Below, one piece after another: positions 1 through 64,000 of a stretch of 64,000 nucleotides of DNA. The stretch is from Pseudomonadota bacterium (GTDB taxonomy: Bacteria > Pseudomonadota > Alphaproteobacteria > Rhizobiales > Beijerinckiaceae), in assembly GCA_020161575.1 (NCBI GenBank), contig JAIUNR010000004.1, positions 62,001 through 126,000 on the forward strand. The letters are read 5' to 3'. The notes under the pieces were generated by a model that saw only the letters and a program-made list of their open reading frames with translations, ran no database searches and was not told the DNA's origin. The translations under genes and the position numbers were made by a program. How positions within the stretch are numbered: the stretch's first letter is position 1; every line of letters starts with the position of its first letter.

Positions 1-89
1 GGCCAGCAATTCATCAGCCGCTCCTCGCAAGCGGCAACTTCTGTGAGCGGCCCGAAAAGCTCGGGGCCGGATAGGGCGGCGTTTGTCAC
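1..89 (-). CDS. N-terminal fragment of a protein, possibly a GNAT acetyltransferase (cut by window edge)
   Basis: A reading frame starts at a GTG whose complement is at 87-89, with AAGGA seven bases upstream, and runs off the left edge of the window, so only about 29 residues are visible (MTNAALSGPELFGPLTEV and on). It lies 30 bases downstream of the gloB stop on the same strand, so the two probably share a transcript. The visible E-ERL-N-WP pattern resembles the start of some GNAT-type acetyltransferases in alphaproteobacteria. This is an inference from a very short piece, and the function should be treated as unknown. Confidence 0.45.
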   Translation of the reverse strand, partial: MTNAALSGPELFGPLTEVAACEERLMNCW

Positions 90-119
90 GGGAATTTCCT
101 TGAGATGAAGGCAGGCGGA

Positions 120-839
120 TCAGAAGCGGTTCTTCGCCTCCCTTCGTCGCGCAAATTCCGCCAGATCCGGCGCGCGGACGAAGACATTGGTTGCTTTCTC
201 CTCTCCCACGGTCGTGGGGATTGTGAAACGCCCCTCTGCACGCGCCGCCTCGACATTCTTCAGTCTGGCGCGGATCTCGGCATTGTCCGGCTCGATATGG
301 GCGCAAAAGCGGGCGTTCGCGAGCGTATATTCATGCCCGCAATAAAGCTGCGTCTCATCCGGCAGCGCCGCAAGCCGCATCACGGAGAGATACAATGCCT
401 CCATGCTCGAATCGAGGACGCGTCCGCATCCCATCGCGAAAAGAACATCGCCGACAAAGATTATATTTTCGCCGGCAAAATAATAGGCAATATGATCCGC
501 GCAATGCCCCGGCATGTGCCAGACCTGCGCTTCAAGCCCACCGATTTTGACCTGATCGCCTTCCCCAACATAACGATCCGCCATAGGAAGATCGACCTTT
601 GCCAGAGCTGGCGCGACGACCTTGGCGCCGTATTTCTCCACGAGGCCCGGAACGCCTTCGATGTGATCGAAATGCCGATGGGTTACAAGGATCGCATCAA
701 GGCCCCAGCCGCGCCGGCTCAGGGCGTCATCATAGGCGTCGAACGCGCAGGCATCGATGGCGCCGACCCTGCCGGTGGCAGGATCGCGGATGAGAACGCC
801 GTAATTATCGCCGCGACAGGCGAAAAGTTCGATCTCCAT
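120..839 (-). CDS. gloB: Hydroxyacylglutathione hydrolase (glyoxalase II)
   Basis: This metallo-beta-lactamase-fold enzyme hydrolyses S-D-lactoylglutathione to D-lactate and glutathione, the second step of cytosolic methylglyoxal detoxification. The 239-residue product has the metal-binding THRHFDH motif near residue 53, a later GH of the HMPGH type, a VGDVLF segment supplying the bridging aspartate, and CGHEYT followed by a C-terminal HAGH-type domain. The length is close to the usual 240-255. The ATG at 839 has only a weak ribosome site. A divergent methyltransferase gene starts 67 bases away, and the fragment at 1-89 follows in the same direction. Confidence 0.9.
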   Translation of the reverse strand: MEIELFACRGDNYGVLIRDPATGRVGAIDACAFDAYDDALSRRGWGLDAILVTHRHFDHIEGVPGLVEKYGAKVVAPALAKVDLPMADRYVGEGDQVKIGGLEAQVWHMPGHCADHIAYYFAGENIIFVGDVLFAMGCGRVLDSSMEALYLSVMRLAALPDETQLYCGHEYTLANARFCAHIEPDNAEIRARLKNVEAARAEGRFTIPTTVGEEKATNVFVRAPDLAEFARRREAKNRF

Positions 840-906
840 GGAGAATTCCCATCCGAAGGCCGCGCGCCCCTTGTCGCCGGCGAATTTGGTCGCCAGAGTC
901 TAACGC

Positions 907-1656
907 ATGGATCTTGATGTCGTCGACCTCAAATCGTTCTACGCAACGCCACTCGGAACGGTGGCTCAGCGGATGATCCTGCGCGGCATCCAACGCCGCT
1001 GGGACAATCTCTCAGGTCTCGCGCTGATGGGGCTTGGCTACGCCGTTCCCTATCTCGATGTGCTGCGCGAGGGAACGGAGCGTACAATCGCCTTCATGCC
1101 GGCGCGCCAGGGCGTTGTCGCCTGGCCTGCGGGCCAGCTTTCCGCCGCCAGCCTCGTGGAGGCGACCGATCTTCCCTTGCGCGATTCCGTGATGGACCGT
1201 GTCCTGCTGGTCCATGCGCTTGAAACCTCCGACGATCCCGCCGCCCTGATGAACGAGGTCTGGCGGATTCTGGCGCCGGGCGGCCATGTCATGATCGTGG
1301 TGCCGAACCGGCGCGGCCCCTGGGCGCGACTCGACACAACCCCCTTCGGCCATGGCCAACCGTTTTCGCGCCGGCAGCTCACCGCACTCCTGCGCCGCGC
1401 GCTTTTCACACCGAGTCATTGGGGAGAAGCGCTCTGGGTACCGCCGATCCAGCGCCGGTTCTTCCTGCGCAGCGCGAGCGCATGGGAGCGGCTCGGCCAC
1501 GCCCTTTCGCTCCCCTTTTCAGGGATTTACCTCATCGAGGCGACCAAACAGGTCTATCGCCCCGCCCTGACCGGCAAGGCCAGCCGGGTGCGCGGATTGC
1601 TCCAGCCGATCCTGGTGCCAAGCGGAAACGCCGTCGGGCGCGAACGCGGCGAATGA
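907..1656 (+). CDS. Class I SAM-dependent methyltransferase-like protein
   Basis: The 249-residue product has a Rossmann methyltransferase layout: a degenerate motif I (MGLGYAVPYL), an acidic LVEATDLPL segment, VLLVHALE, and a post-motif LAPGGHVMIVVPNR typical of Methyltransf_11 proteins. This gene family often lies divergently next to gloB in alphaproteobacteria. The substrate is unknown. The glycine loop is poor compared with active enzymes, so SAM binding is inferred, not shown. The gene ends two bases before the metW stop, tail to tail. Confidence 0.75.
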   Translation: MDLDVVDLKSFYATPLGTVAQRMILRGIQRRWDNLSGLALMGLGYAVPYLDVLREGTERTIAFMPARQGVVAWPAGQLSAASLVEATDLPLRDSVMDRVLLVHALETSDDPAALMNEVWRILAPGGHVMIVVPNRRGPWARLDTTPFGHGQPFSRRQLTALLRRALFTPSHWGEALWVPPIQRRFFLRSASAWERLGHALSLPFSGIYLIEATKQVYRPALTGKASRVRGLLQPILVPSGNAVGRERGE

Positions 1657-1658
1657 AC

Positions 1659-2276
1659 CTACCGGCGCGCGAGCAGGAAGACGCCCTGCTCGCCCATGAG
1701 GTTCCAGAACCACCACGGCATCTTGACGCCCATTGGCCTGCCGGTGGCATCCAGCGCCTCCGCGCGGACGATCTCGGCATTCACCTCGCCCGCGAGCGCG
1801 ACGAAATCGCGGATCGTGCAGAAATGGATGTTGGGCGTATCGTACCAGCTATCGGGCAGATTTTCGGTCACCGGCATCCGCCCATGCAACAGAAGATGCG
1901 TACGGATGCGCCAATGCCCGAAATTAGGGAAGGAGACGATCGCATTACGCCCGATACGAAGCATCTGCTCAAGCACATGGCGGGGGCGGCGAGTCGCCTG
2001 CAGGGTCTGGGACAGGATGACGGTATCAAAGCAATCATCGGGGTAATCGGTCAGATCGGTATCCGCATCTCCCTGGATAACCGCCAGCCCCTTGGCGACG
2101 CACGAGGCCACACCTTCGCGCGAAAGCTCGATCCCGCGCGCATCGACCCCCTTGGCGCGCGCGAGATGATCGAGAAGCACGCCATCGCCGCAGCCGACAT
2201 CGAGCACACGGGCGCCGGACGAAACAATATCGAAGATCAGCCGCTGATCGGCACGCAAACCCGTTTCCTCCGTCAT
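1659..2276 (-). CDS. metW: Methionine biosynthesis protein MetW
   Basis: MetW is a small methyltransferase-fold partner of the homoserine acyltransferase MetX and is needed for full methionine synthesis in many proteobacteria. The 205-residue product has VLDVGCGDG (motif I, about residues 24-32), [15 protein letters not shown] and the family-typical [10 protein letters not shown] and [11 protein letters not shown] segments. Its ATG overlaps the metX stop as ATGA, so the two are translationally coupled and very probably act together. Confidence 0.93.
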
Positions 2277-3436
2277 CGTCCGCCCTCCGCAACGCCCCGT
2301 GCTCGCGCGGCGGAATCAAGAAAACCACGTGCTGTGGCGAAAAGATTCGGTTCCTCGAGCAGGAAGGCATCATGTCCCTTGTCGCTCTCGATCTCGACAA
2401 AGGAGACGGAAGCGCCGCAGGCATTGAGCGCATGGACAACCTGCCGGCTGTCCGCCGTCGGGAAAAGCCAGTCCGAGGTGAAGGATACGAGGCAGAATCG
2501 GGTCTTGGTCGCCCGGAACGCCGTGGCGAGCGAGCCACCGTTATCCGCAGCCAGATCGAAGTAATCCATCGCGCGGGTCAGGTAGAGATAGGAATTGGCG
2601 TCGAAACGCTCGACGAAGGTGAAGCCCTGATGGCGCAGATAGGATTCCACCTGGAAATCGGCGTCGAAGGAAAAGGTCGGCATCGCACGGTCCTGCAGCG
2701 AACGGCCGAATTTACGCTGGAGCGCGGCTTCGGAGAGATAGGTGATATGCGCCGCCATGCGGGCGACGGAAAGGCCCTTCACCGGCCTTGTGCCCTCCGC
2801 GAGATAACGTCCGCGCCGCCATTCGGGATCGGCCATCACCGCCTGCCGGCCGACCTCGTGAAAGGCGATGTTCTGCGCCGAATGCTTGGCGGCTGTCGCG
2901 ATCGGCATCGCGGAAAAAACCCGATCCGGGAAAAGCGAGGCCCAGGCGAGCACCTGCATCCCACCCATCGAACCGCCGACCACCGCGAGCAGGGTCCCGA
3001 TCCCGAGATGATCAATCAGGCGCGCCTGCGCGCGGACCATATCGGGGATCGTGACGAGCGGAAAATCCGTGCCGTAGATGTCACCGTTGGCGGGGTTTAT
3101 GCCGGTCGGCCCGGAACTGCCCATGCAACTGCCGATGACATTCGCGCAGATCACGAAGAAGCGATCCGTATCGATCGGCTTGCCCGGTCCCACCATGCTG
3201 ATCCACCAGCCCGGCTTGCCGGTGATCGGGTGCTCGCTGGCGACATGCTGATCGCCGGTCAGCGCATGGCAGATCAGCACCGCATTCGCACGCGCCGCAT
3301 CGAGCCTGCCATAGGTCTTGTAGGCGATGCGCAGTCCCTGAAGGCTCGCGCCTGAATCGAGCACAAGCGGCGCTTCCGCGCCAGATTCGAAGAGCAGCGA
3401 ATTGGGAATGTCGGCTTCGTTGATGCGCGCTGCCAT
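2273..3436 (-). CDS. metX: Homoserine O-acetyltransferase
   Basis: MetX acylates L-homoserine in the committed step of methionine synthesis. The 387-residue alpha/beta hydrolase has the nucleophile elbow GGSMGGMQ (Ser about 156), the FTSDWLFP aspartate segment and the DKGHDAF histidine near the C terminus. NANVIGSC and SSGP-type segments are also typical of MetX. The ATG at 3436 has AAGGAAG about ten bases upstream. metW follows with a 4-base overlap. Whether acetyl or succinyl is transferred cannot be settled by eye. The long upstream gap holds a candidate promoter and an inverted repeat. Confidence 0.93.
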
Positions 3437-3498
3437 GCCGCTGCTTCCTTCGATACCCGCAACCGTGACCCGTTGTGTCCGGTTTTCAGATCAAATTC

Positions 3499-3535
3499 CT
3501 TAAAAGAGCTTTGTCGTTCGGTCAAACGAACAAAG
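3499..3535 (-). promoter_or_regulatory. Candidate metX promoter overlapping an imperfect inverted repeat
   Basis: Reading toward metX, TTGACC (complement of 3520-3525) and TTTAAG (complement of 3499-3504) are 15 bases apart, a short but usable sigma70 spacing. The -35 element lies inside an inverted repeat at 3509-3535, where CTTTGT-CGT-TCG faces CGAACAAAG. A repressor bound there would block the promoter. No match to a known regulator was made, so this is inference from position and symmetry. Confidence 0.35.
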
Positions 3536-3625
3536 AATTCCGCAGGCGATCACCTTCGCCCTTGCGGGACAATCCTTGCACACCGTATCACATGCCTGCC
3601 TTTCAAACGCGTGACGGGATAGCCC

Positions 3626-4477
3626 ATGTCCGAGCCGCCCCCCTCTGGAACCGCGCCGCCATTGCTGCACCTTCGCGGGGAAATCGACCGGATCGACGCC
3701 GCTATCCATGCCCTGATCGTGGAACGCGGCGAAGTCGTGGGCAAGGTGATCGAGGCCAAACGCGCCGCCGGAGACACCGGCTCGGCCTTCCGGCCCGACC
3801 GCGAAGCCGAGCTGATGCGCCGCATCGTCCTCAAGGCGCCGGGTCGATGGCCGATCGACGCGCCGGAAAACATCTGGCGCGTCATTGTCGCGACCTCGAC
3901 CTATACGCAGGTGCCTTATTCGGTCCATGCCGATATGTCCGCCGGCGACACGGCCATGCGCGAAAGCATGCGCTTTCATTTCGGCTTCACCGTCCCGCTC
4001 GTGCCGGCGGTTGATTCAACGGCGGTAATCGCCGCCGTCCATGCCTCCAATGGCGATCTCGGCATGTTCCATCTCGAGCAATCCGCCCAGCTCGGCGCCT
4101 GGTGGAAGGGGCTCGAAAGTCCTGTGGCGCCGAAGATCATCGCGCGGCTCCCCTTCGCCGAGCGCGCGGATCACCCGGTCGGCCTGCCCGTCTTCGTGAT
4201 TGCCCGCCCGCAGCGCGACGGCCTCGCGCGCGAGATCATCCTGGCCTCCATCCGGGTGGAAAGCTGGCGGATGCCGGCTTTCGCGGCGCTGGAATCGATC
4301 GGCGCAGAGCTGATCGCCGCCGCCGGCGACGCGATGGGCGCGAACCTGCTCGTGGCGCATCGCGCCGAGGTGACGCCCGCTGCCTTGACGGATGCGCTCC
4401 ATGCGGCGAAATGCGCGCCGATGCGCTATATCGAGGTCGGCTGCCATGCCAGCCGCTTCACGCTGAAACGCCCGTGA
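3626..4477 (+). CDS. Chorismate mutase (AroQ-type domain with a longer C-terminal region)
   Basis: The N-terminal ~90 residues form a chorismate mutase type II helical domain: LRGEIDRIDAAIHALIVER, then V-EAKR and PDREAELMRRI. The enzyme converts chorismate to prephenate for phenylalanine and tyrosine synthesis. The remaining ~190 residues, with conserved-looking TYTQVPYSVHAD and IEVGCHASRF segments, match the longer alphaproteobacterial form of the protein, and I assign them no separate activity. hisC and tyrC follow on the same strand, placing the gene in an aromatic amino acid cluster. The start at ATG 3626 has only a weak ribosome site. Confidence 0.85.
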   Translation: MSEPPPSGTAPPLLHLRGEIDRIDAAIHALIVERGEVVGKVIEAKRAAGDTGSAFRPDREAELMRRIVLKAPGRWPIDAPENIWRVIVATSTYTQVPYSVHADMSAGDTAMRESMRFHFGFTVPLVPAVDSTAVIAAVHASNGDLGMFHLEQSAQLGAWWKGLESPVAPKIIARLPFAERADHPVGLPVFVIARPQRDGLAREIILASIRVESWRMPAFAALESIGAELIAAAGDAMGANLLVAHRAEVTPAALTDALHAAKCAPMRYIEVGCHASRFTLKRP

Positions 4478-4513
4478 TTTCTGCCGGTCTTCCGGCCTTC
4501 AGGAGTAGGTTCC

Positions 4514-5713
4514 TTGTCGCTTCTTCCCCAGCCCCGCCCCGGTATTTCCGCGATCGACATCTATGTCCCCGGCAAGAGCAAGGCGCCGGCGGGGGTGAAG
4601 CTGCATAAACTCTCGTCCAATGAAACACCGCTCGGCCCTTCGGCCCATGCGATTGAAGCTTTCCGCGCCGCCTCGACCTCCCTCGAACGGTATCCCGATG
4701 GCTCGGGCAGCGCTTTGCGCGCCGCCATCGCCGGGCGCTACGGGCTCGATCCCGCGCGGATCGTTTGCGGCGCGGGCTCGGACGAATTGCTCTCGCTCCT
4801 CGCCTATGGCTATCTCGGGCCAGGAGACGAGGCGATCTATTCGGAGCACGGTTTCCTCGTCTATCGCATCGCGACACTCGCGGCCGGCGCGACACCCATC
4901 GTCGCGAAGGAGAAGAACCTCTCTACGGATGTCGATGCGATCCTCGCGGCGGTGACGCCGAAGACGCGGATGGTCTTCCTCGCCAATCCCAACAACCCGA
5001 CCGGCACCTACCTGCCTTTCGAGGAAGTGAAGCGCCTGCATGCCGGCCTTCCGGGCAACATCGTACTCGTGCTCGATGCCGCCTATGCCGAATATGTCCG
5101 GCGCAACGATTACGCTTCCGGCCTTGAGCTGGTGGCAACGAGCGAGAATGTCGTGATGACGCGCACTTTCTCCAAGATCCACGGCCTTGCCGGCCTGCGC
5201 CTCGGCTGGCTCTATGGGCCGCAGGGGATCGTCGATACGCTCAACCGCATCCGCGGCCCGTTCAACCTCAACGCGCCCGCCATCGCCGCCGGCATCGCCG
5301 CGATCGAGGATCGCGCGCATGAGGAGAAGGCTGTCCTCCATAACGCGCATTGGCTCGCGAAGATGACCGATGCCCTGAAGCGCCTCGGCCTTGGCGTGAC
5401 GCCCTCGGTCGCTAATTTCCTGCTCGTGCATTTCCCGAAAGAGGAAGGCAGAAGCGCGGCCGATGCCGATGCCTTCCTCGCCGCGCGCGGCATTATCCTG
5501 CGCAGCATGGAGAGCTATGGCCTGCCCGATTGCCTGCGCCTGACCATCGGCTCGGAAGAGGCGAACAGCGCGGTGATCGAGGGGCTGGCCCTCTTCCTCG
5601 GCAGGAAAGGCGAGGATGCGACGCATCTGCGCCTTACGAGGACCGGCAGCGAAAGCGCCTTCGACGCGGTGCTGCAGCGCGCGCTCGATCTGATCGGAAA
5701 GGCCATTCCGTGA
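4514..5713 (+). CDS. hisC: Histidinol-phosphate aminotransferase / aromatic aminotransferase
   Basis: This fold-type I PLP aminotransferase acts in histidine synthesis and, beside tyrC and chorismate mutase, probably also transaminates aromatic precursors. Visible signatures are [19 protein letters not shown] (about 158-165), VLDAAYAEY and the PLP lysine in [15 protein letters not shown] (K221). The start is a TTG at 4514 with AGGAG eight bases upstream; no better ATG is near. At 399 residues it is longer than the usual 355-370, the excess being a C-terminal tail of about 35 residues after LALFLGRK. Its stop overlaps the tyrC start as GTGA. Confidence 0.9.
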
Positions 5714-6651
5714 TCCCGAAATTCGATCGCATCACGATTATCGGCCTCGGCCTGATCGGCTCCTCGATCGCGCGCGCCATCCGCAAGGCCGAAGCGGCGA
5801 AGCATCTCGTCGCGATGGATCGCGACAAGGCGGTGCGCGAGCGTGTGATGGAACTCGGCCTCGCCGACGAGGTGACGGGCGATGCGGCGCAGGCGGTGAA
5901 GGGCGCCGATCTCGTGATCCTGTGCGTGCCCGTGATGGCGAATGCCGCGCTGGGGGCCGCGATAGGGCCGCATCTTTCGCCGGGTGCGATCATTTCCGAT
6001 GTCGGCTCGGTCAAGGGGTCCGTCGTGCGCGATATCGCGCCGCATCTGCCGGAAGGCGTGCACTTCGTTCCCGCGCATCCGGTTGCCGGCACCGAGCATT
6101 CCGGCCCCGATGCCGGTTTTGCGGAACTCTTCGTCAATCGCTGGTCGATCCTCACCCCGCCCCCGGAAACCGCCCCGGTGGCGATCGCGCGTGTTCGCGC
6201 CCTGTGGGAGGCGATGGGGGCCAATGTCGAGGTGATGACGCCGGAGCATCACGACCTCGTCCTCGCGATCACCTCCCATGTGCCGCATCTCATCGCCTAC
6301 AACATCGTCGGCACGGCGGCGGATATGGAGAAGGTCACCGAAAGCGAGGTGATCAAGTTCTCCGCCGGCGGTTTTCGCGATTTCACGCGCATCGCCGCCT
6401 CCGATCCGACCATGTGGCGCGATGTGTTCCTGACCAACAAGGATGCCGTGCTCGAAATGCTCGGCCGGTTCAGCGAGGATCTACTGGCACTCCAGCGCAT
6501 GATCCGCTGGGGCGACGGCGACGGGTTGCACGCGCTCTTCACCCGCACGCGGGCGATCCGGCGCGGCATCATCGCCTCCGGGCAGGAAACGGCGGCGCCG
6601 GATTTCGGAAGACCGCATCCGCCGCTGCCCGAAGCGAAGAAGAATCAGTAG
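5710..6651 (+). CDS. tyrC: Prephenate/arogenate (cyclohexadienyl) dehydrogenase
   Basis: The NAD(P)-dependent enzyme oxidatively decarboxylates prephenate or arogenate for tyrosine synthesis. It opens with [20 protein letters not shown], a GxGxxG nucleotide-binding motif, followed by [29 protein letters not shown] and TPEHHD, all typical of the TyrA family. The GTG at 5710 is chosen because it overlaps the hisC stop (GTGA) and directly precedes the Rossmann motif, giving 313 residues. It ends 7 bases inside the opposing DUF2125 gene. Confidence 0.9.
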
Positions 6652-7667
6652 AGCGGCGCAAGCTCGAAAAGCGGGAAGGGGCCGAAGCGGGCACGCCCGT
6701 TCTGGAAGGTGAGCGCGACCGGCAGCCCCTGCCCGCCGCTCATCTTGCCGAGCACGCCGCCAAGATCGAGGCCGCCACGCCGCCCCATCAATCCGCCAAG
6801 CGCATCGAGCCCTTTCGCGCGCCCCTGGAGATTGCCTTCGAGGCGGCGTTCGGAATCGAGCCCCATCACGCCGGAAAGATCGATATTCGCCTGCCCTTTC
6901 GTGATCTGCGCGAGGATCACCCGCGCCTGTCCGTTCGCAAGGCGCCATTCCTCGACGATATCCTGGAACCGTCGTCCCGGATCCGCCACGAGACCCGGCG
7001 CGCTCGCCTGAAACTCGAAGCGGATGGGGGCATTGTTGCCCATGAGCGCGTCGAAGGGCGCGAAGGTCATATCGGTAACGCGCGCCACGAGATCGGTCCC
7101 CGTCTTCTCGCCCGGAGAGCGGCGCAGATGCAGCTCGAACCCCTTGGCAAGTACGCGGACATCCTCTCGCCCATGCGGGCCCGCCGCCAGCACGGGTTCC
7201 GCCAGTTCGAAGGAAAACTCGCCGATCCCCTCGTTTCCGGCTTTCAGGCTGGCACGCGCGCTCTTCCAGCCAAGGTCCATCTCGCCAGCCTCGCCATGGC
7301 GGGCACGGAAAGGCGGCAGAAAGGTCGCGATGAAATGGCCGGGCGCGAGAATACGCGCATGGAAGATGAGCCCGCCAAGGCTGCCTTCATGGCGCAGGCC
7401 GTCCTGCTCGCGGAAAGTAACCCTGGGCGCCTTGCAGCGGATCTCGATGCGGAAGGGATATCCGACGATCTCGCGATCCGGGCATATCCAGTCGCGTCCG
7501 CGCTCGCCCTCGCGGAGCACGAAGCCATCCGCGATGGTGCCCGCGCGATGCGCGAGATAGAGCCAGAGCAGGCTCCAGCCCAGAAAGAGCGCGCCCAGCA
7601 GGATGAAGGGCAGATAGAGCCCACGGCGTGAGGGCGGCTTGCCCGGCGAGAGGGAGCTCTCGTTCAT
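6645..7667 (-). CDS. DUF2125 domain protein, membrane-anchored
   Basis: The 340-residue product starts with a basic stretch and one hydrophobic segment (LYLPFILLGALFLGWSLLWLYL, about residues 14-35), so it is probably inner-membrane anchored with a large periplasmic part. The rest matches the alphaproteobacterial DUF2125 family, whose function is unknown. AAGGA lies seven bases before the ATG at 7667; an in-frame ATG at 7670 is an alternative. The 3' end overlaps the end of tyrC by 7 bases, tail to tail. Confidence 0.75.
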   Translation of the reverse strand: MNESSLSPGKPPSRRGLYLPFILLGALFLGWSLLWLYLAHRAGTIADGFVLREGERGRDWICPDREIVGYPFRIEIRCKAPRVTFREQDGLRHEGSLGGLIFHARILAPGHFIATFLPPFRARHGEAGEMDLGWKSARASLKAGNEGIGEFSFELAEPVLAAGPHGREDVRVLAKGFELHLRRSPGEKTGTDLVARVTDMTFAPFDALMGNNAPIRFEFQASAPGLVADPGRRFQDIVEEWRLANGQARVILAQITKGQANIDLSGVMGLDSERRLEGNLQGRAKGLDALGGLMGRRGGLDLGGVLGKMSGGQGLPVALTFQNGRARFGPFPLFELAPLY

Positions 7668-7763
7668 CATCCTATCCTTCCCTCCCGCGAAGACGGGAAA
7701 ATGCATTTTCCTCGCGCAGGAGGAAATATGCTGCATTGTCTTGGAAATTGTTTGCTCTAGAAA

Positions 7764-8369
7764 ATGAAGCGCTTACCAACGCTTCCCGTCATGCCCGATA
7801 CCGTGTCCCTTCCTCAGACGTCAACCGATCTAACGCCCGAGAAGCCCGGCGATCTCTGGGTTTTCGGCTACGGCTCGCTCATGTGGCGACCGGGTTTCAA
7901 CCATGTCGAACGCATGCCGGGGCTGCTCTTCGGGGCGCATCGCGCACTCTGCGTCTATTCAATCCGCCATCGCGGCACGCGCGAAAAGCCGGGGCTGGTT
8001 CTGGGGCTAGACCATGGCGGCTCCTGCCGGGGCGTCGCTTTCCGGGTTCCGGCCGAGGAGGCCGCGCAGACCCATGCCTATCTCACCGAGCGCGAGCAAT
8101 CCCATTACGTCTACCGGGAGACCCTCCGGCCGGTCCAGCTTGATGATGGAAGGCGCGTCAAGGCGCTGGCCTATGTCACCGAGCGCCGACACGATAATTA
8201 CGCGCGCGGCCTCCCCCGCGAGGAATTGCTCAGGCTGGTTCTGCAGGGGCAGGGGGAATCCGGCGCCTGCCGCGATTATGTGCTCAACACGCTTGCCATG
8301 CTAGCCGAACTCGGCATTGAGGATCACGCCCTGTCCTGGCTCGGCCCCGCACTTTCGGAAGCCTCGTAA
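7764..8369 (+). CDS. chaC: Gamma-glutamylcyclotransferase, ChaC family
   Basis: ChaC-family enzymes cleave glutathione to 5-oxoproline and Cys-Gly in the cytosol. The product has VFGYGSLMWRPGF (substrate-binding YGSL loop), CVYSIRHRGT, LVLGL and YLTEREQSHYVYR, which carries the catalytic-type glutamate. At 201 residues (192 if the second ATG at 7791 is used) the size fits the family. Its last 46 bases overlap the end of the opposing acyltransferase gene. Activity on glutathione itself is inferred from family membership. Confidence 0.87.
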   Translation: MKRLPTLPVMPDTVSLPQTSTDLTPEKPGDLWVFGYGSLMWRPGFNHVERMPGLLFGAHRALCVYSIRHRGTREKPGLVLGLDHGGSCRGVAFRVPAEEAAQTHAYLTEREQSHYVYRETLRPVQLDDGRRVKALAYVTERRHDNYARGLPREELLRLVLQGQGESGACRDYVLNTLAMLAELGIEDHALSWLGPALSEAS

Positions 8370-9085
8370 CCCGCCTCCTTCAGAAGGCGGTTGGTGTTGC
8401 TCTCGATCACATCGCGCATCCGCTCAAAAAAGACGTTTGGATCGAGGCCGGCGGGAATCGGTTCGAGAAACTCGACCAGGATCGGGCGGGGATAGTGGAG
8501 TAGGGTGTTGCGCGGCCAGGCAAGACCGGAGGTCATCGCCACCGGCACACAGGGCACGCCAAGCTGCGCATAGAGCCGCGCCACGCCATATTTGTAATCA
8601 GGTGGAGCGCCCACCTTCCGGCGCGTCCCTTCCGGGAAGATGAGCATCTGCCGCCCCTTGTCGATGGCGATCTTCGCGCGCCCCTGCATCTTCACGAGCG
8701 CCTGCGCGCGCTGACCGCGATCGATCGGAACCTGTTCGCCCTTGAGCAGATGCCACCCGAAAAGCGGCAGGCGAAGCAGCTCCCGCTTGAGAATGTAGGT
8801 CGCCTTCGGAAAGAAGAGCAGCAGCGCCATGGTCTCCCAGGCGGAATAATGCTTGGCCGCGACCAGAACCGGCCCGGTCGGAATACGTTCGACACCCCGG
8901 AATTCGACCCTGGCGCCGGTGATCTTCTCGTGGAGGAAAAGGCTGGAACGCGCCCATGCGCGGGCGAACCACATCATCGCATCCGAGGGCAGCACCCAGG
9001 CGATCATCGCGGCGATGAACCAGAAGGTGCAATTGATATAAAAAGCGATGTGGAACAGCACCGAGCGGATGATAATCAACGGCAC
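8324..9085 (-). CDS. plsC: 1-acyl-sn-glycerol-3-phosphate acyltransferase (PlsC family)
   Basis: The family transfers an acyl chain to lysophosphatidic acid at the inner membrane to make phosphatidic acid. A hydrophobic N terminus (SVLFHIAFYINCTFWFIAAM) is followed by the acyltransferase blocks: KHYSAWE (catalytic His, here with Glu where many family members have Asp), FPEGTRR and VPVAMTSGL. The GTG at 9085 is chosen because GGAGGA lies a few bases upstream; it gives 253 residues and avoids a 71-base overlap with ydcF, which a start at 9211 would create. Another lysophospholipid substrate cannot be excluded. Confidence 0.87.
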   Translation of the reverse strand: MPLIIIRSVLFHIAFYINCTFWFIAAMIAWVLPSDAMMWFARAWARSSLFLHEKITGARVEFRGVERIPTGPVLVAAKHYSAWETMALLLFFPKATYILKRELLRLPLFGWHLLKGEQVPIDRGQRAQALVKMQGRAKIAIDKGRQMLIFPEGTRRKVGAPPDYKYGVARLYAQLGVPCVPVAMTSGLAWPRNTLLHYPRPILVEFLEPIPAGLDPNVFFERMRDVIESNTNRLLKEAGYEASESAGPSQDRA

Positions 9086-9140
9086 GGGTTCCTCCGGGGT
9101 CACGTGAAAGAGAGACGCCCCTCCCCTGCCCGATCCACGG

Positions 9141-9749
9141 TCATCCCGCAAGCCATGCCCGCAGCCGGGCGAAGTGAAACTTGCCGAATTCCAGCGCAAT
9201 AATGCGGACAAGCGCCTGATCCTGCCACCAGCGGCGGATCCGCGACGCTTCCGGGATCACCGGATGGCCGAAAACCGCGAGATCAGGCATCGCACGGCGG
9301 AATTCCAGCTGCGCACGCGGCAGATGATAGCTCGCCGTAACCAGAAGAACGGAGCGGAAACCGTTGCGCCGGGCCCAGAGCGCCGCTTCCGCGGCGTTCC
9401 CGCGCGTATTGCGTGCGCGATAGTCAAGATCGACGCAACAATCGAAAACGGCATCGTTGCCCGGCCAGCTGCGGCGCAAGAGGTCGGGCCCGGATCCCGC
9501 ATTCACGCCGGAAATCAGCAGGCGTCTCGCCTTGCCCTTGTGGAGCAGCGCCAGCGCCTCGCCGATCCGGTCCGCACCGCCTGTCAACACCACCATGCCA
9601 TCCGCGACAGGCGGGTCGATTCCACGCGTATCAAGGCCGTTCGCAAATCGGGCGATCGCTACCGCCAACACAATCACGCAAAAGAGAAAAACACACAGAA
9701 GGCCCCACAAAAACCCGCGCGGGCGCGATCCGTGCCGCGCGCTTCTCAT
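9141..9749 (-). CDS. YdcF family (DUF218) membrane protein
   Basis: The 202-residue product has an N-terminal membrane segment (GFLWGLLCVFLFCVIVLAVAI) followed by a DUF218/YdcF fold with VVLTGGADRIGEAL, RLLISGVN, ARNTRGNAAE and LLVTASYHLPRA. Family members are linked to envelope polysaccharide handling (SanA, ElyC), but no reaction is established here. The ATG overlaps the ftsX stop as ATGA, so it is translated from the ftsE-ftsX message and may work in the same envelope process. Confidence 0.85.
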   Translation of the reverse strand: MRSARHGSRPRGFLWGLLCVFLFCVIVLAVAIARFANGLDTRGIDPPVADGMVVLTGGADRIGEALALLHKGKARRLLISGVNAGSGPDLLRRSWPGNDAVFDCCVDLDYRARNTRGNAAEAALWARRNGFRSVLLVTASYHLPRAQLEFRRAMPDLAVFGHPVIPEASRIRRWWQDQALVRIIALEFGKFHFARLRAWLAG

Positions 9750-10750
9750 TCGCCGCCGCTCAGGGTTCGATAAACTGTCACGCGCGAGACGAACGCCGTC
9801 AGCACCGCGACCAGCACGCCGATGGCGAGCACCGATATATAGCCGCCAAGCGGAAGGCTGAAGCGCCCGAACAGCGCCTCCACCTGCTCCGCTCCGGGTG
9901 TCATGGCAAAGCGCGCCGAGGAAAGTCCCATGGCAAGGAAGAACAGCATCGCGATCACACCGCCCGCCAGCCCACCCTTGAGACCAAGGCGCATGAAATG
10001 ACGCTGGAATTGCCGCGCGATGAACTGGTCTTCCGCGCCCACGAGATGGAGAACATCAATCACATGCGCGGTGCCGGCCATGGCACCACGGGTCGCGAAA
10101 ACCACCGCCAATCCGGTGGCGACCAGAACCAGCCCGAGGATGACGAGGCCAATCACCACCAGCGTATCCGCCATGGCCTTGAGCCGCGAAAGCCACAGGC
10201 GGTGGTCATCGAGCCCGGCATTGGGCACGCGCTCGGCAAGCTGCGCCTTGAGGCTGGCAAGGTTCGGCGTACCCGGCGCGATCCGCATCACGACAAGCCG
10301 GGGCACAGGCAGTTCGGAAAGGTCAAGCCCGGTTCCAAGCCAGGGTTCGAGCAGTTTCTCGCCCTCCTTGCGGTCGAAGACCCGGACATCCTCAACCTCG
10401 CGCATCCGACGGGCGATATCCGCCGCAATGCGGACATCCGCCTCGATGTCGCGTCCCGGAAGGGGGCGGATCTGGATCGTGATCTCGCGCGCGATATCGC
10501 GTGACCAATCCGACGAAGCATCCGCGACAAGATGGACAGCGCCCGCGGCAAGCCCCGCGAGAAAGGTCATGATGACGATGACAAGCACCAGCGCGCGCCC
10601 GGCTATGGAGCGCGCCGGCAGAACCGGCGCCGGCTGGTTGCCCGCACCCTGAAACACGCTGCCCGCGCGCAGCCATGCGGAAGCTGCGGCGGTGGCGGCC
10701 CTGCCGCCCCGCGATGCGGGTTTTTCAGCGCGGGTGATTGCATCACTCAT
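9746..10750 (-). CDS. ftsX: Cell division protein FtsX
   Basis: FtsX is the membrane partner of the ATPase FtsE; the complex activates septal peptidoglycan hydrolases during division. The 334-residue product has a long cytoplasmic N terminus, a first membrane segment (ALVLVIVIMTFLAGLAAGAVHLV), a periplasmic domain of about 110 residues, and three further membrane segments in the C-terminal half. Its start overlaps the ftsE stop by 8 bases and its stop overlaps the ydcF start by 4, so the three genes form one translationally coupled operon. Confidence 0.9.
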   Translation of the reverse strand: MSDAITRAEKPASRGGRAATAAASAWLRAGSVFQGAGNQPAPVLPARSIAGRALVLVIVIMTFLAGLAAGAVHLVADASSDWSRDIAREITIQIRPLPGRDIEADVRIAADIARRMREVEDVRVFDRKEGEKLLEPWLGTGLDLSELPVPRLVVMRIAPGTPNLASLKAQLAERVPNAGLDDHRLWLSRLKAMADTLVVIGLVILGLVLVATGLAVVFATRGAMAGTAHVIDVLHLVGAEDQFIARQFQRHFMRLGLKGGLAGGVIAMLFFLAMGLSSARFAMTPGAEQVEALFGRFSLPLGGYISVLAIGVLVAVLTAFVSRVTVYRTLSGGE

Positions 10751-11468
10751 AGATGTGCAGATGCCCTTCCGCGAGCACCATGCGGCGCGCTTCCACGAGA
10801 TCCATGAGCTGGAGATCGTGGGTTGCGAGCACGATGGCAGTGCCCGTGTGGTTGAGTTCTATGAAGAGGCGCAGCAGGCGCCGGGCGAGAGAGGGATCGA
10901 CGTTGCCGGTGGGTTCATCGGCAAGAAGCAGGGCGGGCTGGACGATAAGCGCCCGCGCGATCGCGGCGCGCTGCTTCTCGCCCCCGGAAAGAATCATCGG
11001 CGGCACATGCATCCGATCCCCAAGGCCAACCCAGCGCAGAAGCTCGATCACCTCGTTGCGGTAGCTCGCCTCCTCCTTGCCCTGCACCACCAGCGGCAAT
11101 GCGACATTCTCGTAGGTCGTCAGATGATCGAGCAGCCGGAAATCCTGAAAGACGATACCGATCCTGCGCCGCAAGCGGGCGATATCCGATTTCTGGATAT
11201 CCGCCACCGGCTGGCCGAACAGCGAGATGCGTCCGCGCGTCGGCTTCAAGGTCTGGAGAATAAGGCGCAAGAGGGTGGTCTTGCCCGCACCCGAAGGGCC
11301 TGTCAGAAACTGGAATGAATGGGAATGGATGGAAAAATCCAGATCGCGCAGGATTTCCGGGCCGATCCCGTAGCGCAGCCCGACATTGTCGAAGCGCACG
11401 AGTTCCGTGGCGCCGGCCTGCGCGTCGTCGGGCAATCCCGATGCGGTGTCGATGTTGTCTTCAACCAC
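10743..11468 (-). CDS. ftsE: Cell division ATP-binding protein FtsE
   Basis: The ATPase has all ABC motifs: Walker A GPSGAGKTT, Q-loop VFQDFRLLDHL, signature LSGGEKQRAAIARAL, Walker B LLLADEPTGNVD and the switch histidine in ATHD. The GTG at 11468 is preferred, with AAAGG eight bases upstream; it gives 241 residues, close to the usual 220-240, with a short extra N terminus before VRFDNVGLRYG. The open frame continues far upstream, but that part lies opposite the zinc-ribbon gene and is not coding. Transcription is divergent from 11562. Confidence 0.92.
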   Translation of the reverse strand: MVEDNIDTASGLPDDAQAGATELVRFDNVGLRYGIGPEILRDLDFSIHSHSFQFLTGPSGAGKTTLLRLILQTLKPTRGRISLFGQPVADIQKSDIARLRRRIGIVFQDFRLLDHLTTYENVALPLVVQGKEEASYRNEVIELLRWVGLGDRMHVPPMILSGGEKQRAAIARALIVQPALLLADEPTGNVDPSLARRLLRLFIELNHTGTAIVLATHDLQLMDLVEARRMVLAEGHLHIYE

Positions 11469-11561
11469 TTTACCGGCCTTTAACGCTCTTGAGCGAGGAA
11501 TACAGCGGGGGCCACATGTCGTGAACCCCCTTGCTTTACGCACGAGCCGCAGAACCGCGAA

Positions 11562-12563
11562 ATGGCGCTGATCCGTTGTCCTAGCTGCGACACTCTTCAC
11601 GACCTCGACGGTTCGCTGTTCGTTGGCGGGCCGCGGCGCGTGCGTTGCGCGACCTGCCGCGAGGTGTGGGAGGCGACCGACCCCGAATCGGGAACATCGC
11701 CCAGTATCATCATTCCCAAACGCTCCGAGAGCGCAACTGATCCCTTGCCGCAAGAATCGGCAACAGCGCCGGAAGCGCCGGCGACCGCGCCGGAAGCGCC
11801 GATGATCGAGGTCGCCGCACCGGAGCAAGAGACGGATGGCGTCGAAGGTGGCGCGGAAATCTCGCAGGAAGAGCTGGAAGCGCTTTTTGCCGACGAGGTG
11901 CCGGAGGCGAGCGAAAACGCTGGGGAAACCGCGCCTGTCGCGTCCTCCGTAGACGAGGCTTCCGAATTCGATCCCGCCTCGCTTTCCCGTGCGCAGGACG
12001 AAGCAAACGCACAGACCGAAACCCCGGTCGAAAAGATCGAGAAAGAGCGGGAGCGTCGCCGCACGAAAAGGCTCGCCGCCACCGCTGCCCATCACGCCCA
12101 TGAAACACGCGGGCGGAAAGGGTCCTCGATGGCCGCGATGCTCATGGCGGCAGGAATCGGAACCCTCGCCACGCTTGGCCTGCTCCGGCAGGAAACGATC
12201 CGCCTCATTCCCGAAAGCGCCGCGCTTTTCGAAGCGGTGGGGCTCGGCACCACCAAGCTCGTGCTCGATATCCGGGATGTCCACGGCAAGCTGGTGATGG
12301 AGGATGAGCGCGAGACGCTTGAAATCTCCGGCTCCATCACCAATCTCGCCAAAACCGTGCACAAGGTTCCGGTGATGCGCCTGGCCGTGCGGAACAAGGC
12401 CGGGCAGGAAATCTATGTTTGGACGGCAACCGCCGATCAGGCGGAGATCGGACCGGGCGAGAAGCTGACCTTCCGCCGCCGCCTCGCCAGCCCGCCGGCG
12501 GAATCGCATTCGGTCATGGTGCGTTTTGTCGCGAAAGACGATATCGTCTCCGCGATCCGCTAA
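11562..12563 (+). CDS. MJ0042-type zinc-ribbon protein with a membrane segment
   Basis: The N terminus is a small zinc ribbon (CPSC near residue 6 and CATC near 30, MJ0042 family). A long acidic low-complexity region rich in Pro, Ala and Glu follows, then one membrane segment (SSMAAMLMAAGIGTLATLGLL, about 187-207). The C-terminal domain (VLDIRDVHGKLV, ISGSITNLAKTVHKVPVMR) resembles the DUF3426-type extracytoplasmic beta domain. Genes of this kind often sit opposite ftsE in alphaproteobacteria. Its function is unknown; a link to division or envelope regulation is inferred from position only. Confidence 0.8.
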   Translation: MALIRCPSCDTLHDLDGSLFVGGPRRVRCATCREVWEATDPESGTSPSIIIPKRSESATDPLPQESATAPEAPATAPEAPMIEVAAPEQETDGVEGGAEISQEELEALFADEVPEASENAGETAPVASSVDEASEFDPASLSRAQDEANAQTETPVEKIEKERERRRTKRLAATAAHHAHETRGRKGSSMAAMLMAAGIGTLATLGLLRQETIRLIPESAALFEAVGLGTTKLVLDIRDVHGKLVMEDERETLEISGSITNLAKTVHKVPVMRLAVRNKAGQEIYVWTATADQAEIGPGEKLTFRRRLASPPAESHSVMVRFVAKDDIVSAIR

Positions 12564-12584
12564 CAGCCCAGAACGAGCATTCCC

Positions 12585-13142
12585 TTGGCCGAGACCGATA
12601 CCTCCGAAACCGCGCAGCAAATCCGTGTCCTCTTCGATGAAAGCGCCATCGCGGCGCGCATCGAAACCCTGGCGCAGGAGATCATGCGCGCTGAAGCCCG
12701 CGACCTGCTCGTCATCGCCATCCTGCGCGGCAGCTTCATCTTCGCGGCGGACCTGCTGCGCGCGCTGCATCGCGCGGGGTTGTCGCCGAGCGTCGAATTC
12801 ATGCAGCTCGCGAGCTACCATTCCGGCATGTCGTCATCGGGGCAGGTCACGGTGGTCAAAGACATCGACAACAATGTCGAGGGACGCGATGTCCTGCTCA
12901 TCGACGACATCCTTGAATCCGGCCGCACCCTCGCCTTCGCGAAGGATCTGCTTGTCGCCCGCGGCGCGCGGCGCGTAATGACCGCCGTGCTGATCGAGAA
13001 GCCCAAGCAGCGCGCGGTGCAGTTCGAGGCCGATTTCGTCGGGTTTGAATCGCCGAACCATTTTCTTGTCGGCTATGGCATGGATGTCGCACACAAATTC
13101 CGTGAACTGCCCTATGTCGGCATGATCGAAACCCAAGCCTGA
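12585..13142 (+). CDS. hpt: Hypoxanthine phosphoribosyltransferase
   Basis: The enzyme salvages hypoxanthine and guanine to IMP and GMP using PRPP. The 185-residue product has VIAILRGSFIFAADLLRAL, the PRPP-binding motif VLLIDDILESGRTL (about 105-118), VLIEKPKQR and a C-terminal FLVGYGMD typical of HPRT. The start at 12585 is TTG, with only a weak ribosome site; the next ATG lies past the first helix, so TTG is kept. It follows the zinc-ribbon gene by 21 bases and precedes the regulator gene by 9, so the three are probably co-transcribed. Confidence 0.92.
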   Translation: MAETDTSETAQQIRVLFDESAIAARIETLAQEIMRAEARDLLVIAILRGSFIFAADLLRALHRAGLSPSVEFMQLASYHSGMSSSGQVTVVKDIDNNVEGRDVLLIDDILESGRTLAFAKDLLVARGARRVMTAVLIEKPKQRAVQFEADFVGFESPNHFLVGYGMDVAHKFRELPYVGMIETQA

Positions 13143-13151
13143 GAACAGGTT

Positions 13152-13535
13152 ATGGCCCGCATCCTGATTGTCGATGACGAACCTGCCGTGCGCGCGCCGC
13201 TTGTCCGCGCGCTCGAGATCGACGGCCACGCGGTCGAGGAAGCGATCGACGGAGCCGACGCGCTGGCCCGCATCGCCGAGGCGGATCAGCTCTTCGATCT
13301 CATGATCAGCGATATCCGCATGCCGGTGATGGATGGAATCGCGCTCACCCTCGCCGTGGCGGCCGAGCGGCCGGGTTTTCCCATCGTGCTCATGACCGGC
13401 TATGCCGAGCAGCGCGAACGCGCCCGCGAACTCGAGGGGCTCGTCGAGGACGTGTTGACGAAGCCGTTCCCGCTTGCCGAGTTCCGCGCGGCGATCCGCG
13501 CCGTGCTGGAACGGCGCGGCCTGATCAGGGATTGA
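13152..13535 (+). CDS. cpdR: Single-domain response regulator, CpdR family
   Basis: This 127-residue receiver domain has no output domain. Acidic residues D8-D9, the phosphorylated aspartate D54 (ISDIRMPVMDG), T82 and K104 (LTKPF) are all present. The AEQRERARELEGLVEDV stretch before the lysine is characteristic of CpdR proteins that sit next to hpt in Rhizobiales. CpdR, when unphosphorylated, primes ClpXP degradation in the cell-cycle pathway of Caulobacter and Sinorhizobium. That role is inferred here from similarity and gene position. The 3' end overlaps tspO by 11 bases. Confidence 0.75.
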   Translation: MARILIVDDEPAVRAPLVRALEIDGHAVEEAIDGADALARIAEADQLFDLMISDIRMPVMDGIALTLAVAAERPGFPIVLMTGYAEQRERARELEGLVEDVLTKPFPLAEFRAAIRAVLERRGLIRD

Positions 13536-14031
13536 GCAGGATGATCGCCCCGTTCAGCACGGCGGCGAAAGCGACCCAGCCGAAATAGAGCAGCAGCGCA
13601 TGGGCCGAAGGCGGATCGATCCGCCGGAAGGCTCGGATCATCATCGCGATCGACACCAGCAGCGCGCCGATCACCACCAGGGCGAGGCGCGGCGAGCGCT
13701 CGAAAAAGAACGCCCAGGACCAGCCGATATTGAGAACGATCTGCGCAAGGAACCAGAAAACCGCCGCGCCCTTGGGACCGGCTTCCGGTCTTGCCCGCAG
13801 GATGCGCCAGAAGGCGATCGCCATCAGCGCGTAAAGAAAGGTCCAGACCAGCGGGAAAGCCACATTCGGCGGCGTAAAAAACGGCTTCTTGAGGAGTGGA
13901 TACCAGCTGACAAGGCCACGCATGGTCAAGGCCGAGCCCAGCAGGCTGGCGACCGCCGGCGGGATGAGCGCGACCAGCAGAAAAAGTAACGAGCGCGGCT
14001 GGAGCGCCGGCGCAAGATGGGAATCGCGCAT
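13525..14031 (-). CDS. tspO: TspO/MBR family tryptophan-rich sensory protein
   Basis: TspO proteins are five-helix membrane proteins that bind porphyrins and, in photosynthetic relatives, act in oxygen- or tetrapyrrole-linked regulation. The product has SWYPLLKKPFFTPPNVAFPLVW, W-FLYALMAIAFW, LNIGWSWAFFF and a C-terminal FGWVAFAAVLNGAIILLN, all family hallmarks. The ATG at 14031, preceded by GGAGG six bases upstream, gives 168 residues; longer in-frame extensions upstream lack family similarity. It ends within the last bases of cpdR, tail to tail. Confidence 0.88.
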   Translation of the reverse strand: MRDSHLAPALQPRSLLFLLVALIPPAVASLLGSALTMRGLVSWYPLLKKPFFTPPNVAFPLVWTFLYALMAIAFWRILRARPEAGPKGAAVFWFLAQIVLNIGWSWAFFFERSPRLALVVIGALLVSIAMMIRAFRRIDPPSAHALLLYFGWVAFAAVLNGAIILLNP

Positions 14032-14096
14032 GAAACCTCCCGGATCTAACCTCCACCGTTCTAGCGCGCGCGGCGCAAAAGGCGAGCCGACCGCCG

Positions 14097-14966
14097 TTAT
14101 TTCCGGTTGGCGAGATAAACGCCGAGCGCCGTAACCCCCATGAAGAGGATCTGCACCGGCATGAGGGTCTCGCCGAACATCGCATAGGCCTGCAAGGCGA
14201 CGACGGGTGGCACGAGGTAGATGAGCGAAGCGAGTTTTGACACCGCGCCCCGCCGGATCATCCAGAGCATGAGCATGATGGCACCGATGGAAAGCACCAG
14301 CACCGACCAGGCCAGCGCCAGCCATGTTTCGGTCACCGGCTCGAAGCGCATCGGCTCGAGCAGGAGGGCCAGCGGCAGCGTTGCCAAAGCGGCACCGACA
14401 TATTGCAACGCCGCCACGCTGCGAAGATCATGCCCGACGAGATAGCGTTTCTGATAGAGCGTACCGATGACGACGGAGACCATCGCCAGCGCGTTGAGCG
14501 TGATCTGGGGTCCAAGCGCCGCTGCGCCGGCCATCGCATCAGGCGCGAGTTTGGGCCAAACCACCCCCAACACTCCCATAAAGCCGAGCAGGATGCCGGC
14601 CATCTGGATCGCGCCGGGGCGTTCGGTCTTCAGTGCGGTCGCCAGCACCAGCGTGATCAGGGGCTGGAGCGCGGCGATCAGCGCGGAAATGCCGGCGGGC
14701 ACCCCTCGCGCGATGGCCCACCACACTCCGCCGAGATAGAGCGCGTGCAGGAACACGCCGCTGAAGACCGCATGAAACCATTCCGCCCGGTTCTGCGGCA
14801 GGCGCGCCCGCGCCACCGCGATCAGGCCGCCGAGCAGCAGCGCGGCCACCACGTAGCGGACGAAGAGGAATGTCAGGGGATCGGCGTAGGGCATCGCGTA
14901 TTTCGCAACCACCCACCCGGTCGACCAGATAAAAACGAAGACGATCGGCGCGCTCGCGGCAAGCAT
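14097..14966 (-). CDS. EamA/DMT-family transporter
   Basis: The 289-residue product has about ten hydrophobic segments arranged as two EamA repeats, for example FVFIWSTGWVVAKYAM at the start and SVLVLSIGAIMLMLWMI in the second half, typical of drug/metabolite exporters of the inner membrane. The substrate cannot be told from sequence. The ATG at 14966 has GGATG just upstream. It lies downstream of clpB on the same strand, separated by a strong inverted repeat. Confidence 0.82.
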   Translation of the reverse strand: MLAASAPIVFVFIWSTGWVVAKYAMPYADPLTFLFVRYVVAALLLGGLIAVARARLPQNRAEWFHAVFSGVFLHALYLGGVWWAIARGVPAGISALIAALQPLITLVLATALKTERPGAIQMAGILLGFMGVLGVVWPKLAPDAMAGAAALGPQITLNALAMVSVVIGTLYQKRYLVGHDLRSVAALQYVGAALATLPLALLLEPMRFEPVTETWLALAWSVLVLSIGAIMLMLWMIRRGAVSKLASLIYLVPPVVALQAYAMFGETLMPVQILFMGVTALGVYLANRK

Positions 14967-15047
14967 GGCGGCATCCTGAAATGAAGGGGCGCCGAAGAAG
15001 CGCTCATATCCCTTCTACAGATCATGCCCGGTTGCCGATAGAACCGC

Positions 15048-15088
15048 ACTGGCACCATCCTGCCAGATCATGACAGGATGGTGCCAGT
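15048..15088. terminator. Perfect 15-bp inverted repeat between clpB and the DMT transporter gene
   Basis: ACTGGCACCATCCTG at 15048-15062 is exactly complementary to 15074-15088, with an 11-base loop. It begins six bases past the clpB stop. No run of T follows on the clpB strand, so it may be a 3' stabilising hairpin or a Rho-assisted terminator and not a standard intrinsic terminator. Confidence 0.6.
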
Positions 15089-15093
15089 TTCCG

Positions 15094-17730
15094 TCAGTTG
15101 AGCCGCACGCCCTTCGGCGCCGTTTCGCCGCTTGCGCGCGCGGAAGCATGCCCGCCGATAAGGAGGCCGCCCTCCCCGGCGGTAACACGGATCACCTCGC
15201 CATCGCGGATTTCCCCGGCAAGCAGCATGTTCGCCAAGGGGTCTTGCAGGCTCTTCTGGATCACGCGCTTGAGCGGACGCGCGCCATAGGCGGGATCGTA
15301 ACCCTTCTCGGCGAGCCAATCGCGGGCGGAAGGATCGAGTTCCACCGTGATCTTGCGCTCTTCGAGAAGGCGGGCGAGCCGCTTCATCTGGATATCGACG
15401 ATACCGCCCATATCAGCCCGTTTGAGGCGTTGGAACAGCACGATCTCGTCGATGCGGTTTAGGAATTCCGGCCGGAAATGCGCGCGCACCATGGTCATCA
15501 CATCCGCGCGGGCGCTTTCCACGCCCTGCTCCTCGCCGAGCGCCACGAGATATTCCGCCCCGAGATTGGAGGTCATGATGATCAGCGTGTTGCGGAAATC
15601 GACCGTACGCCCCTGCCCGTCGGTCAGGCGACCATCATCGAGCACCTGGAGCAGCACGTTGAACACGTCGGAATGCGCCTTCTCCACCTCGTCGAACAGG
15701 ATGACCTGATAGGGCCGGCGGCGCACGGCTTCGGTCAGCACGCCGCCTTCCTCGTAGCCGACATAGCCGGGCGGTGCCCCGATCAGCCGGGCGACCGAGT
15801 GCTTCTCCATGAACTCGCTCATGTCGATGCGCACCATCGCGCTGTCATCGTCGAACAGGAAGGAGGCCAGCGCCTTGGTCAGTTCCGTCTTGCCGACGCC
15901 GGTCGGGCCGAGGAACATGAAGGAGCCGATCGGCCGGTTGGGATCCTGCAACCCGGCGCGGGCGCGGCGTACCGCGGTCGAGACCGCCTCCACCGCCTCG
16001 CGCTGACCGACGACGCGCTTCGCCAGCTCCTCTTCCATGCGCAGGAGCTTCTCGCGCTCGCCCTCCAGCATCTTGTCGACAGGAATGCCGGTCCAGCGCG
16101 AGACGACCTGCGCGATCATGTCCGGCGTCACCTGCTCGGCGACAAGCGAACCATTGGATTTCGCGCCTTCGCCCGCTGCCTCGATCGCCGCAAGGCGTTT
16201 TTCCAGCGCGGGGATGATGCCATAGGCCAATTCGCCGGCCCGCTGGAACTCACCCTGGCGCTGGGCCTGTTCGAGCTGGTTGCGCGCCTGTTCAAGCTCG
16301 CCCTTGAGCCGCTGGGCCTCGCCGAGCTTGTCCTTTTCGGCGCGCCAGGCATGGGTGAGCGCGTTAGACTGCTCCTCAAGCGCGGCGAGTTCCGCCGTCA
16401 GCTTGACCAGCCGGTCCTTCGAGGCCGCATCGGTTTCGCGCTTGAGCGCCTCCTGCTCGATCCGCAGCCGGATGATCTCGCGATCGATGCTGTCGAGTTC
16501 CTCGGGCTTCGAATCGACCTGCATCCTGAGCCGCGCGGAAGCCTCGTCCACGAGGTCGATCGCCTTGTCCGGCAGGAAGCGGTCGGTGATGTAGCGGTTC
16601 GAGAGTGTCGCCGCCGCAACCAGCGCGGAATCGGTGATCCGCACGCCGTGATGCAGTTCGTATTTCTCCTTGAGACCGCGCAGGATCGAGATCGCATCCT
16701 CGACATTGGGCTCGGTGACGAAAACCGGCTGGAAGCGGCGGGCCAAGGCCGCATCCTTCTCCACATGCTTGCGATATTCATCCAGCGTGGTCGCGCCGAC
16801 GCAATGCAACTCGCCACGCGCCAGCGCGGGCTTGAGGAGGTTCGAGGCATCCATCGCGCCATCGGCCTTGCCGGCGCCGACAAGCGTGTGCATCTCGTCG
16901 ATGAAGAGGATGACGCCGCCTTCCGCCGCCTGCACTTCCGAGAGCACGCCCTTGAGGCGCTCCTCGAACTCGCCGCGATATTTCGCGCCGGCAATGAGCG
17001 CGCCCATGTCGAGCGCCATCAGCGCCTTGTCCTTCAGGCTTTCCGGCACGTCACCATTGACGATGCGCAGGGCCAGCCCCTCGACGATGGCGGTCTTGCC
17101 GACACCGGGCTCGCCGATCAGCACCGGGTTGTTCTTGGTGCGCCGGGAGAGGACCTGAATCGTGCGGCGGATTTCCTCGTCACGCCCGATCACCGGATCG
17201 AGTTTGCCCTCGCGGGCAGCGGCGGTGAGATCGCGCGCGAATTTCTTCAAGCTGTCATAGGCGTTTTCCGCCGTCGCGGTATCCGCCGTCCGCCCCTTGC
17301 GGATCGCCTCGATCGCGCCATTGAGGTTCTGCGGCGTCACGCCGGCGGCATGGAGAACCTTGCCAGCGGGGCTGTCCTTCTCGATGGCCAGGGCCAGCAG
17401 CAGGCGCTCGACCGTAACGAAGGAATCCTTGGCCTTGTCGGCCGATTTCTCGGCGGTCTCGAAGACGCGGGCGAGCTGCGGCGTGAGATACAGCCCCGAA
17501 CCGCCCTCCACTTTCGGGAGCTTCGCGAGCGCGGCCTCGACGCCCCGTTTCGCCTCGGCGGATTTGCCGCCGGCACGGTCGATCAGCCCTGCGGCGGAGC
17601 CCTGCTCATCATCGAGCAGCGCTTTCAGCAGATGCTCGGGCGAGAATTGCTGGTGCCCTTCACGAAGGGCGATTGTCTGCGCAGCCTGAATGAAACCGCG
17701 CGCGCGTTCGGTGTATTTCTCGGTATCCAT
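15094..17730 (-). CDS. clpB: ATP-dependent disaggregase ClpB
   Basis: This Hsp100 chaperone rescues aggregated proteins together with DnaK. The 878-residue product starts [13 protein letters not shown], followed by the Clp N domain, AAA1 with Walker [14 protein letters not shown] and Walker [12 protein letters not shown], the coiled-coil M domain (about residues 400-530, rich in Glu, Arg and Gln), and AAA2 with [14 protein letters not shown], then [11 protein letters not shown] and a D2-small domain. The ATG at 17730 follows GGAAG and matches the usual family start; an upstream ATG at 17745 is less likely. No clear heat-shock promoter was seen. Confidence 0.96.
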
Positions 17731-17892
17731 GCTCTTCCCTTCCATGAGGCGAAGTGGCAGACAGGCGACAGCCTGCCCCCGCAACAGCCGGTCCCGCTTG
17801 GCGGCAACCGACTTTCAGCCAAATGTAGGTGCTGCACGCGCGCCGCAAAAGGGGGCGCCGAGCGAATTTGATCTCTCTCAAGCGAAGCGCTC

Positions 17893-18657
17893 ATGCCGCA
17901 AATTCTCTCGCTCTACCGCCATCCCGTGAAAGGGCTATCGCCCGAGGAGGTGACGCAAGCCCGCCTGGAGGCGGGCGCCTATTTCCCCGCGGACCGGCTC
18001 TATGCGCTGGAAAACGGTCCTAGCGGGTTTGACCCTGCCGCGCCGGTGCATCAGCCGAAAATCAAGTTCCTGATGCTGATGCGCCATGAAAAACTGGCGC
18101 GCCTGACGACGCGGTATGAGGATGCCGCGCACCGGCTCGAAATCCGGCAGGAGGGCCATGTCACCGCTTCGGGCGATCTGCGCGAAGTCGCCGGCAGGGC
18201 GGCAATCGAGCGCTTTTTCGAGAACTATATGGGTGATGCCCTGCTCGGCCCGGTTCGTCTGCTGACGAGCCCTCCGGGCTTTCGCTTCACGGATTCTCGC
18301 TCAGGCTTCGTCTCGATTCTCAATCGCACGACGATCGATACGATCGCACGCGAAGCCTTCGGGAAGGAAACACTCGACCCCCGGCGCTTTCGCGGGAATG
18401 TTGTCGTCGAAGGGCTCGACGCCTTCGTAGAAAACGAATGGATCGACCGAAAGATCCGGCTCGGCGAGGTGGAGCTGGAAGTGGTCAAGCGCATCCGGCG
18501 CTGCGCGGCGACCGGGGTGGACCCTCGAACCGGCATCCGCGATGTCGAGATGGTGGAGGGGATCATGCGCCGCTTCGGGCATCCCGATTGCGGTATCTAT
18601 GCCCGGGTGACGCGGGGCGGCGTGATCCGCCCCGGCGATCAACTCGAAGCTCTATGA
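17893..18657 (+). CDS. MOSC-domain protein with N-terminal beta barrel
   Basis: The 254-residue protein has the MOSC N-terminal barrel (YRHPVKGLSPEEV) and a MOSC domain with SFV-type strands and the conserved cysteine in RIRRCAATGVDP (about 200), followed by GIYARVTRGGVIRPGD. MOSC domains bind molybdenum cofactor and handle sulfur; related proteins act in N-hydroxylated compound reduction. The exact role is unknown. The gene is divergent from clpB and ends 30 bases before the DUF4167 stop. Confidence 0.85.
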   Translation: MPQILSLYRHPVKGLSPEEVTQARLEAGAYFPADRLYALENGPSGFDPAAPVHQPKIKFLMLMRHEKLARLTTRYEDAAHRLEIRQEGHVTASGDLREVAGRAAIERFFENYMGDALLGPVRLLTSPPGFRFTDSRSGFVSILNRTTIDTIAREAFGKETLDPRRFRGNVVVEGLDAFVENEWIDRKIRLGEVELEVVKRIRRCAATGVDPRTGIRDVEMVEGIMRRFGHPDCGIYARVTRGGVIRPGDQLEAL

Positions 18658-18662
18658 TCGGC

Positions 18663-18680
18663 GCCGCGCTCGCGCGCGGC
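18663..18680. terminator. GC-only hairpin between convergent genes
   Basis: GCCGCGC at 18663-18669 pairs perfectly with 18674-18680 across a 4-base loop, in the 30-base gap between the ends of the MOSC and DUF4167 genes. There is no T run on either side, so it is only a candidate bidirectional terminator. Confidence 0.35.
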
Positions 18681-18687
18681 ATCCGCT

Positions 18688-19563
18688 TCATTCTTCCGCG
18701 ACAACCGGCGTGCTGGTATCGCCAGCATCCTCGCCGCGCGGCTTGCGACGGCGCGTACGGGTACGGAACTGCGCGCGATCCATCTCGCCGCCGGTCTCGG
18801 CCTCGGGCACCACCGCCGGAGCAGGCTCGCCGCCCTCGATGGGGATCGCGCGAACGGGCGCCGTGAGGAAAGCCGGCAGCACCGGCTGCTCCGCCCCTTC
18901 GAGATCGTTCTGCGGGCGACGCTGCGGGCGATTCGGGTTGAAGCCGCCGCGCTCCTGATTGCGATCGCCGCCCTGACGGAAACCGCGCTCCTGGTTACGA
19001 TCCTGCCCGCGTCCGCCGCGACGATCATTCTGGTGGCGATCCCGCCCCTGATGCCGGTCGTGATACGAACGCTCATGCCCCTGGCGCTCATGGCCTTGGC
19101 GTTCCGGCGCCTGGCGCTCTGCGCCCATACCGGCCTGAGCCTCGCCCTCGCCGACCTCGCCACCTTCTCCGGCTTCGCCGGCCGGTTGATCGCCCCCCGG
19201 ATAGGGCTGGCCATTCGGACCGCCCTGCGGCTGGATCGGCCGGAAGGTGAAGCGATCCGAGGTGGTGTCGAAATCGTCATCGTCGTCGCGGTCATCCGCG
19301 GTGCCGTTGAGGACGGCCTGCTGCGCCTGATGCGCCGCCGCGATGAGTCGGTAATAATGCTCCGCATGCTGGAGATAGCTCTCGGCAGCCACCGGATCGC
19401 CCGAGACATGCGCATCACGCGCGAGCTGGGTGTATTTCTCGGCGATATGCTGCGCCGTCCCGCGAACCTTTACATCCGGTCCGTTCGACTCGTAGGAGCG
19501 CGTCAACGGGTTGGGACCGCGCCGATTGCGGCCACGCATACGCTTGTTCTGTCCTGGTCTCAT
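18688..19563 (-). CDS. DUF4167 protein with Arg/Gly/Gln-rich low-complexity tail
   Basis: The 291-residue product begins with a basic RNA-binding-like patch (RPGQNKRMRGRNRRGPN), followed by the conserved DUF4167 helices (RGTAQHIAEKYTQLARDA, YLQHAEHYYRLIAAA). The rest is low complexity, with repeated ERQGHERQGHER and RNQERG-type units rich in Arg, Gly, His and Gln. The ATG at 19563 is chosen because the conserved family start follows it directly. The composition suggests nucleic-acid binding, but no function is established. It lies downstream of prmC on the same strand, after a gap of 233 bases with no gene that I can recognise. Confidence 0.8.
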   Translation of the reverse strand: MRPGQNKRMRGRNRRGPNPLTRSYESNGPDVKVRGTAQHIAEKYTQLARDAHVSGDPVAAESYLQHAEHYYRLIAAAHQAQQAVLNGTADDRDDDDDFDTTSDRFTFRPIQPQGGPNGQPYPGGDQPAGEAGEGGEVGEGEAQAGMGAERQAPERQGHERQGHERSYHDRHQGRDRHQNDRRGGRGQDRNQERGFRQGGDRNQERGGFNPNRPQRRPQNDLEGAEQPVLPAFLTAPVRAIPIEGGEPAPAVVPEAETGGEMDRAQFRTRTRRRKPRGEDAGDTSTPVVAEE

Positions 19564-19796
19564 CAGCTTCTCAGTTGCCCTTAAACCGGAAAATCCGGTG
19601 CCCCGGCCCAAGGCGGGAATCCCCGCCATCACCGGCGTTGCGACATCCCTCGCCGCGTGCCGGAATTCGCGCTACCGCCTCAAAAAGCCCGTCGCCACGG
19701 GTCTGGGTTCGGAAGAGGGTGGCTCATCCCGCCGCCCTCCGGCCCCGCCGGCAGCATGCGATGCGCATCACCACGTGCATCCTTACAATGTCGTTC

Positions 19797-20666
19797 TCAG
19801 CTTAGCAAGCGCGCCATCACAACGCGCTCGATCCCCGCAAGATCCTTGCGGATGGCCGGCGCGCCGAAGCTCGCCCCTGTCATCAAGGCGGCGACATCGA
19901 AAGCCTGCCCCGCGCCGACCTCGAAGGCAAGCAGCCCACCGGGGGCGAGGAAACCGGCGGCTTCCGCAACGATCCGGCGGTAGAAATCGAGCCCGTCCGC
20001 GCCGCCATCCAGCGCGCGAGCCGGATCGTGAAGGCGCACTTCCGGGTCGAGCCCGGCAAGATCATGTGTCGGAATATAGGGTGGGTTGGACACGACGACC
20101 TCGAAGCGCCCCTCCACCCTCTCGAACAGATCGCCCGTCTCGAAGGAAGCCCGCGTGCCGAGCCCCAGCCTTTGCGCATTCTCGCGCGCCCGCGCCACCG
20201 CGCCCGGCGCGATATCGATGCCCAGTCCCGTCGCGCCGGGAATTGCGCTCAGCAGGGCGATAAGGATCGCGCCGCTCCCGGTGCCGAGATCAAGGATGCG
20301 CGGGGCGGTAATGGTGCCGGCTTCCGACAGCACCGCCTCGACGAGCGTCTCGGTATCGTGCCGAGGATCGAGCGTATCCGGGCCCAGCAAAAAATCGAGC
20401 CCGAAGAATTCGCGTTTCCCCAGAATGCGGCTCAGCGGCTCACGCGCGGCGCGGCGCGCCAACATCGCCTCCAAAGGCGCGAGCCCCGCGCCGAGCGGCT
20501 GCTCCGCGCGAAGGATCAGCCCCGCGAGATCGAGACCGAGCGCGGATGCCAGAACAAGGCGTGCCTCACGCCTCGGCTCCTCTATGCCGGCGGATGCCAG
20601 CCGTTCAGCCGCGATGCGTTGGGCCTCGGCGAGCGTGGTTCCGCCCGTGAGCGCCGACGCGCTCAC
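19797..20666 (-). CDS. prmC: Peptide chain release factor N5-glutamine methyltransferase
   Basis: PrmC methylates the glutamine of the GGQ motif in release factors. The 289-residue protein has an N-terminal helical domain, motif [16 protein letters not shown] (about 118-132) and the catalytic VVSNPPYIP motif. The start is a GTG at 20666 overlapping the prfA stop as GTGA, so enzyme and substrate are co-translated from one message. Confidence 0.93.
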
Positions 20667-21748
20667 GCTTCATCGCCCGCGAGGAGCTGCGCCTGATGAT
20701 CCGTGATCAGCGCCTCGATCAATTCGTCGAGCCCACCACCTTCGATAACCGATTCAAGCTTGTAGAGGGTGAGGTTGATCCTGTGATCCGTCACCCGGCC
20801 TTGCGGGAAATTATAGGTGCGGATGCGTTCGGAACGGTCCCCGGAGCCCACCTGCCCCCTCCGATCAGCGGCGCGAACATCCGCGAGGCGCTGGCGTTCC
20901 GCCTCGAAAAGGCGCGAGCGCAGGATCGCCATCGCCTTGGCGCGGTTCTTGTGCTGCGAACGTTCATCCTGCACGACGACAACCACGCCGGAAGGAATAT
21001 GCGTGATCCGCACCGCCGATTCGGTCTTGTTGACATGCTGGCCGCCCGCCCCCCCGGCGCGCATCGTATCGATCCGAAGATCGGTCTCGTTGATCGCGAC
21101 ATCGACCTCCTCGGCGAGCGGCAGAACCGCCACGGTCGCCGCCGAGGTATGGATACGGCCCGATGCCTCCGTATCCGGCACGCGCTGGACACGGTGAACG
21201 CCCGATTCGAATTTCAGCCGGGCATAGACACCCTCGCCATGGATTTCCGCGACGACTTCCTTGTAGCCGCCGACGCTGCCTTCGCTGGCGGAGGAAATCT
21301 CGACCTTCCAGCCGCGCAATTCGGCATAGCGGGCATACATGCGAAAGAGATCGCCCGCGAAAAGCGCGGCCTCGTCGCCGCCTGTTCCTCCACGCACTTC
21401 GAGGATGACGGAACGCTCGTCCGCCATATCCTTCGGCAGGAGCGCGATCTGGATCTCTCGGGCGAGACGGTCGCGCGCTTCCTCGAGGGTGGTCTTTTCG
21501 TCGAGCGCAAGCGCGAGCATCTCGGCATCCGTCGCCGCATCGTCGATCAGGGCGCGCGTCGCCGCGAGGTCGGATACCGCATGGCGATAGGCGCCGATCG
21601 CCGCGACGACGGATGCAAGCTGCGATGCCTCCCGGCTCAGCGCGACGATGCGCGCCGGATCGGAAACCGTCGCCAACTCGCTTTCGATGCTGTGATGACG
21701 CGCGAGGATGGCATCGAGCTTTTCCTCGGGCAGGATGATGTCGGTCAT
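20663..21748 (-). CDS. prfA: Peptide chain release factor 1
   Basis: RF1 reads UAA and UAG stop codons and triggers peptide release. The 361-residue protein has the catalytic GGQ motif at 235-237 ([14 protein letters not shown]), the P-x-T recognition tripeptide at 191-193 (here PDT in [14 protein letters not shown]) and [16 protein letters not shown]. Length is as expected. It lies 7 bases downstream of ptsP and overlaps prmC, which methylates its GGQ glutamine. Confidence 0.95.
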
Positions 21749-21755
21749 TGGAAGC

Positions 21756-24026
21756 CTAGAAGGAGAGATCGTGCGCAGCGGCGAATTCGGTGAGCTGCGC
21801 GCGGATCGAGGCAGCCTCGAACCCTTGCGCGAGTTTTTCGGCCATGAACGCCTCGATCCCGCCGATCTCGATCCCCCGCACCAAAGCCTTGATCGGCCCG
21901 ATATTAGAGGGCGACATCGAGAAGGAACGAAAACCGAGCCCGATCAAGGCGAGCGCCTCGATAGGTCGGCCCGCCATCTCGCCGCAGATCGAGACGCGCT
22001 TGCCCGTGCGCTTCGCGAGATCGGCGACCCGCTTCAGCGCAGCAAGGAAGGAAGGGTGGAGCGTGTCGAAACGGCCCGCGACCAGCGCATTCTCGCGGTC
22101 CACCGCGAACATGAACTGCATGAGATCATTGGTGCCGATCGAAATGAAATCGACAGCCTCGAAAACCCGCTCAAGGTCGAAAAGCAGCGACGGGACCTCC
22201 AGCATCACGCCAAGCTGGATCTGGCGCGGCCCCTGCTGCCCCAGCCGGCGCTGCCGCTCGCGCTCGCGCGCAAGCATCGCGCGGGCCTGCTCGAATTCCT
22301 CGACAGTCGAGACCATCGGCAGCATGATCCGAAGATCGCGCTCACGCGCGGCGTTGAGCAGGGCGCGCAGCTGTGTGCGCAAAAGCGCGGGCCGGTCGAG
22401 GCCGATTCTTACCGCACGCCAGCCGAGTGCGGGATTCTCCTCATCGATCTTGCGCAGATAGGGCAGAACCTTGTCGCCGCCGATATCGAGCGTGCGGAAG
22501 GTGACAGGGCGCTTGCCCGCAATATCGATGATGGTGCGGTAGAGCCCTTCCTGCGCCTGCGCGCGTGGCAGCGACGGCGCCACCATGAAGAGGATCTCGG
22601 TGCGGAAAAGGCCAACTCCGCTCGCGCCGGTATCATCGAGATTGGGCATGTCGACCAAAAGGCCGGCATTCATCTGGATCTCGACAGCCTGCCCATCCTT
22701 CGAAACCGGAGCCTTGTCACGCAGGGCGCGATATTGCTCCTGTCGGCGGGCGCGTAGTCGCGCGCGCTCGGCATAGGCCGCCTCGATATCCGGCTGCGGG
22801 CGCAGCTGGATCTCGCCCGTCATCCCGTCGATGATGATGGCGTCACCGGGTTCGACGAGGCCGATAACGCCCTCCGCCTTGCCGATGGTCGGCACGCCCA
22901 GCGCGCGCGCGACGATCGCGACATGGCTGGTCGCGCCGCCCTCCTCGAGCACGAGGCCCCGCAGGCGCAAGCGCTGGTATTCGAGCAAAGCCGCCGGCCC
23001 CATCGTCCGCGCGACGAGAATGGCGTTTTCGGGCAGCTTGTCCGCCGCGAGCGTGAAGGCGGTGCCGGTCAGCTTGTGGAGCAGGCGGTTCGCGAGATCA
23101 TCGAGATCGTGCAGGCGCTCACGCAGATAAGGGTCCGTCTGCCGCAAGAGGCGCGCGCGCACATCCGATTGCACGCGCTCGACCGCCGCCTCCGCGGTGA
23201 GGCCGGTATTGATCGCTTCCTGAAGCCGGCGGATCCAGCCGCGATCCTGCGCGAACATGCGGAAGGTCTCGAGCACGTCCCGATGCTCGCCGGCCTGCGA
23301 GAGCCCGCCGGATTCGAGCAGGTCGTCGATCGAAGCCTGAAGGTCTTCCAGCGCGGCGTTGAGGCGCCGCGTCTCGGCCTCGGGATCGTCGGCGACAAGA
23401 TTCTTGATCTCGACACGCGGCTCATGCAGCACGACATGGCCGAGGCCAACACCTTCGGCGATCGGCTGGCCTTTCAGCGTCAGCGCCCGCCGGAGCGCGG
23501 TGCCGCCCGAACCGGGCCTGGCGAGCGCCTCAAGCTCGCCGCCCGCGATCATCTCGGCCAGGACCATGGCCGTGGTCTGGAGTGCCTCGACCTCTTCTTC
23601 CGAATAGACCCGCGCCGCGCGGTTCTGGACGACGAGAACGCCAATGGCGTTGCCGCCACGCAGGATCGGCACGCCAAGGAAGGAGGCATAGATCTCCTCA
23701 CCCGTCTCGGGCTTGTAGGAGAAGGCAGGATGGCTCTGCGCATCCGAGAGCGAAAGCGATTGCGCCTCACGCGCGATGAGGCCGACGAGGCCCTCGTCGA
23801 GCCGCATGGTGGTGAGATGCACCGCCTCGCGATTAAGCCCTTCGGTCGCGTAGAGTTCGAGCGTGTTGTCGGCGCGGGTCACGTAGACCGAGCAGACTTC
23901 CGCCACCATGTTGGAGGCGATCAGCACCACGATACGGTCGAGACGGGCCTGCGCGCTGGCCGGTTCGCTCATCACCTCCCGCAGGCGGCGGAGCAGAACG
24001 CGGGGACCGACAAGCGCGCCTCGCAT
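21756..24026 (-). CDS. ptsP: Phosphoenolpyruvate-protein phosphotransferase of the nitrogen PTS (EI-Ntr)
   Basis: EI-Ntr takes phosphate from PEP and passes it to NPr, a regulatory cascade that responds to nitrogen and affects potassium and carbon control. Residues about 20-165 form a GAF domain ([21 protein letters not shown]). The phosphohistidine is H368 in [15 protein letters not shown], and the PEP-binding barrel follows, with [34 protein letters not shown] and the cysteine in VSICGEMAG. The ATG at 24026 has GGAAG upstream; a TTG one codon earlier is less likely. The gene lies between lysC and prfA. Confidence 0.93.
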
Positions 24027-24161
24027 CAATGGAGCTTCCTTTCCGGAATCGACGGTGAAACGGTCAACATCGCTTCTGAGCTATACCGACGCAAGCAAGG
24101 GGCGCAAGCCACCCTCTGAACTTCGCCGCAAACCGGAAAGGAAAAATTACCGGCGCGAATT

Positions 24162-25418
24162 TCAGGCGGCGTCCAGCCCGTAGAGAGAATGCAGCGTGCG
24201 CACCGCAAGCTCGGTATAGGCGACATCGATCAGCACCGAGAACTTGATCTCGCTGGTCGTGATCGCACGGATGTTGATGCCGCGATCCGCGAGCGCCTTG
24301 AAGGCTTTCGCCGCGACGCCGGCATGGGAGCGCATCCCGATGCCGATGGCGGAGATCTTCGCGACATCCTGCGCGCTTTGAAGCAGGGTATAGCCAAGCT
24401 CGTCCTTGTTCTTCTCGATCACCGCAACTGCGCGGGCATAATCGGAGGAAGGCACGGTGAAGGTGATATCGGTCGTCTTGCCATCCGCCGAGACGTTCTG
24501 GACGATCATGTCGACGACGATATTGGCCTCCGCGAGCGGCGCGAAGACAGAGGCCGCGACGCCCGGCTTGTCGGCGACCTCGCGCAGGGTGATCTGCGCC
24601 TCGTCCTTCGAATAGGCGATCCCCGTGACGACAGGCTGTTCCATGATCTCTTCCTCGGCGCAAATCAGGGTGCCCGGCATGGGCTGGGCGGGATTGTCAA
24701 AGCTCGACCGCACGAAAGTGCGCACATTATGCACCATCGCCAGTTCGACAGAACGCACTTGCAGCACCTTGGCGCCGAGCGAGGCCATTTCGAGCATTTC
24801 CTCGAAGGCAACCTTGTCGAGCCGGTGCGCCTTGGGAACAATGCGCGGATCGGTCGTATAAACGCCATCGACATCGGTGTAGATATCGCAGCGCTCGGCC
24901 TTCAGGCCCGCGGCAAGCGCCACGGCGCTGGTATCGGAACCGCCGCGTCCGAGGGTCGTGATCCGCCCGGTCGGCGTGTGAATACCCTGGAACCCCGCGA
25001 CGACCGCGACCTCGCGGCGCTCCGCGAATCCCTTGAGAATACCTTCGCCGCCAATCGAGGCGATTCGGGCGGAGCCATGAGCGTCATCGGTCTCATAGGG
25101 CACCTGCCAGCCCTGCCAGGAGCGGGCATTGAGGCCGATCTCCTGAAGGCAGATCGCAAGCAGCCCCGTCGTCACCTGCTCGCCGCTCGCCACGACCGCA
25201 TCATATTCGCGGGCATCGTAGAGGGGGGCGGCATCCTTCACCCAGGCGACCAGCTCGTTCGTCTTGCCCGACATGGCGGAGACCACCACGGCGACGTCGT
25301 AACCGGCATCCACCTCGCGTTTGACATGCTGGGCCACGTTCCGGATGCGCTCGACATTGGCTACCGAGGTGCCGCCAAACTTCATGACCAGAATGGGGCG
25401 GGGCTTTGTGCTCGACAT
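24162..25418 (-). CDS. lysC: Aspartate kinase
   Basis: The enzyme phosphorylates L-aspartate, the first step toward lysine, threonine, methionine and diaminopimelate. The 418-residue product has LVMKFGGTSVANVERI at the start, VVVSAMSGKTNELVAW, GRGGSDTSAVALAAGL and YTDVDGVYTTDPRIV, then two C-terminal ACT domains (IAYSKDEAQITL; ISAIGIGMRSHAG) that normally bind threonine or lysine for feedback control. The ATG at 25418 is chosen by the conserved start. The open frame extends upstream through the promoter and is not coding there. ptsP follows on the same strand. Confidence 0.94.
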   Translation of the reverse strand: MSSTKPRPILVMKFGGTSVANVERIRNVAQHVKREVDAGYDVAVVVSAMSGKTNELVAWVKDAAPLYDAREYDAVVASGEQVTTGLLAICLQEIGLNARSWQGWQVPYETDDAHGSARIASIGGEGILKGFAERREVAVVAGFQGIHTPTGRITTLGRGGSDTSAVALAAGLKAERCDIYTDVDGVYTTDPRIVPKAHRLDKVAFEEMLEMASLGAKVLQVRSVELAMVHNVRTFVRSSFDNPAQPMPGTLICAEEEIMEQPVVTGIAYSKDEAQITLREVADKPGVAASVFAPLAEANIVVDMIVQNVSADGKTTDITFTVPSSDYARAVAVIEKNKDELGYTLLQSAQDVAKISAIGIGMRSHAGVAAKAFKALADRGINIRAITTSEIKFSVLIDVAYTELAVRTLHSLYGLDAA

Positions 25419-25489
25419 CGTGACCTTCGCCGGAAAAGCGCCCCTCGGGAGCGTCGGTTGCAAAGCAAGGTGGAAAATACGCTGGCGGG

Positions 25490-25519
25490 CGTATAGAAGG
25501 CGAAGGGGCATCAGGTCAA
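25490..25519 (-). promoter_or_regulatory. Sigma70-type promoter upstream of lysC
   Basis: Reading toward lysC, TTGACC (complement of 25514-25519) and TATACG (complement of 25490-25495) are 18 bases apart, a near-consensus housekeeping promoter 72 bases upstream of the lysC ATG. It lies in the gap to the divergent ubiG. Confidence 0.6.
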
Positions 25520-25562
25520 TGCGCGGATCGTGCAACCTTCGCGGCGCTGACGGGAGAACGCG

Positions 25563-26315
25563 ATGAACGGTTTTGACGGTGATATGGCTTCCCGGCATGA
25601 TCCAGAGGAAATCGCGCGATTCAACGCCCTCGCCTCGACATGGTGGGATCCGAATGGCCCGATGAAGCCGCTGCACCGGCTCAACCCCACGCGCATTGCC
25701 TTCATCAAGAGCGAATTCGCCACCCATTTCGGACGGGACGAGCAGGATATGAAGCCCTTCACGGGGCTTACCGCGCTTGATATCGGCTGTGGTGCCGGGC
25801 TTGTCGCCGAGCCGCTCGCGCGCATGGGATTTGCCGTGACCGGCATCGACCTCGCGCAGGACAATATCTCAGCCGCGATCGCCCATGCCGCGATGGGCCG
25901 GCTGACCATCGATTACCGCCCGATGGCGATCGAGCATATCTCACCGGAGGCGCATTTCGACGCGATCACGCTGCTCGAAGTCGTCGAGCACGTACCCGAT
26001 GTCGGCGCCATGGTGGCGGAAGCGGCCTTACGGCTCAAACCGGGCGGGATGCTGATCGCCTCGACCCTCAACCGCACGCTCAAGGCCTACGCGCTCGCGA
26101 TCCTCGGCGCGGAATACGTGCTGCGCTGGCTGCCGCTGGGCACGCATGAATGGAAAAAATTCGTCACGCCGGCCGAACTCGAGGGCCATATCGCGGCGGC
26201 GGGGCTGGTGCCGCTCGCGCGGAAGGGGATTGTGTTCAACCCCCTCGCCAATCAATGGCGGCTCTCCTCCGATTGTGATGTGAATTATTTCATCACCGCC
26301 AGGAAGCCGGGCTGA
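25563..26315 (+). CDS. ubiG: Ubiquinone biosynthesis O-methyltransferase
   Basis: UbiG carries out both O-methylations in ubiquinone synthesis at the inner membrane. The 250-residue product has the family start FNALASTWWDPNGPMKPLH, motif I ALDIGCGAGLVAEPLAR (about 70-86), LLEVVEHVPD, and the TLNRTLKAY and THEWKKFVTP segments. GGGAGAA precedes the ATG. The gene is divergent from lysC and abuts the DUF1178 gene tail to tail without a gap (TGATCA). Confidence 0.94.
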   Translation: MNGFDGDMASRHDPEEIARFNALASTWWDPNGPMKPLHRLNPTRIAFIKSEFATHFGRDEQDMKPFTGLTALDIGCGAGLVAEPLARMGFAVTGIDLAQDNISAAIAHAAMGRLTIDYRPMAIEHISPEAHFDAITLLEVVEHVPDVGAMVAEAALRLKPGGMLIASTLNRTLKAYALAILGAEYVLRWLPLGTHEWKKFVTPAELEGHIAAAGLVPLARKGIVFNPLANQWRLSSDCDVNYFITARKPG

Positions 26316-26741
26316 TCAATTCGCCTCATCCGGCAGCCGGGGCACCGGCATCACCGAAATGCCCTCCTCGCCAAGCTCACGCACTTCCGGCAGGCTGGCG
26401 ACACCATAGATCGCGCGTTCGTCGCTTTCACCGTAATGGATCTTGCGCGCCTCCTCCGCGAAGGCGCTGCCGACATCCTCCGCATTCGCCGAGAGATGAT
26501 CGTGGAACGCGCGCAGCAGGGCGCGCATCTCGTGTTCCTTCTCACCCATCATGGCAAAAGGCGCAGGCTTTTCCTCGCGCATCGCGACCGCCGGCGCCAT
26601 GATCTGCTTGGCGATGCGGGCGGAGCCGCAATGGGGGCACGACAGCAGCCCCGCTCCCGCCTGCTTCTCGTAGGCGTCACTGTCGCGGAACCAGCTCTCG
26701 AATGCGTGTCCCGCCTCACAGGCAAGCGCATAGCGGATCAT
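26316..26741 (-). CDS. DUF1178 family protein
   Basis: This 141-residue protein of unknown function starts IRYALACEAGHAFESWF and has a CPHCGS zinc-ribbon-like knuckle near residue 35, both typical of DUF1178. Its start overlaps the stop of the upstream carbon-nitrogen hydrolase as ATGA, so it is the last gene of the comF-grxC-amidase run. Co-translation with an amidase suggests a shared pathway, but nothing more can be said. Confidence 0.82.
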   Translation of the reverse strand: MIRYALACEAGHAFESWFRDSDAYEKQAGAGLLSCPHCGSARIAKQIMAPAVAMREEKPAPFAMMGEKEHEMRALLRAFHDHLSANAEDVGSAFAEEARKIHYGESDERAIYGVASLPEVRELGEEGISVMPVPRLPDEAN

Positions 26742-27601
26742 TCGGCAGCCTTCTCCGGCGCGAATCCCTGCCGCGAGACCGAAATCGCGCGGGTGTGCCG
26801 CAACGCGGGAATGCGCGCGCGCGCCTCGGCAACGCGGGCCAGATCGATCTCGGCAAGGATCACGCCCGGCTCGGCGCCGCCCTCGGCCAGAACCTTGCCC
26901 CAGGGATCGACGATGATCGAATGGCCGTAGCTTTCGCGACCATCCTCATGCTTGCCACCCTGCGCGGCGGAAATCATGAAAGCGCCGTTCTCGATGGCGC
27001 GGGCGCGCTGGAGCACGCTCCAATGCGCTTCCCCGGTCTGCCGTGTGAAGCAGGCCGGCGCGGAAAGGATGTCGGCGCCTGCTTCCGCCAGGGCGCGGTA
27101 AAGATAGGGAAAACGGATGTCATAGCAGATCGTCATGCCGAGGACTGCCGTGCCCGCCGGCGTCACCACCGCCTCGCGACCGGCATGATAGCTCGCGCTT
27201 TCGCGCCAGCTCTCGCCATTGGGCAGATCGACATCGAACAGGTGCAGCTTGTCGTAACGCGCGGCGATGCTCCCGTCCGGCGCGACCAGAAAACCGCGAT
27301 TGACGAATTTATCGCCCTCTTTCAGCGCCAGCGAGCCGATATGGAAATGAACCTTCCGGCGTGCCGCGAAAGCACGGATAGCCGCGAGCATGCCATCCTC
27401 GCTCTCCGGCCGGAGCTTTTGCGCGAGCTGCGCCTTGTCACGCTCGCACAGATTCGAGATTTCCGGCGATTGCAGGAAGGTCGCGCCGCGCCCCACCGCT
27501 TCCTCCGCCATCGCCAGCAAGGCGGCGGTATTTTCAGCAACATCGCGGGTTGAGCGCATCTGAAGCGCGGCGGCAACGAAGGTATCCGTGAGAGTGCCCA
27601 T
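26738..27601 (-). CDS. Carbon-nitrogen hydrolase, Nit1/omega-amidase type
   Basis: The 287-residue nitrilase-superfamily protein has the catalytic triad: Glu in FLQSPEIS, Lys in YDKLHLFDVD and Cys in GMTICYDIRFPYLYR. The Nit1 branch includes a deaminated-glutathione amidase and omega-amidases. The neighbouring glutaredoxin fits a thiol-metabolism role, but the substrate is not proven. The ATG at 27601 has AGGA seven bases upstream; a TTG two codons earlier is too close to that site. Confidence 0.85.
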   Translation of the reverse strand: MGTLTDTFVAAALQMRSTRDVAENTAALLAMAEEAVGRGATFLQSPEISNLCERDKAQLAQKLRPESEDGMLAAIRAFAARRKVHFHIGSLALKEGDKFVNRGFLVAPDGSIAARYDKLHLFDVDLPNGESWRESASYHAGREAVVTPAGTAVLGMTICYDIRFPYLYRALAEAGADILSAPACFTRQTGEAHWSVLQRARAIENGAFMISAAQGGKHEDGRESYGHSIIVDPWGKVLAEGGAEPGVILAEIDLARVAEARARIPALRHTRAISVSRQGFAPEKAAE

Positions 27602-27609
27602 GGCCAATC

Positions 27610-27888
27610 CTAGCCTTTGAGGAGCGGATCGAGACCACCCGCCGCGTCGAGCGCGTGAAGATCGTCACAGCCGCCGATATGCTTCGTACCGATGAAGATC
27701 TGCGGCACGGTCGAGCGGCCATTCGCGCGCTTCGCCATTTCGCGCTGCCCCTCGGGATCGGTCGTGACATCGATCTCGGTGAAAGAGGCGCCCTTCTTTT
27801 CGAGCAAGGCCTTCGCCGCCTTGCAATAAGGACACCAGGATTTCGAATAGACGATGATTTCAGGCATTTTGCACTTCAGCCACTTCAT
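27610..27888 (-). CDS. grxC: Glutaredoxin 3
   Basis: This small dithiol oxidoreductase works with glutathione. It has the active site SWCPYC, the TVPQIF cis-proline segment and HIGGCDDLHAL for glutathione binding. The ATG at 27888 overlaps the comF stop as ATGA and gives 92 residues. A second ATG at 27867 gives 85 residues starting MPEIIVYS, which matches usual GrxC starts better, so the true start is uncertain. Confidence 0.92.
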   Translation of the reverse strand: MKWLKCKMPEIIVYSKSWCPYCKAAKALLEKKGASFTEIDVTTDPEGQREMAKRANGRSTVPQIFIGTKHIGGCDDLHALDAAGGLDPLLKG

Positions 27889-28724
27889 TCCATGTCCATG
27901 CGCGCCTCACCATCCGCAACGAGGGTAAAGGTCAGCACATCGATGCGCGAGGCACCGGCTTTACGTAAGATATGGGCACAGGCATTCAAAGTCGAACCCG
28001 TCGTGCGCACATCGTCGATCACAACCACGCGACGCCCCGCTACAAGCGCCCGGTTTTCAGGCGCGATAGCAAAGGCGCCGGCGAGATTGCCCCGGCGCTG
28101 CTCGCGCGTCAGCCCCACCTGCGGCGGCGTATGGCGCTGGCGGAGCAGAAGGTCGAGCAACACGGGAGCCGTCGTTTCCTTCGCAACGGCATTGGCGAGC
28201 AGGGCCGCCTGATTGTAGCGGCGCTGCCAAAGCCGGCGCGGATGCATCGGCACGGGGACAAGAAGATCCGCATCAGCGAGGAGATCACGCCCGGCTTGCG
28301 CCATAAGCCGCCCCATAAGACGCGCGAGATCAAGCCTCTCGCCGTATTTGAGGCGCGCGACGAGCTCCTTCGCCGCGCCTTCGTGCAATGCGGCAGCACG
28401 GGCACGATCGAACCGGGGCGGATCGGCGATCGCGGCCGGGGAGAGCATGCCCGCGCCGAAATCGGCGGCAAAGGGCGTTCCCAGCCGCTCGCAGCACGGG
28501 CGCGCGATCAGGGGCAGCCGGTTCCAGCACGCCACGCACAGGGAATGCGCGCTTGCGGTCGCGGCCTCGCAGGAAGCGCATTGCGGAGGATAGACAAGAT
28601 CAAGCCCCCGCCTTACGAGAGCGGGCAGGAGCCGGCCGAACGGAGCGCGCGAAAGACCGGCACGCCAGCCGCCAAGAGCGGAAAGCCCCTTCTCGCGCGC
28701 CTCGGTTTCCGGCTCGGTTCGCAT
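27885..28724 (-). CDS. comF: ComF family phosphoribosyltransferase-like protein
   Basis: ComF proteins combine an N-terminal double zinc ribbon (CASC and CVAC at about 40-60, plus PCCERLG) with a phosphoribosyltransferase domain (VVVIDDVRTTGSTLNAC). In naturally competent bacteria they help single-stranded DNA uptake; in many others the role is unknown. The ATG at 28724 gives 279 residues. It shares the palindrome CATG at 28722-28725 with the start of the divergent methyltransferase gene, so one of the two may start further in. grxC follows with a 4-base overlap. Confidence 0.85.
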   Translation of the reverse strand: MRTEPETEAREKGLSALGGWRAGLSRAPFGRLLPALVRRGLDLVYPPQCASCEAATASAHSLCVACWNRLPLIARPCCERLGTPFAADFGAGMLSPAAIADPPRFDRARAAALHEGAAKELVARLKYGERLDLARLMGRLMAQAGRDLLADADLLVPVPMHPRRLWQRRYNQAALLANAVAKETTAPVLLDLLLRQRHTPPQVGLTREQRRGNLAGAFAIAPENRALVAGRRVVVIDDVRTTGSTLNACAHILRKAGASRIDVLTFTLVADGEARMDME

Positions 28725-29568
28725 GGCTGATGAGGTTCCCCAACTTTTCGACCCCGTCAAGGCGCAAGCCGCGCTGACGCGGGCACGGCGGAACGAACCC
28801 GCGCCGTTCCTGCTCGACAGGCTTTGCGAGGATCTCATCGAGCGCCTCGAGCCCGTGATGCGGGATCTGCCGCCAGCGCTCGATCTCGGCACACCCGATC
28901 ATGCCTTCGGGAAGGCGCTTGTCGCGGCGGGGCGGCTCGACGCCTTCGACGCGCCCATCCCCGAAGAACTGGCAGATGCCCCCGCGGCGCATTACGGCCT
29001 CGTCCTTTCCGGCGCCTTCCTGCATGGTGTCAATGATCTGCCCGGTTTTGTTGCGCAGGCACGGCGCGTATTGCGGCCGGACGGGCTGTTCCTCGCCGCC
29101 TTTCCCGGAGGTGACACCCTTCACGAGCTGCGGGCTGCGCTGATCGAGGCGGAAAGCGAGATACGCGGCGCGGCGGGCCTGCGCGTTTTCCCCATGGTCG
29201 AGATCCGGGCCGCCGGCGCCCTCCTTCAGCGCGCCGGGCTCGCCCTGCCCGTGGCGGATAGCGAGAAGGTCGTGGTGCGCTATGCGAGCATGTTCGGGCT
29301 GATCCGCGACCTGCGCGCGATGGGCGCGAATGCCGCGAGTCTCGTGCGCCCCGGCCTTCCCCCGCTTACCCGTGCGATCGCGATGCGCGCGGCGCAGATC
29401 TATGCCGAACGTTTCGCCGATCCGGACGGACGCATCCGCGCGACTTTCGAATTCATCTGGATTTCAGGATGGGCGCCGCATGCGAGCCAGCAGAAGCCGC
29501 TGCGCCCCGGTTCGGCGAAAGTCAGCCTCAAGGATGCCTTGAGCCAGAACCACAAAAAGGACGAATGA
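28723..29568 (+). CDS. SAM-dependent methyltransferase-fold protein, NDUFAF5-like
   Basis: The 281-residue protein has a methyltransferase fold (LDLGTPDHAFGKAL in the motif I position, LVLSGAFLHGVNDLPG, LRPDGLFLAAFPGG) and the C-terminal FEFIWISGWAPHASQQKPL block typical of NDUFAF5, the mitochondrial complex I assembly factor that hydroxylates an arginine of NDUFS7. A complex I assembly role is therefore likely in this alphaproteobacterium but is inferred. It starts in the same CATG as comF on the other strand. Confidence 0.78.
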   Translation: MADEVPQLFDPVKAQAALTRARRNEPAPFLLDRLCEDLIERLEPVMRDLPPALDLGTPDHAFGKALVAAGRLDAFDAPIPEELADAPAAHYGLVLSGAFLHGVNDLPGFVAQARRVLRPDGLFLAAFPGGDTLHELRAALIEAESEIRGAAGLRVFPMVEIRAAGALLQRAGLALPVADSEKVVVRYASMFGLIRDLRAMGANAASLVRPGLPPLTRAIAMRAAQIYAERFADPDGRIRATFEFIWISGWAPHASQQKPLRPGSAKVSLKDALSQNHKKDE

Positions 29569-29588
29569 AGCCAACATCCGCCCCGCCC

Positions 29589-29765
29589 TCAGCCGAAGGC
29601 GCCCGAAATGAAGGCGCGGGTATTCGACCAGCCTGTCTGCAATCCCTCGGTGATCGCCGGAAAGGCGGTGGCGACGGCGATCGCCATAATGCCCGCGATC
29701 AGGCTGTACTCGATCGACACAGCCCCCGTTTCATCACCAACGAAGCGCCTGAACAATCCAGCCAT
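29589..29765 (-). CDS. Flp-type type IVb pilin subunit
   Basis: The 58-residue prepilin has a short basic leader, the cleavage context TGAVSIEYSLIAG (cut after Gly, Glu at +5) and one hydrophobic helix. GGAGAGG precedes the ATG at 29765. Flp pilins are normally processed by CpaA/TadV and assembled by the Tad secretion system, but no tad genes lie nearby. It sits 46 bases downstream of mutT on the same strand. Confidence 0.85.
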   Translation of the reverse strand: MAGLFRRFVGDETGAVSIEYSLIAGIMAIAVATAFPAITEGLQTGWSNTRAFISGAFG

Positions 29766-29811
29766 GCCTGCCTCTCCATGTCTTGCAGCAGGCAAGGGTG
29801 AACCCGGCCCG

Positions 29812-30210
29812 CTACAGAAGATCAATGAGCGCGGGAATCAGCGGCGCGTCCGCCGGCGGCATGGGGTAATCCCGCAACCGGTTCGGCGCGACCCATCGGA
29901 TCGCCTGATGCTCAACCGCGCGCGGGTTTCCTTCCCATCGGCGGCAGACATAAAGTGGCATCAGGAGATGAAAATCCTCATAACGGTGCGACGCGAAGCT
30001 CAGGGGTGCGAGGCAGGGTTCCTTAACCGTGATGCCAAGCTCCTCATGCAACTCCCGTATAAGGGTCTCTTCCGGGCGCTCGCCCGGTTCGATCTTCCCG
30101 CCGGGGAATTCCCACAGGCCGGCAAGCTGCTTGCCTTCCGGCCTCTGCGCGATGAGCACGCGCCGGTCCGCATCGACCAGCGCGACGGCAACGACGAGGA
30201 GGAGCTTCAA
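29812..30210 (-). CDS. mutT: (Deoxy)nucleoside triphosphate pyrophosphohydrolase, MutT type
   Basis: This Nudix hydrolase removes oxidised nucleotides such as 8-oxo-dGTP. The 132-residue protein has [17 protein letters not shown] followed by [10 protein letters not shown], a complete Nudix box, and the [17 protein letters not shown] context typical of MutT. The start is a TTG at 30210 overlapping the argJ stop (TTGA), so translation is coupled to argJ. Confidence 0.9.
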
Positions 30211-31463
30211 GAGCGATAATCCCCGTTGATCTCGACATAGGCCTTGGTGAGATCGCAGGTATAGACGCTCGCCTTCCCGCGTCCGAGACCGATCTCGACG
30301 CGGATCTCCACATTCTCGCCCGTCATGTACTCGGAAACCTTGCCTTCGTCATAGGCACTGTCCCGCGCGCCGTTCACCGCCACCCGGTGAGGGCCGAAAT
30401 GGATGGCGAGCAGGTCGCGCTCGGCCGGCTCGCCTGCCTTGCCGACCGCCATGACGATGCGGCCCCAATTGGCGTCTTCGCCTGCGATTGCTGTCTTGAC
30501 CAGCGGTGAATTGGCGATGGATAGCGCGATTTTCTTGGCGGAGTTGCGGCTCTTTGCACCCTCGACCGTGATCGAGATGAACTTGCGCGCGCCCTCGCCA
30601 TCCCTGACCACCTGGAGGGCGAGATCGAGCAGAACCTTTTTCAGCGCGGAGCGGAAGGCGGAAAGGCGCGGATCCTTCGCCGCAGTCACCGGATTCTGAC
30701 CGCGTTTCTGAGCCGCGCCGGTGGCGAAGAGCATCAGGGTGTCGGAGGTCGAGGTATCGCTGTCCACCGTGATCGCGTTGAAACTGTCGCGCACGCCTTC
30801 CGAAAGGCAGGCCTGCAGCGCATCGCCTGCAATCGCGGCGTCGGTGAAAACGAAGGAAAGCATGGTCGCCATATCCGGCGCGATCATTCCCGCGCCCTTG
30901 GCGATGCCGGTGATCGTGACCTCCACGCCGTCAATCTTCGTCTTTTTCGTCGCGACCTTGGGAAAGGTGTCGGTGGTCATGATGGCGCGCGCGGCATCCT
31001 GCCAGGCATCGCCGGAAACGCGGGCCGCGCAATCCGCCAGAACCCCGTTGAACTTCGTTGCATCGAGCGGCTCGCCGATAACCCCGGTCGAGGCCAGGGC
31101 GATCTCCTCCGGTTTGCAGGCGAGGGCCTTGGCGGCGATCTCGGCGGTGAGCTTCACCGCCTCCTTGCCTTTCTGCCCCGTGAAAGCGTTGGCATTGCCG
31201 GAATTGACGACAATCCCCCGCGCCAAACGCCCGTTGCCAGTCAAAACGGCCCGGCACCAATCCACCGCCGCCGAAGGGCAGCGGGATTTGGTGAACACGC
31301 CGGCCATGGTCGTCCCCTCGGCGAGTTTCACCAGGAGCACATCGGTTCGGCCCTTGTATCGGATCCCGGCTTCGGCGGTCGCGAAGGCAACCCCTTCCAG
31401 GGCTGCCGGTTTCGGCGTCTTCTTGGGGGCGAGAGGGGAAACGGGAACGTTCTTGCCGGCCAC
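30207..31463 (-). CDS. argJ: Bifunctional glutamate N-acetyltransferase / ornithine acetyltransferase
   Basis: ArgJ transfers the acetyl group from N-acetylornithine to glutamate in the cyclic arginine pathway. The 418-residue precursor contains the self-cleavage site in [13 protein letters not shown] (between Ala and Thr), [39 protein letters not shown] and GEDANWGRI. The GTG at 31463, with GGAGA six bases upstream, fits the family start; the open frame before it lacks similarity. mutT follows with a 4-base overlap. Confidence 0.94.
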
Positions 31464-31615
31464 GGCGCATCTCCATGCTGGTTTTGAACCGGACTGCCCC
31501 AATCCACCCCCCAAGGCAAGAGATCAGCCGCAATTCGCACCCCTCGGATGCCCAAATGACGCCGGCAAGCGGAACATTAAGGGATTGGGGACAAATTGCC
31601 TCTACCTTCGGTTGC

Positions 31616-32425
31616 ATGTTTGCGCAGATCTTCGAGACCAACCTCGCCGATTGCTATCATGCGCCAGAAGCCTCGCTGCTGCTGATGCTCTGGGAGGTGG
31701 CGCGCGACGGCCGTGCCATGCCGGAAATCGGCGACATTCCGCGTGCCCGCCTGGTTTATCTCCTTGACGATCTGATGATCCTCATCCCGATCGGCAACGG
31801 CGATTTCTTCTATGATCATTACGGCCAGCGCATCGCCCAGTATTCCGGCTTCAATATGCAGGGCAAGAAGGTGAGCGATTTCCATGGAGAAATCCGCGAT
31901 TTCTACCGCATGCTCTATTCGCGAGTGTGCAAGGAACAACGCCCGCTCGGCTCGCTGCATCGACTCGGCGCCTATGGCGAAATTCCGAGCTGGGAGCGCC
32001 TGATCCTGCCGATTGGAGGCAAGGAAGTCGAGCAGTTGCTGGTCATGAACAAGGTTCGCGGGTTCGCGGCCGAACTCACGCAGCTCGATGTCGCCGCCCG
32101 CGGACGGGGCGTGATCATCCTGCAGGTCCATGCCGATTCACGCACCGAAATCGTGGGGGCAAACACGCTGGCCCGAAAGGCGCTTGGGCAGCGCTCAGAC
32201 GAGATGATCGGCAAGACGCTGGCCTATTACTTTCCCGCCGCGCACGACTACGACCTTGCCGTGCTGATGACAAAACCACTGCCGGAGGAGACCACGCCGG
32301 GCGAGAGCGGGCCGCGCCATCACATCGTGTTTGGCAACCTCCTGCTCTCTGCCTATCCGCACCAGGGCAATCTGGTGATTGAATTCGAGCCCGCGGAAAA
32401 TTCCCGGACCACCCCCTTCGCGTGA
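31616..32425 (+). CDS. PAS_5-type PAS-domain protein
   Basis: The product (269 residues from the ATG at 31616; ATGs at 31556 and 31475 are possible) contains a PAS_5-like region common in alphaproteobacteria: LLLMLWEVARDGRAMPEIGDIPRARLVYLLDDLMIL, then FFYDHYGQRIAQYSGFNMQGK. A second region follows (EIVGANTLARKALGQRSDEMIGKTL) that looks like another PAS fold. No output domain is seen. Ligand and function are unknown. It is divergent from argJ and ends 3 bases before the parvulin gene. Confidence 0.7.
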   Translation: MFAQIFETNLADCYHAPEASLLLMLWEVARDGRAMPEIGDIPRARLVYLLDDLMILIPIGNGDFFYDHYGQRIAQYSGFNMQGKKVSDFHGEIRDFYRMLYSRVCKEQRPLGSLHRLGAYGEIPSWERLILPIGGKEVEQLLVMNKVRGFAAELTQLDVAARGRGVIILQVHADSRTEIVGANTLARKALGQRSDEMIGKTLAYYFPAAHDYDLAVLMTKPLPEETTPGESGPRHHIVFGNLLLSAYPHQGNLVIEFEPAENSRTTPFA

Positions 32426-32428
32426 GGC

Positions 32429-33235
32429 TTACTGTTTTTTCTCGATCTTCTCCACCTTCGCGCCTTCGCGCAGCTTGGCGAGATATTCGCTCTGCGCCTT
32501 CTGCGCCAGGGCCTGCTGAAGGCGCTCCTTGACTTGATCAAGCGTCGGAATCGGGCGGTTGCGCTTTTCCTCAAGCTTGATCACGTGCCAACCAAACTGG
32601 CTCTTCACGGGCTCGGAGATCTCGCCGGGTTTGAGTGCGAAGGCCGCAGCGGAGAATTCCGGCACCATGCGCTCCTTGGTGAAGAAGCCAAGATCGCCGC
32701 CTTCCGCGCCCGAGCCGGGATCCTTCGAGGCTTCCTTGGCGATTTTGGCGAAATCCTCGCCGCCCTTGAGGCGCGCATGGATCTTCTTGGCCTCGTCCTC
32801 CTGCTCGACGAGAATATGACGCGCACGCGCCTCCTCGACCGGCTTCAGCTGCGCGACCTGCTCGTCGTAATATTTCTTCACCGCCTCGGGCGTCGCGGCC
32901 TTCTCGCCTTCCGTGGTCAGAAGGCGCTCCATGAGGACGCGGTCCTGCGCATAGGCCATCTTGCGCTTGAAATCATCGCCTTGATCCAGCTTGTCCGCGC
33001 GCGCCTTCTGGGCCGAGATCTTCACCTCGATGAGGAAATCGAGCGCCGCTTCCTTGAGCCGTTCCGGCGGCAGATTGGGATACTGCCCGGCGAGATCCTC
33101 GGAAGCGATCGCGACATCAGCCTCCGTCACCGGCTCGCCATTGACGCTCGCCAGCACTTTCGGCTGCTGGGCGAAAACCGCGCCGGCGGAAAGGGCGCCG
33201 GCGGCAACAAGGGCGAGCAACAAGGAAGAGCGCAT
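32429..33235 (-). CDS. Periplasmic peptidyl-prolyl isomerase, parvulin (PpiC/SurA) type
   Basis: The 268-residue protein has a signal peptide (MRSSLLLALVAAGALSAGAVFA, cut after A-F-A), a SurA-like N-terminal helical part and a parvulin domain (ARHILVEQEDEAKKI, GGDLGFFTKERMVPEFSAAAF, SQFGWHVIKLEE). It probably folds exported or outer-membrane proteins. It is transcribed divergently from secA, and both serve export. Confidence 0.9.
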   Translation of the reverse strand: MRSSLLLALVAAGALSAGAVFAQQPKVLASVNGEPVTEADVAIASEDLAGQYPNLPPERLKEAALDFLIEVKISAQKARADKLDQGDDFKRKMAYAQDRVLMERLLTTEGEKAATPEAVKKYYDEQVAQLKPVEEARARHILVEQEDEAKKIHARLKGGEDFAKIAKEASKDPGSGAEGGDLGFFTKERMVPEFSAAAFALKPGEISEPVKSQFGWHVIKLEEKRNRPIPTLDQVKERLQQALAQKAQSEYLAKLREGAKVEKIEKKQ

Positions 33236-33547
33236 GAAAGAATTCCCCTATGGCCGAGATGGACGGCATGTTAGACGCGCGAAACGCGCGAGGTTCCGAT
33301 AGCCCAAAGCGGGCGCGCTGGCGAGGCTTTTAGGGCGCGAAGGCTGGCTGGATGCACCCGCTCGTGCTTTCGCGCACCCTTCCTCTCGCGCGATCATTGA
33401 CAATCGCCCCCCTCGATCCTTATCTCCGCACGAGGTTTGCCCGGAATTTCCGGGCTTTGGGCCTGTTTCGGGCGTTATTCTCGAACCGGCGCGGCGCGTG
33501 AGCGCAAACGGCTTCCGCCCCTCACGGGCGAGAACAAGGATAGAAGC
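33236..33547. other. 312-base gap between divergent parvulin and secA genes
   Basis: No gene is seen. The gap holds the secA promoter (33397-33425) and, in the presumed secA leader, a 17-base perfect palindrome at 33439-33455 (GCCCGGAA-T-TTCCGGGC) followed by TTTGGGCCTGTTT. The rest is GC-rich with short repeats such as CGCGCGAAACGCGCG. The palindrome could be a regulatory hairpin or an operator; neither is shown. Confidence 0.5.
33397..33425 (+). promoter_or_regulatory. Sigma70 promoter of secA
   Basis: A consensus TTGACA at 33397-33402 and TTATCT at 33420-33425 are exactly 17 bases apart. Transcription would start near 33432, leaving a leader of about 115 bases before the secA ATG. Confidence 0.72.
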
Positions 33548-36397
<2,850 letters not shown>

Positions 36398-36405
36398 GCG
36401 GGGCG

Positions 36406-37002
36406 ATGAGTTTCCTCGACAGGCTCCGTGATCTGCGCGCGAATGCGCAGATCCGCCGCTGGGTGCGCGAGGGCATGCCCCTGCCGCCGGTCCCGGCCGC
36501 CAAGCGCAGGATCATCCTCGGGCTGCTCGCCAAGCACGGGCTGAAGACCTTCGTGGAAACCGGAACCTTCAAGGGCGATACGCTGGCCTGCGTCGCCGCG
36601 CGCGACATCCGCGCCATCTCGGTCGAGCTCTCGCACGAATATTTCAACCGGGCGAACCAGCGCTTCAACGGTCGCCCCAATGTCGAACTGCATCAGGGCG
36701 ATTCGGGCGAGGTCCTGCCCCGCATCGTCGCCACGCTGAACGAACCCGCCTTGTTCTGGCTCGACGGGCATTATTCCGCCGGCGGCACGGCGCATGGCGA
36801 GCTGGCCTCGCCGATCAGCGCCGAAATGCAATCCATCCTGCATTCCCCGATCAAGAACCACGTGATCCTGATCGACGATGCGCATGAATTCACCGGCGAG
36901 GGCGGCTATCCCGAACTCGGGCGTTTTCTCAGCTCGATCGCCGCGGATGGCCAGTATCGGACGAGCATCCACGCCAATATCGTGGTGCTCGAACCGCGAT
37001 GA
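36406..37002 (+). CDS. Methyltransferase-fold protein of unknown function
   Basis: The 198-residue protein starts 8 bases after secA and shares its transcript. It has FVETGTFKGDTLACVAA (a motif I-like loop, about 45-60), ISVELSHEYFNRANQRF and ALFWLDGHYSAGGTAHGE, then VILIDDAHEFTG, a layout seen in small SAM-dependent methyltransferase-like proteins. I do not recognise a characterised family, and no substrate can be named. A strong terminator follows at once. Confidence 0.65.
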   Translation: MSFLDRLRDLRANAQIRRWVREGMPLPPVPAAKRRIILGLLAKHGLKTFVETGTFKGDTLACVAARDIRAISVELSHEYFNRANQRFNGRPNVELHQGDSGEVLPRIVATLNEPALFWLDGHYSAGGTAHGELASPISAEMQSILHSPIKNHVILIDDAHEFTGEGGYPELGRFLSSIAADGQYRTSIHANIVVLEPR

Positions 37003-37005
37003 AAA

Positions 37006-37036
37006 AAGGGCGCCGCGTGGCGCCCTTGTCCTTTTC
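37006..37036. terminator. Bidirectional Rho-independent terminator
   Basis: AAGGGCGCC at 37006-37014 pairs perfectly with 37019-37027 across the loop GCGT. On the plus strand GTCCTTTTC follows; on the minus strand the six A residues at 37002-37007 give a T run. It can end both the secA transcript and the opposing L,D-transpeptidase transcript. Confidence 0.85.
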
Positions 37037-37056
37037 AGCGTATTTGGCCCAGCGCC

Positions 37057-38490
37057 TTAACGGCGCGGCGGCGCCCTTGGCGGCACCGGCGCCTGGACGG
37101 GCTGCGGTTGGATCTCCTCGGCGCCCTTGGAATTCGCGGTCAGCGTTGAAAGCGAGCCGAAGAGCTTCTGGTAGAAAGCCGGCTCCTCCTTCTTGACATC
37201 CCCCGCCACCAGCGCCGTCGGCGCCACGGGATTGGGGGCTGCGGCAACCGCCTTGGGCGCGGCGCCATTGGCCTTTGGCGCGCTTGCAGCTGCCGGCGCG
37301 GGCGCAGCCGGCTGCGGCGCCGAGGCAAGCTGTTGCTGCGCCTTGATCTGCGTCGCCTTGGCGAGCAGGGCCTGCCGGTTCAGCCCACGGGCCTGATCAT
37401 GCGGAACTTCCACCGCACCGAAATCAATTGCTTCCGGGCGGGAGATCAGCTCGGGTTCGCGCGGCGCGCCGGAGCGGGGCGCAGCAACGGCTACGATGGT
37501 CGAATCGCTCCCTGCGCTGGCATAGGGCGAATGGCGATAAGCGGGATGCTGATCGCCGTCATGATAGACCTGCTTCACGGCCTTGACGCCGGATTGAACG
37601 AGGCTTGCCACCTGCTGTTCGTCCGCGCGCGCCTTCTGCGCCACCTGCGCCTCAAGCGCCTCGTCGCGCTGGAGCGGGGGGCAGGAAGCGCCAGCTTCGA
37701 GGCTGGCACCATCCTTGCCCTGGGCATTGAACACGTAGCGGCGATTGCAGACCGAGACCTGCACTTCCCGCTTCGTCACATCGAAATGATCGGCCCCTTC
37801 CTTGAGGTTCTTCCAGAAGGGCATGTTCTCGTCGGCGCGGAACTTGGCGAGGTTCTCGGCGCTCATGCGGAAGGGGAAGGATTGCATCTGCACGGCCTTC
37901 TGCCCGCCGCCGAAGGCCTCGCGCGTGAGCGCGTAGATATCCGCGATCTGCTCGTCCGTCATCGAGAAGCAGCCGCGCGAAGAGCATGCACCATGCACCA
38001 TGATATTGGTGCCGTTGCGGCCATGGGCGCGGTCGAACGCGTTTGGATAGCCGACATTGAAGGAGAGATAATAGGAAGAATTCGGATTGAGCTGGTTCTG
38101 CGTGATCGCATAGAAGCCCTCGGGCACCTGCCGGTCGCCCTCGACCTTTTTCGGCCCGAGCTGGCCGGACCAGCGGCACATGGGGAAGGTCTTGAGCAGC
38201 GCATATTGGCCGGAAGCATCCTGCTTCCAGACCTCAAGCTCGCTTTCCTTCTTGTAGGTGCGGATCAGGATGGGCGAGCGGGCATTCATGCCCTTCTGGC
38301 TCATCAGCGCCTGCATCTGCGGCGAGATCGGCACGTAATGCCGGGAATTCGAGGGAAGACGTCCGTTTTCCTCGCAGCCCGCCAGCGCGAGCACGCCTGA
38401 CAAAGCCGCAACGATCATCAAAGGCCGAGCGGCGCGCAGGGAAGAAAAGCGCGGTTCAAGACCCGAAGCACGAAGCACGGAACACCTCAT
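37057..38490 (-). CDS. L,D-transpeptidase (YkuD family) lipoprotein
   Basis: The 477-residue protein has a lipoprotein signal (ALSGVLALAGC, cysteine about residue 39) and a YkuD-type catalytic domain with VHGACSSRGCFSM (catalytic Cys and His) preceded by GFYAITQ and SFNVGYPNAFDR. Such enzymes cross-link peptidoglycan or attach outer-membrane proteins to it. The C-terminal ~200 residues are low complexity, rich in Ala, Pro and Gln, as in spacer tails. The gene ends near a bidirectional terminator. Confidence 0.85.
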   Translation of the reverse strand: MRCSVLRASGLEPRFSSLRAARPLMIVAALSGVLALAGCEENGRLPSNSRHYVPISPQMQALMSQKGMNARSPILIRTYKKESELEVWKQDASGQYALLKTFPMCRWSGQLGPKKVEGDRQVPEGFYAITQNQLNPNSSYYLSFNVGYPNAFDRAHGRNGTNIMVHGACSSRGCFSMTDEQIADIYALTREAFGGGQKAVQMQSFPFRMSAENLAKFRADENMPFWKNLKEGADHFDVTKREVQVSVCNRRYVFNAQGKDGASLEAGASCPPLQRDEALEAQVAQKARADEQQVASLVQSGVKAVKQVYHDGDQHPAYRHSPYASAGSDSTIVAVAAPRSGAPREPELISRPEAIDFGAVEVPHDQARGLNRQALLAKATQIKAQQQLASAPQPAAPAPAAASAPKANGAAPKAVAAAPNPVAPTALVAGDVKKEEPAFYQKLFGSLSTLTANSKGAEEIQPQPVQAPVPPRAPPRR

Positions 38491-38564
38491 TCACGTCACA
38501 CCACCTTGCTGCGATGATGCAGCACGGAGGCGGAATTAAGACCCGGATCCTAAACGAAGTCTTT

Positions 38565-38577
38565 TGTGGTTACCACA
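38565..38577. repeat. Perfect 13-base palindrome upstream of the L,D-transpeptidase gene
   Basis: TGTGGT-T-ACCACA lies 75 bases upstream of the start at 38490, in the 156-base gap after accA. Its size and symmetry suit a dimeric regulator, but no known consensus was matched. Confidence 0.35.
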
Positions 38578-38646
38578 TAACTCGTCAACAGGATCAACAG
38601 AACCTTAACCGCAAATTTCCTCGTACGCCTTGCGCCACGACAAGGA

Positions 38647-39597
38647 TCAGAGCTTGCGGCCGATGGCGAGGAATTTCTCGGCACGCGCATCGCGCAAGGC
38701 CACAGGCGAAAGCCCGGACAATTCCCGCAATGCGCCCTCGATCGCCGCGCCGACATTCGCGATCGCGCCCGCCCGGTCGCGATGGGCACCGCCCACGGGT
38801 TCCGCCACGATGGAATCGATCACGCCCATGCGCAGGAGATCCTGCGCCGTGCTCTTCATCGCCGTCGCCGCCTCCTGCGCCCGCGCCGAATCGCGCCAGA
38901 GAATGGAGGCCGCTGCTTCGGGCGAGATCACGGAATAGATCGCGTGCTCGAGCATCATCACGCGATTGGCGGCAGCGATCGCGATCGCGCCGCCCGAACC
39001 GCCTTCGCCAAGAATCACCGCGACATTGGGCACACCGAGTGCAAGGCAGGCATCGGTCGAGCGGGCGATGGCCTCGGCCTGACCGCGTTCCTCGGCGCCG
39101 ATGCCGGGATAGGCACCTGCCGTATCGACCAGCGAGATCACCGGCAGGCCGAAGCGATCCGCCAGCTCCATGATCCGTTGCGCCTTGCGGTAGCCTTCGG
39201 GCCGCGCCATGCCGAAATTGTGTTTGAGACGCGCCTCGGTATCCGAGCCCTTCTCCTGCCCGAGAACCGCGACAGGTTGACCACGGAACCGGCCGAAACC
39301 GGCAATCACCGCCGCATCCTCGCCGAAAACCCGGTCCCCCGCGAGCGGCGTGAATTCGCTGATGAGCCCGGCGACGTAATCAAGACAATGAGGCCTGTCC
39401 TGATGGCGGGCGACGAAGGTCTTCTGCCAGGGCGTCAGATTGGCGTAGAGATCACGCAAGGCGATCCCGGCCTTGGCTTCGAGCTTGCCGACTTCCTCGT
39501 CGATCGAGGCCGCCCCGTCCTTGTCGGCGAGCGCACGCAGTTCCGCGATCTTGCTCTCAAGCTCGGCAACAGGCTTTTCGAAATCGAGATAACGCAT
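38647..39597 (-). CDS. accA: Acetyl-CoA carboxylase carboxyltransferase subunit alpha
   Basis: With AccD, AccA transfers the carboxyl group from biotin carrier to acetyl-CoA, the first step in fatty acid synthesis. The 316-residue protein starts YLDFEKPVAELESKIAEL and contains DRPHCLDYVAGL, GQEKGSDTEARLKHNFGMARPEGYRKA, LVDTAGAYPGIGAEERGQ and ILGEGGSGGAIAIAAAN, all AccA signatures. Length is normal. xerD lies upstream on the same strand, 138 bases away. Confidence 0.95.
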   Translation of the reverse strand: MRYLDFEKPVAELESKIAELRALADKDGAASIDEEVGKLEAKAGIALRDLYANLTPWQKTFVARHQDRPHCLDYVAGLISEFTPLAGDRVFGEDAAVIAGFGRFRGQPVAVLGQEKGSDTEARLKHNFGMARPEGYRKAQRIMELADRFGLPVISLVDTAGAYPGIGAEERGQAEAIARSTDACLALGVPNVAVILGEGGSGGAIAIAAANRVMMLEHAIYSVISPEAAASILWRDSARAQEAATAMKSTAQDLLRMGVIDSIVAEPVGGAHRDRAGAIANVGAAIEGALRELSGLSPVALRDARAEKFLAIGRKL

Positions 39598-39735
39598 TCG
39601 GAAGTGAACCCCGATGGCAGGCGGGCCATGAACCCGGACCCTGCGACAATAAGCGGGAGACCCCTCCCGGAAGGCGCCGCAACCTGACGAGAGAAGCTTG
39701 CCGCGTCAAGTCAAAACGCATTTCGCGGCGGTTTC

Positions 39736-40662
39736 TCAGCCCTCATCGTTAAGCGGATGAAGGTCGCGGACCATGGCCTTGGCCCGTTCATCGAGCACAT
39801 GGGTATAGATCTGCGTCGTCGCGATATCGGCATGGCCGAGCAATTGCTGCACAATCCGCAGGTCCGCCCCGTTCTGGAGAAGATGGGTGGCGAAAGCGTG
39901 CCGCAACACATGCGGTGACAGGGCCTCCACCTTCAGACCCGCGAGCCCCGCCAGCCTTTTAAGCTCGCGGGCGAAAACCTGCCTGGCAAGATGCCCCGTC
40001 TCCCCTTCCGCCGGAAAAAGGAATTTCGGTGCTGGCCCGGCCTGGCCCTCCTCCAGCGCGGCGCGATAGGCACGCACCGCCTCGCGCGCACCCTGCGTGA
40101 CCAGCACGAGCCGCTCCTTGCCGCCCTTGCCACGAATGACCAGCGCGTCCCGGGCCGAGGAAAAACTCTGCGCCGGCAGCGCGACCAGTTCGGAAACGCG
40201 CAGGCCGGTCGCGTAGAGCAGCTCGACCAGCGCCACCAGACGCAGCGCCAAAAGTTTCGCGCGCGGCGTTTTCGCGCGCGCCACCTCCGCTGTCACCGCG
40301 CCGAGAAGCCGGTCGACATCCTCGACACTCATCACCTTGGGGAGACTGGCGGCTTTCTTTGGCCCTTCGAGCGTGACGGTGGGGTCATCGCCGCGCAATC
40401 CTTCGGCATAAAGGAAACCATGAAACTGCCGGATCGCGGAAAGGCGCCGCGCGATGGTGGACGCCTTGAGGCCATCGGATGCGAATTGGCGCGCCAGCAT
40501 ACGGATCGTGCCGATATCCACGGTCTCGACATCGCTTCCCGCAGCCGCCAGACGCTCGATGTAATCGTCGAGATCGCGCCGATAGGCATCGAGCGTGTTC
40601 TTCGCCGCGCCGCGCTCGGCGGCGAGCATCGCAAGAAAAGCGCGCAGAAGGCGCGCGCTCAC
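39736..40662 (-). CDS. xerD: Site-specific tyrosine recombinase XerD
   Basis: With XerC, this recombinase resolves chromosome dimers at dif. The 308-residue product has a SAM-like DNA-binding N domain and the catalytic residues R155 (ATGLRVSEL), K near 182 (GKGGKERL), H251 and R254 (HVLRHAFATHLL), H277 (LGHADI) and Y286 (QIYTHV). The GTG at 40662 overlaps the stop of the small membrane-protein gene (GTGA), which fixes the start. The position away from mobile-element genes supports XerD rather than an integrase. Confidence 0.9.
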   Translation of the reverse strand: MSARLLRAFLAMLAAERGAAKNTLDAYRRDLDDYIERLAAAGSDVETVDIGTIRMLARQFASDGLKASTIARRLSAIRQFHGFLYAEGLRGDDPTVTLEGPKKAASLPKVMSVEDVDRLLGAVTAEVARAKTPRAKLLALRLVALVELLYATGLRVSELVALPAQSFSSARDALVIRGKGGKERLVLVTQGAREAVRAYRAALEEGQAGPAPKFLFPAEGETGHLARQVFARELKRLAGLAGLKVEALSPHVLRHAFATHLLQNGADLRIVQQLLGHADIATTQIYTHVLDERAKAMVRDLHPLNDEG

Positions 40663-40805
40663 GGCGCTTCCCGCTTCGGATTGGGCAGGATATGCGTGAT
40701 CTCGCGTTGCTCGGGCTCGACAAGCGCGCCCAGCGCATAGAGCGCGCCGTAGGCAATGCCGACGAGGACTGCGATCACGAGCAGGACACGCAGAAGAAAC
40801 ATCAT
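40659..40805 (-). CDS. Small single-pass membrane protein upstream of xerD
   Basis: A 48-residue frame encodes one hydrophobic helix (FLLRVLLVIAVLVGIAYGALYALG) followed by a short polar tail ending LPNPKREAP. GGAT lies seven bases before the ATG at 40805, and the stop overlaps the xerD GTG as GTGA, so it is co-translated with xerD. Small membrane peptides occur at this position, between aroK and xerD, in related bacteria. Its function is unknown. Confidence 0.65.
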   Translation of the reverse strand: MMFLLRVLLVIAVLVGIAYGALYALGALVEPEQREITHILPNPKREAP

Positions 40806-40959
40806 GGGCTGGATCCGGGTTTGGTTCCTTATCCCGTCGCAATGGCTTGATGGCAAGCCCGATCTCCCCCTTCCCGGCGCAGGGCATAATGAAAAGGGTG
40901 GTAATTCGTTCTGGATTTTGCATTAGCTGACGCAACAAATATCGAACACCGAAAACCCG

Positions 40960-41571
40960 ATGACCGAAGCGCCCGCGACGCCGGCGCAAGCCGGCGATGC
41001 CCGGTTGCCCCAGCGTCTCAAAAACCTGTTGAATGACCGCCATATCGTCCTGATCGGGCTGATGGGCGCGGGCAAGACCTCCGTGGGCAAGCGCCTGGCC
41101 CAGCGCCTCGACCTGCCTTTCGTCGATTCCGATCACGCGATCGAAGAGGCGGCGCGCATGAGCATTCCCGAGATCTTCGCCAACCGGGGCGAGGCGGAAT
41201 TCCGCGCCGGCGAGAGAAAGGTCATCGCCCGGCTGCTTTCAGGCCGCCAGCATGTGATCGCGACCGGCGGCGGCGCCTATATGGACGAGCAGACGCGCCA
41301 GCACATTCGCGAAAGCGCCGTCTCGATCTGGCTCAAGGCCGACCTTCCGGTCCTCATGAAGCGCGTGCTGCGCCGGCCGACGCGCCCCCTGCTCCAGACG
41401 CCCGATCCCGAGGGCACGATGCGTGCCTTGATGGAGAAGCGCTACCCGGTCTATGCCGAGGCCGACGTGACGGTGCTGAGCGAAGAAAGCACGCATGAAA
41501 CAGCCGTTCAGGCCGTGATCGACGCGCTTGACGCGCATCTCTCCGGCGCGAAGGGTGAAGAGGAAAGCTGA
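40960..41571 (+). CDS. aroK: Shikimate kinase
   Basis: The enzyme phosphorylates shikimate in the chorismate pathway. The 203-residue protein has Walker A GLMGAGKTS (33-41), DSDHAIEEAA (shikimate-binding DxD), FRAGERKVI and GGGAYMDEQTR. It carries about 28 extra N-terminal residues compared with short AroK proteins. aroB starts one base after its stop, so the two are one operon. Confidence 0.94.
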   Translation: MTEAPATPAQAGDARLPQRLKNLLNDRHIVLIGLMGAGKTSVGKRLAQRLDLPFVDSDHAIEEAARMSIPEIFANRGEAEFRAGERKVIARLLSGRQHVIATGGGAYMDEQTRQHIRESAVSIWLKADLPVLMKRVLRRPTRPLLQTPDPEGTMRALMEKRYPVYAEADVTVLSEESTHETAVQAVIDALDAHLSGAKGEEES

Positions 41572-41572
41572 C

Positions 41573-42694
41573 ATGCAGAACCATGCGGCGCAAAAGATCC
41601 GCGTCGAACTTGCCGAGCGGAGCTACGACATCCTCATCGGCCGGGGCCTCATCCCGCAGGCGGGAGAGGCCATCAGGGCCGCGACCGGCGCGCGCGCTTG
41701 CCTTATCATCACCGACAGCAACCTCGCCATCCATCATCTGCCCGCGCTCCGCACCTCGGTGGAGCAGGCCGGAATCAGCGTCACCGTGCTCGAATTGCCG
41801 GCGGGCGAGAAGACAAAATCCTGGCCGTTCCTCGAACAAGGCGTAGAGGCCATTCTCGGCGCGAAGCTTGAGCGCGGCGATATCGTCATCGCGCTCGGCG
41901 GCGGGGTGATCGGCGATCTGGCCGGATTCGCCGCCGCCATCGCGCGGCGCGGCATGCGTTTCGTGCAGGTTCCGACCTCCCTGCTGGCGCAGGTCGATTC
42001 CTCCGTCGGCGGCAAGACCGGAATCAACTCACCGCTGGGCAAGAACCTTGTCGGCGCCTTCCATCAGCCCGCGCTGGTGCTGGCCGATAGCGGCGCGCTC
42101 GACACGCTTTCGCCGCGCGAGATGCGCGCGGGCTATGCGGAAGTGGTCAAATACGGGCTGATCGACCGCCCGGATTTCTTTGAATGGCTGGAAGCCGGCG
42201 CCTGGCGCGGCATTTTCGAAGGCGGCCCGGAGCGCGAGAAGGCAATCGCGATTTCCTGCGGCGCGAAAGCCGCCATCGTTGCGCGCGACGAAACCGAGAC
42301 CGGCGATCGCGCCTTGCTCAATCTCGGCCACACTTTCGGCCATGCGCTGGAAGCTCTGGTGAATTACGACGGGGCACGGCTGGTTCACGGCGAAGGTGTC
42401 GCCATCGGCATGGCGATGGCGCATCGCTTCTCGCAAAGGCTCGGCCTCTGCGCGCAGGAAGTCCCCAGCCGGGTGGCGGCGCATCTTCAGGCCGTCGGCC
42501 TGCCCACGCGCCTGTCCGATATTCCGGGCGGCACCGGCAACGCGGATGAAATCCTCGAAGCCATCCGTCAGGACAAGAAGGTAAGCCGCGGCACGCTGAC
42601 CTTTATCCTCACGCGCGGCATCGGCCAGAGTTTCATCGCCAAGAACGTGGCGGAAGCGGATGTTCTCGCCTTCCTGCGTGACGAAAGCCGCTGA
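41573..42694 (+). CDS. aroB: 3-Dehydroquinate synthase
   Basis: AroB makes 3-dehydroquinate from DAHP using NAD and a divalent metal. The 373-residue product has LPAGEKTKSW, ALGGGVIGDLAGFAAA, QVPTSLLAQVDSSVGGKTGIN, MRAGYAEVVKYGLI and NLGHTFGHALEAL with the metal histidines. The ATG at 41573 follows aroK by one base. The last ~80 bases (from 42612) have a diverged second copy at 43976-44058, beyond the sensor gene, so this 3' end may have been exchanged or duplicated. Confidence 0.95.
   Translation: MQNHAAQKIRVELAERSYDILIGRGLIPQAGEAIRAATGARACLIITDSNLAIHHLPALRTSVEQAGISVTVLELPAGEKTKSWPFLEQGVEAILGAKLERGDIVIALGGGVIGDLAGFAAAIARRGMRFVQVPTSLLAQVDSSVGGKTGINSPLGKNLVGAFHQPALVLADSGALDTLSPREMRAGYAEVVKYGLIDRPDFFEWLEAGAWRGIFEGGPEREKAIAISCGAKAAIVARDETETGDRALLNLGHTFGHALEALVNYDGARLVHGEGVAIGMAMAHRFSQRLGLCAQEVPSRVAAHLQAVGLPTRLSDIPGGTGNADEILEAIRQDKKVSRGTLTFILTRGIGQSFIAKNVAEADVLAFLRDESR
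42612..42670 (+). repeat. Direct repeat, copy 1 (inside aroB 3' end)
   Basis: This 59-base segment of aroB recurs at 43976-44034 in the same orientation with three mismatches. It begins with CGCGCGGC, the 8 bases at which the second copy is joined to an exporter-gene fragment. Confidence 0.9.
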
Positions 42695-42703
42695 ACCCCG
42701 CTC

Positions 42704-43816
42704 TCACGCCGCGCGAGCCGAAACTCCCGCCGCGGCCTTCAGCTCTGCCAAACGCTTCGCCATCTCGACAAGCGACAGGCTGATATCCGTCGTCGCGGGT
42801 AATTGCTCCTCGATCGAGCTTTGCAGCGATACCGCGCTCTGCTTGAGCTGCGCGATTCGCGCACCGGCCTCTCGAACCATGCCGATCGCGGCCGTGATCT
42901 GCTGGGCGGCCTCGTTGCATTTGGCATTCATGTTGTCCGCCGCGCTTGACGAGGCGTTGGCCAGATTCTTCACCTCTGCCGCCACAACAGAAAAGCCACG
43001 CCCGGCTTCCCCGGCACGCGCCGCCTCGATGGTTGCGTTGAGCGCGAGCAGCTTGGTCTGTCCCGCGACATTCTGGACAAGCGAGACGAATTCCCGGAGC
43101 ATCGCGACCACGCCTTGCATGGAATCGATCTCCGCCAGCAATGTCTCCATCGATCCCGTCACACTCTGGCTTGCGCTCTCGTTCTCTACCGCGATCTTGT
43201 TGATCGCGCGTGCCTGCTCGGTGACATTTGAGGCCGTCTCGGCGACCTTGTTCAGGCGTGTGCCGATATTGGTATCGAATTCCATGAACACCCGGCGGAG
43301 CGCATCCTGGGTCTGCTTCTCGAAGAACGCGCCATCATAAGCTTTGATCGCCGCCGAAAGCTCGATGAAAAAGGCTCTTAACGCCAGCGAGACATGCTCG
43401 CCCACCTCTTTGCCCTGTGCGCCCAGAAGGCGCTCAAGCAACGCCTCGATGTAGCGCTCCACGATAATCTGGCTGCTGGCGACGTAGAGATCGCTGGAAA
43501 TACCGCAGCGCGCATGGGCCTGACCGATACGCTCGGCATTCCCGAGCGCCTTCTGGTGATTGCCGGAGAAGAAGGCCTCCCATTGCTCGAATTGGATCGA
43601 GTTGACCTGTCCGACCAGCTGTTCCGCGGTGATGTTCTTCGCGGCACAAAAGTCCTGGATGATCTTGAGCATCGAGGGAATGGCCAGAACGCGCCCGTAG
43701 AAGGCGCCCATGATATCCTCGCGATGTACACGCATCACGTCGAGACAGGTTTCAACCACTTCTGGTCGGTCGCGCTGCGTGGCGATCAACGCCTCGATAT
43801 CTCCCAGATGTGCCAT
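42704..43816 (-). CDS. Soluble globin-coupled sensor with chemoreceptor signalling domain
   Basis: Residues about 20-160 form a globin-coupled-sensor haem domain, with FEQWEAFFSG and the proximal histidine H101 in RIGQAHARCGISSDLY. After a helical linker, the MCP signalling hairpin spans about 253-286 (QTKLLALNATIEAARAG, FSVVAAEVKNLA). No membrane segment is present, so it is a cytosolic, HemAT-like oxygen sensor. The ATG at 43816 is chosen for its GAGGAG site seven bases upstream and gives 370 residues. No che genes are near. Duplicated gene ends flank it, and the AT-rich upstream region differs from its neighbours, both suggesting acquisition by recombination. Confidence 0.85.
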   Translation of the reverse strand: MAHLGDIEALIATQRDRPEVVETCLDVMRVHREDIMGAFYGRVLAIPSMLKIIQDFCAAKNITAEQLVGQVNSIQFEQWEAFFSGNHQKALGNAERIGQAHARCGISSDLYVASSQIIVERYIEALLERLLGAQGKEVGEHVSLALRAFFIELSAAIKAYDGAFFEKQTQDALRRVFMEFDTNIGTRLNKVAETASNVTEQARAINKIAVENESASQSVTGSMETLLAEIDSMQGVVAMLREFVSLVQNVAGQTKLLALNATIEAARAGEAGRGFSVVAAEVKNLANASSSAADNMNAKCNEAAQQITAAIGMVREAGARIAQLKQSAVSLQSSIEEQLPATTDISLSLVEMAKRLAELKAAAGVSARAA

Positions 43817-43955
43817 CCCAGGCTCCTCTTCTTGGATCCAGAAGCCCGGAATCTGCGTAACATTGTTTTGAAAATTGTTAACCATGCCGAAAATCCATCG
43901 TCGGCTATCTTGCATTAAAAAAAAGATGCGTTTTCACAAAAACCCGCTTCTCGCC

Positions 43956-43983
43956 TCAAACCGGCGCGATCTCGTCGCGCGGC
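43956..43983 (-). pseudogene. Fragment of the 3' end of the glucan exporter gene
   Basis: The 29 bases 43955-43983 match 44627-44655, the 3' end of the ABC exporter gene, with two mismatches and in the same orientation. Read on the minus strand they encode PRDEIAPV and a stop, against PRDEMAPV in the intact gene. The match ends at CGCGCGGC, where the aroB fragment begins. Confidence 0.8.
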
Positions 43984-44058
43984 ATCGGCCAGAGCTTCAT
44001 CGCCAAGAACGTGGCGGAAGCGTATGCTCTCGCCCTTGTGAAGACAGAAAGCGCCTAG
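43976..44058 (+). pseudogene. Fragment of the 3' end of aroB (direct repeat copy 2)
   Basis: This fragment encodes RGIGQSFIAKNVAEAYALAL...ESA and a stop, in frame with the aroB C terminus (RGIGQSFIAKNVAEADVLAF...ESR). The first 59 bases differ from aroB at three positions; the last 24 are more diverged. It has no start codon and is a remnant. It is fused at its 5' end to the exporter-gene fragment. Confidence 0.85.
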
Positions 44059-44082
44059 ATGTGGAGCATCAACAGCAGGCGA

Positions 44083-44616
44083 TCACACCCGATCCAGCTT
44101 CTGATACGGCTCGGGCGGGAGAGTGAGGGCGACCCCGTCCTGCGGCGAGACCAGCCCGCCCTTGTGCACGATCCCCATCACCCCCGCCTTGCGGATAAGG
44201 TTTCCCGCGCTGTCACGGTCAAGCACGGCCTTGAGCAGGCCGGGGCGGAAGGCATCGATCTGGGCGCAGGGATTGCGCAGTCCGGTGATCTCGATGATCG
44301 CCTCGCCGATCTGAAGCAAGGCGCCGCGCGGCAAGCCGAGCAGATCCATGCCGGCGGTTGTGATATTCTCGCCCAGATCGCCAGGCCGGATTTCGAATCC
44401 TTTCAGGCGTAACTCCTCGAAGAGCTCCGCATGGAGGAGGTGGATCTGCCTCAGATTGGGCTGGCTCGGATCGACAGCAACGCGCGAGCGGTGCTTCACC
44501 GTCACGCCGCGATGGGCATCGCCCTCCACGCCCTCGCCCGCGACAAGGCGGACGGCGGCGCGCGGCGCCTTGGAGAAAGCGTGACCTTCATTGGCATGCA
44601 CCGCGACAACCCGCAT
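44083..44616 (-). CDS. MOSC-domain protein, YiiM-like
   Basis: The 177-residue protein is a compact MOSC domain: GVEGDAHRGVTVKHRSR, QIHLLHAELFEEL, GDLGENITTAGMDLLGLP and the conserved cysteine in TGLRNPCAQIDAF. It probably binds or transfers sulfur to molybdenum cofactor or acts on N-hydroxylated compounds; the specific role is unknown. The ATG at 44616 follows a strong GGAGAGG site. It lies 11 bases after the exporter stop on the same strand and 24 bases past the aroB remnant. Confidence 0.85.
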   Translation of the reverse strand: MRVVAVHANEGHAFSKAPRAAVRLVAGEGVEGDAHRGVTVKHRSRVAVDPSQPNLRQIHLLHAELFEELRLKGFEIRPGDLGENITTAGMDLLGLPRGALLQIGEAIIEITGLRNPCAQIDAFRPGLLKAVLDRDSAGNLIRKAGVMGIVHKGGLVSPQDGVALTLPPEPYQKLDRV

Positions 44617-44627
44617 GACCTCTCCTC

Positions 44628-46403
44628 TCAAACCGGCGCCATCTCATCGCGCGGCGGCGCCATGAACTGCGCGGCCGCGAGGGCGGCGAAGCGGCCGTTC
44701 TTCGCCACGAGTTCATCGAAACTGCCCTGCTCGATTACCCGTCCCTGATCGAGGACGAGGATATGATCCGCATTGCGAATCGTGGCGAGGCGATGGGCGA
44801 TCACGAAGGTGGTTCGCCCCTTCATCACCTCTTCCAGCGCTTTCTGGAGCTTCTGCTCCGTCGTCGCATCCAGCGCGGAGGTCGCCTCGTCGAGGATGAG
44901 GATCGGCGGATTTTTCAGCAGCGCCCGCGCGATGGACAGGCGCTGGCGCTCCCCACCCGAGAGCGAGCGCCCGCGCTCGCCGACGATCGTGCTCAGCCCA
45001 TCCGCCTGCCGCCCGATGAATTCGAGCGCCTGCGCCCGCTCAAGCGCGTCCATCATCTCGGCATCGGTGGCATCCGCCCGGCCAACTCGAAGATTCTCGT
45101 GGATCGTGCGGGCGAAAAGCATCGGCTCCTGAAAGACCACCGCGATATTGCGCCGCAGGGATTGCAGGGTGAAATCGCGGATATCCTGACCGTCGATGAG
45201 AATGCGCCCCGATTGCGGATCGAAGGCCCGGTGAAGCAACCCCAGCGTGGTCGACTTACCCGACCCCGTGGCCCCCACCAACGCGATGGTCTTGCCCTTA
45301 AGCGCCGTGAAGGAAAGATCGGCGATCGCGGGGCGTTTGCCATCGTAGGAGAAGGAGACGTTCTCGAACGTCACCTCGCCCGAGAGCTGCCCGGCATCCG
45401 TGGCGTTCGGCTTATCCTGGACTTGGGGTGTCGTATCGAGGATCTCGAAGAATTCGCGCAGCTTGGGCGCCTGCATGAAGAGCTGGTTCACGAAACCGAC
45501 CGCGGCTTCCAGCTTGCCGATCAGCAAGGTCGCATAGCCCATGAAGGTGACGATATCGCCGATTGTCGCCTTGTCATGAATGTGAAGCCAGGTGCCGAGA
45601 AGGAAGATCGAGGTCACGGTCAGCGTCGATGAGGCGCGCGTGGCGACCGAAGCGAGCGCCCACCACGAGAGGACCGGAATCTGTGCCGAGAGCAGGCGGT
45701 CGATCACGTGGCGGAGCTGGGACAATTCCGCCTGCACCCGCGTGAAGCTCTGGATCACGGGAATATTGCCGATGGCATCGGATGTGTGTTCGGCAAGCTC
45801 TGAATGGTAGCCTTCCACGCGCTCCTGAAGGCTGGCGGCACGGTTCACCACCAGCCCCATCAGGAAGGCGAAGATACAGACCAGGCCCACCAGCAGCAGC
45901 GCCAGCCGCCAGTTGATGAACAACGTGAGCGGCAGAAGGACCAGCAGCGAGATCAGCGCCGAGCAATGATCGCGCAGGAAGCCCAGCCAGAGCCAGAACA
46001 TGCCGCCCGCGCCGTCGAGCATCACCTTGAGTGTACGCCCGGAATGCGTCGCGGAGTGGAAGGAAAGCGGCAGCGTGAGCACATGCTCGAAATAGGAAGC
46101 CATCACGCCCAGCCGGCGGCGATGGGCGATCCGGTCTGCGTGAAGCGCGATTGTCACACCCGAGATGATGGTGAAGAGACCGAAGGTGAGCCACAGGCCG
46201 ATGAGCGGCAGCAGGGCCTCGAGGGAGGGCTTGCCTCCTTGCGCCTGCGCGCCCGTGAGCAGGTTGATGATGCGCCCGAAGAGATAGGGCTCGGCGAACA
46301 TGGCCGCGGCGAGCATGAGATTCGCACTCACCAGGAAGAACCCCAGCCGAAGCTCGGGGCCGAGATGGAAGAGAACGCGAAGATAGAGGCGGGGCAGGGA
46401 CAT
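44628..46403 (-). CDS. ndvA: Glucan ABC exporter, fused permease and ATPase (NdvA/ChvA-like)
   Basis: The 591-residue half-transporter has six membrane helices in residues 1-330 (type I exporter fold) and an ATPase domain with Walker [12 protein letters not shown]-loop [12 protein letters not shown], signature [15 protein letters not shown] and Walker [13 protein letters not shown]. The N-terminal [18 protein letters not shown] and [13 protein letters not shown] match cyclic beta-1,2-glucan exporters of rhizobia. Export of a periplasmic glucan is inferred; no glucan synthase gene is in the window. The ATG at 46403 is preferred over a TTG at 46409. Confidence 0.82.
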
Positions 46404-46480
46404 GAACAAACCCGAATTGGCGCTTGCGCGGGTTATGCCGTGATCGAGATGAACGTCAACTGAGCGCTTTGCACTTAAGC

Positions 46481-46495
46481 TTAACCCTTCCTTTA
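46481..46495 (+). promoter_or_regulatory. Near-consensus CtrA box upstream of motA
   Basis: TTAA-CCCTTCC-TTTA matches the CtrA consensus TTAA-N7-TTAA at 7 of 8 fixed positions and lies 74 bases before the motA start. CtrA controls motility genes in many alphaproteobacteria. Short AT-rich matches occur by chance, so this is tentative. Confidence 0.3.
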
Positions 46496-46568
46496 GCTCA
46501 CGCTCATAGGCTGCGATGCGGGTGCCCTGAAGGGGTGGGTCCTGCTGTACGGCCGGGAGAATTGGTCC

Positions 46569-47345
46569 ATGGATTTAGCCACCATTGTCGGAACCGTGCT
46601 GGGCGTCGCCACCGTCGTCCTGCTGATGCTCATGGACGGTCATGTCAGCATCTACATTTCCGAGCATGCCGCGATCGTGATTTTCGGCGGCGCGACGGCG
46701 TCCACCATCATCCGCTATCCGTTCTCGACCATGATGCATGGCCTGCCGATGGGTATGAAGTTCGCGCTTCAGATGCGTGCGCTCGATCCGCGCGCGCTGA
46801 TCGAGGAAATCACAAAGATCGCAGAGATCATGCGCAAATCCGGCCCGATGGCGCTCGAGAATCATAAGGTCGATGACCCCTTTCTCGCGCAGGGCATCCG
46901 CTATGTGGTCGACGGTTATGACGGGGAATTCATCAAGAGCACGATGGAGAAGGACCGCGACACCTTCCTTGCCCATCTCGATGAAGGCCAGAAGATCTAC
47001 CGCGCCATCGGCGATTGCGCGCCGGCCTGGGGCATGATCGGCACCCTTCTGGGCATGGTCGGCATGTTCGCCAACATGTCGGACCCCTCGACCCTCGGCC
47101 CCTTCATGGCGACCGCGCTGCTCGCGACGCTCTACGGCGCGCTTGTCGCGAATCTGTTCTGCCTCCCGATCGCCGACAAGCTTCATGTGAAGCTGGAGGA
47201 GGAGGATATCTCCCGCTCGCTGATCATTGATGGCGTACTCCAGATCCGCCAGGCAAAAAGCCCCGGCATCATCCGCGAGATGCTGCTCTCCTATCTGCCG
47301 GATCATCACAAGGCGCATTTTGCCGAGCAGGAAGCGGCGGCCTGA
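46569..47345 (+). CDS. motA: MotA/PomA-type stator proton channel subunit
   Basis: The 258-residue protein has four hydrophobic segments ([75 protein letters not shown]), the MotA/TolQ/ExbB layout, with the conserved proline and GTLLGMV segment. PomA/MotA subunits pair with MotB to drive flagellar rotation by ion flow. motB follows 29 bases later, but no other flagellar gene is in the window. Confidence 0.85.
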
Positions 47346-47374
47346 GCGCTGTCACGGTTTGAGGAGTAGCGTCG

Positions 47375-48199
47375 ATGGCGAGAAAAAAGGGCGGGCATTC
47401 GGGCGGGCACGGCTGGTTCGTCACCTTCGCCGACCTCATGGGCCTGCTGCTCGCGTATTTCGTGATGCTCGTCGCGTTTTCGCAGCCTAAAACGAAGGAA
47501 ATGGCCATCGTCGCCGGTTCCATCCGTGAAGCTTTCGGCAGCCAGAAGCATACCCGCACCTCGGGCATGATCGACACCGACGGCGTGCCGGTACGCCGCA
47601 AGATGCATAACGTCGAGAAGACTTCGAAGGACCAGTCGGATTCGGTTTCTCCGCCGGTCAAATATATCCAGCGCGACACGATGGCGGCCGGCACCTTCAT
47701 GACCGATCGTGGCTTCACCACCGCCGCCGCGTCCTTGCGTCAGGCGCTTCAGGCCATGCCGGAAATCGCTGAAATCTCGCGCAATGTCGAGGTCGAGGAA
47801 ACGCCGGAGGGCCTCAACATCCAGATCGTGGATCAGGAGGGGCGCTCGATGTTCCCGGAAGGCTCAGCCCTTCCCTATGAGCGCACCCGCAAGGTGATCG
47901 CGGCGATTTCGCCGGTTCTGCGCCGCATGCCGAACCGCGTTCGCATCACTGGCCATACCAGCGCGATTCGCGGCGCTACCCGCGATCGCGGTGCCGGCTG
48001 GGCGCTTTCAGCCGAACGCGCGATCGCCATCCGAGATATTCTGGCTGGCAGCGGTGTCCCCGATGATCGTTTCGAATCGGTGATCGGCAAGGCCGATACC
48101 ATGCCGGTCTTCCCGGACGATCCTTTCCTCGCGCCCAATCGCCGCGTCGCGATCCTGCTCGTGCGCGAGGCGCCGCCGCTTCCGCCCGAAAAGCCCTGA
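47375..48199 (+). CDS. motB: MotB-type stator subunit with OmpA peptidoglycan-binding domain
   Basis: The 274-residue protein has a short basic N terminus, one membrane helix with the ion-carrying aspartate (FADLMGLLLAYFVMLVAFS), a linker of about 100 residues and an OmpA/MotB domain (RVRITGHTSAIRG, GWALSAERAIAIRD). It anchors the channel formed with MotA to peptidoglycan. It ends 4 bases before the opposing CAP-protein gene. Confidence 0.87.
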   Translation: MARKKGGHSGGHGWFVTFADLMGLLLAYFVMLVAFSQPKTKEMAIVAGSIREAFGSQKHTRTSGMIDTDGVPVRRKMHNVEKTSKDQSDSVSPPVKYIQRDTMAAGTFMTDRGFTTAAASLRQALQAMPEIAEISRNVEVEETPEGLNIQIVDQEGRSMFPEGSALPYERTRKVIAAISPVLRRMPNRVRITGHTSAIRGATRDRGAGWALSAERAIAIRDILAGSGVPDDRFESVIGKADTMPVFPDDPFLAPNRRVAILLVREAPPLPPEKP

Positions 48200-48203
48200 C
48201 AGG

Positions 48204-48710
48204 CTAACGCTCGGAAACGAGCATCACCCAATAGACCCGATGACGTGAACCCGGCTGCGCATGGGCCGCAATGGCGAAAAGCCGGCCGCCCTTCGCCCGA
48301 AGTACGGCATCATGCATCGGCGCGCCGCGCCAGCCTGAAAACGCATCGGCAAAGCTGTGGTAGCCGCCGGAAACCGAGCGGCGCACGACACGCGGCGAAA
48401 AACCTCCCATGGCCAGCGCGCGATCAAGATCGCCCTTTCCGCCATCCTGAAGATCACCCCGCGCCGCCAGCGACGCGGCAGCGGCCTGCGCGATCGAGGC
48501 AAGGCCAGCATCCCAGGCAAGCGGAGCAAGCCCCTCGCGCTGGCGATAGGCATTGATGATCTCGGTCGCGCTTGTCGGATCGAGCGCACTTCCCGGCCGG
48601 GCGAGATCGACATAGAAAGCGGGCTGCGGGGGCGGCGGCACATCCCCAGCACAACCCGCGAGCAGCAAGGCGGCCAGAAGCGGCAGCGATAAACGGATCC
48701 GCATGATCAT
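48204..48710 (-). CDS. CAP (SCP)-domain lipoprotein
   Basis: The 168-residue protein has a lipoprotein signal (LLAALLLAGCAG, cysteine at residue 20) and a CAP/SCP fold with INAYRQREGLAPLAWDAGLA and HDAVLRAKGGRLFAIAA. CAP-domain proteins occur in many bacterial envelopes, mostly without known function. The start overlaps the stop of the upstream mechanosensitive channel gene as ATGA. Confidence 0.82.
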   Translation of the reverse strand: MIMRIRLSLPLLAALLLAGCAGDVPPPPQPAFYVDLARPGSALDPTSATEIINAYRQREGLAPLAWDAGLASIAQAAAASLAARGDLQDGGKGDLDRALAMGGFSPRVVRRSVSGGYHSFADAFSGWRGAPMHDAVLRAKGGRLFAIAAHAQPGSRHRVYWVMLVSER

Positions 48711-51127
48711 TCCGCTTTCTTCGCCATTGCCTGCACAAGCGCTTCCGCGGCTTCCTCGTTGCCGGCGATTCCCGCGATCTCCACCCGGCGCGTCGGATAG
48801 GGAATCGCGATCTTCGCTTCGCGCAGACGCCGGAAGATATCGAAGAGCAGCTCGGAGCGCGTCACCGACATCGAGTCGACATCGACAAAGCAGCGCAATT
48901 CGAAATCGAGGCCGGATTCGCCGAAATTCTTGAACACCACCGTCGGCGCCGGCTCGCTCATCACCTCCCGATGCGCGAGTGCCGCATCCTTGAGTAGCTG
49001 CGCCACCTCATCCGGCTCGGCCTGATATTCGACGCTCACCGGAATGATGATGCGGCCCGTGCGATCCGCATGCATCCAGTTCTTCACACGCCCGGAAATG
49101 AAGGCCGAGTTGGGGATGATCAGGCTCGCGCGGTCAAAAGTCTGGATCTCCGTGGCCCTGACATTGATCCGCTTCACCGTACCCTGCTCGTTATCGACCA
49201 CGATCCAGTCGCCAACGCGGATCGGGCGCTCCCAAAGCAGGATGAGCCCGGAGACGAAATTGCTGACGATGGATTGCAGACCAAAACCGATACCCACCGA
49301 GAGCGCGCCGGCCACGATGGTGATCTTCTCCAGCGAGAGGCCGAGCTGGCCAAGCGCGATCATCGCGGCGACGAAAGTGCCGACATAGCCGAAGATCGTG
49401 CGGATGGAATTGCGCAGGCCGACATCGAGATCCGTTTGCGGCAGATAGCGCGTATCAAGCCAGTTCTGGATCGCGCGGGTCAGCAGGAAACCAACCGCGA
49501 ACAGGGCGATGGCCAGAGCAATTGTCGCGAGCGAAATCGAAACGCCGCCGACCTGGAAGCCGAAAAACGCCGCGCGGACATTGCCGAGCAGGTTCGAGGA
49601 ATCGACCCCCCATGGCGCGAGCGCCAGCATGGCGAGCATCACGAACAGGATCAGACGCGCCGCGCCCGCGCCCAGAACGGAAATCTGGTCGAGAGAGGAT
49701 GCCGCGAGCCCGGTCGCCTCGCGCACCCGCTTGCCCAGCACGCCTTTGGCGGAGAGCCCGGCACCCAGAACTTCCTCGATGAAAACCAGCGCGAGCGCCA
49801 TGCTCAACCCGAGGATCGCGATCCAGACGACCTGCGCGACAAGAAATCCCGCCAGCGCGACAAAGCCTGCCACCGCCGCGCCGAGGATGGCAATCGCCGC
49901 GCTCCAGCCGCCAAGCCGCAGCGGCAGAAGCTTGCCGCTCCCGCCACTTTCCTCGCCTTCGCTCTGGAAGGCACGCGCGAAACCGCGCATGATCGCAAGC
50001 GCGGCCAGGCTCGCGAAAAGACCGCGCATCAGGATCGTCAGCGGCAGCGAGGCCACGATCGCGGCGGCAAGCGCCTCCGCGATCCGACCAAGCGCCACGA
50101 TGAGCGCGACGAGGCGGATGACCCGCCACAATTCACGCGCCATGCGGTCTGGCATATCGAACAGACGGGTCTCACGGCGATGCGGCGAGAGCACGCCCAT
50201 TCCGAGCGCGCTCATGCCGAGCACGAAGGCGAGGCCGGAGGTGAAGGCCTCCATGACGGGATCCGCGCGCCCCGGCAAAAGACCGAAGGCGCGGAAGAGC
50301 ATGTGAAGAAGATAGAGCAGGAGAGCTGGCGCCGCGGCGTTGAACAGGATCGCGCGCAAGGCAATCAGCGCCTTTTCGAGCGCATTGGCCTCGACGACGC
50401 CCTCCTCGGTTTCGTGCAGGCCGAAAGAGCCGGAGCGCACCCAACGGCGGGCGCGCGGCAGGAAGGCGCCTGCCCCGATGGCCAGGGCAACCAGGAAAAC
50501 AAGCTCGTACCAGTCGAGATTGCCCAGAATCGTCTCGCCCCATTGCCAGAGCAGGAAGTTCAGCGCTCTGAAATCCGCAGGGACCTGCCGCGCGACATCA
50601 TACCAAAGCCAGGGCGAGAGGACCGAATCTTCCTGCGCGAGAATCGCGCGGGTGAAATTCTGCCGACGCCTCTCAAGCACAGCCTCTTTCACCTGCTCGA
50701 CCCGCAGGCCAAGCGCGCGGGCGAGGCGAAGCGTCTCATCGGCCTCCTGCCAATGTTTCTGCTGTTCGGCACGGTCACGCGCGACATCGGGGCTCTCGCT
50801 CTGGCCCTTGGAGGTATCCGGTGCGGGGCCGAGCTTCTCGATCCGCGCCTTGATCTCATCCGCGCGTGGCTGTTCGCGCCCGACCATCTCGTCGATCCCC
50901 GCCGCGATGGCATCGAGCTGCGCACGCAACTCCGCCAGGCGATCGTCCTTCAGCGTCTCACGCCGGAGCGCCGCCTCGATCTGCGTGAGTTCAAGACGAC
51001 CGGAATCGATCAGCGCTCTCGGTTCCCGGACCGGGACATTCTGCGCAAGAGCCATCCCGGAAAACGCCACCAGCAGGGCGAACGCGAGAAATCGGGAAAG
51101 CGAGAAAAAAGCAAGGAAGCGGGTCAT
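48707..51127 (-). CDS. Large mechanosensitive ion channel (DUF3772 + MscS)
   Basis: The 806-residue protein has a signal peptide (FLAFALLVAFSGMALA), a periplasmic DUF3772-like coiled region (about 30-150, rich in Glu, Arg and Leu), several membrane segments, and a C-terminal MscS channel with VGDWIVVDNEQGTVKRINVRATEIQTFD and LIIPNSAFISG. Such channels release solutes on osmotic downshock. The CAP lipoprotein is translated in overlap downstream. The 138-base gap to ccoS holds no gene that I can see. Confidence 0.87.
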   Translation of the reverse strand: MTRFLAFFSLSRFLAFALLVAFSGMALAQNVPVREPRALIDSGRLELTQIEAALRRETLKDDRLAELRAQLDAIAAGIDEMVGREQPRADEIKARIEKLGPAPDTSKGQSESPDVARDRAEQQKHWQEADETLRLARALGLRVEQVKEAVLERRRQNFTRAILAQEDSVLSPWLWYDVARQVPADFRALNFLLWQWGETILGNLDWYELVFLVALAIGAGAFLPRARRWVRSGSFGLHETEEGVVEANALEKALIALRAILFNAAAPALLLYLLHMLFRAFGLLPGRADPVMEAFTSGLAFVLGMSALGMGVLSPHRRETRLFDMPDRMARELWRVIRLVALIVALGRIAEALAAAIVASLPLTILMRGLFASLAALAIMRGFARAFQSEGEESGGSGKLLPLRLGGWSAAIAILGAAVAGFVALAGFLVAQVVWIAILGLSMALALVFIEEVLGAGLSAKGVLGKRVREATGLAASSLDQISVLGAGAARLILFVMLAMLALAPWGVDSSNLLGNVRAAFFGFQVGGVSISLATIALAIALFAVGFLLTRAIQNWLDTRYLPQTDLDVGLRNSIRTIFGYVGTFVAAMIALGQLGLSLEKITIVAGALSVGIGFGLQSIVSNFVSGLILLWERPIRVGDWIVVDNEQGTVKRINVRATEIQTFDRASLIIPNSAFISGRVKNWMHADRTGRIIIPVSVEYQAEPDEVAQLLKDAALAHREVMSEPAPTVVFKNFGESGLDFELRCFVDVDSMSVTRSELLFDIFRRLREAKIAIPYPTRRVEIAGIAGNEEAAEALVQAMAKKAE

Positions 51128-51265
51128 GCACAGAGCCTGTTACGAAAGCAGGGCGAAAAGCCCGCCGATTCGGGCGAGAGCATGACCATAGCGGTGGAAG
51201 GCGGACGGAAAAGCACAAGCATGCGGTTTCCCAGCCACATCCCGTAAAATCGGGGGAAAGCGATG

Positions 51266-51418
51266 TCAGCGCGTGGGAAGATCGTCGTCGTCGAGCACCC
51301 GATGGGCCGCCCCCTCGAGATCCTCGAATTGCCCCGCCTTCATCGACCAGACGAAAGCCGCCAGCCCCAACAGGCCCAGCGAAAGCGCCAACGGCACCAG
51401 ATAGACCAGAACGTTCAT
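51266..51418 (-). CDS. ccoS: cbb3 oxidase maturation protein CcoS
   Basis: A 50-residue frame encodes one membrane helix (VLVYLVPLALSLGLLGLAAFVWSMKAGQFEDLEG) with the CcoS-typical FVW-MK-GQF-DLEG motif and an acidic C-terminal VLDDDD. Its ATG overlaps the ccoI stop as ATGA. CcoS is needed for correct cofactor assembly in cbb3 oxidase. It is the last gene of the operon. Confidence 0.92.
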   Translation of the reverse strand: MNVLVYLVPLALSLGLLGLAAFVWSMKAGQFEDLEGAAHRVLDDDDLPTR

Positions 51419-53610
51419 CCCCGCCTCCCCGCTCGAAGCGCGTTGAGCGTCACCAGCACGGACGAGCCGGACATGGCGAGCGCCGCGATCAGCGGCGTCA
51501 CATAGCCGGCAATCGCCAGCGGCACCGCAATGAAATTATAGATGACGGCCAACCAGAGATTTTCAAGCATCAGCCGATGCGCACGGCGGCTGATCACAAG
51601 CGCATCCGCCACCGGCTGGAGCTTCTCGCCGATGAAAACCGCATCCGCCTGTGCCTGCGCGATATGCGCGGCATCGATCGGCGACATGGAAACCGAGGCC
51701 GCCGCGAGCGCGGGCGCATCGTTGAGCCCGTCCCCCACCATCAGGACCTTGCGGCCTTCGGTGGCCAGCATCTCCAGCCGTGCGATCTTGTCCTGCGGTT
51801 TGAGGGCCGCGCCATATTCCTCGATGGCGAGCGCGCCAGCGGCCTCGCGTACCGCCGCCTCGTGATCGCCGGAAAGGATGAGAAGGCGCAGGCCCGCGCG
51901 CTTGAGCGCCTGCACCGTTTCCACCGCATCCGGGCGCAATTTCTGCCCGATGGCGATCACCGCGCCGGTTTCGCCGAATTTCACGCCGATCAGGGAAGCG
52001 GAGGGGTAGGCGAGCGAAATACGGCCGGCTTCAAAGCCCAAACCCGCCGCTTCGGGTTTGCCGAGGAAGACCGGCTTGCCGTCGAGCATGGCGGAAACGC
52101 CGATGCCCGGCTCCTCGCGTGCTTCCGGCACGGGCTCACGCGAATCGGCGGCGCGCGCCAGCGCGCATGCCAGCGGATGGCGGCTCGACAGCGCGAGCCT
52201 GCCCGCCAGTGCGACAAGACCGGGATCAAGTGCCGCCGCGTTCATCACGCTGGCTTCGGGAAGGGTGAGCGTGCCGGTCTTGTCGAAGACAACCGTATCC
52301 GCCGCCGCGAAACGCTCCAGCGCCTCGCCGGAATTGAGCAGGATACGCGCCCGGAACAGCGCGCCCGAAGCCACGACCTGCACGGCCGGAATCGCAAGGC
52401 CCAGCGCGCAGGGGCAGGTGATGATCAAAACCGTGATCGCGATGATCAGCGCGGGATGCCAGCCAAGGCCGAAGGCCATCCAGCCAAGAAAGGTCAGCAG
52501 GGCCGTGACATGCACGACCGGCGCGTAAAGCCGTGCCGCGCGATCGGCAAGCTGAACATAGCGCGAGCGGTTTTCCGTTGCCCGGTCGAGCAGGGACTGC
52601 ACCTCGGAAAGAAGCGTGCCCTCCTCCGCCGCCCGGACCTTGATGCGCAAGGTGCCCGTGAGGTTGAGCGTGCCGGCATAGACTTCGGCCCCGGCTTCCA
52701 CCGGACGCGGCAACGTCTCGCCGGTAACGAGGGAGGAATCGATTTCCGAATGCCCGTCGATCACCGCGCCATCGACGCTGACGCGCTCGCCCGGCCGGAC
52801 CAGCACGATATCTCCCGCAACCAGCGCGGCGACAGGGACGGTGCGGATCTCGGTTTCGGAGACGAACTTCACCGCCGTCTCGGATTTCAGCGCCGCGAGA
52901 TTGGTCGCGACCGCGCGCGTGCGCCGGCGCATCGCCCGTTCGAGATAGCGTCCGATCAGCAGGAAGAAGAGCAGCATCACGGCCGAGTCGAAATAGGCAT
53001 GTTCGGCGTGATTCAGGGTCTCGACAACGCTCATGCCAAGCGCGAGCAGCACGCCGAGCGAAATCGGCACATCCATATTCACGGCACGGGCTTTAAGTGC
53101 CCGCGCAGCGCTCTCGAAGAAGGGACGGCCGGCATAAAAGGCGGCCGGCAGTGCGATCAGCGCCGACAGCCAGTGGAAGAAATCGCGCGTTTCCGGGGTG
53201 ATATCCGAGACATTGCCCGCCCAGACCGAGACCGAAAGCAGCATGATGTTCATCATGGCGAAACCGGCGACGCCAAGGCAGATCAGCAAGCGCTTCTCTT
53301 CCGCCTTTTCCTGGTCCTCCGCCCGGTCGAGCGAGAACGGATAGGCCTTGAACCCGATATCATCCATGCGGTCGAGAATTCGACCGGGCGATATCTTCTC
53401 CGGCTCCCATTCGACAGTCACGCGCTTGTTGGCGAGATTGACGCGCGCGCCGGCGACACCCGGCTCCGAGCCAAGCCCTTTTTCGATCGCCCGCATGCAG
53501 GCCGCGCAATGGATGCCTTCAACCGCAAGATCCATCGCCGCGCGCCCGCCTTCCGAAGGGCGGACGAAAACGGAAAAGTCTCGCCTGTCGCTTGCCAGGA
53601 CCTCGGTCAT
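51415..53610 (-). CDS. ccoI: Copper-transporting P-type ATPase CcoI (FixI)
   Basis: This pump delivers copper for the cbb3 oxidase. The 731-residue protein has an N-terminal metal-binding domain with CAAC (C35, C38), the membrane CPC motif (399-401, TCPCALGLA), the phosphorylated D443 in DKTGTLT, TGE in DSSLVTGETL and GDGLNDAPAL. The ATG at 53610 with GGAG six bases upstream is preferred to a GTG one codon earlier. It follows ccoH by 9 bases and overlaps ccoS by 4. Confidence 0.95.
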   Translation of the reverse strand: MTEVLASDRRDFSVFVRPSEGGRAAMDLAVEGIHCAACMRAIEKGLGSEPGVAGARVNLANKRVTVEWEPEKISPGRILDRMDDIGFKAYPFSLDRAEDQEKAEEKRLLICLGVAGFAMMNIMLLSVSVWAGNVSDITPETRDFFHWLSALIALPAAFYAGRPFFESAARALKARAVNMDVPISLGVLLALGMSVVETLNHAEHAYFDSAVMLLFFLLIGRYLERAMRRRTRAVATNLAALKSETAVKFVSETEIRTVPVAALVAGDIVLVRPGERVSVDGAVIDGHSEIDSSLVTGETLPRPVEAGAEVYAGTLNLTGTLRIKVRAAEEGTLLSEVQSLLDRATENRSRYVQLADRAARLYAPVVHVTALLTFLGWMAFGLGWHPALIIAITVLIITCPCALGLAIPAVQVVASGALFRARILLNSGEALERFAAADTVVFDKTGTLTLPEASVMNAAALDPGLVALAGRLALSSRHPLACALARAADSREPVPEAREEPGIGVSAMLDGKPVFLGKPEAAGLGFEAGRISLAYPSASLIGVKFGETGAVIAIGQKLRPDAVETVQALKRAGLRLLILSGDHEAAVREAAGALAIEEYGAALKPQDKIARLEMLATEGRKVLMVGDGLNDAPALAAASVSMSPIDAAHIAQAQADAVFIGEKLQPVADALVISRRAHRLMLENLWLAVIYNFIAVPLAIAGYVTPLIAALAMSGSSVLVTLNALRAGRRG

Positions 53611-53619
53611 CACCGTCTC

Positions 53620-54153
53620 CTAATCGCGCAGAAGGACCTTGCGCTGCGAAAGGAAGCGCCGTGCGCCCCCTTGCCTCGCCTCGATCGTCAACAGCCATTG
53701 CCCGGTCGCGAGCGGAGGAAATTCCGCGCCATAGCGCCCCGGTCCTTCCACGAACAGCTTAATGCGCTGGTCGAGCTTGGCGTCCGTCGGGCGTTCGATC
53801 CGCGCGAAAACCTCCAACCCGCCAAGCGGCGCGCCGGTTTTGTCGCGCAGCTCCACACCCAGAACACCCGATTTGAGGCGGGCGGTCACCACATCCACCT
53901 GCCAGCCGAGCTGGTCCTGCGCCTGCGCCGCTTCCAGCTCGCGATTGAAACGCTGGCTCGCCTCGTAGGCGCTCTTGACCTCGATGCCGGGCATGGTGCG
54001 CAAAGCCAAGGTCATCATTACCATATTGACCGCGAAGATCACGGCGAAGAACGCCACAAGGGCAACCAGGACATGCGTCCCGGTGATCTTGCGCGGTGCT
54101 TTTTCCGGCCCGGAAGAAGGCGCAAGGCGCGAGGTCGGCAGCTCAACCGGCAT
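53620..54153 (-). CDS. ccoH: cbb3 oxidase assembly protein CcoH (FixH)
   Basis: The 177-residue protein has one membrane helix (THVLVALVAFFAVIFAVNMVMM) and a periplasmic FixH domain (YEASQRFNRELEAAQAQDQLGWQ, PPLATGQWLLTIEA). FixH binds copper chaperoning partners and is required for cbb3 assembly. The ATG at 54153 has GGAG eight bases upstream; frame upstream of it lacks similarity. Confidence 0.9.
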   Translation of the reverse strand: MPVELPTSRLAPSSGPEKAPRKITGTHVLVALVAFFAVIFAVNMVMMTLALRTMPGIEVKSAYEASQRFNRELEAAQAQDQLGWQVDVVTARLKSGVLGVELRDKTGAPLGGLEVFARIERPTDAKLDQRIKLFVEGPGRYGAEFPPLATGQWLLTIEARQGGARRFLSQRKVLLRD

Positions 54154-54222
54154 GTAGAAAACTCCGCAGCAACTCATGGGTCCAAACCTTTGGGCAGAAC
54201 GGCATCTGGCGAACAATGACGC

Positions 54223-55662
54223 CTAGCCCGGCCCAAAGAAATGATCTTTCGCAACCACGCGCTCGCCTGCGAAAAGATCGGCGGCGTGAATGCGGATGGG
54301 AACGCTCTTCTGGTCGAGCACGCCCTTCGGCACGGTGACCAGCGCGCGCACTTCGCGCGTCGTATCGGGCTCGACCGCGACAACCGGGCGCCAATCCGCC
54401 GTGGAGGTGATATTGGTGACCTCGATCACGATGCCAGGCACACCTTCCACCGTCAGCGCGAAATGGCGGGCATCGGGGCGTTTGTTGATCAGGCGCACGG
54501 TGAAAGCGTTGCGTACGGAGCCATCCGCCAGCGTCACGAAGAGCGGGTTGCGATCATGGATAAGGCTGATCCCGGCCGTCGCGCGTGTCGCGAGCTGATA
54601 GAGCATCGCCCCGCCGACAACCGCCACGACCGCGAAGTAGATCAGGGTGCGCGGGCGGATCGGCCGCCACACCTTTTCCGGCTCGCCAGCTGCGCGCGCC
54701 TTCACGTTATTGTCCGTGTCATAGGCGATGAGGCTGGTCGGTCGGCCAATCTTCGTCATGACATTGTCGCATGCATCGATGCACAGGCCGCACTGGATGC
54801 ATTCGAGCTGCGATCCATGGCGGATATCGATGCCGGTGGGGCATACGGCGACGCATTGGTTGCAATCCACGCAATCACCCGCAGATTGCCCCGCCGCCCG
54901 CAGTTTCGTCGCCTCTTTCAAGGAAGTGCGCGGCTCGCCGCGATCATAGCGGTATGTAACGTTGAGCGCCTCTTCATCCGTCAGCGCAGCCTGGATGCGG
55001 GGCCAGGGGCACATGTAGTTGCAGACCTGCTCGCGCATGATGCCCGCGAGCGTGTAGGTCGTGAAGGTCAGGATCGCGATCCAGACATAGGCGGCGAACG
55101 GCGCCGTGCCCGTGGCGAGTTCGCGCACGAGGGTCGGCGCATCCGCGAAATAGAGGACCCAGGCGCCGCCCGTCCACCAGGCGATGAACAGCCAGACCGC
55201 GTGTTTCGCGATCTTGCGTGCCCAGACCTCGATATTCCAGACGCCTTCATCGCGCTTGATGCGCTCGCGACGATCGCCTTCGAAAAAGCGCTCGACGACA
55301 AGGAAGAGATCGCTCCACACCGTCTGCGGGCATAGATAGCCGCACCAGATGCGCCCCGCGATCGCGTTCATCAGGAACAGGACCAACGCAGCAATAACCA
55401 GCAGGCCGGTGAAGTAATAGACTTCCTGCGGCCAGACCTCGATCGGAAAGAAATAGAAACGCCGGTTGACCAGATCCACCAGCACCGCCTGATTGGGCAG
55501 GTTGGGGCCACGATCCCAGCGCAGGAAAGGCAGGAAATAATAAATGCCGAGGCAGATGAAGAGCGCTGCCCATTTGATCCGTCGATAGAACCCGCTTACC
55601 GCCTGTGGATAGACCTTCTTGGCGGAAGCATAGAGGGGAAGATCGTCGAGATCGCTGGACAT
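54223..55662 (-). CDS. ccoG: Cytochrome c oxidase accessory protein CcoG (FixG/RdxA)
   Basis: CcoG is a membrane iron-sulfur protein that reduces copper for cbb3 assembly. The 479-residue protein has two 4Fe-4S sets: C264, C267, C270, C274 and C288, C291, C294, C298, within CVDCNQCVAVCP and CIQCGLCIDACD. Five membrane segments and CGYLCPQTVW precede them, and a periplasmic C-terminal Ig-like domain follows. It is 99 bases after ccoP on the same strand. Confidence 0.94.
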   Translation of the reverse strand: MSSDLDDLPLYASAKKVYPQAVSGFYRRIKWAALFICLGIYYFLPFLRWDRGPNLPNQAVLVDLVNRRFYFFPIEVWPQEVYYFTGLLVIAALVLFLMNAIAGRIWCGYLCPQTVWSDLFLVVERFFEGDRRERIKRDEGVWNIEVWARKIAKHAVWLFIAWWTGGAWVLYFADAPTLVRELATGTAPFAAYVWIAILTFTTYTLAGIMREQVCNYMCPWPRIQAALTDEEALNVTYRYDRGEPRTSLKEATKLRAAGQSAGDCVDCNQCVAVCPTGIDIRHGSQLECIQCGLCIDACDNVMTKIGRPTSLIAYDTDNNVKARAAGEPEKVWRPIRPRTLIYFAVVAVVGGAMLYQLATRATAGISLIHDRNPLFVTLADGSVRNAFTVRLINKRPDARHFALTVEGVPGIVIEVTNITSTADWRPVVAVEPDTTREVRALVTVPKGVLDQKSVPIRIHAADLFAGERVVAKDHFFGPG

Positions 55663-55761
55663 GATGCCTGCCTTGTCTGCGGCCCGGCACCATAGCCGGG
55701 AAGCGTGGCCCGCCGGATCAAATCCAGCGGGCCGGAACCGGAGAACCGGTGTCGGAGGCGG

Positions 55762-56643
55762 TTATTTGCCGCCGCCGAGGTTATGCACGTAGATCGTGAG
55801 CGCCTTCACTGTGACCGGATCAAGGCGATGCGCCCAGGCCGGCATCATACCGGCGCGGCTATTGGCGATGGTCTCGACCAGATCCTCAACCGTATTGCCG
55901 TAAAGCGTGATCGCGTCGGTGAGGTTGGGAGCGCCGAGCTCCTTGTTCCCCTTGCCGGCATCGCCATGGCAAGCCGCACAATTATCCGCGAAGAGCTTTC
56001 CGCCCACAGCCTTGTCATAGCCGGCTTCGCTCGCCTGCCCGGCAAGCACGCGGACGTGATTGGCGACCTGCCGGATTTCCTCCTTCTTGAGCAGGCCGTC
56101 ACGCCCGAATGCCGGCATTGCCGAAACGCGCGTGTCGGAATCATTGCTCGAACGGATGCCGTGCTTGAGCGTGGTGTGGATCTCCTCAAGCGAGCCGCCC
56201 CACAACCATTCGTCATCGTTGAGGTTCGGGTAGCCCTTGGAACCCGCACCGCCGAGGCCATGGCAGGGCGCGCAATTGTCACCGAAGGCCGCGCGGCCCT
56301 GCGCCAGGGCGAGGCTGAGCAGTTTCGGATCCGCCTTGATCGCCGCAAGCTCGACCTTGGCAAGATCAGCCGCCTGCGCAGAACGCTTCGTTTTCAGCGC
56401 GTCGAGCTCCACCTGAACCTCGGCGCGGGAAGAATAGCCGAGCACCCCTTGCGTGTAGCCCGAGATCGTCGGCCAGGCCGGATAGGCGATGAAATACCCG
56501 ATCGACCAGATGATCGTGGCATAGAAGATGTTCAGCCACCAGCGCGGCAGCGGCGTGTTGAGTTCCTTGATGCCATCCCATTCATGGCCGGTCGTGGTCC
56601 GGCCCGTGAGGGCATCGCGTTCTTCGGTATTGTGTCCGGCCAT
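55762..56643 (-). CDS. ccoP: cbb3-type cytochrome c oxidase subunit III (CcoP)
   Basis: CcoP is the dihaem cytochrome c subunit that receives electrons. The 293-residue protein has one N-terminal membrane helix (WWLNIFYATIIWSIGYFIAYPAW) and two c-type haem sites, CAPCH at 124-128 and CAACH at 222-226, with axial methionines in SAMPAFG and GMMPAW. GGAGGA precedes the ATG at 56643. It lies 4 bases after ccoQ. Confidence 0.96.
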   Translation of the reverse strand: MAGHNTEERDALTGRTTTGHEWDGIKELNTPLPRWWLNIFYATIIWSIGYFIAYPAWPTISGYTQGVLGYSSRAEVQVELDALKTKRSAQAADLAKVELAAIKADPKLLSLALAQGRAAFGDNCAPCHGLGGAGSKGYPNLNDDEWLWGGSLEEIHTTLKHGIRSSNDSDTRVSAMPAFGRDGLLKKEEIRQVANHVRVLAGQASEAGYDKAVGGKLFADNCAACHGDAGKGNKELGAPNLTDAITLYGNTVEDLVETIANSRAGMMPAWAHRLDPVTVKALTIYVHNLGGGK

Positions 56644-56647
56644 CGGA

Positions 56648-56803
56648 TCAATCCTCCCTGAGAGGCATCTGGGCGGCCGCATCGAACTTGTCACGGTTCT
56701 TGGGCCAGAGAGCGTAGGCAACCACCACGGCGAAGACGGTCATGAAGAAAATGACCCCCAATTGCTGGGCGATCGCGGCGAGGAGCGCATAGGTTTCAGC
56801 CAT
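56648..56803 (-). CDS. ccoQ: cbb3 oxidase small subunit CcoQ (FixQ)
   Basis: The 51-residue protein has one membrane helix (QLGVIFFMTVFAVVVAYALWPKN) followed by a soluble tail, the standard CcoQ form. GGAGCAGGAA precedes the ATG at 56803. It sits between ccoO and ccoP, with gaps of 10 and 4 bases. CcoQ stabilises the oxidase complex. Confidence 0.92.
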   Translation of the reverse strand: MAETYALLAAIAQQLGVIFFMTVFAVVVAYALWPKNRDKFDAAAQMPLRED

Positions 56804-56813
56804 TTCCTGCTCC

Positions 56814-57548
56814 TCAGCGATAATTGGCCTTGGCGTCATAGCCCTTGAAATCGACCATGGTCCCCAGAACCTGGAGATAGGCGATCAGGGCATCGGCCTC
56901 GGTGATCTTTTGCGGATTGCCGTCGAAATCACGGATCTGCACCTTGGGATAGCGCTTCTCGAGGCCGGCAGCGCCCGCATCATCCGGGTTGAGCTGCGCC
57001 TTGAGATCCGCCCCGGCATTGGCGATCATCTCATCCGAATAGGGCACGCCGCCGAGGCGGTTGGCCTTCAGATGACCGGCGATATCCGCCGTGTCGAGCT
57101 CCGTCTTCGCGAGATAGGGGTAGCCCGGCATGATCGATTGCGGCACCAGCGCGCGCGGATTCACGAGATGCTGGAGCTGCCATTCATCGGAATACTTGCC
57201 GCCGACGCGGGCGAGATCCGGCCCCGTGCGCTTCGAACCCCATTGGAAGGGCTTGTCGAACATGCTCTCGGCCGCGAGCGAATAGTGACCGTAGCGCTCG
57301 ACCTCGTCACGCAGCGGACGCACCATCTGGCTGTGACAATTGTAGCAGCCCTCGCGGATGTAGATATGCCGGCCGGCCAGCTCCAGCGGGGTGTAGGGGC
57401 GCACGCCCTTCACCTGCTCGATGGTCGAGCGGAGATAGAAGAGCGGCGCGATCTCGACGAGGCCGCCGATCGAGATCACGACGATGACCCCGAGCGAGAG
57501 GAGAATCGAGTTCTTCTCGAAAATGGCGTGTTTTTTCCAGAGCGACAT
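56814..57548 (-). CDS. ccoO: cbb3-type cytochrome c oxidase subunit II (CcoO)
   Basis: CcoO is the monohaem cytochrome c subunit. The 244-residue protein has an N-terminal membrane anchor ([25 protein letters not shown]), the haem site CYNCH at 68-72 in [16 protein letters not shown], and a distal methionine in [10 protein letters not shown]. It follows ccoN by 11 bases and precedes ccoQ. Confidence 0.96.
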
Positions 57549-57559
57549 GCTTCTGCTCC

Positions 57560-59218
57560 TTATTCGGCCGGGACGAGCGCGGGCTTGGCGGCGTCGAGCG
57601 GCTCAGCCGCCTCGCCGGACCGGATCGTCATCACGATGTTGTAGGCCATGATCAGCGAGCCCACGACAAACATGGCTCCTCCGAGTGCACGGATCACGTA
57701 GAAGGGATGCATGGCCTCGACCGTCTCGATGAAGGAATATTCGAGGAAGCCAAGCGCCGTGTAAGCGCGCCACATCAGACCCTGCATGATGCCCGCAACC
57801 CACATCGCCGAGATGTAGACAACGATGCCGAGCGTCGCGATCCAGAAATGCCAGTTCACGAGACGGTCCGAATAAAGACCCTTCTTGTTCCAGAGCCATG
57901 GCACCAAGCAGTAGATCGCGCCAAAGGACACGAAGCCGACCCAGCCCAGCGCACCGGAATGCACATGGCCGATCGTCCAGTCCGTATAGTGGCTGAGCGA
58001 GTTCACGGCCTTGATCGACATCATCGGCCCCTCGAAGGTCGACATACCGTAGAAGGCGACCGAAACCACCATCATGCGCAGCACCGGGTCGGTCCTGAGT
58101 TTGTCCCAGGCGCCCGAGAGGGTCATCAGGCCGTTGATCATGCCGCCCCAGGAGGGCATCCACAGCATCACCGAGAAGGTCATGCCCAGCGTCTGCGCCC
58201 AATCCGGCAGCGCCGTATAGTGCAGATGATGCGGTCCGGCCCAGATATAGAGGAAGATCAGCGCCCAGAAATGGATGATCGAGAGCCGGTAGGAATAGAC
58301 CGGACGATCAACCCGCTTGGGAATGAAGTAATACATGATGCCGAGGAAGCCGGCCGTGAGGAAGAAGCCCACAGCGTTATGGCCATACCACCACTGGAAC
58401 ATGGCATCCTGCACGCCCGACCAGACGATGTAGCTCTTCGGCGAGAAGATCGACACCGGCACAGCCGCGTTATTGCCCAGATGCAGGACAGCGATGGTCA
58501 GGATAAAGGCGAGATAGAACCAGTTCGCCACATAGATATGCGGCTCCTTGCGCTTCCAGAGGGTCGCGAGGAATACGAAAAGATACGCCACCCACACGAT
58601 GGTGAGCCAGAGATCGGCATACCATTCCGGCTCCGCGTATTCCTTCGATTGCGTGATGCCGAGCAGGTAGCCCGTGCCCGCGATCACGATGAAGAGGTTG
58701 TAGCCAAGCACCACGAACCAGGGCGAGACATCTCCGGCGAGGCGTGCGCGGGACGTGCGCTGAACCACGTAGAGCGAGGTCGCGAGCAGGACGTTGCCGC
58801 CGAAGGCGAAAATCACCGCGGAAGTGTGCAGCGGCCGCAGGCGACCGAAATTGATCCAGGGCAGGTCAAAATTGAGCGCCGGGTAGGCGAGCTGAAGCGC
58901 GATGATCAGCCCGACAAGAAAGCCCGCCACGCCCCAGAAGAGCGACGCAAGGGTCGCGAATTTCACGGGACCCATATTGTAGTTGGGCTTTCCGTTGATT
59001 TCCTGTGCAGCGACGGCCGGCACATTGGCCGCCGCGCGCTTGCCCAGAGCAATCACGCCGGCGATGCCCGCCAGCGCGAAGACATAGGCATGAAAGGCAT
59101 AGCCAGGATCCGTGGCCTTGGAGGCGACGAATAGTGAAAATACGGCGAGCGCTGCCGACGCGATCGCCCAGGCGACCTCGTTCGCGCTCATCGAACGGTA
59201 TGTTGCATTTGTGCTCAT
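57560..59218 (-). CDS. ccoN: cbb3-type cytochrome c oxidase subunit I (CcoN)
   Basis: CcoN is the catalytic haem-copper subunit that reduces oxygen with high affinity and pumps protons. The 552-residue protein has about 12-14 membrane segments, [34 protein letters not shown] (copper-site His), [17 protein letters not shown] and [11 protein letters not shown]. The ATG at 59218 has AAGGA about eight bases upstream; frame before it is not conserved. An Fnr-type box lies 119 bases upstream. Confidence 0.96.
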
Positions 59219-59336
59219 GCGTCTGGATCCTTTGCCCCTGGCTCCTTCGCTATCGCCGGTTATCCGACGAACGACTTCAACCGTCGAAACGGCCTTTACC
59301 CTTATTCCACCATGGAACTGCGGCGCACAATCGGCC

Positions 59337-59350
59337 TTGACGCAAATCAA
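59337..59350. promoter_or_regulatory. Fnr/FixK-type binding site upstream of ccoN
   Basis: TTGAC-GCAA-ATCAA (on the ccoN strand TTGAT-TTGC-GTCAA) matches the Fnr/FixK pattern TTGAT-N4-ATCAA at 9 of 10 positions. It lies in the gap between the Fnr-type gene and ccoN and fits oxygen-controlled expression of the oxidase operon. Confidence 0.72.
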
Positions 59351-59409
59351 GTCCCGCCGTTTCTCGGCCGGCTTCCGCACCCAACCACGATCAAGCCGGC
59401 TCGGAAGCC

Positions 59410-60147
59410 TCAGCCCCCTGCCAGTTCGGTGATCCGCGCGACGTCAAGCAGTCGAATCCCGTCCGGGACCACAACAACGAGCTTTTCACGCGCGAGTTTA
59501 GAAATCGTACGGCTGACCGTTTCAATCGTCAGGCCGAGATAATCTGCGATATCGGAACGACTCATCGGCAGCGGAATGGTGACCGAGCAGGTCATGACAC
59601 GGGAAAGCCGCGCGCGATGGCTAAGCAGAAAGGCCGCGACGCGCTCCTCGGCGTTGCGACGCCCAAGCAAAACCATCTGATCCTGCGAGAAGTGCAGCTC
59701 ACGTCCGGCAATCTGATGCAGCTTGCGCAGCAGATGAGGCTTCTCGTCCACCATGGTCACGAAGGAGGAGCGCGGAATACGGCAGAAGCGCACCGCGTCA
59801 ACCGCCTCGGCGCAGACATCATAGGTCTCGTCCAGCGCGACGCCGAGAAAGTCACCCTTGATCGCAAATCCGGTAATCTGGCGGCGACCATCGGGCAGGA
59901 GGCGGAAAAGACGGATGGTTCCTTCGGAGACGGAGAAAACGAAATCAGCTTTCTGGCCCTGTTCGAAGAGCAACGTCTTCGCGGGCGCGCCGCGATGCTG
60001 GACCACGTGATCGAAGGTAACCAGCTCTTCGGTGCCAAGCGCGGCGCAGACGGAGAGATGACGGGAGGTGCAGGTCGAACAATTCGGCGTATGCGGCGAG
60101 CAGATCAGATCCCCATCTTTCACCGTTTCGCGCAACGTGATGCCCAT
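59410..60147 (-). CDS. fnrN: Crp/Fnr-family regulator with N-terminal cysteine cluster (FnrN/FixK-like)
   Basis: The 245-residue protein has cysteines C16, C23, C26 and C34 before a cyclic-nucleotide-type sensor domain with C112, and a C-terminal helix-turn-helix ([24 protein letters not shown]) whose E209, S212 and R213 match the Fnr recognition pattern. The cysteines suggest an oxygen-labile iron-sulfur cluster as in Fnr and FnrN. It probably activates the cbb3 operon from the box upstream of ccoN. It is upstream of ccoN on the same strand, and no full box was seen before its own start. Confidence 0.88.
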
Positions 60148-60284
60148 GATTTCCCGTGCTCAAAAGGTGCAACGCTTCTCGCCGGTTCAACCCAGCATTT
60201 ATGATGGCACCATGTCGCCGTTCGGGCTTTGATGCAAGCGAGAAGCGCGCAGTTCCGCCTTGTTCCTAGGGCATGGCCAAGCTC

Positions 60285-61340
60285 TCAAGACACAGCCAAT
60301 CGTCGCCCCGTCGCTGGATCGAAGAAGTGGAGGTTGTGCCGCTCGGCCACCGCCGTGACGCGCTCTCCTATCTGCTGCTCGGCCTTCCCGGCAACCCGCA
60401 CGATGACTTCCCTGCCGCGCCCATCAAGGGCACCGTAAAGATAGGTCTCGGCGCCAACCATCTCGATCGCCGTGATCTGCATCGAGATGCCAAGCGGCGC
60501 GGGGGTGCCGACAGGCGCCAACTCGAAATGCTCCGGCCGGATTCCGACAATCACCGGCGCGACCGGCCGATTTTCGAGTGCAAGCCCCGCGACTCCCCCT
60601 TCCGGCAACTCGATCAGGTTCATGGGGGGCGCGCCGATGAAGCCGGCGACGAAAACCGTTTCAGGCCGCTCATAAAGCTGCAAGGGCGGGCCGACCTGTT
60701 CGATATTCCCCTTGTTCATCACCACCAGCATATCGGCGAGCGTCATCGCCTCGAGCTGGTCATGAGTCACGTAGATCGAGGTAATACCGAGCGTGCGCTG
60801 AAGCTTCTTGATCTCGACGCGCATCTGGATGCGCAACTTGGCGTCGAGGTTGGAAAGCGGCTCGTCGAACAGAAACACCCGCGGCTTTCGCACGATCGCG
60901 CGTCCCATCGCCACGCGCTGGCGCTGCCCGCCGGAGAGCTGTCGCGGCTTGCGGTCAAGGAGATGGCCGATCTCGAGAATACGTGCCGCCTCCTGCACGC
61001 GCGCCTCGATTTCCGGCTTCGGCGTCTTCCGGTTTCTGAGCCCGTAGGCCATGTTGTCGTAAACGCTCATATGCGGGTAGAGCGCGTAATTCTGGAACAC
61101 CATCGCGATGTCCCGCTCGGAAGGGTCGAGGTCATTGACCGCGCGGTCGCCGATCGAAATCTCGCCCGAGGTGATCGTTTCCAGCCCGGCGACCATCCGC
61201 AAAAGCGTCGATTTGCCGCAGCCCGACGGGCCGACCAGCACGCAAAAGGCACCGTCTGGAATGTCGAAGGCGATGTCGCGCAGGGCCTCGACACCGCCGG
61301 CATAGATTTTCCCGACCTTGCGGAGATGGACGTTGTTCAT
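60285..61340 (-). CDS. ugpC: sn-Glycerol-3-phosphate ABC transporter ATPase
   Basis: This ATPase powers uptake of glycerol-3-phosphate and its diesters. The 351-residue protein has Walker [14 protein letters not shown], signature [16 protein letters not shown], Walker [17 protein letters not shown], and a C-terminal MalK/UgpC-type regulatory domain ([11 protein letters not shown]). Its start overlaps the ugpE stop by 4 bases. It is the last gene of the ugp operon. Confidence 0.93.
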
Positions 61341-62185
61341 TTTTCAGTCTCCGTCAGGCCCTTCACGAAAAGCTTCTGCATCGCCACCACCACGATGACA
61401 GGCGGCAGCATCGCCAGCACGGCCGTTGCCATGGCGATCTGCCATTCGGTGAGCGCATCCTGGGTCACGATCATCTTCTTGATGCCGATCACGATGGTCT
61501 GCATGTTGTCGCTGGTGGTGATCAGCAGCGGCCAGAGATACTGGTTCCAGCCATAGATGAACTGGATCACGAACATCGCGGCGACCGAGGTGATCGAGAG
61601 CGGCACCAGTGTATCGACGAAGAACTTCATCGGCCCGGCGCCGTCGATGCGCGAGGCTTCGACCAGCTCGTCCGGCACGGTCATGAAAAACTGGCGGAAC
61701 AGCAACGTCGCCGTCGCCGAGGCGATGAGCGGGATTGTCAGCCCGGCATAGGTATCCAGCAGCCTCAGATCCGCTACGATCTTGTAGGTCGGGTAGATGC
61801 GCACTTCCACGGGCAGCATCAGGGTGATGAAAATCGTCCAGAACGCCGCCATGCGGAAGGGGAAGCGGAAATAAACAACCGCGAAGGCCGAGATCAGTGA
61901 GATCGCGATCTTTCCGATCGCGATGCACATCGCCATCACGAAGGAGTTCAGCATCATGATGCCAACCGGCTCTCGGGTCGTCTTCGCCGTGCCGATGAAG
62001 ATCGTGCGATAATAATTCTCCAGGAAATGCGGCCCCGGCCACAACGGCATCTGGCCGTTGGAGATCGTCGCCGCGTCCCAGGTGGAAGCCACAAACGCGA
62101 TATAAACCGGAAACGCGATAATGATCACGCCCAGCGCAAGGATGAAATGCGGCACGATATCGAGAAGCGAGCGTCGCTGGACCAT
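61337..62185 (-). CDS. ugpE: sn-Glycerol-3-phosphate ABC transporter permease UgpE
   Basis: The 282-residue inner-membrane permease has six hydrophobic segments (first [22 protein letters not shown]) and the EAA loop [17 protein letters not shown] that contacts UgpC. The ATG at 62185 is chosen because the permease fold starts at once ([15 protein letters not shown]); longer frame upstream lacks similarity. It is 64 bases after ugpA. Confidence 0.93.
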
Positions 62186-62249
62186 TACAGACCCCGCGGC
62201 GAAATCTTGATGCGAAGCGGCTTCAACCGCGCGTGATGCCGCTTTGCCA

Positions 62250-63131
62250 TCAATACTGCACCTTCTTCTCGACATACCGGAACTGGATCGCCGTCAGGCC
62301 GATCACGATGAGCATCAGGATGACGCTCTGCGCCGCCGAGCCGCCGAGATCCGCCCCGAGCTTGCCGTCGTGATAGACCTTGTAGACCAGCGTCTGCGTG
62401 GCTTTCGCCGGCCCGCCGCCGGTGGTTGCATCGATGATCCCGAAGGTTTCGAAGAAAACATAGACGACATTCACCACCAGCAGGAAAAAGGTCGTCGGCG
62501 AGAGCAACGGGAAGGTAATGGTCCAGAAACGGCGCATCGGCGAAGCCCCGTCGATCGCCGAGGCCTCGATCACCGATTTCGGAATCGCCTGCAATCCGGC
62601 GAGGAAGAAGAGGAAGTTATAGGCGATCTTCTTCCAGGTCGCCGCCATCACCACCAGCGTGAAGGCGTGATCCGGGTTCAGGACGGGATTCCAGTCGACC
62701 CCGAGCGCGCGGATCGCATGGCTGACCAGCCCGAGCGAGGGCTGGAACATGAAAAGCCACAGCACGCCCGCGATGGCCGGCGCCACGGCATAGGGCCAGA
62801 TCAGCATCGTCTTGTAGCCCGAGGCGAACTTGATGTGCTTGTCCGCCTGCACCGCCAGAAGCAGCGCAAGGGAAAGCGAGAGGAAAGCCACCAAAGCCGA
62901 GAAAGTGAGCGTGATCGCAAGCGTGCGGTAGTAATCGGGCTTGGAAAGCAGGATCTGGTAATTCTCAAACCAGACGAACTGGGTTGAAAGGCCGAACGCA
63001 TCCTCGATCAGGAAGCTCTGCCAGACCGCCTGCCCCGCCGGCCAGTAGAAAAAGACCAGTGTGATCAGCAGTTGCGGGGCAAGCAGCATATAGGGCAGCA
63101 GCCTGCCGTTGAAAGTAACGCGCTTTTCCAT
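62250..63131 (-). CDS. ugpA: sn-Glycerol-3-phosphate ABC transporter permease UgpA
   Basis: The 293-residue permease closely follows known UgpA proteins: [23 protein letters not shown] at the start, [46 protein letters not shown] (EAA loop) and [11 protein letters not shown] at the end. It pairs with UgpE. A hairpin separates it from ugpB. Confidence 0.94.
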
Positions 63132-63155
63132 TCTGCCCCGCTCCTGGAGAGAAAA

Positions 63156-63178
63156 CCGGGCAGCATCCTGCTGCCCGG
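63156..63178 (-). terminator. Hairpin between ugpB and ugpA (partial terminator)
   Basis: CCGGGCAGCA at 63156-63165 pairs perfectly with 63169-63178 across a 3-base loop. On the ugpB strand it begins about 11 bases after the ugpB stop and is followed by TTTT. Such hairpins after binding-protein genes usually reduce read-through into the permease genes or protect the upstream message. Confidence 0.65.
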
Positions 63179-63188
63179 CACGTCAAGA

Positions 63189-64000
63189 TCAGCGGGTTAC
63201 CGTGCGCTCGAAGGCGCGCAGCATCTCGTTGCCGCGCTTGACCGCCTCGTCGAGCGCCTGCTGGGCCGTCTTCTTGCCGGCGAGGGCGGCCTCGATTTCC
63301 TCGGCCCAGACATCGCGCATCTGCACCATGTTACCGAGGCGCAGGCCACGCGAATTCTCCGTCGGCTCCTTGTTGGTGAGCTGGAGGATCGGTGTTTCGA
63401 GATAGGGGTTGTTCTTGTAGAACCCGTCAGCCTTCACCTTCTCGTATGCCGCCTTGGTGATCGGGAGATAGCCCGATTCCGTGTGCAGGCGCGCCTGACG
63501 ACCGGTATCCGAGAGGAAGGCGAAGAACTTGGCGACACCCTTGTATTCATCGGCCTTCTTGCCGCCCATCACCCAGAGCGAGGCACCGCCGAGCGTAGAG
63601 TTCTGCGGCGCACCCGCAGCATCGGGGTAATAGGGCATCGGCGCGTTGGACCATTCAAACTTCGCGTTGGCCTTCACGTTGCCATAGAAACCCGAGGAAG
63701 TGAGCATGATCGCGCATTCGCCGGAAGTGAACCGCCCTTCGCCGGTATTGGTGCGGCCGGAATAATCGAAGGTTTTGTCCTTCTGAAGCTCGATCAGGTT
63801 GTTCAGATGCTTCACGTGCAGAGGCGAATTGAACTTCAGCTCGGTATCAAACCCGTCGATCCCGTTCGCCTTGGTCGCCAGCGGCACGTTATGCCACACC
63901 GAGAATTGCTCGATATTGAGCCAGGTGATCCAGGCCGAGGCGAAGCCGCATTTGTCATGGCCCGCGGCCTTGAGCTTCTTGGCGGCCTCGAACACTTCCG
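63189..64000 (-). CDS. ugpB: sn-Glycerol-3-phosphate-binding protein UgpB (C-terminal part, cut by window edge)
   Basis: The frame is open to the right edge, so only about the last 270 residues are present, without the signal peptide. The visible part matches periplasmic UgpB: KCGFASAWITWLNIEQFSVWH, GECAIMLTSSGFYGN, STLGGASLWVMGGK, ARLHTESGYLPIT and the closing domain with RGLRLGNMVQMRDVW. It delivers glycerol-3-phosphate to UgpAE and is the first gene of the operon. The promoter lies outside the window. Confidence 0.93.
   Translation of the reverse strand, partial: EVFEAAKKLKAAGHDKCGFASAWITWLNIEQFSVWHNVPLATKANGIDGFDTELKFNSPLHVKHLNNLIELQKDKTFDYSGRTNTGEGRFTSGECAIMLTSSGFYGNVKANAKFEWSNAPMPYYPDAAGAPQNSTLGGASLWVMGGKKADEYKGVAKFFAFLSDTGRQARLHTESGYLPITKAAYEKVKADGFYKNNPYLETPILQLTNKEPTENSRGLRLGNMVQMRDVWAEEIEAALAGKKTAQQALDEAVKRGNEMLRAFERTVTR

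What the first reader, a model, noticed from the sequence alone, without database searches (positions are those of the whole stretch)
42604..44660. Scar of a fragment insertion: aroB and exporter 3' ends duplicated and fused at an 8-bp microhomology around a sensor gene
The order is aroB (intact), globin sensor, a 29-base copy of the glucan exporter 3' end (43955-43983, 27 of 29 identical to 44627-44655), a copy of the aroB 3' end (43976-44058, first 59 bases 56 of 59 identical to 42612-42670), MOSC gene, exporter (intact). The two fragments meet exactly at CGCGCGGC (43976-43983). That 8-mer occurs in both intact genes at the matching place; left of it the scar follows the exporter (T), right of it aroB (A). 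A simple explanation is homology-facilitated illegitimate recombination: a donor piece aroB-sensor-exporter end recombined by homology in aroB and closed by microhomology at its other end. A tandem duplication with later loss of one gene from each unit would look similar. The mismatches between copies suggest a related but different donor.
Basis: partly seen in the sequence, partly recalled or inferred. Interest (0 to 1): 0.85.

Follow-up and report, generated by a model that had tools for sequence, protein, structure and literature searches.

The report
Recombination scar between aroB and exporter
Two extra genes sit between two neighbouring genes that nearly touch end to end in related bacteria, and a short fused copy of both gene ends between them records how they came together, by an ordinary kind of DNA joining at an 8-letter match.

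Summary
Between the globin-sensor gene and the MOSC gene lies a fused pair of gene-end copies: the exporter 3' end (27 of 29) and the aroB 3' end (56 of 59, then a diverged tail), meeting at CGCGCGGC. In 15 of 15 other genus genomes that could be compared, aroB and exporter are directly convergent, 15 bp or less apart or with overlapping stops. So the 1.93-kb interval is new in this lineage. The aroB copy matches this genome's own aroB end better than any relative's, so a donor, if any, was the same or a sister species.

The joint is what a tandem-duplication-type or donor-fragment joining at a microhomology leaves. I slightly favour a merger of two close alleles, aroB-sensor-exporter and aroB-MOSC-exporter, by homology on one side and microhomology on the other: each unit is clean, and the second aroB end looks like a real but different aroB end. 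A single-chromosome tandem duplication with reciprocal gene loss is nearly as likely. The deciding strain comparison could not be made. This is a well-resolved example of a known kind, of modest interest.

The parts
41573..42694 (+). aroB (3-dehydroquinate synthase), intact; its 3' end 42612-42694 corresponds to the scar's right half
   Evidence: NCBIfam TIGR01357 over cut-off; repeat
42704..43816 (-). sensor gene: Protoglobin domain plus MCP signalling domain, 370 aa from ATG 43816 (start chosen by me); stop 9 bp past the aroB stop
   Evidence: Pfam PF11563, PF00015; coordinates
43955..43983 (-). copy of the exporter 3' end with its stop codon
   Evidence: 27 of 29 to 44627-44655; stop at 43956-43958
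43976..43983 (.). 8-bp microhomology CGCGCGGC, the joint; also at 42612-42619 and 44648-44655
43976..44058 (+). copy of the aroB 3' end: 56 of 59, then a diverged 24-nt tail ending in an in-frame TAG at the same distance
44083..44616 (-). MOSC-domain gene, 177 aa; start 11 nt after the exporter stop, so probably co-transcribed with the exporter
   Evidence: Pfam PF03473; coordinates and spacer; co-transcription inferred
44628..46409 (-). glucan-export type ABC transporter, intact; its 3' end corresponds to the scar's left half
   Evidence: NCBIfam NF010178 and TIGR01192 over cut-off

Best explanation
The scar is an illegitimate joint, made at an 8-bp microhomology, between the 3' end of one copy of the exporter gene and the 3' end of another copy of aroB. 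Before it formed, the lineage had aroB and exporter directly convergent, as its relatives do. Most likely route (inferred): two close strains had each gained one gene between aroB and exporter, the globin sensor in one and the MOSC gene in the other. A DNA fragment aroB-sensor-exporter end from one entered the other, paired by homology within aroB, and closed at its far end by joining its exporter end to the resident aroB end at CGCGCGGC. The result is aroB, sensor, fused remnants, MOSC, exporter, with both flanking genes intact. Shown: the structure, the joint, the empty state in relatives, and that the aroB copy is nearest to this genome's own aroB. Inferred: two alleles, DNA uptake, order of events. 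The scar itself probably has no function.
For: Structure and joint. Empty site, gap -4 to +15 bp, in 15 of 15 other genus members that have both genes beside each other; the remaining one of 17 genomes (G007) gave no aroB match. No close MOSC relative in the genus (one 31% match in 16 others). No close relative of this sensor in the genus; three members (G007, G009, G010) carry sensors of the same globin-plus-signalling make-up at only 25-27% identity, on contigs other than those of aroB where aroB was found. The aroB copy differs from intact aroB at 16 of 83 positions and from each of 15 relatives at 26 or more (ungapped, and 6 of the 15 have longer tails). The two units are complementary and clean: each holds one whole gene between a whole aroB stop and a whole exporter stop, which a merger of alleles gives for free. 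The copy's tail is an aroB-type end but not the present one, as expected of a second allele. No Ku gene was found in the genome, so Ku-dependent end joining is not expected. A ComEC-type uptake protein is present, but also in 10 of 14 control genomes, so this is weak.
Against: No genome carrying either single-gene allele was found. Homology-facilitated illegitimate recombination is rare (stated in PMC5361080, passages read). The near-identity of the first 59 bases and the divergence of the last 24 (3 of 59 against 13 of 24) are odd for any single divergence time. Nine relatives with the stop at the same offset show 14-21 of 59 and 7-10 of 24 against intact aroB, so no such contrast. Sliding identity of aroB to 8 relatives shows no switch near the scar. 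There is a hint farther up: L092 is nearest in the first 150 bases (0.67) and falls to 0.61-0.67 in the last third, where L085-L088 stay at 0.74-0.85. No tree was built and the relatives are too distant to use this.
Confidence: 0.45

Rival explanations
1. Tandem duplication with reciprocal loss on one chromosome. The ancestor had both genes between aroB and exporter. The block from the aroB end to the exporter end was duplicated in tandem by joining at CGCGCGGC. Then the MOSC copy was lost from the first unit and the sensor copy from the second, leaving the novel joint between the survivors.
For: The joint is exactly the novel joint of such a duplication. Spontaneous tandem duplications by illegitimate recombination, some at short GC-rich matches, are documented in bacteria (PMC11111574, passages read). 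Needs no donor. The sequence beside the exporter copy shares AACCCGC with the start of MOSC, but this is not beyond chance (0.05 to 0.47 against window background for spans of 20 to 40 bases).
Against: Needs two large deletions, both ending within about 25 bp of a gene end that is under no constraint. No significant remnant of either lost copy was detected in the flanks. Does not explain the clustered divergence of the aroB tail.
Confidence: 0.3
2. Small duplication first. In the empty ancestor the two CGCGCGGC copies lay in direct orientation, about 99-118 bp apart if the gap was as in the relatives. Slippage duplicated that stretch, giving a spare exporter end and aroB end. This made room between two genes whose stops otherwise nearly touch, and the sensor and MOSC genes later inserted on either side of the spare ends.
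For: Slippage between 8-bp direct repeats this close is an easy event (recalled knowledge; spacing computed). It would explain why this genome alone of the 16 in its genus with both genes in place has inserts there.
Against: Both insertions must hit the few intergenic bases and spare the 104 bp of remnant. Does not explain the aroB tail.
Confidence: 0.15
3. A mobile element or site-specific integration at the aroB 3' end, with the repeat as attachment sites.
For: A gene 3' end is duplicated on both sides of a gained gene.
Against: The two gained genes are a sensor and a MOSC protein, with no integrase or transposase match (the other small open frames were not scanned). It explains no exporter copy fused at a microhomology. 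A possible 13-base flanking repeat of the sensor segment is weak (0.01-0.03 by four controls).
Confidence: 0.04
4. Assembly artefact.
For: Repeats can mislead assemblers; reads were not available.
Against: The copies are short (29 and 83 bp) and differ from their originals in both halves, so reads would be expected to span and tell them apart (inference).
Confidence: 0.02

Closest known systems
Homology-facilitated illegitimate recombination (Acinetobacter, Streptococcus pneumoniae, Pseudomonas stutzeri: passages of PMC2884548; E. coli conjugation: PMC3240628, start of abstract in the listing)
   Same: Would give a gained segment with a homologous gene on one side and an illegitimate joint on the other
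   Different: Here only the end product is seen; donor, uptake and homologous crossover are not demonstrated
Vibrio cholerae T6SS immunity-gene arrays with displaced effector 3' ends (PMC5361080, passages read)
   Same: Natural arrays in which a gene end is shifted back by an incoming module; the authors propose a similar mechanism
   Different: There many strains document the steps (one step is not seen in an extant strain); here one genome, with both flanking gene ends duplicated and fused at a base-resolved joint
Microhomology tandem duplications in bacteria (PMC11111574, passages read)
   Same: Novel joint at a short GC-rich match
   Different: Here any duplicated unit is no longer present as a repeat; only the joint and gene ends remain
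Tandem duplication and random loss, applied to animal mitochondrial gene order (PMC3283314, search listing only; content otherwise recalled)
   Same: Predicts remnants at the junction of two surviving genes (recalled)
   Different: Loss of copies is not demonstrated here

Membership tests
Homology-facilitated illegitimate recombination | illegitimate joint on one side, here at a short match | tested here: met
   CGCGCGGC, 8 bp; the flanks switch from exporter to aroB exactly there
Homology-facilitated illegitimate recombination | homologous crossover in the gene on the other side | tested here: inconclusive
   no ancestry switch near the scar along aroB against 8 relatives, which are too distant to decide
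Homology-facilitated illegitimate recombination | gained segment absent from relatives at that site | tested here: met
   15 of 15 empty sites
Homology-facilitated illegitimate recombination | a donor allele aroB-sensor-exporter exists | tested here: inconclusive
   none in the species-level collections searched; same-species strains not available
Tandem duplication with reciprocal loss | novel joint between the right end and the left end of one unit | tested here: met
   exporter end followed by aroB end
Tandem duplication with reciprocal loss | remnants of the lost gene copies | tested here: inconclusive
   no significant similarity in the flanks; clean deletions would leave none
Integrative mobile element | integrase or transposase within the gained segment | tested here: not met
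   the two gained genes are a sensor and a MOSC protein; other small open frames not scanned

The most novel reading that the evidence does not exclude
The tightly convergent aroB-exporter pair serves as a serial gene-capture site. Each new gene arrives with fresh copies of both gene ends and closes at a microhomology, so neither flanking gene is harmed. In other genera of the family the same interval holds different minus-strand accessory genes, which would be earlier captures by the same route with the scars since lost.
Probability: 0.08. Interest if true: 0.5.

Novelty: new member of a known kind. Interest (0 to 1): 0.3.

Why it matters
A scar that keeps both gene ends and the exact joint of a gene gain can be read from a single genome. 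If the allele-merger reading is right, this is a natural fossil of homology-assisted capture in an environmental alphaproteobacterium, resolved to the base. It also shows how a gene can enter between two genes whose stops nearly touch without harming either. It opens no new class of system.

Tried and rejected
Remnants of lost gene copies beside the scar: not significant. Repeat flanking the sensor segment: 0.01-0.03 by four controls, post hoc, not used. A source elsewhere in the window for the 17 bases CTTGTGAAGACAGAAAG of the diverged tail (up to 3 mismatches): none but itself. Promoter and terminator consensus scan of 42500-44800: none. Folding of the scar: minus strand z -2.05, plus strand z -0.21, not strong enough for a function claim. 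Plasmid search with 42604-44660: 478 records match; the 20 listed match only the MOSC part at 70-72%, the other 458 were not seen. Sensor protein on plasmids: no match at 1e-30. Other family members: I chose 20 genomes in which searches listed both genes on one contig (both lists are truncated, so this is not a random sample). Of these 20 intervals 18 are 1.27-4.9 kb, one 164 bp, one 13 bp; none of 20 holds a MOSC or sensor match and none of the 19 longer than 60 bp shows a scar. It also put the slippage unit at 126-130 bp; it is 99-118 bp. Neither change moved the odds.
Full report
OBSERVATION. The sequence is as described. The exporter-end copy is 43955-43983 (27 of 29) and the aroB-end copy 43976-44034 (56 of 59); they overlap in CGCGCGGC. 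In the whole genome, 131 bases around the scar match only themselves, the aroB end and the exporter end. A shared run of 8 or more at a random joint has probability about 2e-4 if bases are independent; the 8-mer is frequent in this window (24 and 22 copies on the two strands), so the true chance is higher. The aroB copy continues to an in-frame TAG at the same distance as the intact gene's TGA, but its last 24 bases differ at 13 places while the first 59 differ at 3 (Fisher 1.6e-6). Its last 12 bases match the aroB ends of L089, L092 and L098 at 11 of 12; 0 of 1,214 other window 12-mers ending in a stop match any of 9 relatives so well. Lengths 9, 15 and 24 were also tried, and 20, 12 and 7 of 1,214 equal them. 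So the tail is very probably an aroB-type end, not MOSC flank.

SETTING. The genes are aroK, aroB, a Protoglobin-MCP sensor, the scar, a MOSC protein and a glucan-export type ABC transporter (aroK by position and recall, not scanned). Sensor and MOSC frames have no internal stop. The sensor stop lies 9 bp past the aroB stop. The MOSC start lies 11 nt after the exporter stop, so those two may be one transcript (inferred).

EMPTY SITE. Of 17 genomes held for the genus, 16 gave an aroB match: the window's own and 15 others. In all 15 others (L085-L099) aroB and the exporter are directly convergent, with gaps from -4 (overlapping stops) to +15 bp. The window has 1933 bp there. Coordinates show that the named records Beijerinckiaceae bacterium X3_MetaBAT.31 and Rhizobiales bacterium SYSU XM002 are genomes G004 and G005 of this genus.

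THE TWO GENES. The MOSC gene matches 82 of 298 family genomes at E 1e-20 or better, the own one included; the others have 67% identity or less. In the 19 other such loci that were fetched (up to about 1.5 kb each side) it is not beside aroB or this exporter; two have a 25-26% match to a different ABC transporter. In the genus it has one 31% match. The sensor has no match at E 1e-40 among 297 other family genomes (up to 6 candidates scored per genome) and none at 1e-35 among 384 other class genomes (up to 4 scored). Its globin part alone gives two weak matches, 23-27% identity, in 289 class genomes. But it is not alone in make-up: six genus members match it at E 1e-20 over the signalling half. 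In three of these (G009, G007, G010) the alignment reaches into the first half at 25-27% identity, and Pfam finds Protoglobin plus MCP signal domains in all three; the other three were not scanned. So this is a divergent member of a common kind of sensor, not a copy of the genus's own. G+C at third positions is 0.755 for the sensor and 0.803 for MOSC, within the 0.66-0.83 range of 26 long open frames. The stretch around the sensor's 5' end is the poorest in G+C in the profile of 40000-47500 (0.52).

ORIGIN OF THE COPIES. The aroB copy differs from intact aroB at 16 of 83 bases and from each of 15 relatives at 26 or more (ungapped; 6 of the 15 have longer tails). At position 20 the copy has C like 14 of 15 relatives, and the intact gene has T. 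So the copy is not simply a decayed version of the present gene, and its source was this species or a near sister. The three relatives that share its last 12 bases are not the nearest in the rest of the copy. The 29-base exporter copy was not placed on relatives; exporter tails differ among them.

MECHANISM. Any event that joins an exporter end to an aroB end in direct order gives this structure. Three routes were weighed. (1) Merger of a sensor allele and a MOSC allele by homology on one side and microhomology on the other: each unit is clean and a second aroB tail is expected (0.45). (2) Tandem duplication of a two-gene block with reciprocal loss: needs two clean deletions, and no significant remnants were found (0.30). 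(3) A small slippage duplication of about 99-118 bp followed by two insertions: needs both insertions to hit a few bases (0.15). These weights are judgement. No route explains by itself why the first 59 bases of the copy stayed so alike and the tail did not; later gene conversion over the first part is possible (untested). Ku was not found in the genome and a ComEC-type protein was, which fits but does not discriminate.

WIDER FAMILY. In 20 chosen intervals from other genera, 18 are 1.27-4.9 kb long. One open frame that directly follows aroB was scanned and is a CNNM/CorC-type protein. Minus-strand genes in four others were an alpha/beta hydrolase, a DUF1330 protein, a glyoxalase-type protein and a Rieske-domain protein. 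So the genus may have lost a gene that often follows aroB elsewhere (inferred), and the spot accepts various minus-strand genes. No other scar was seen (0 of 19 intervals longer than 60 bp).

LITERATURE. The mechanism is established (PMC3240628, start of abstract in the listing; PMC2884548, passages). A similar one has been proposed for natural gene arrays with displaced gene ends in Vibrio cholerae (PMC5361080, passages). Tandem duplications by transformation (PMC3784515, passages) and with 9-bp microhomology (PMC11111574, passages) are also known. I searched the literature three times and make no claim that such a scar is unreported.

VERDICT. A real, well-resolved recombination scar of a known kind; the donor story is plausible but unproven.

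Noticed in passing
window 42704-43816: The Protoglobin-MCP sensor is very diverged: three genus members have sensors of the same make-up but only 25-27% identical, elsewhere in their genomes, and the globin half alone has two weak matches (23-27%) among 289 class genomes.
   Followed up: partly
window 42694-44628 and L133-L152: In 18 of 20 chosen genomes of other genera the aroB-exporter interval is 1.27-4.9 kb; the one open frame after aroB that was scanned is CNNM/CorC type, and four varying minus-strand genes were identified; the window's genus may have lost the former.
   Followed up: partly
window 42697-42709 and 43943-43954: Weak direct repeat (CCCGCT..C..GC type) on both sides of the sensor segment, 0.01-0.03 by four controls, possibly the old intergenic spacer.
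   Followed up: partly
window 43940-44080: The minus strand of the scar folds somewhat better than shuffles (z -2.05; 6 of 200 as good), the plus strand does not.
   Followed up: no
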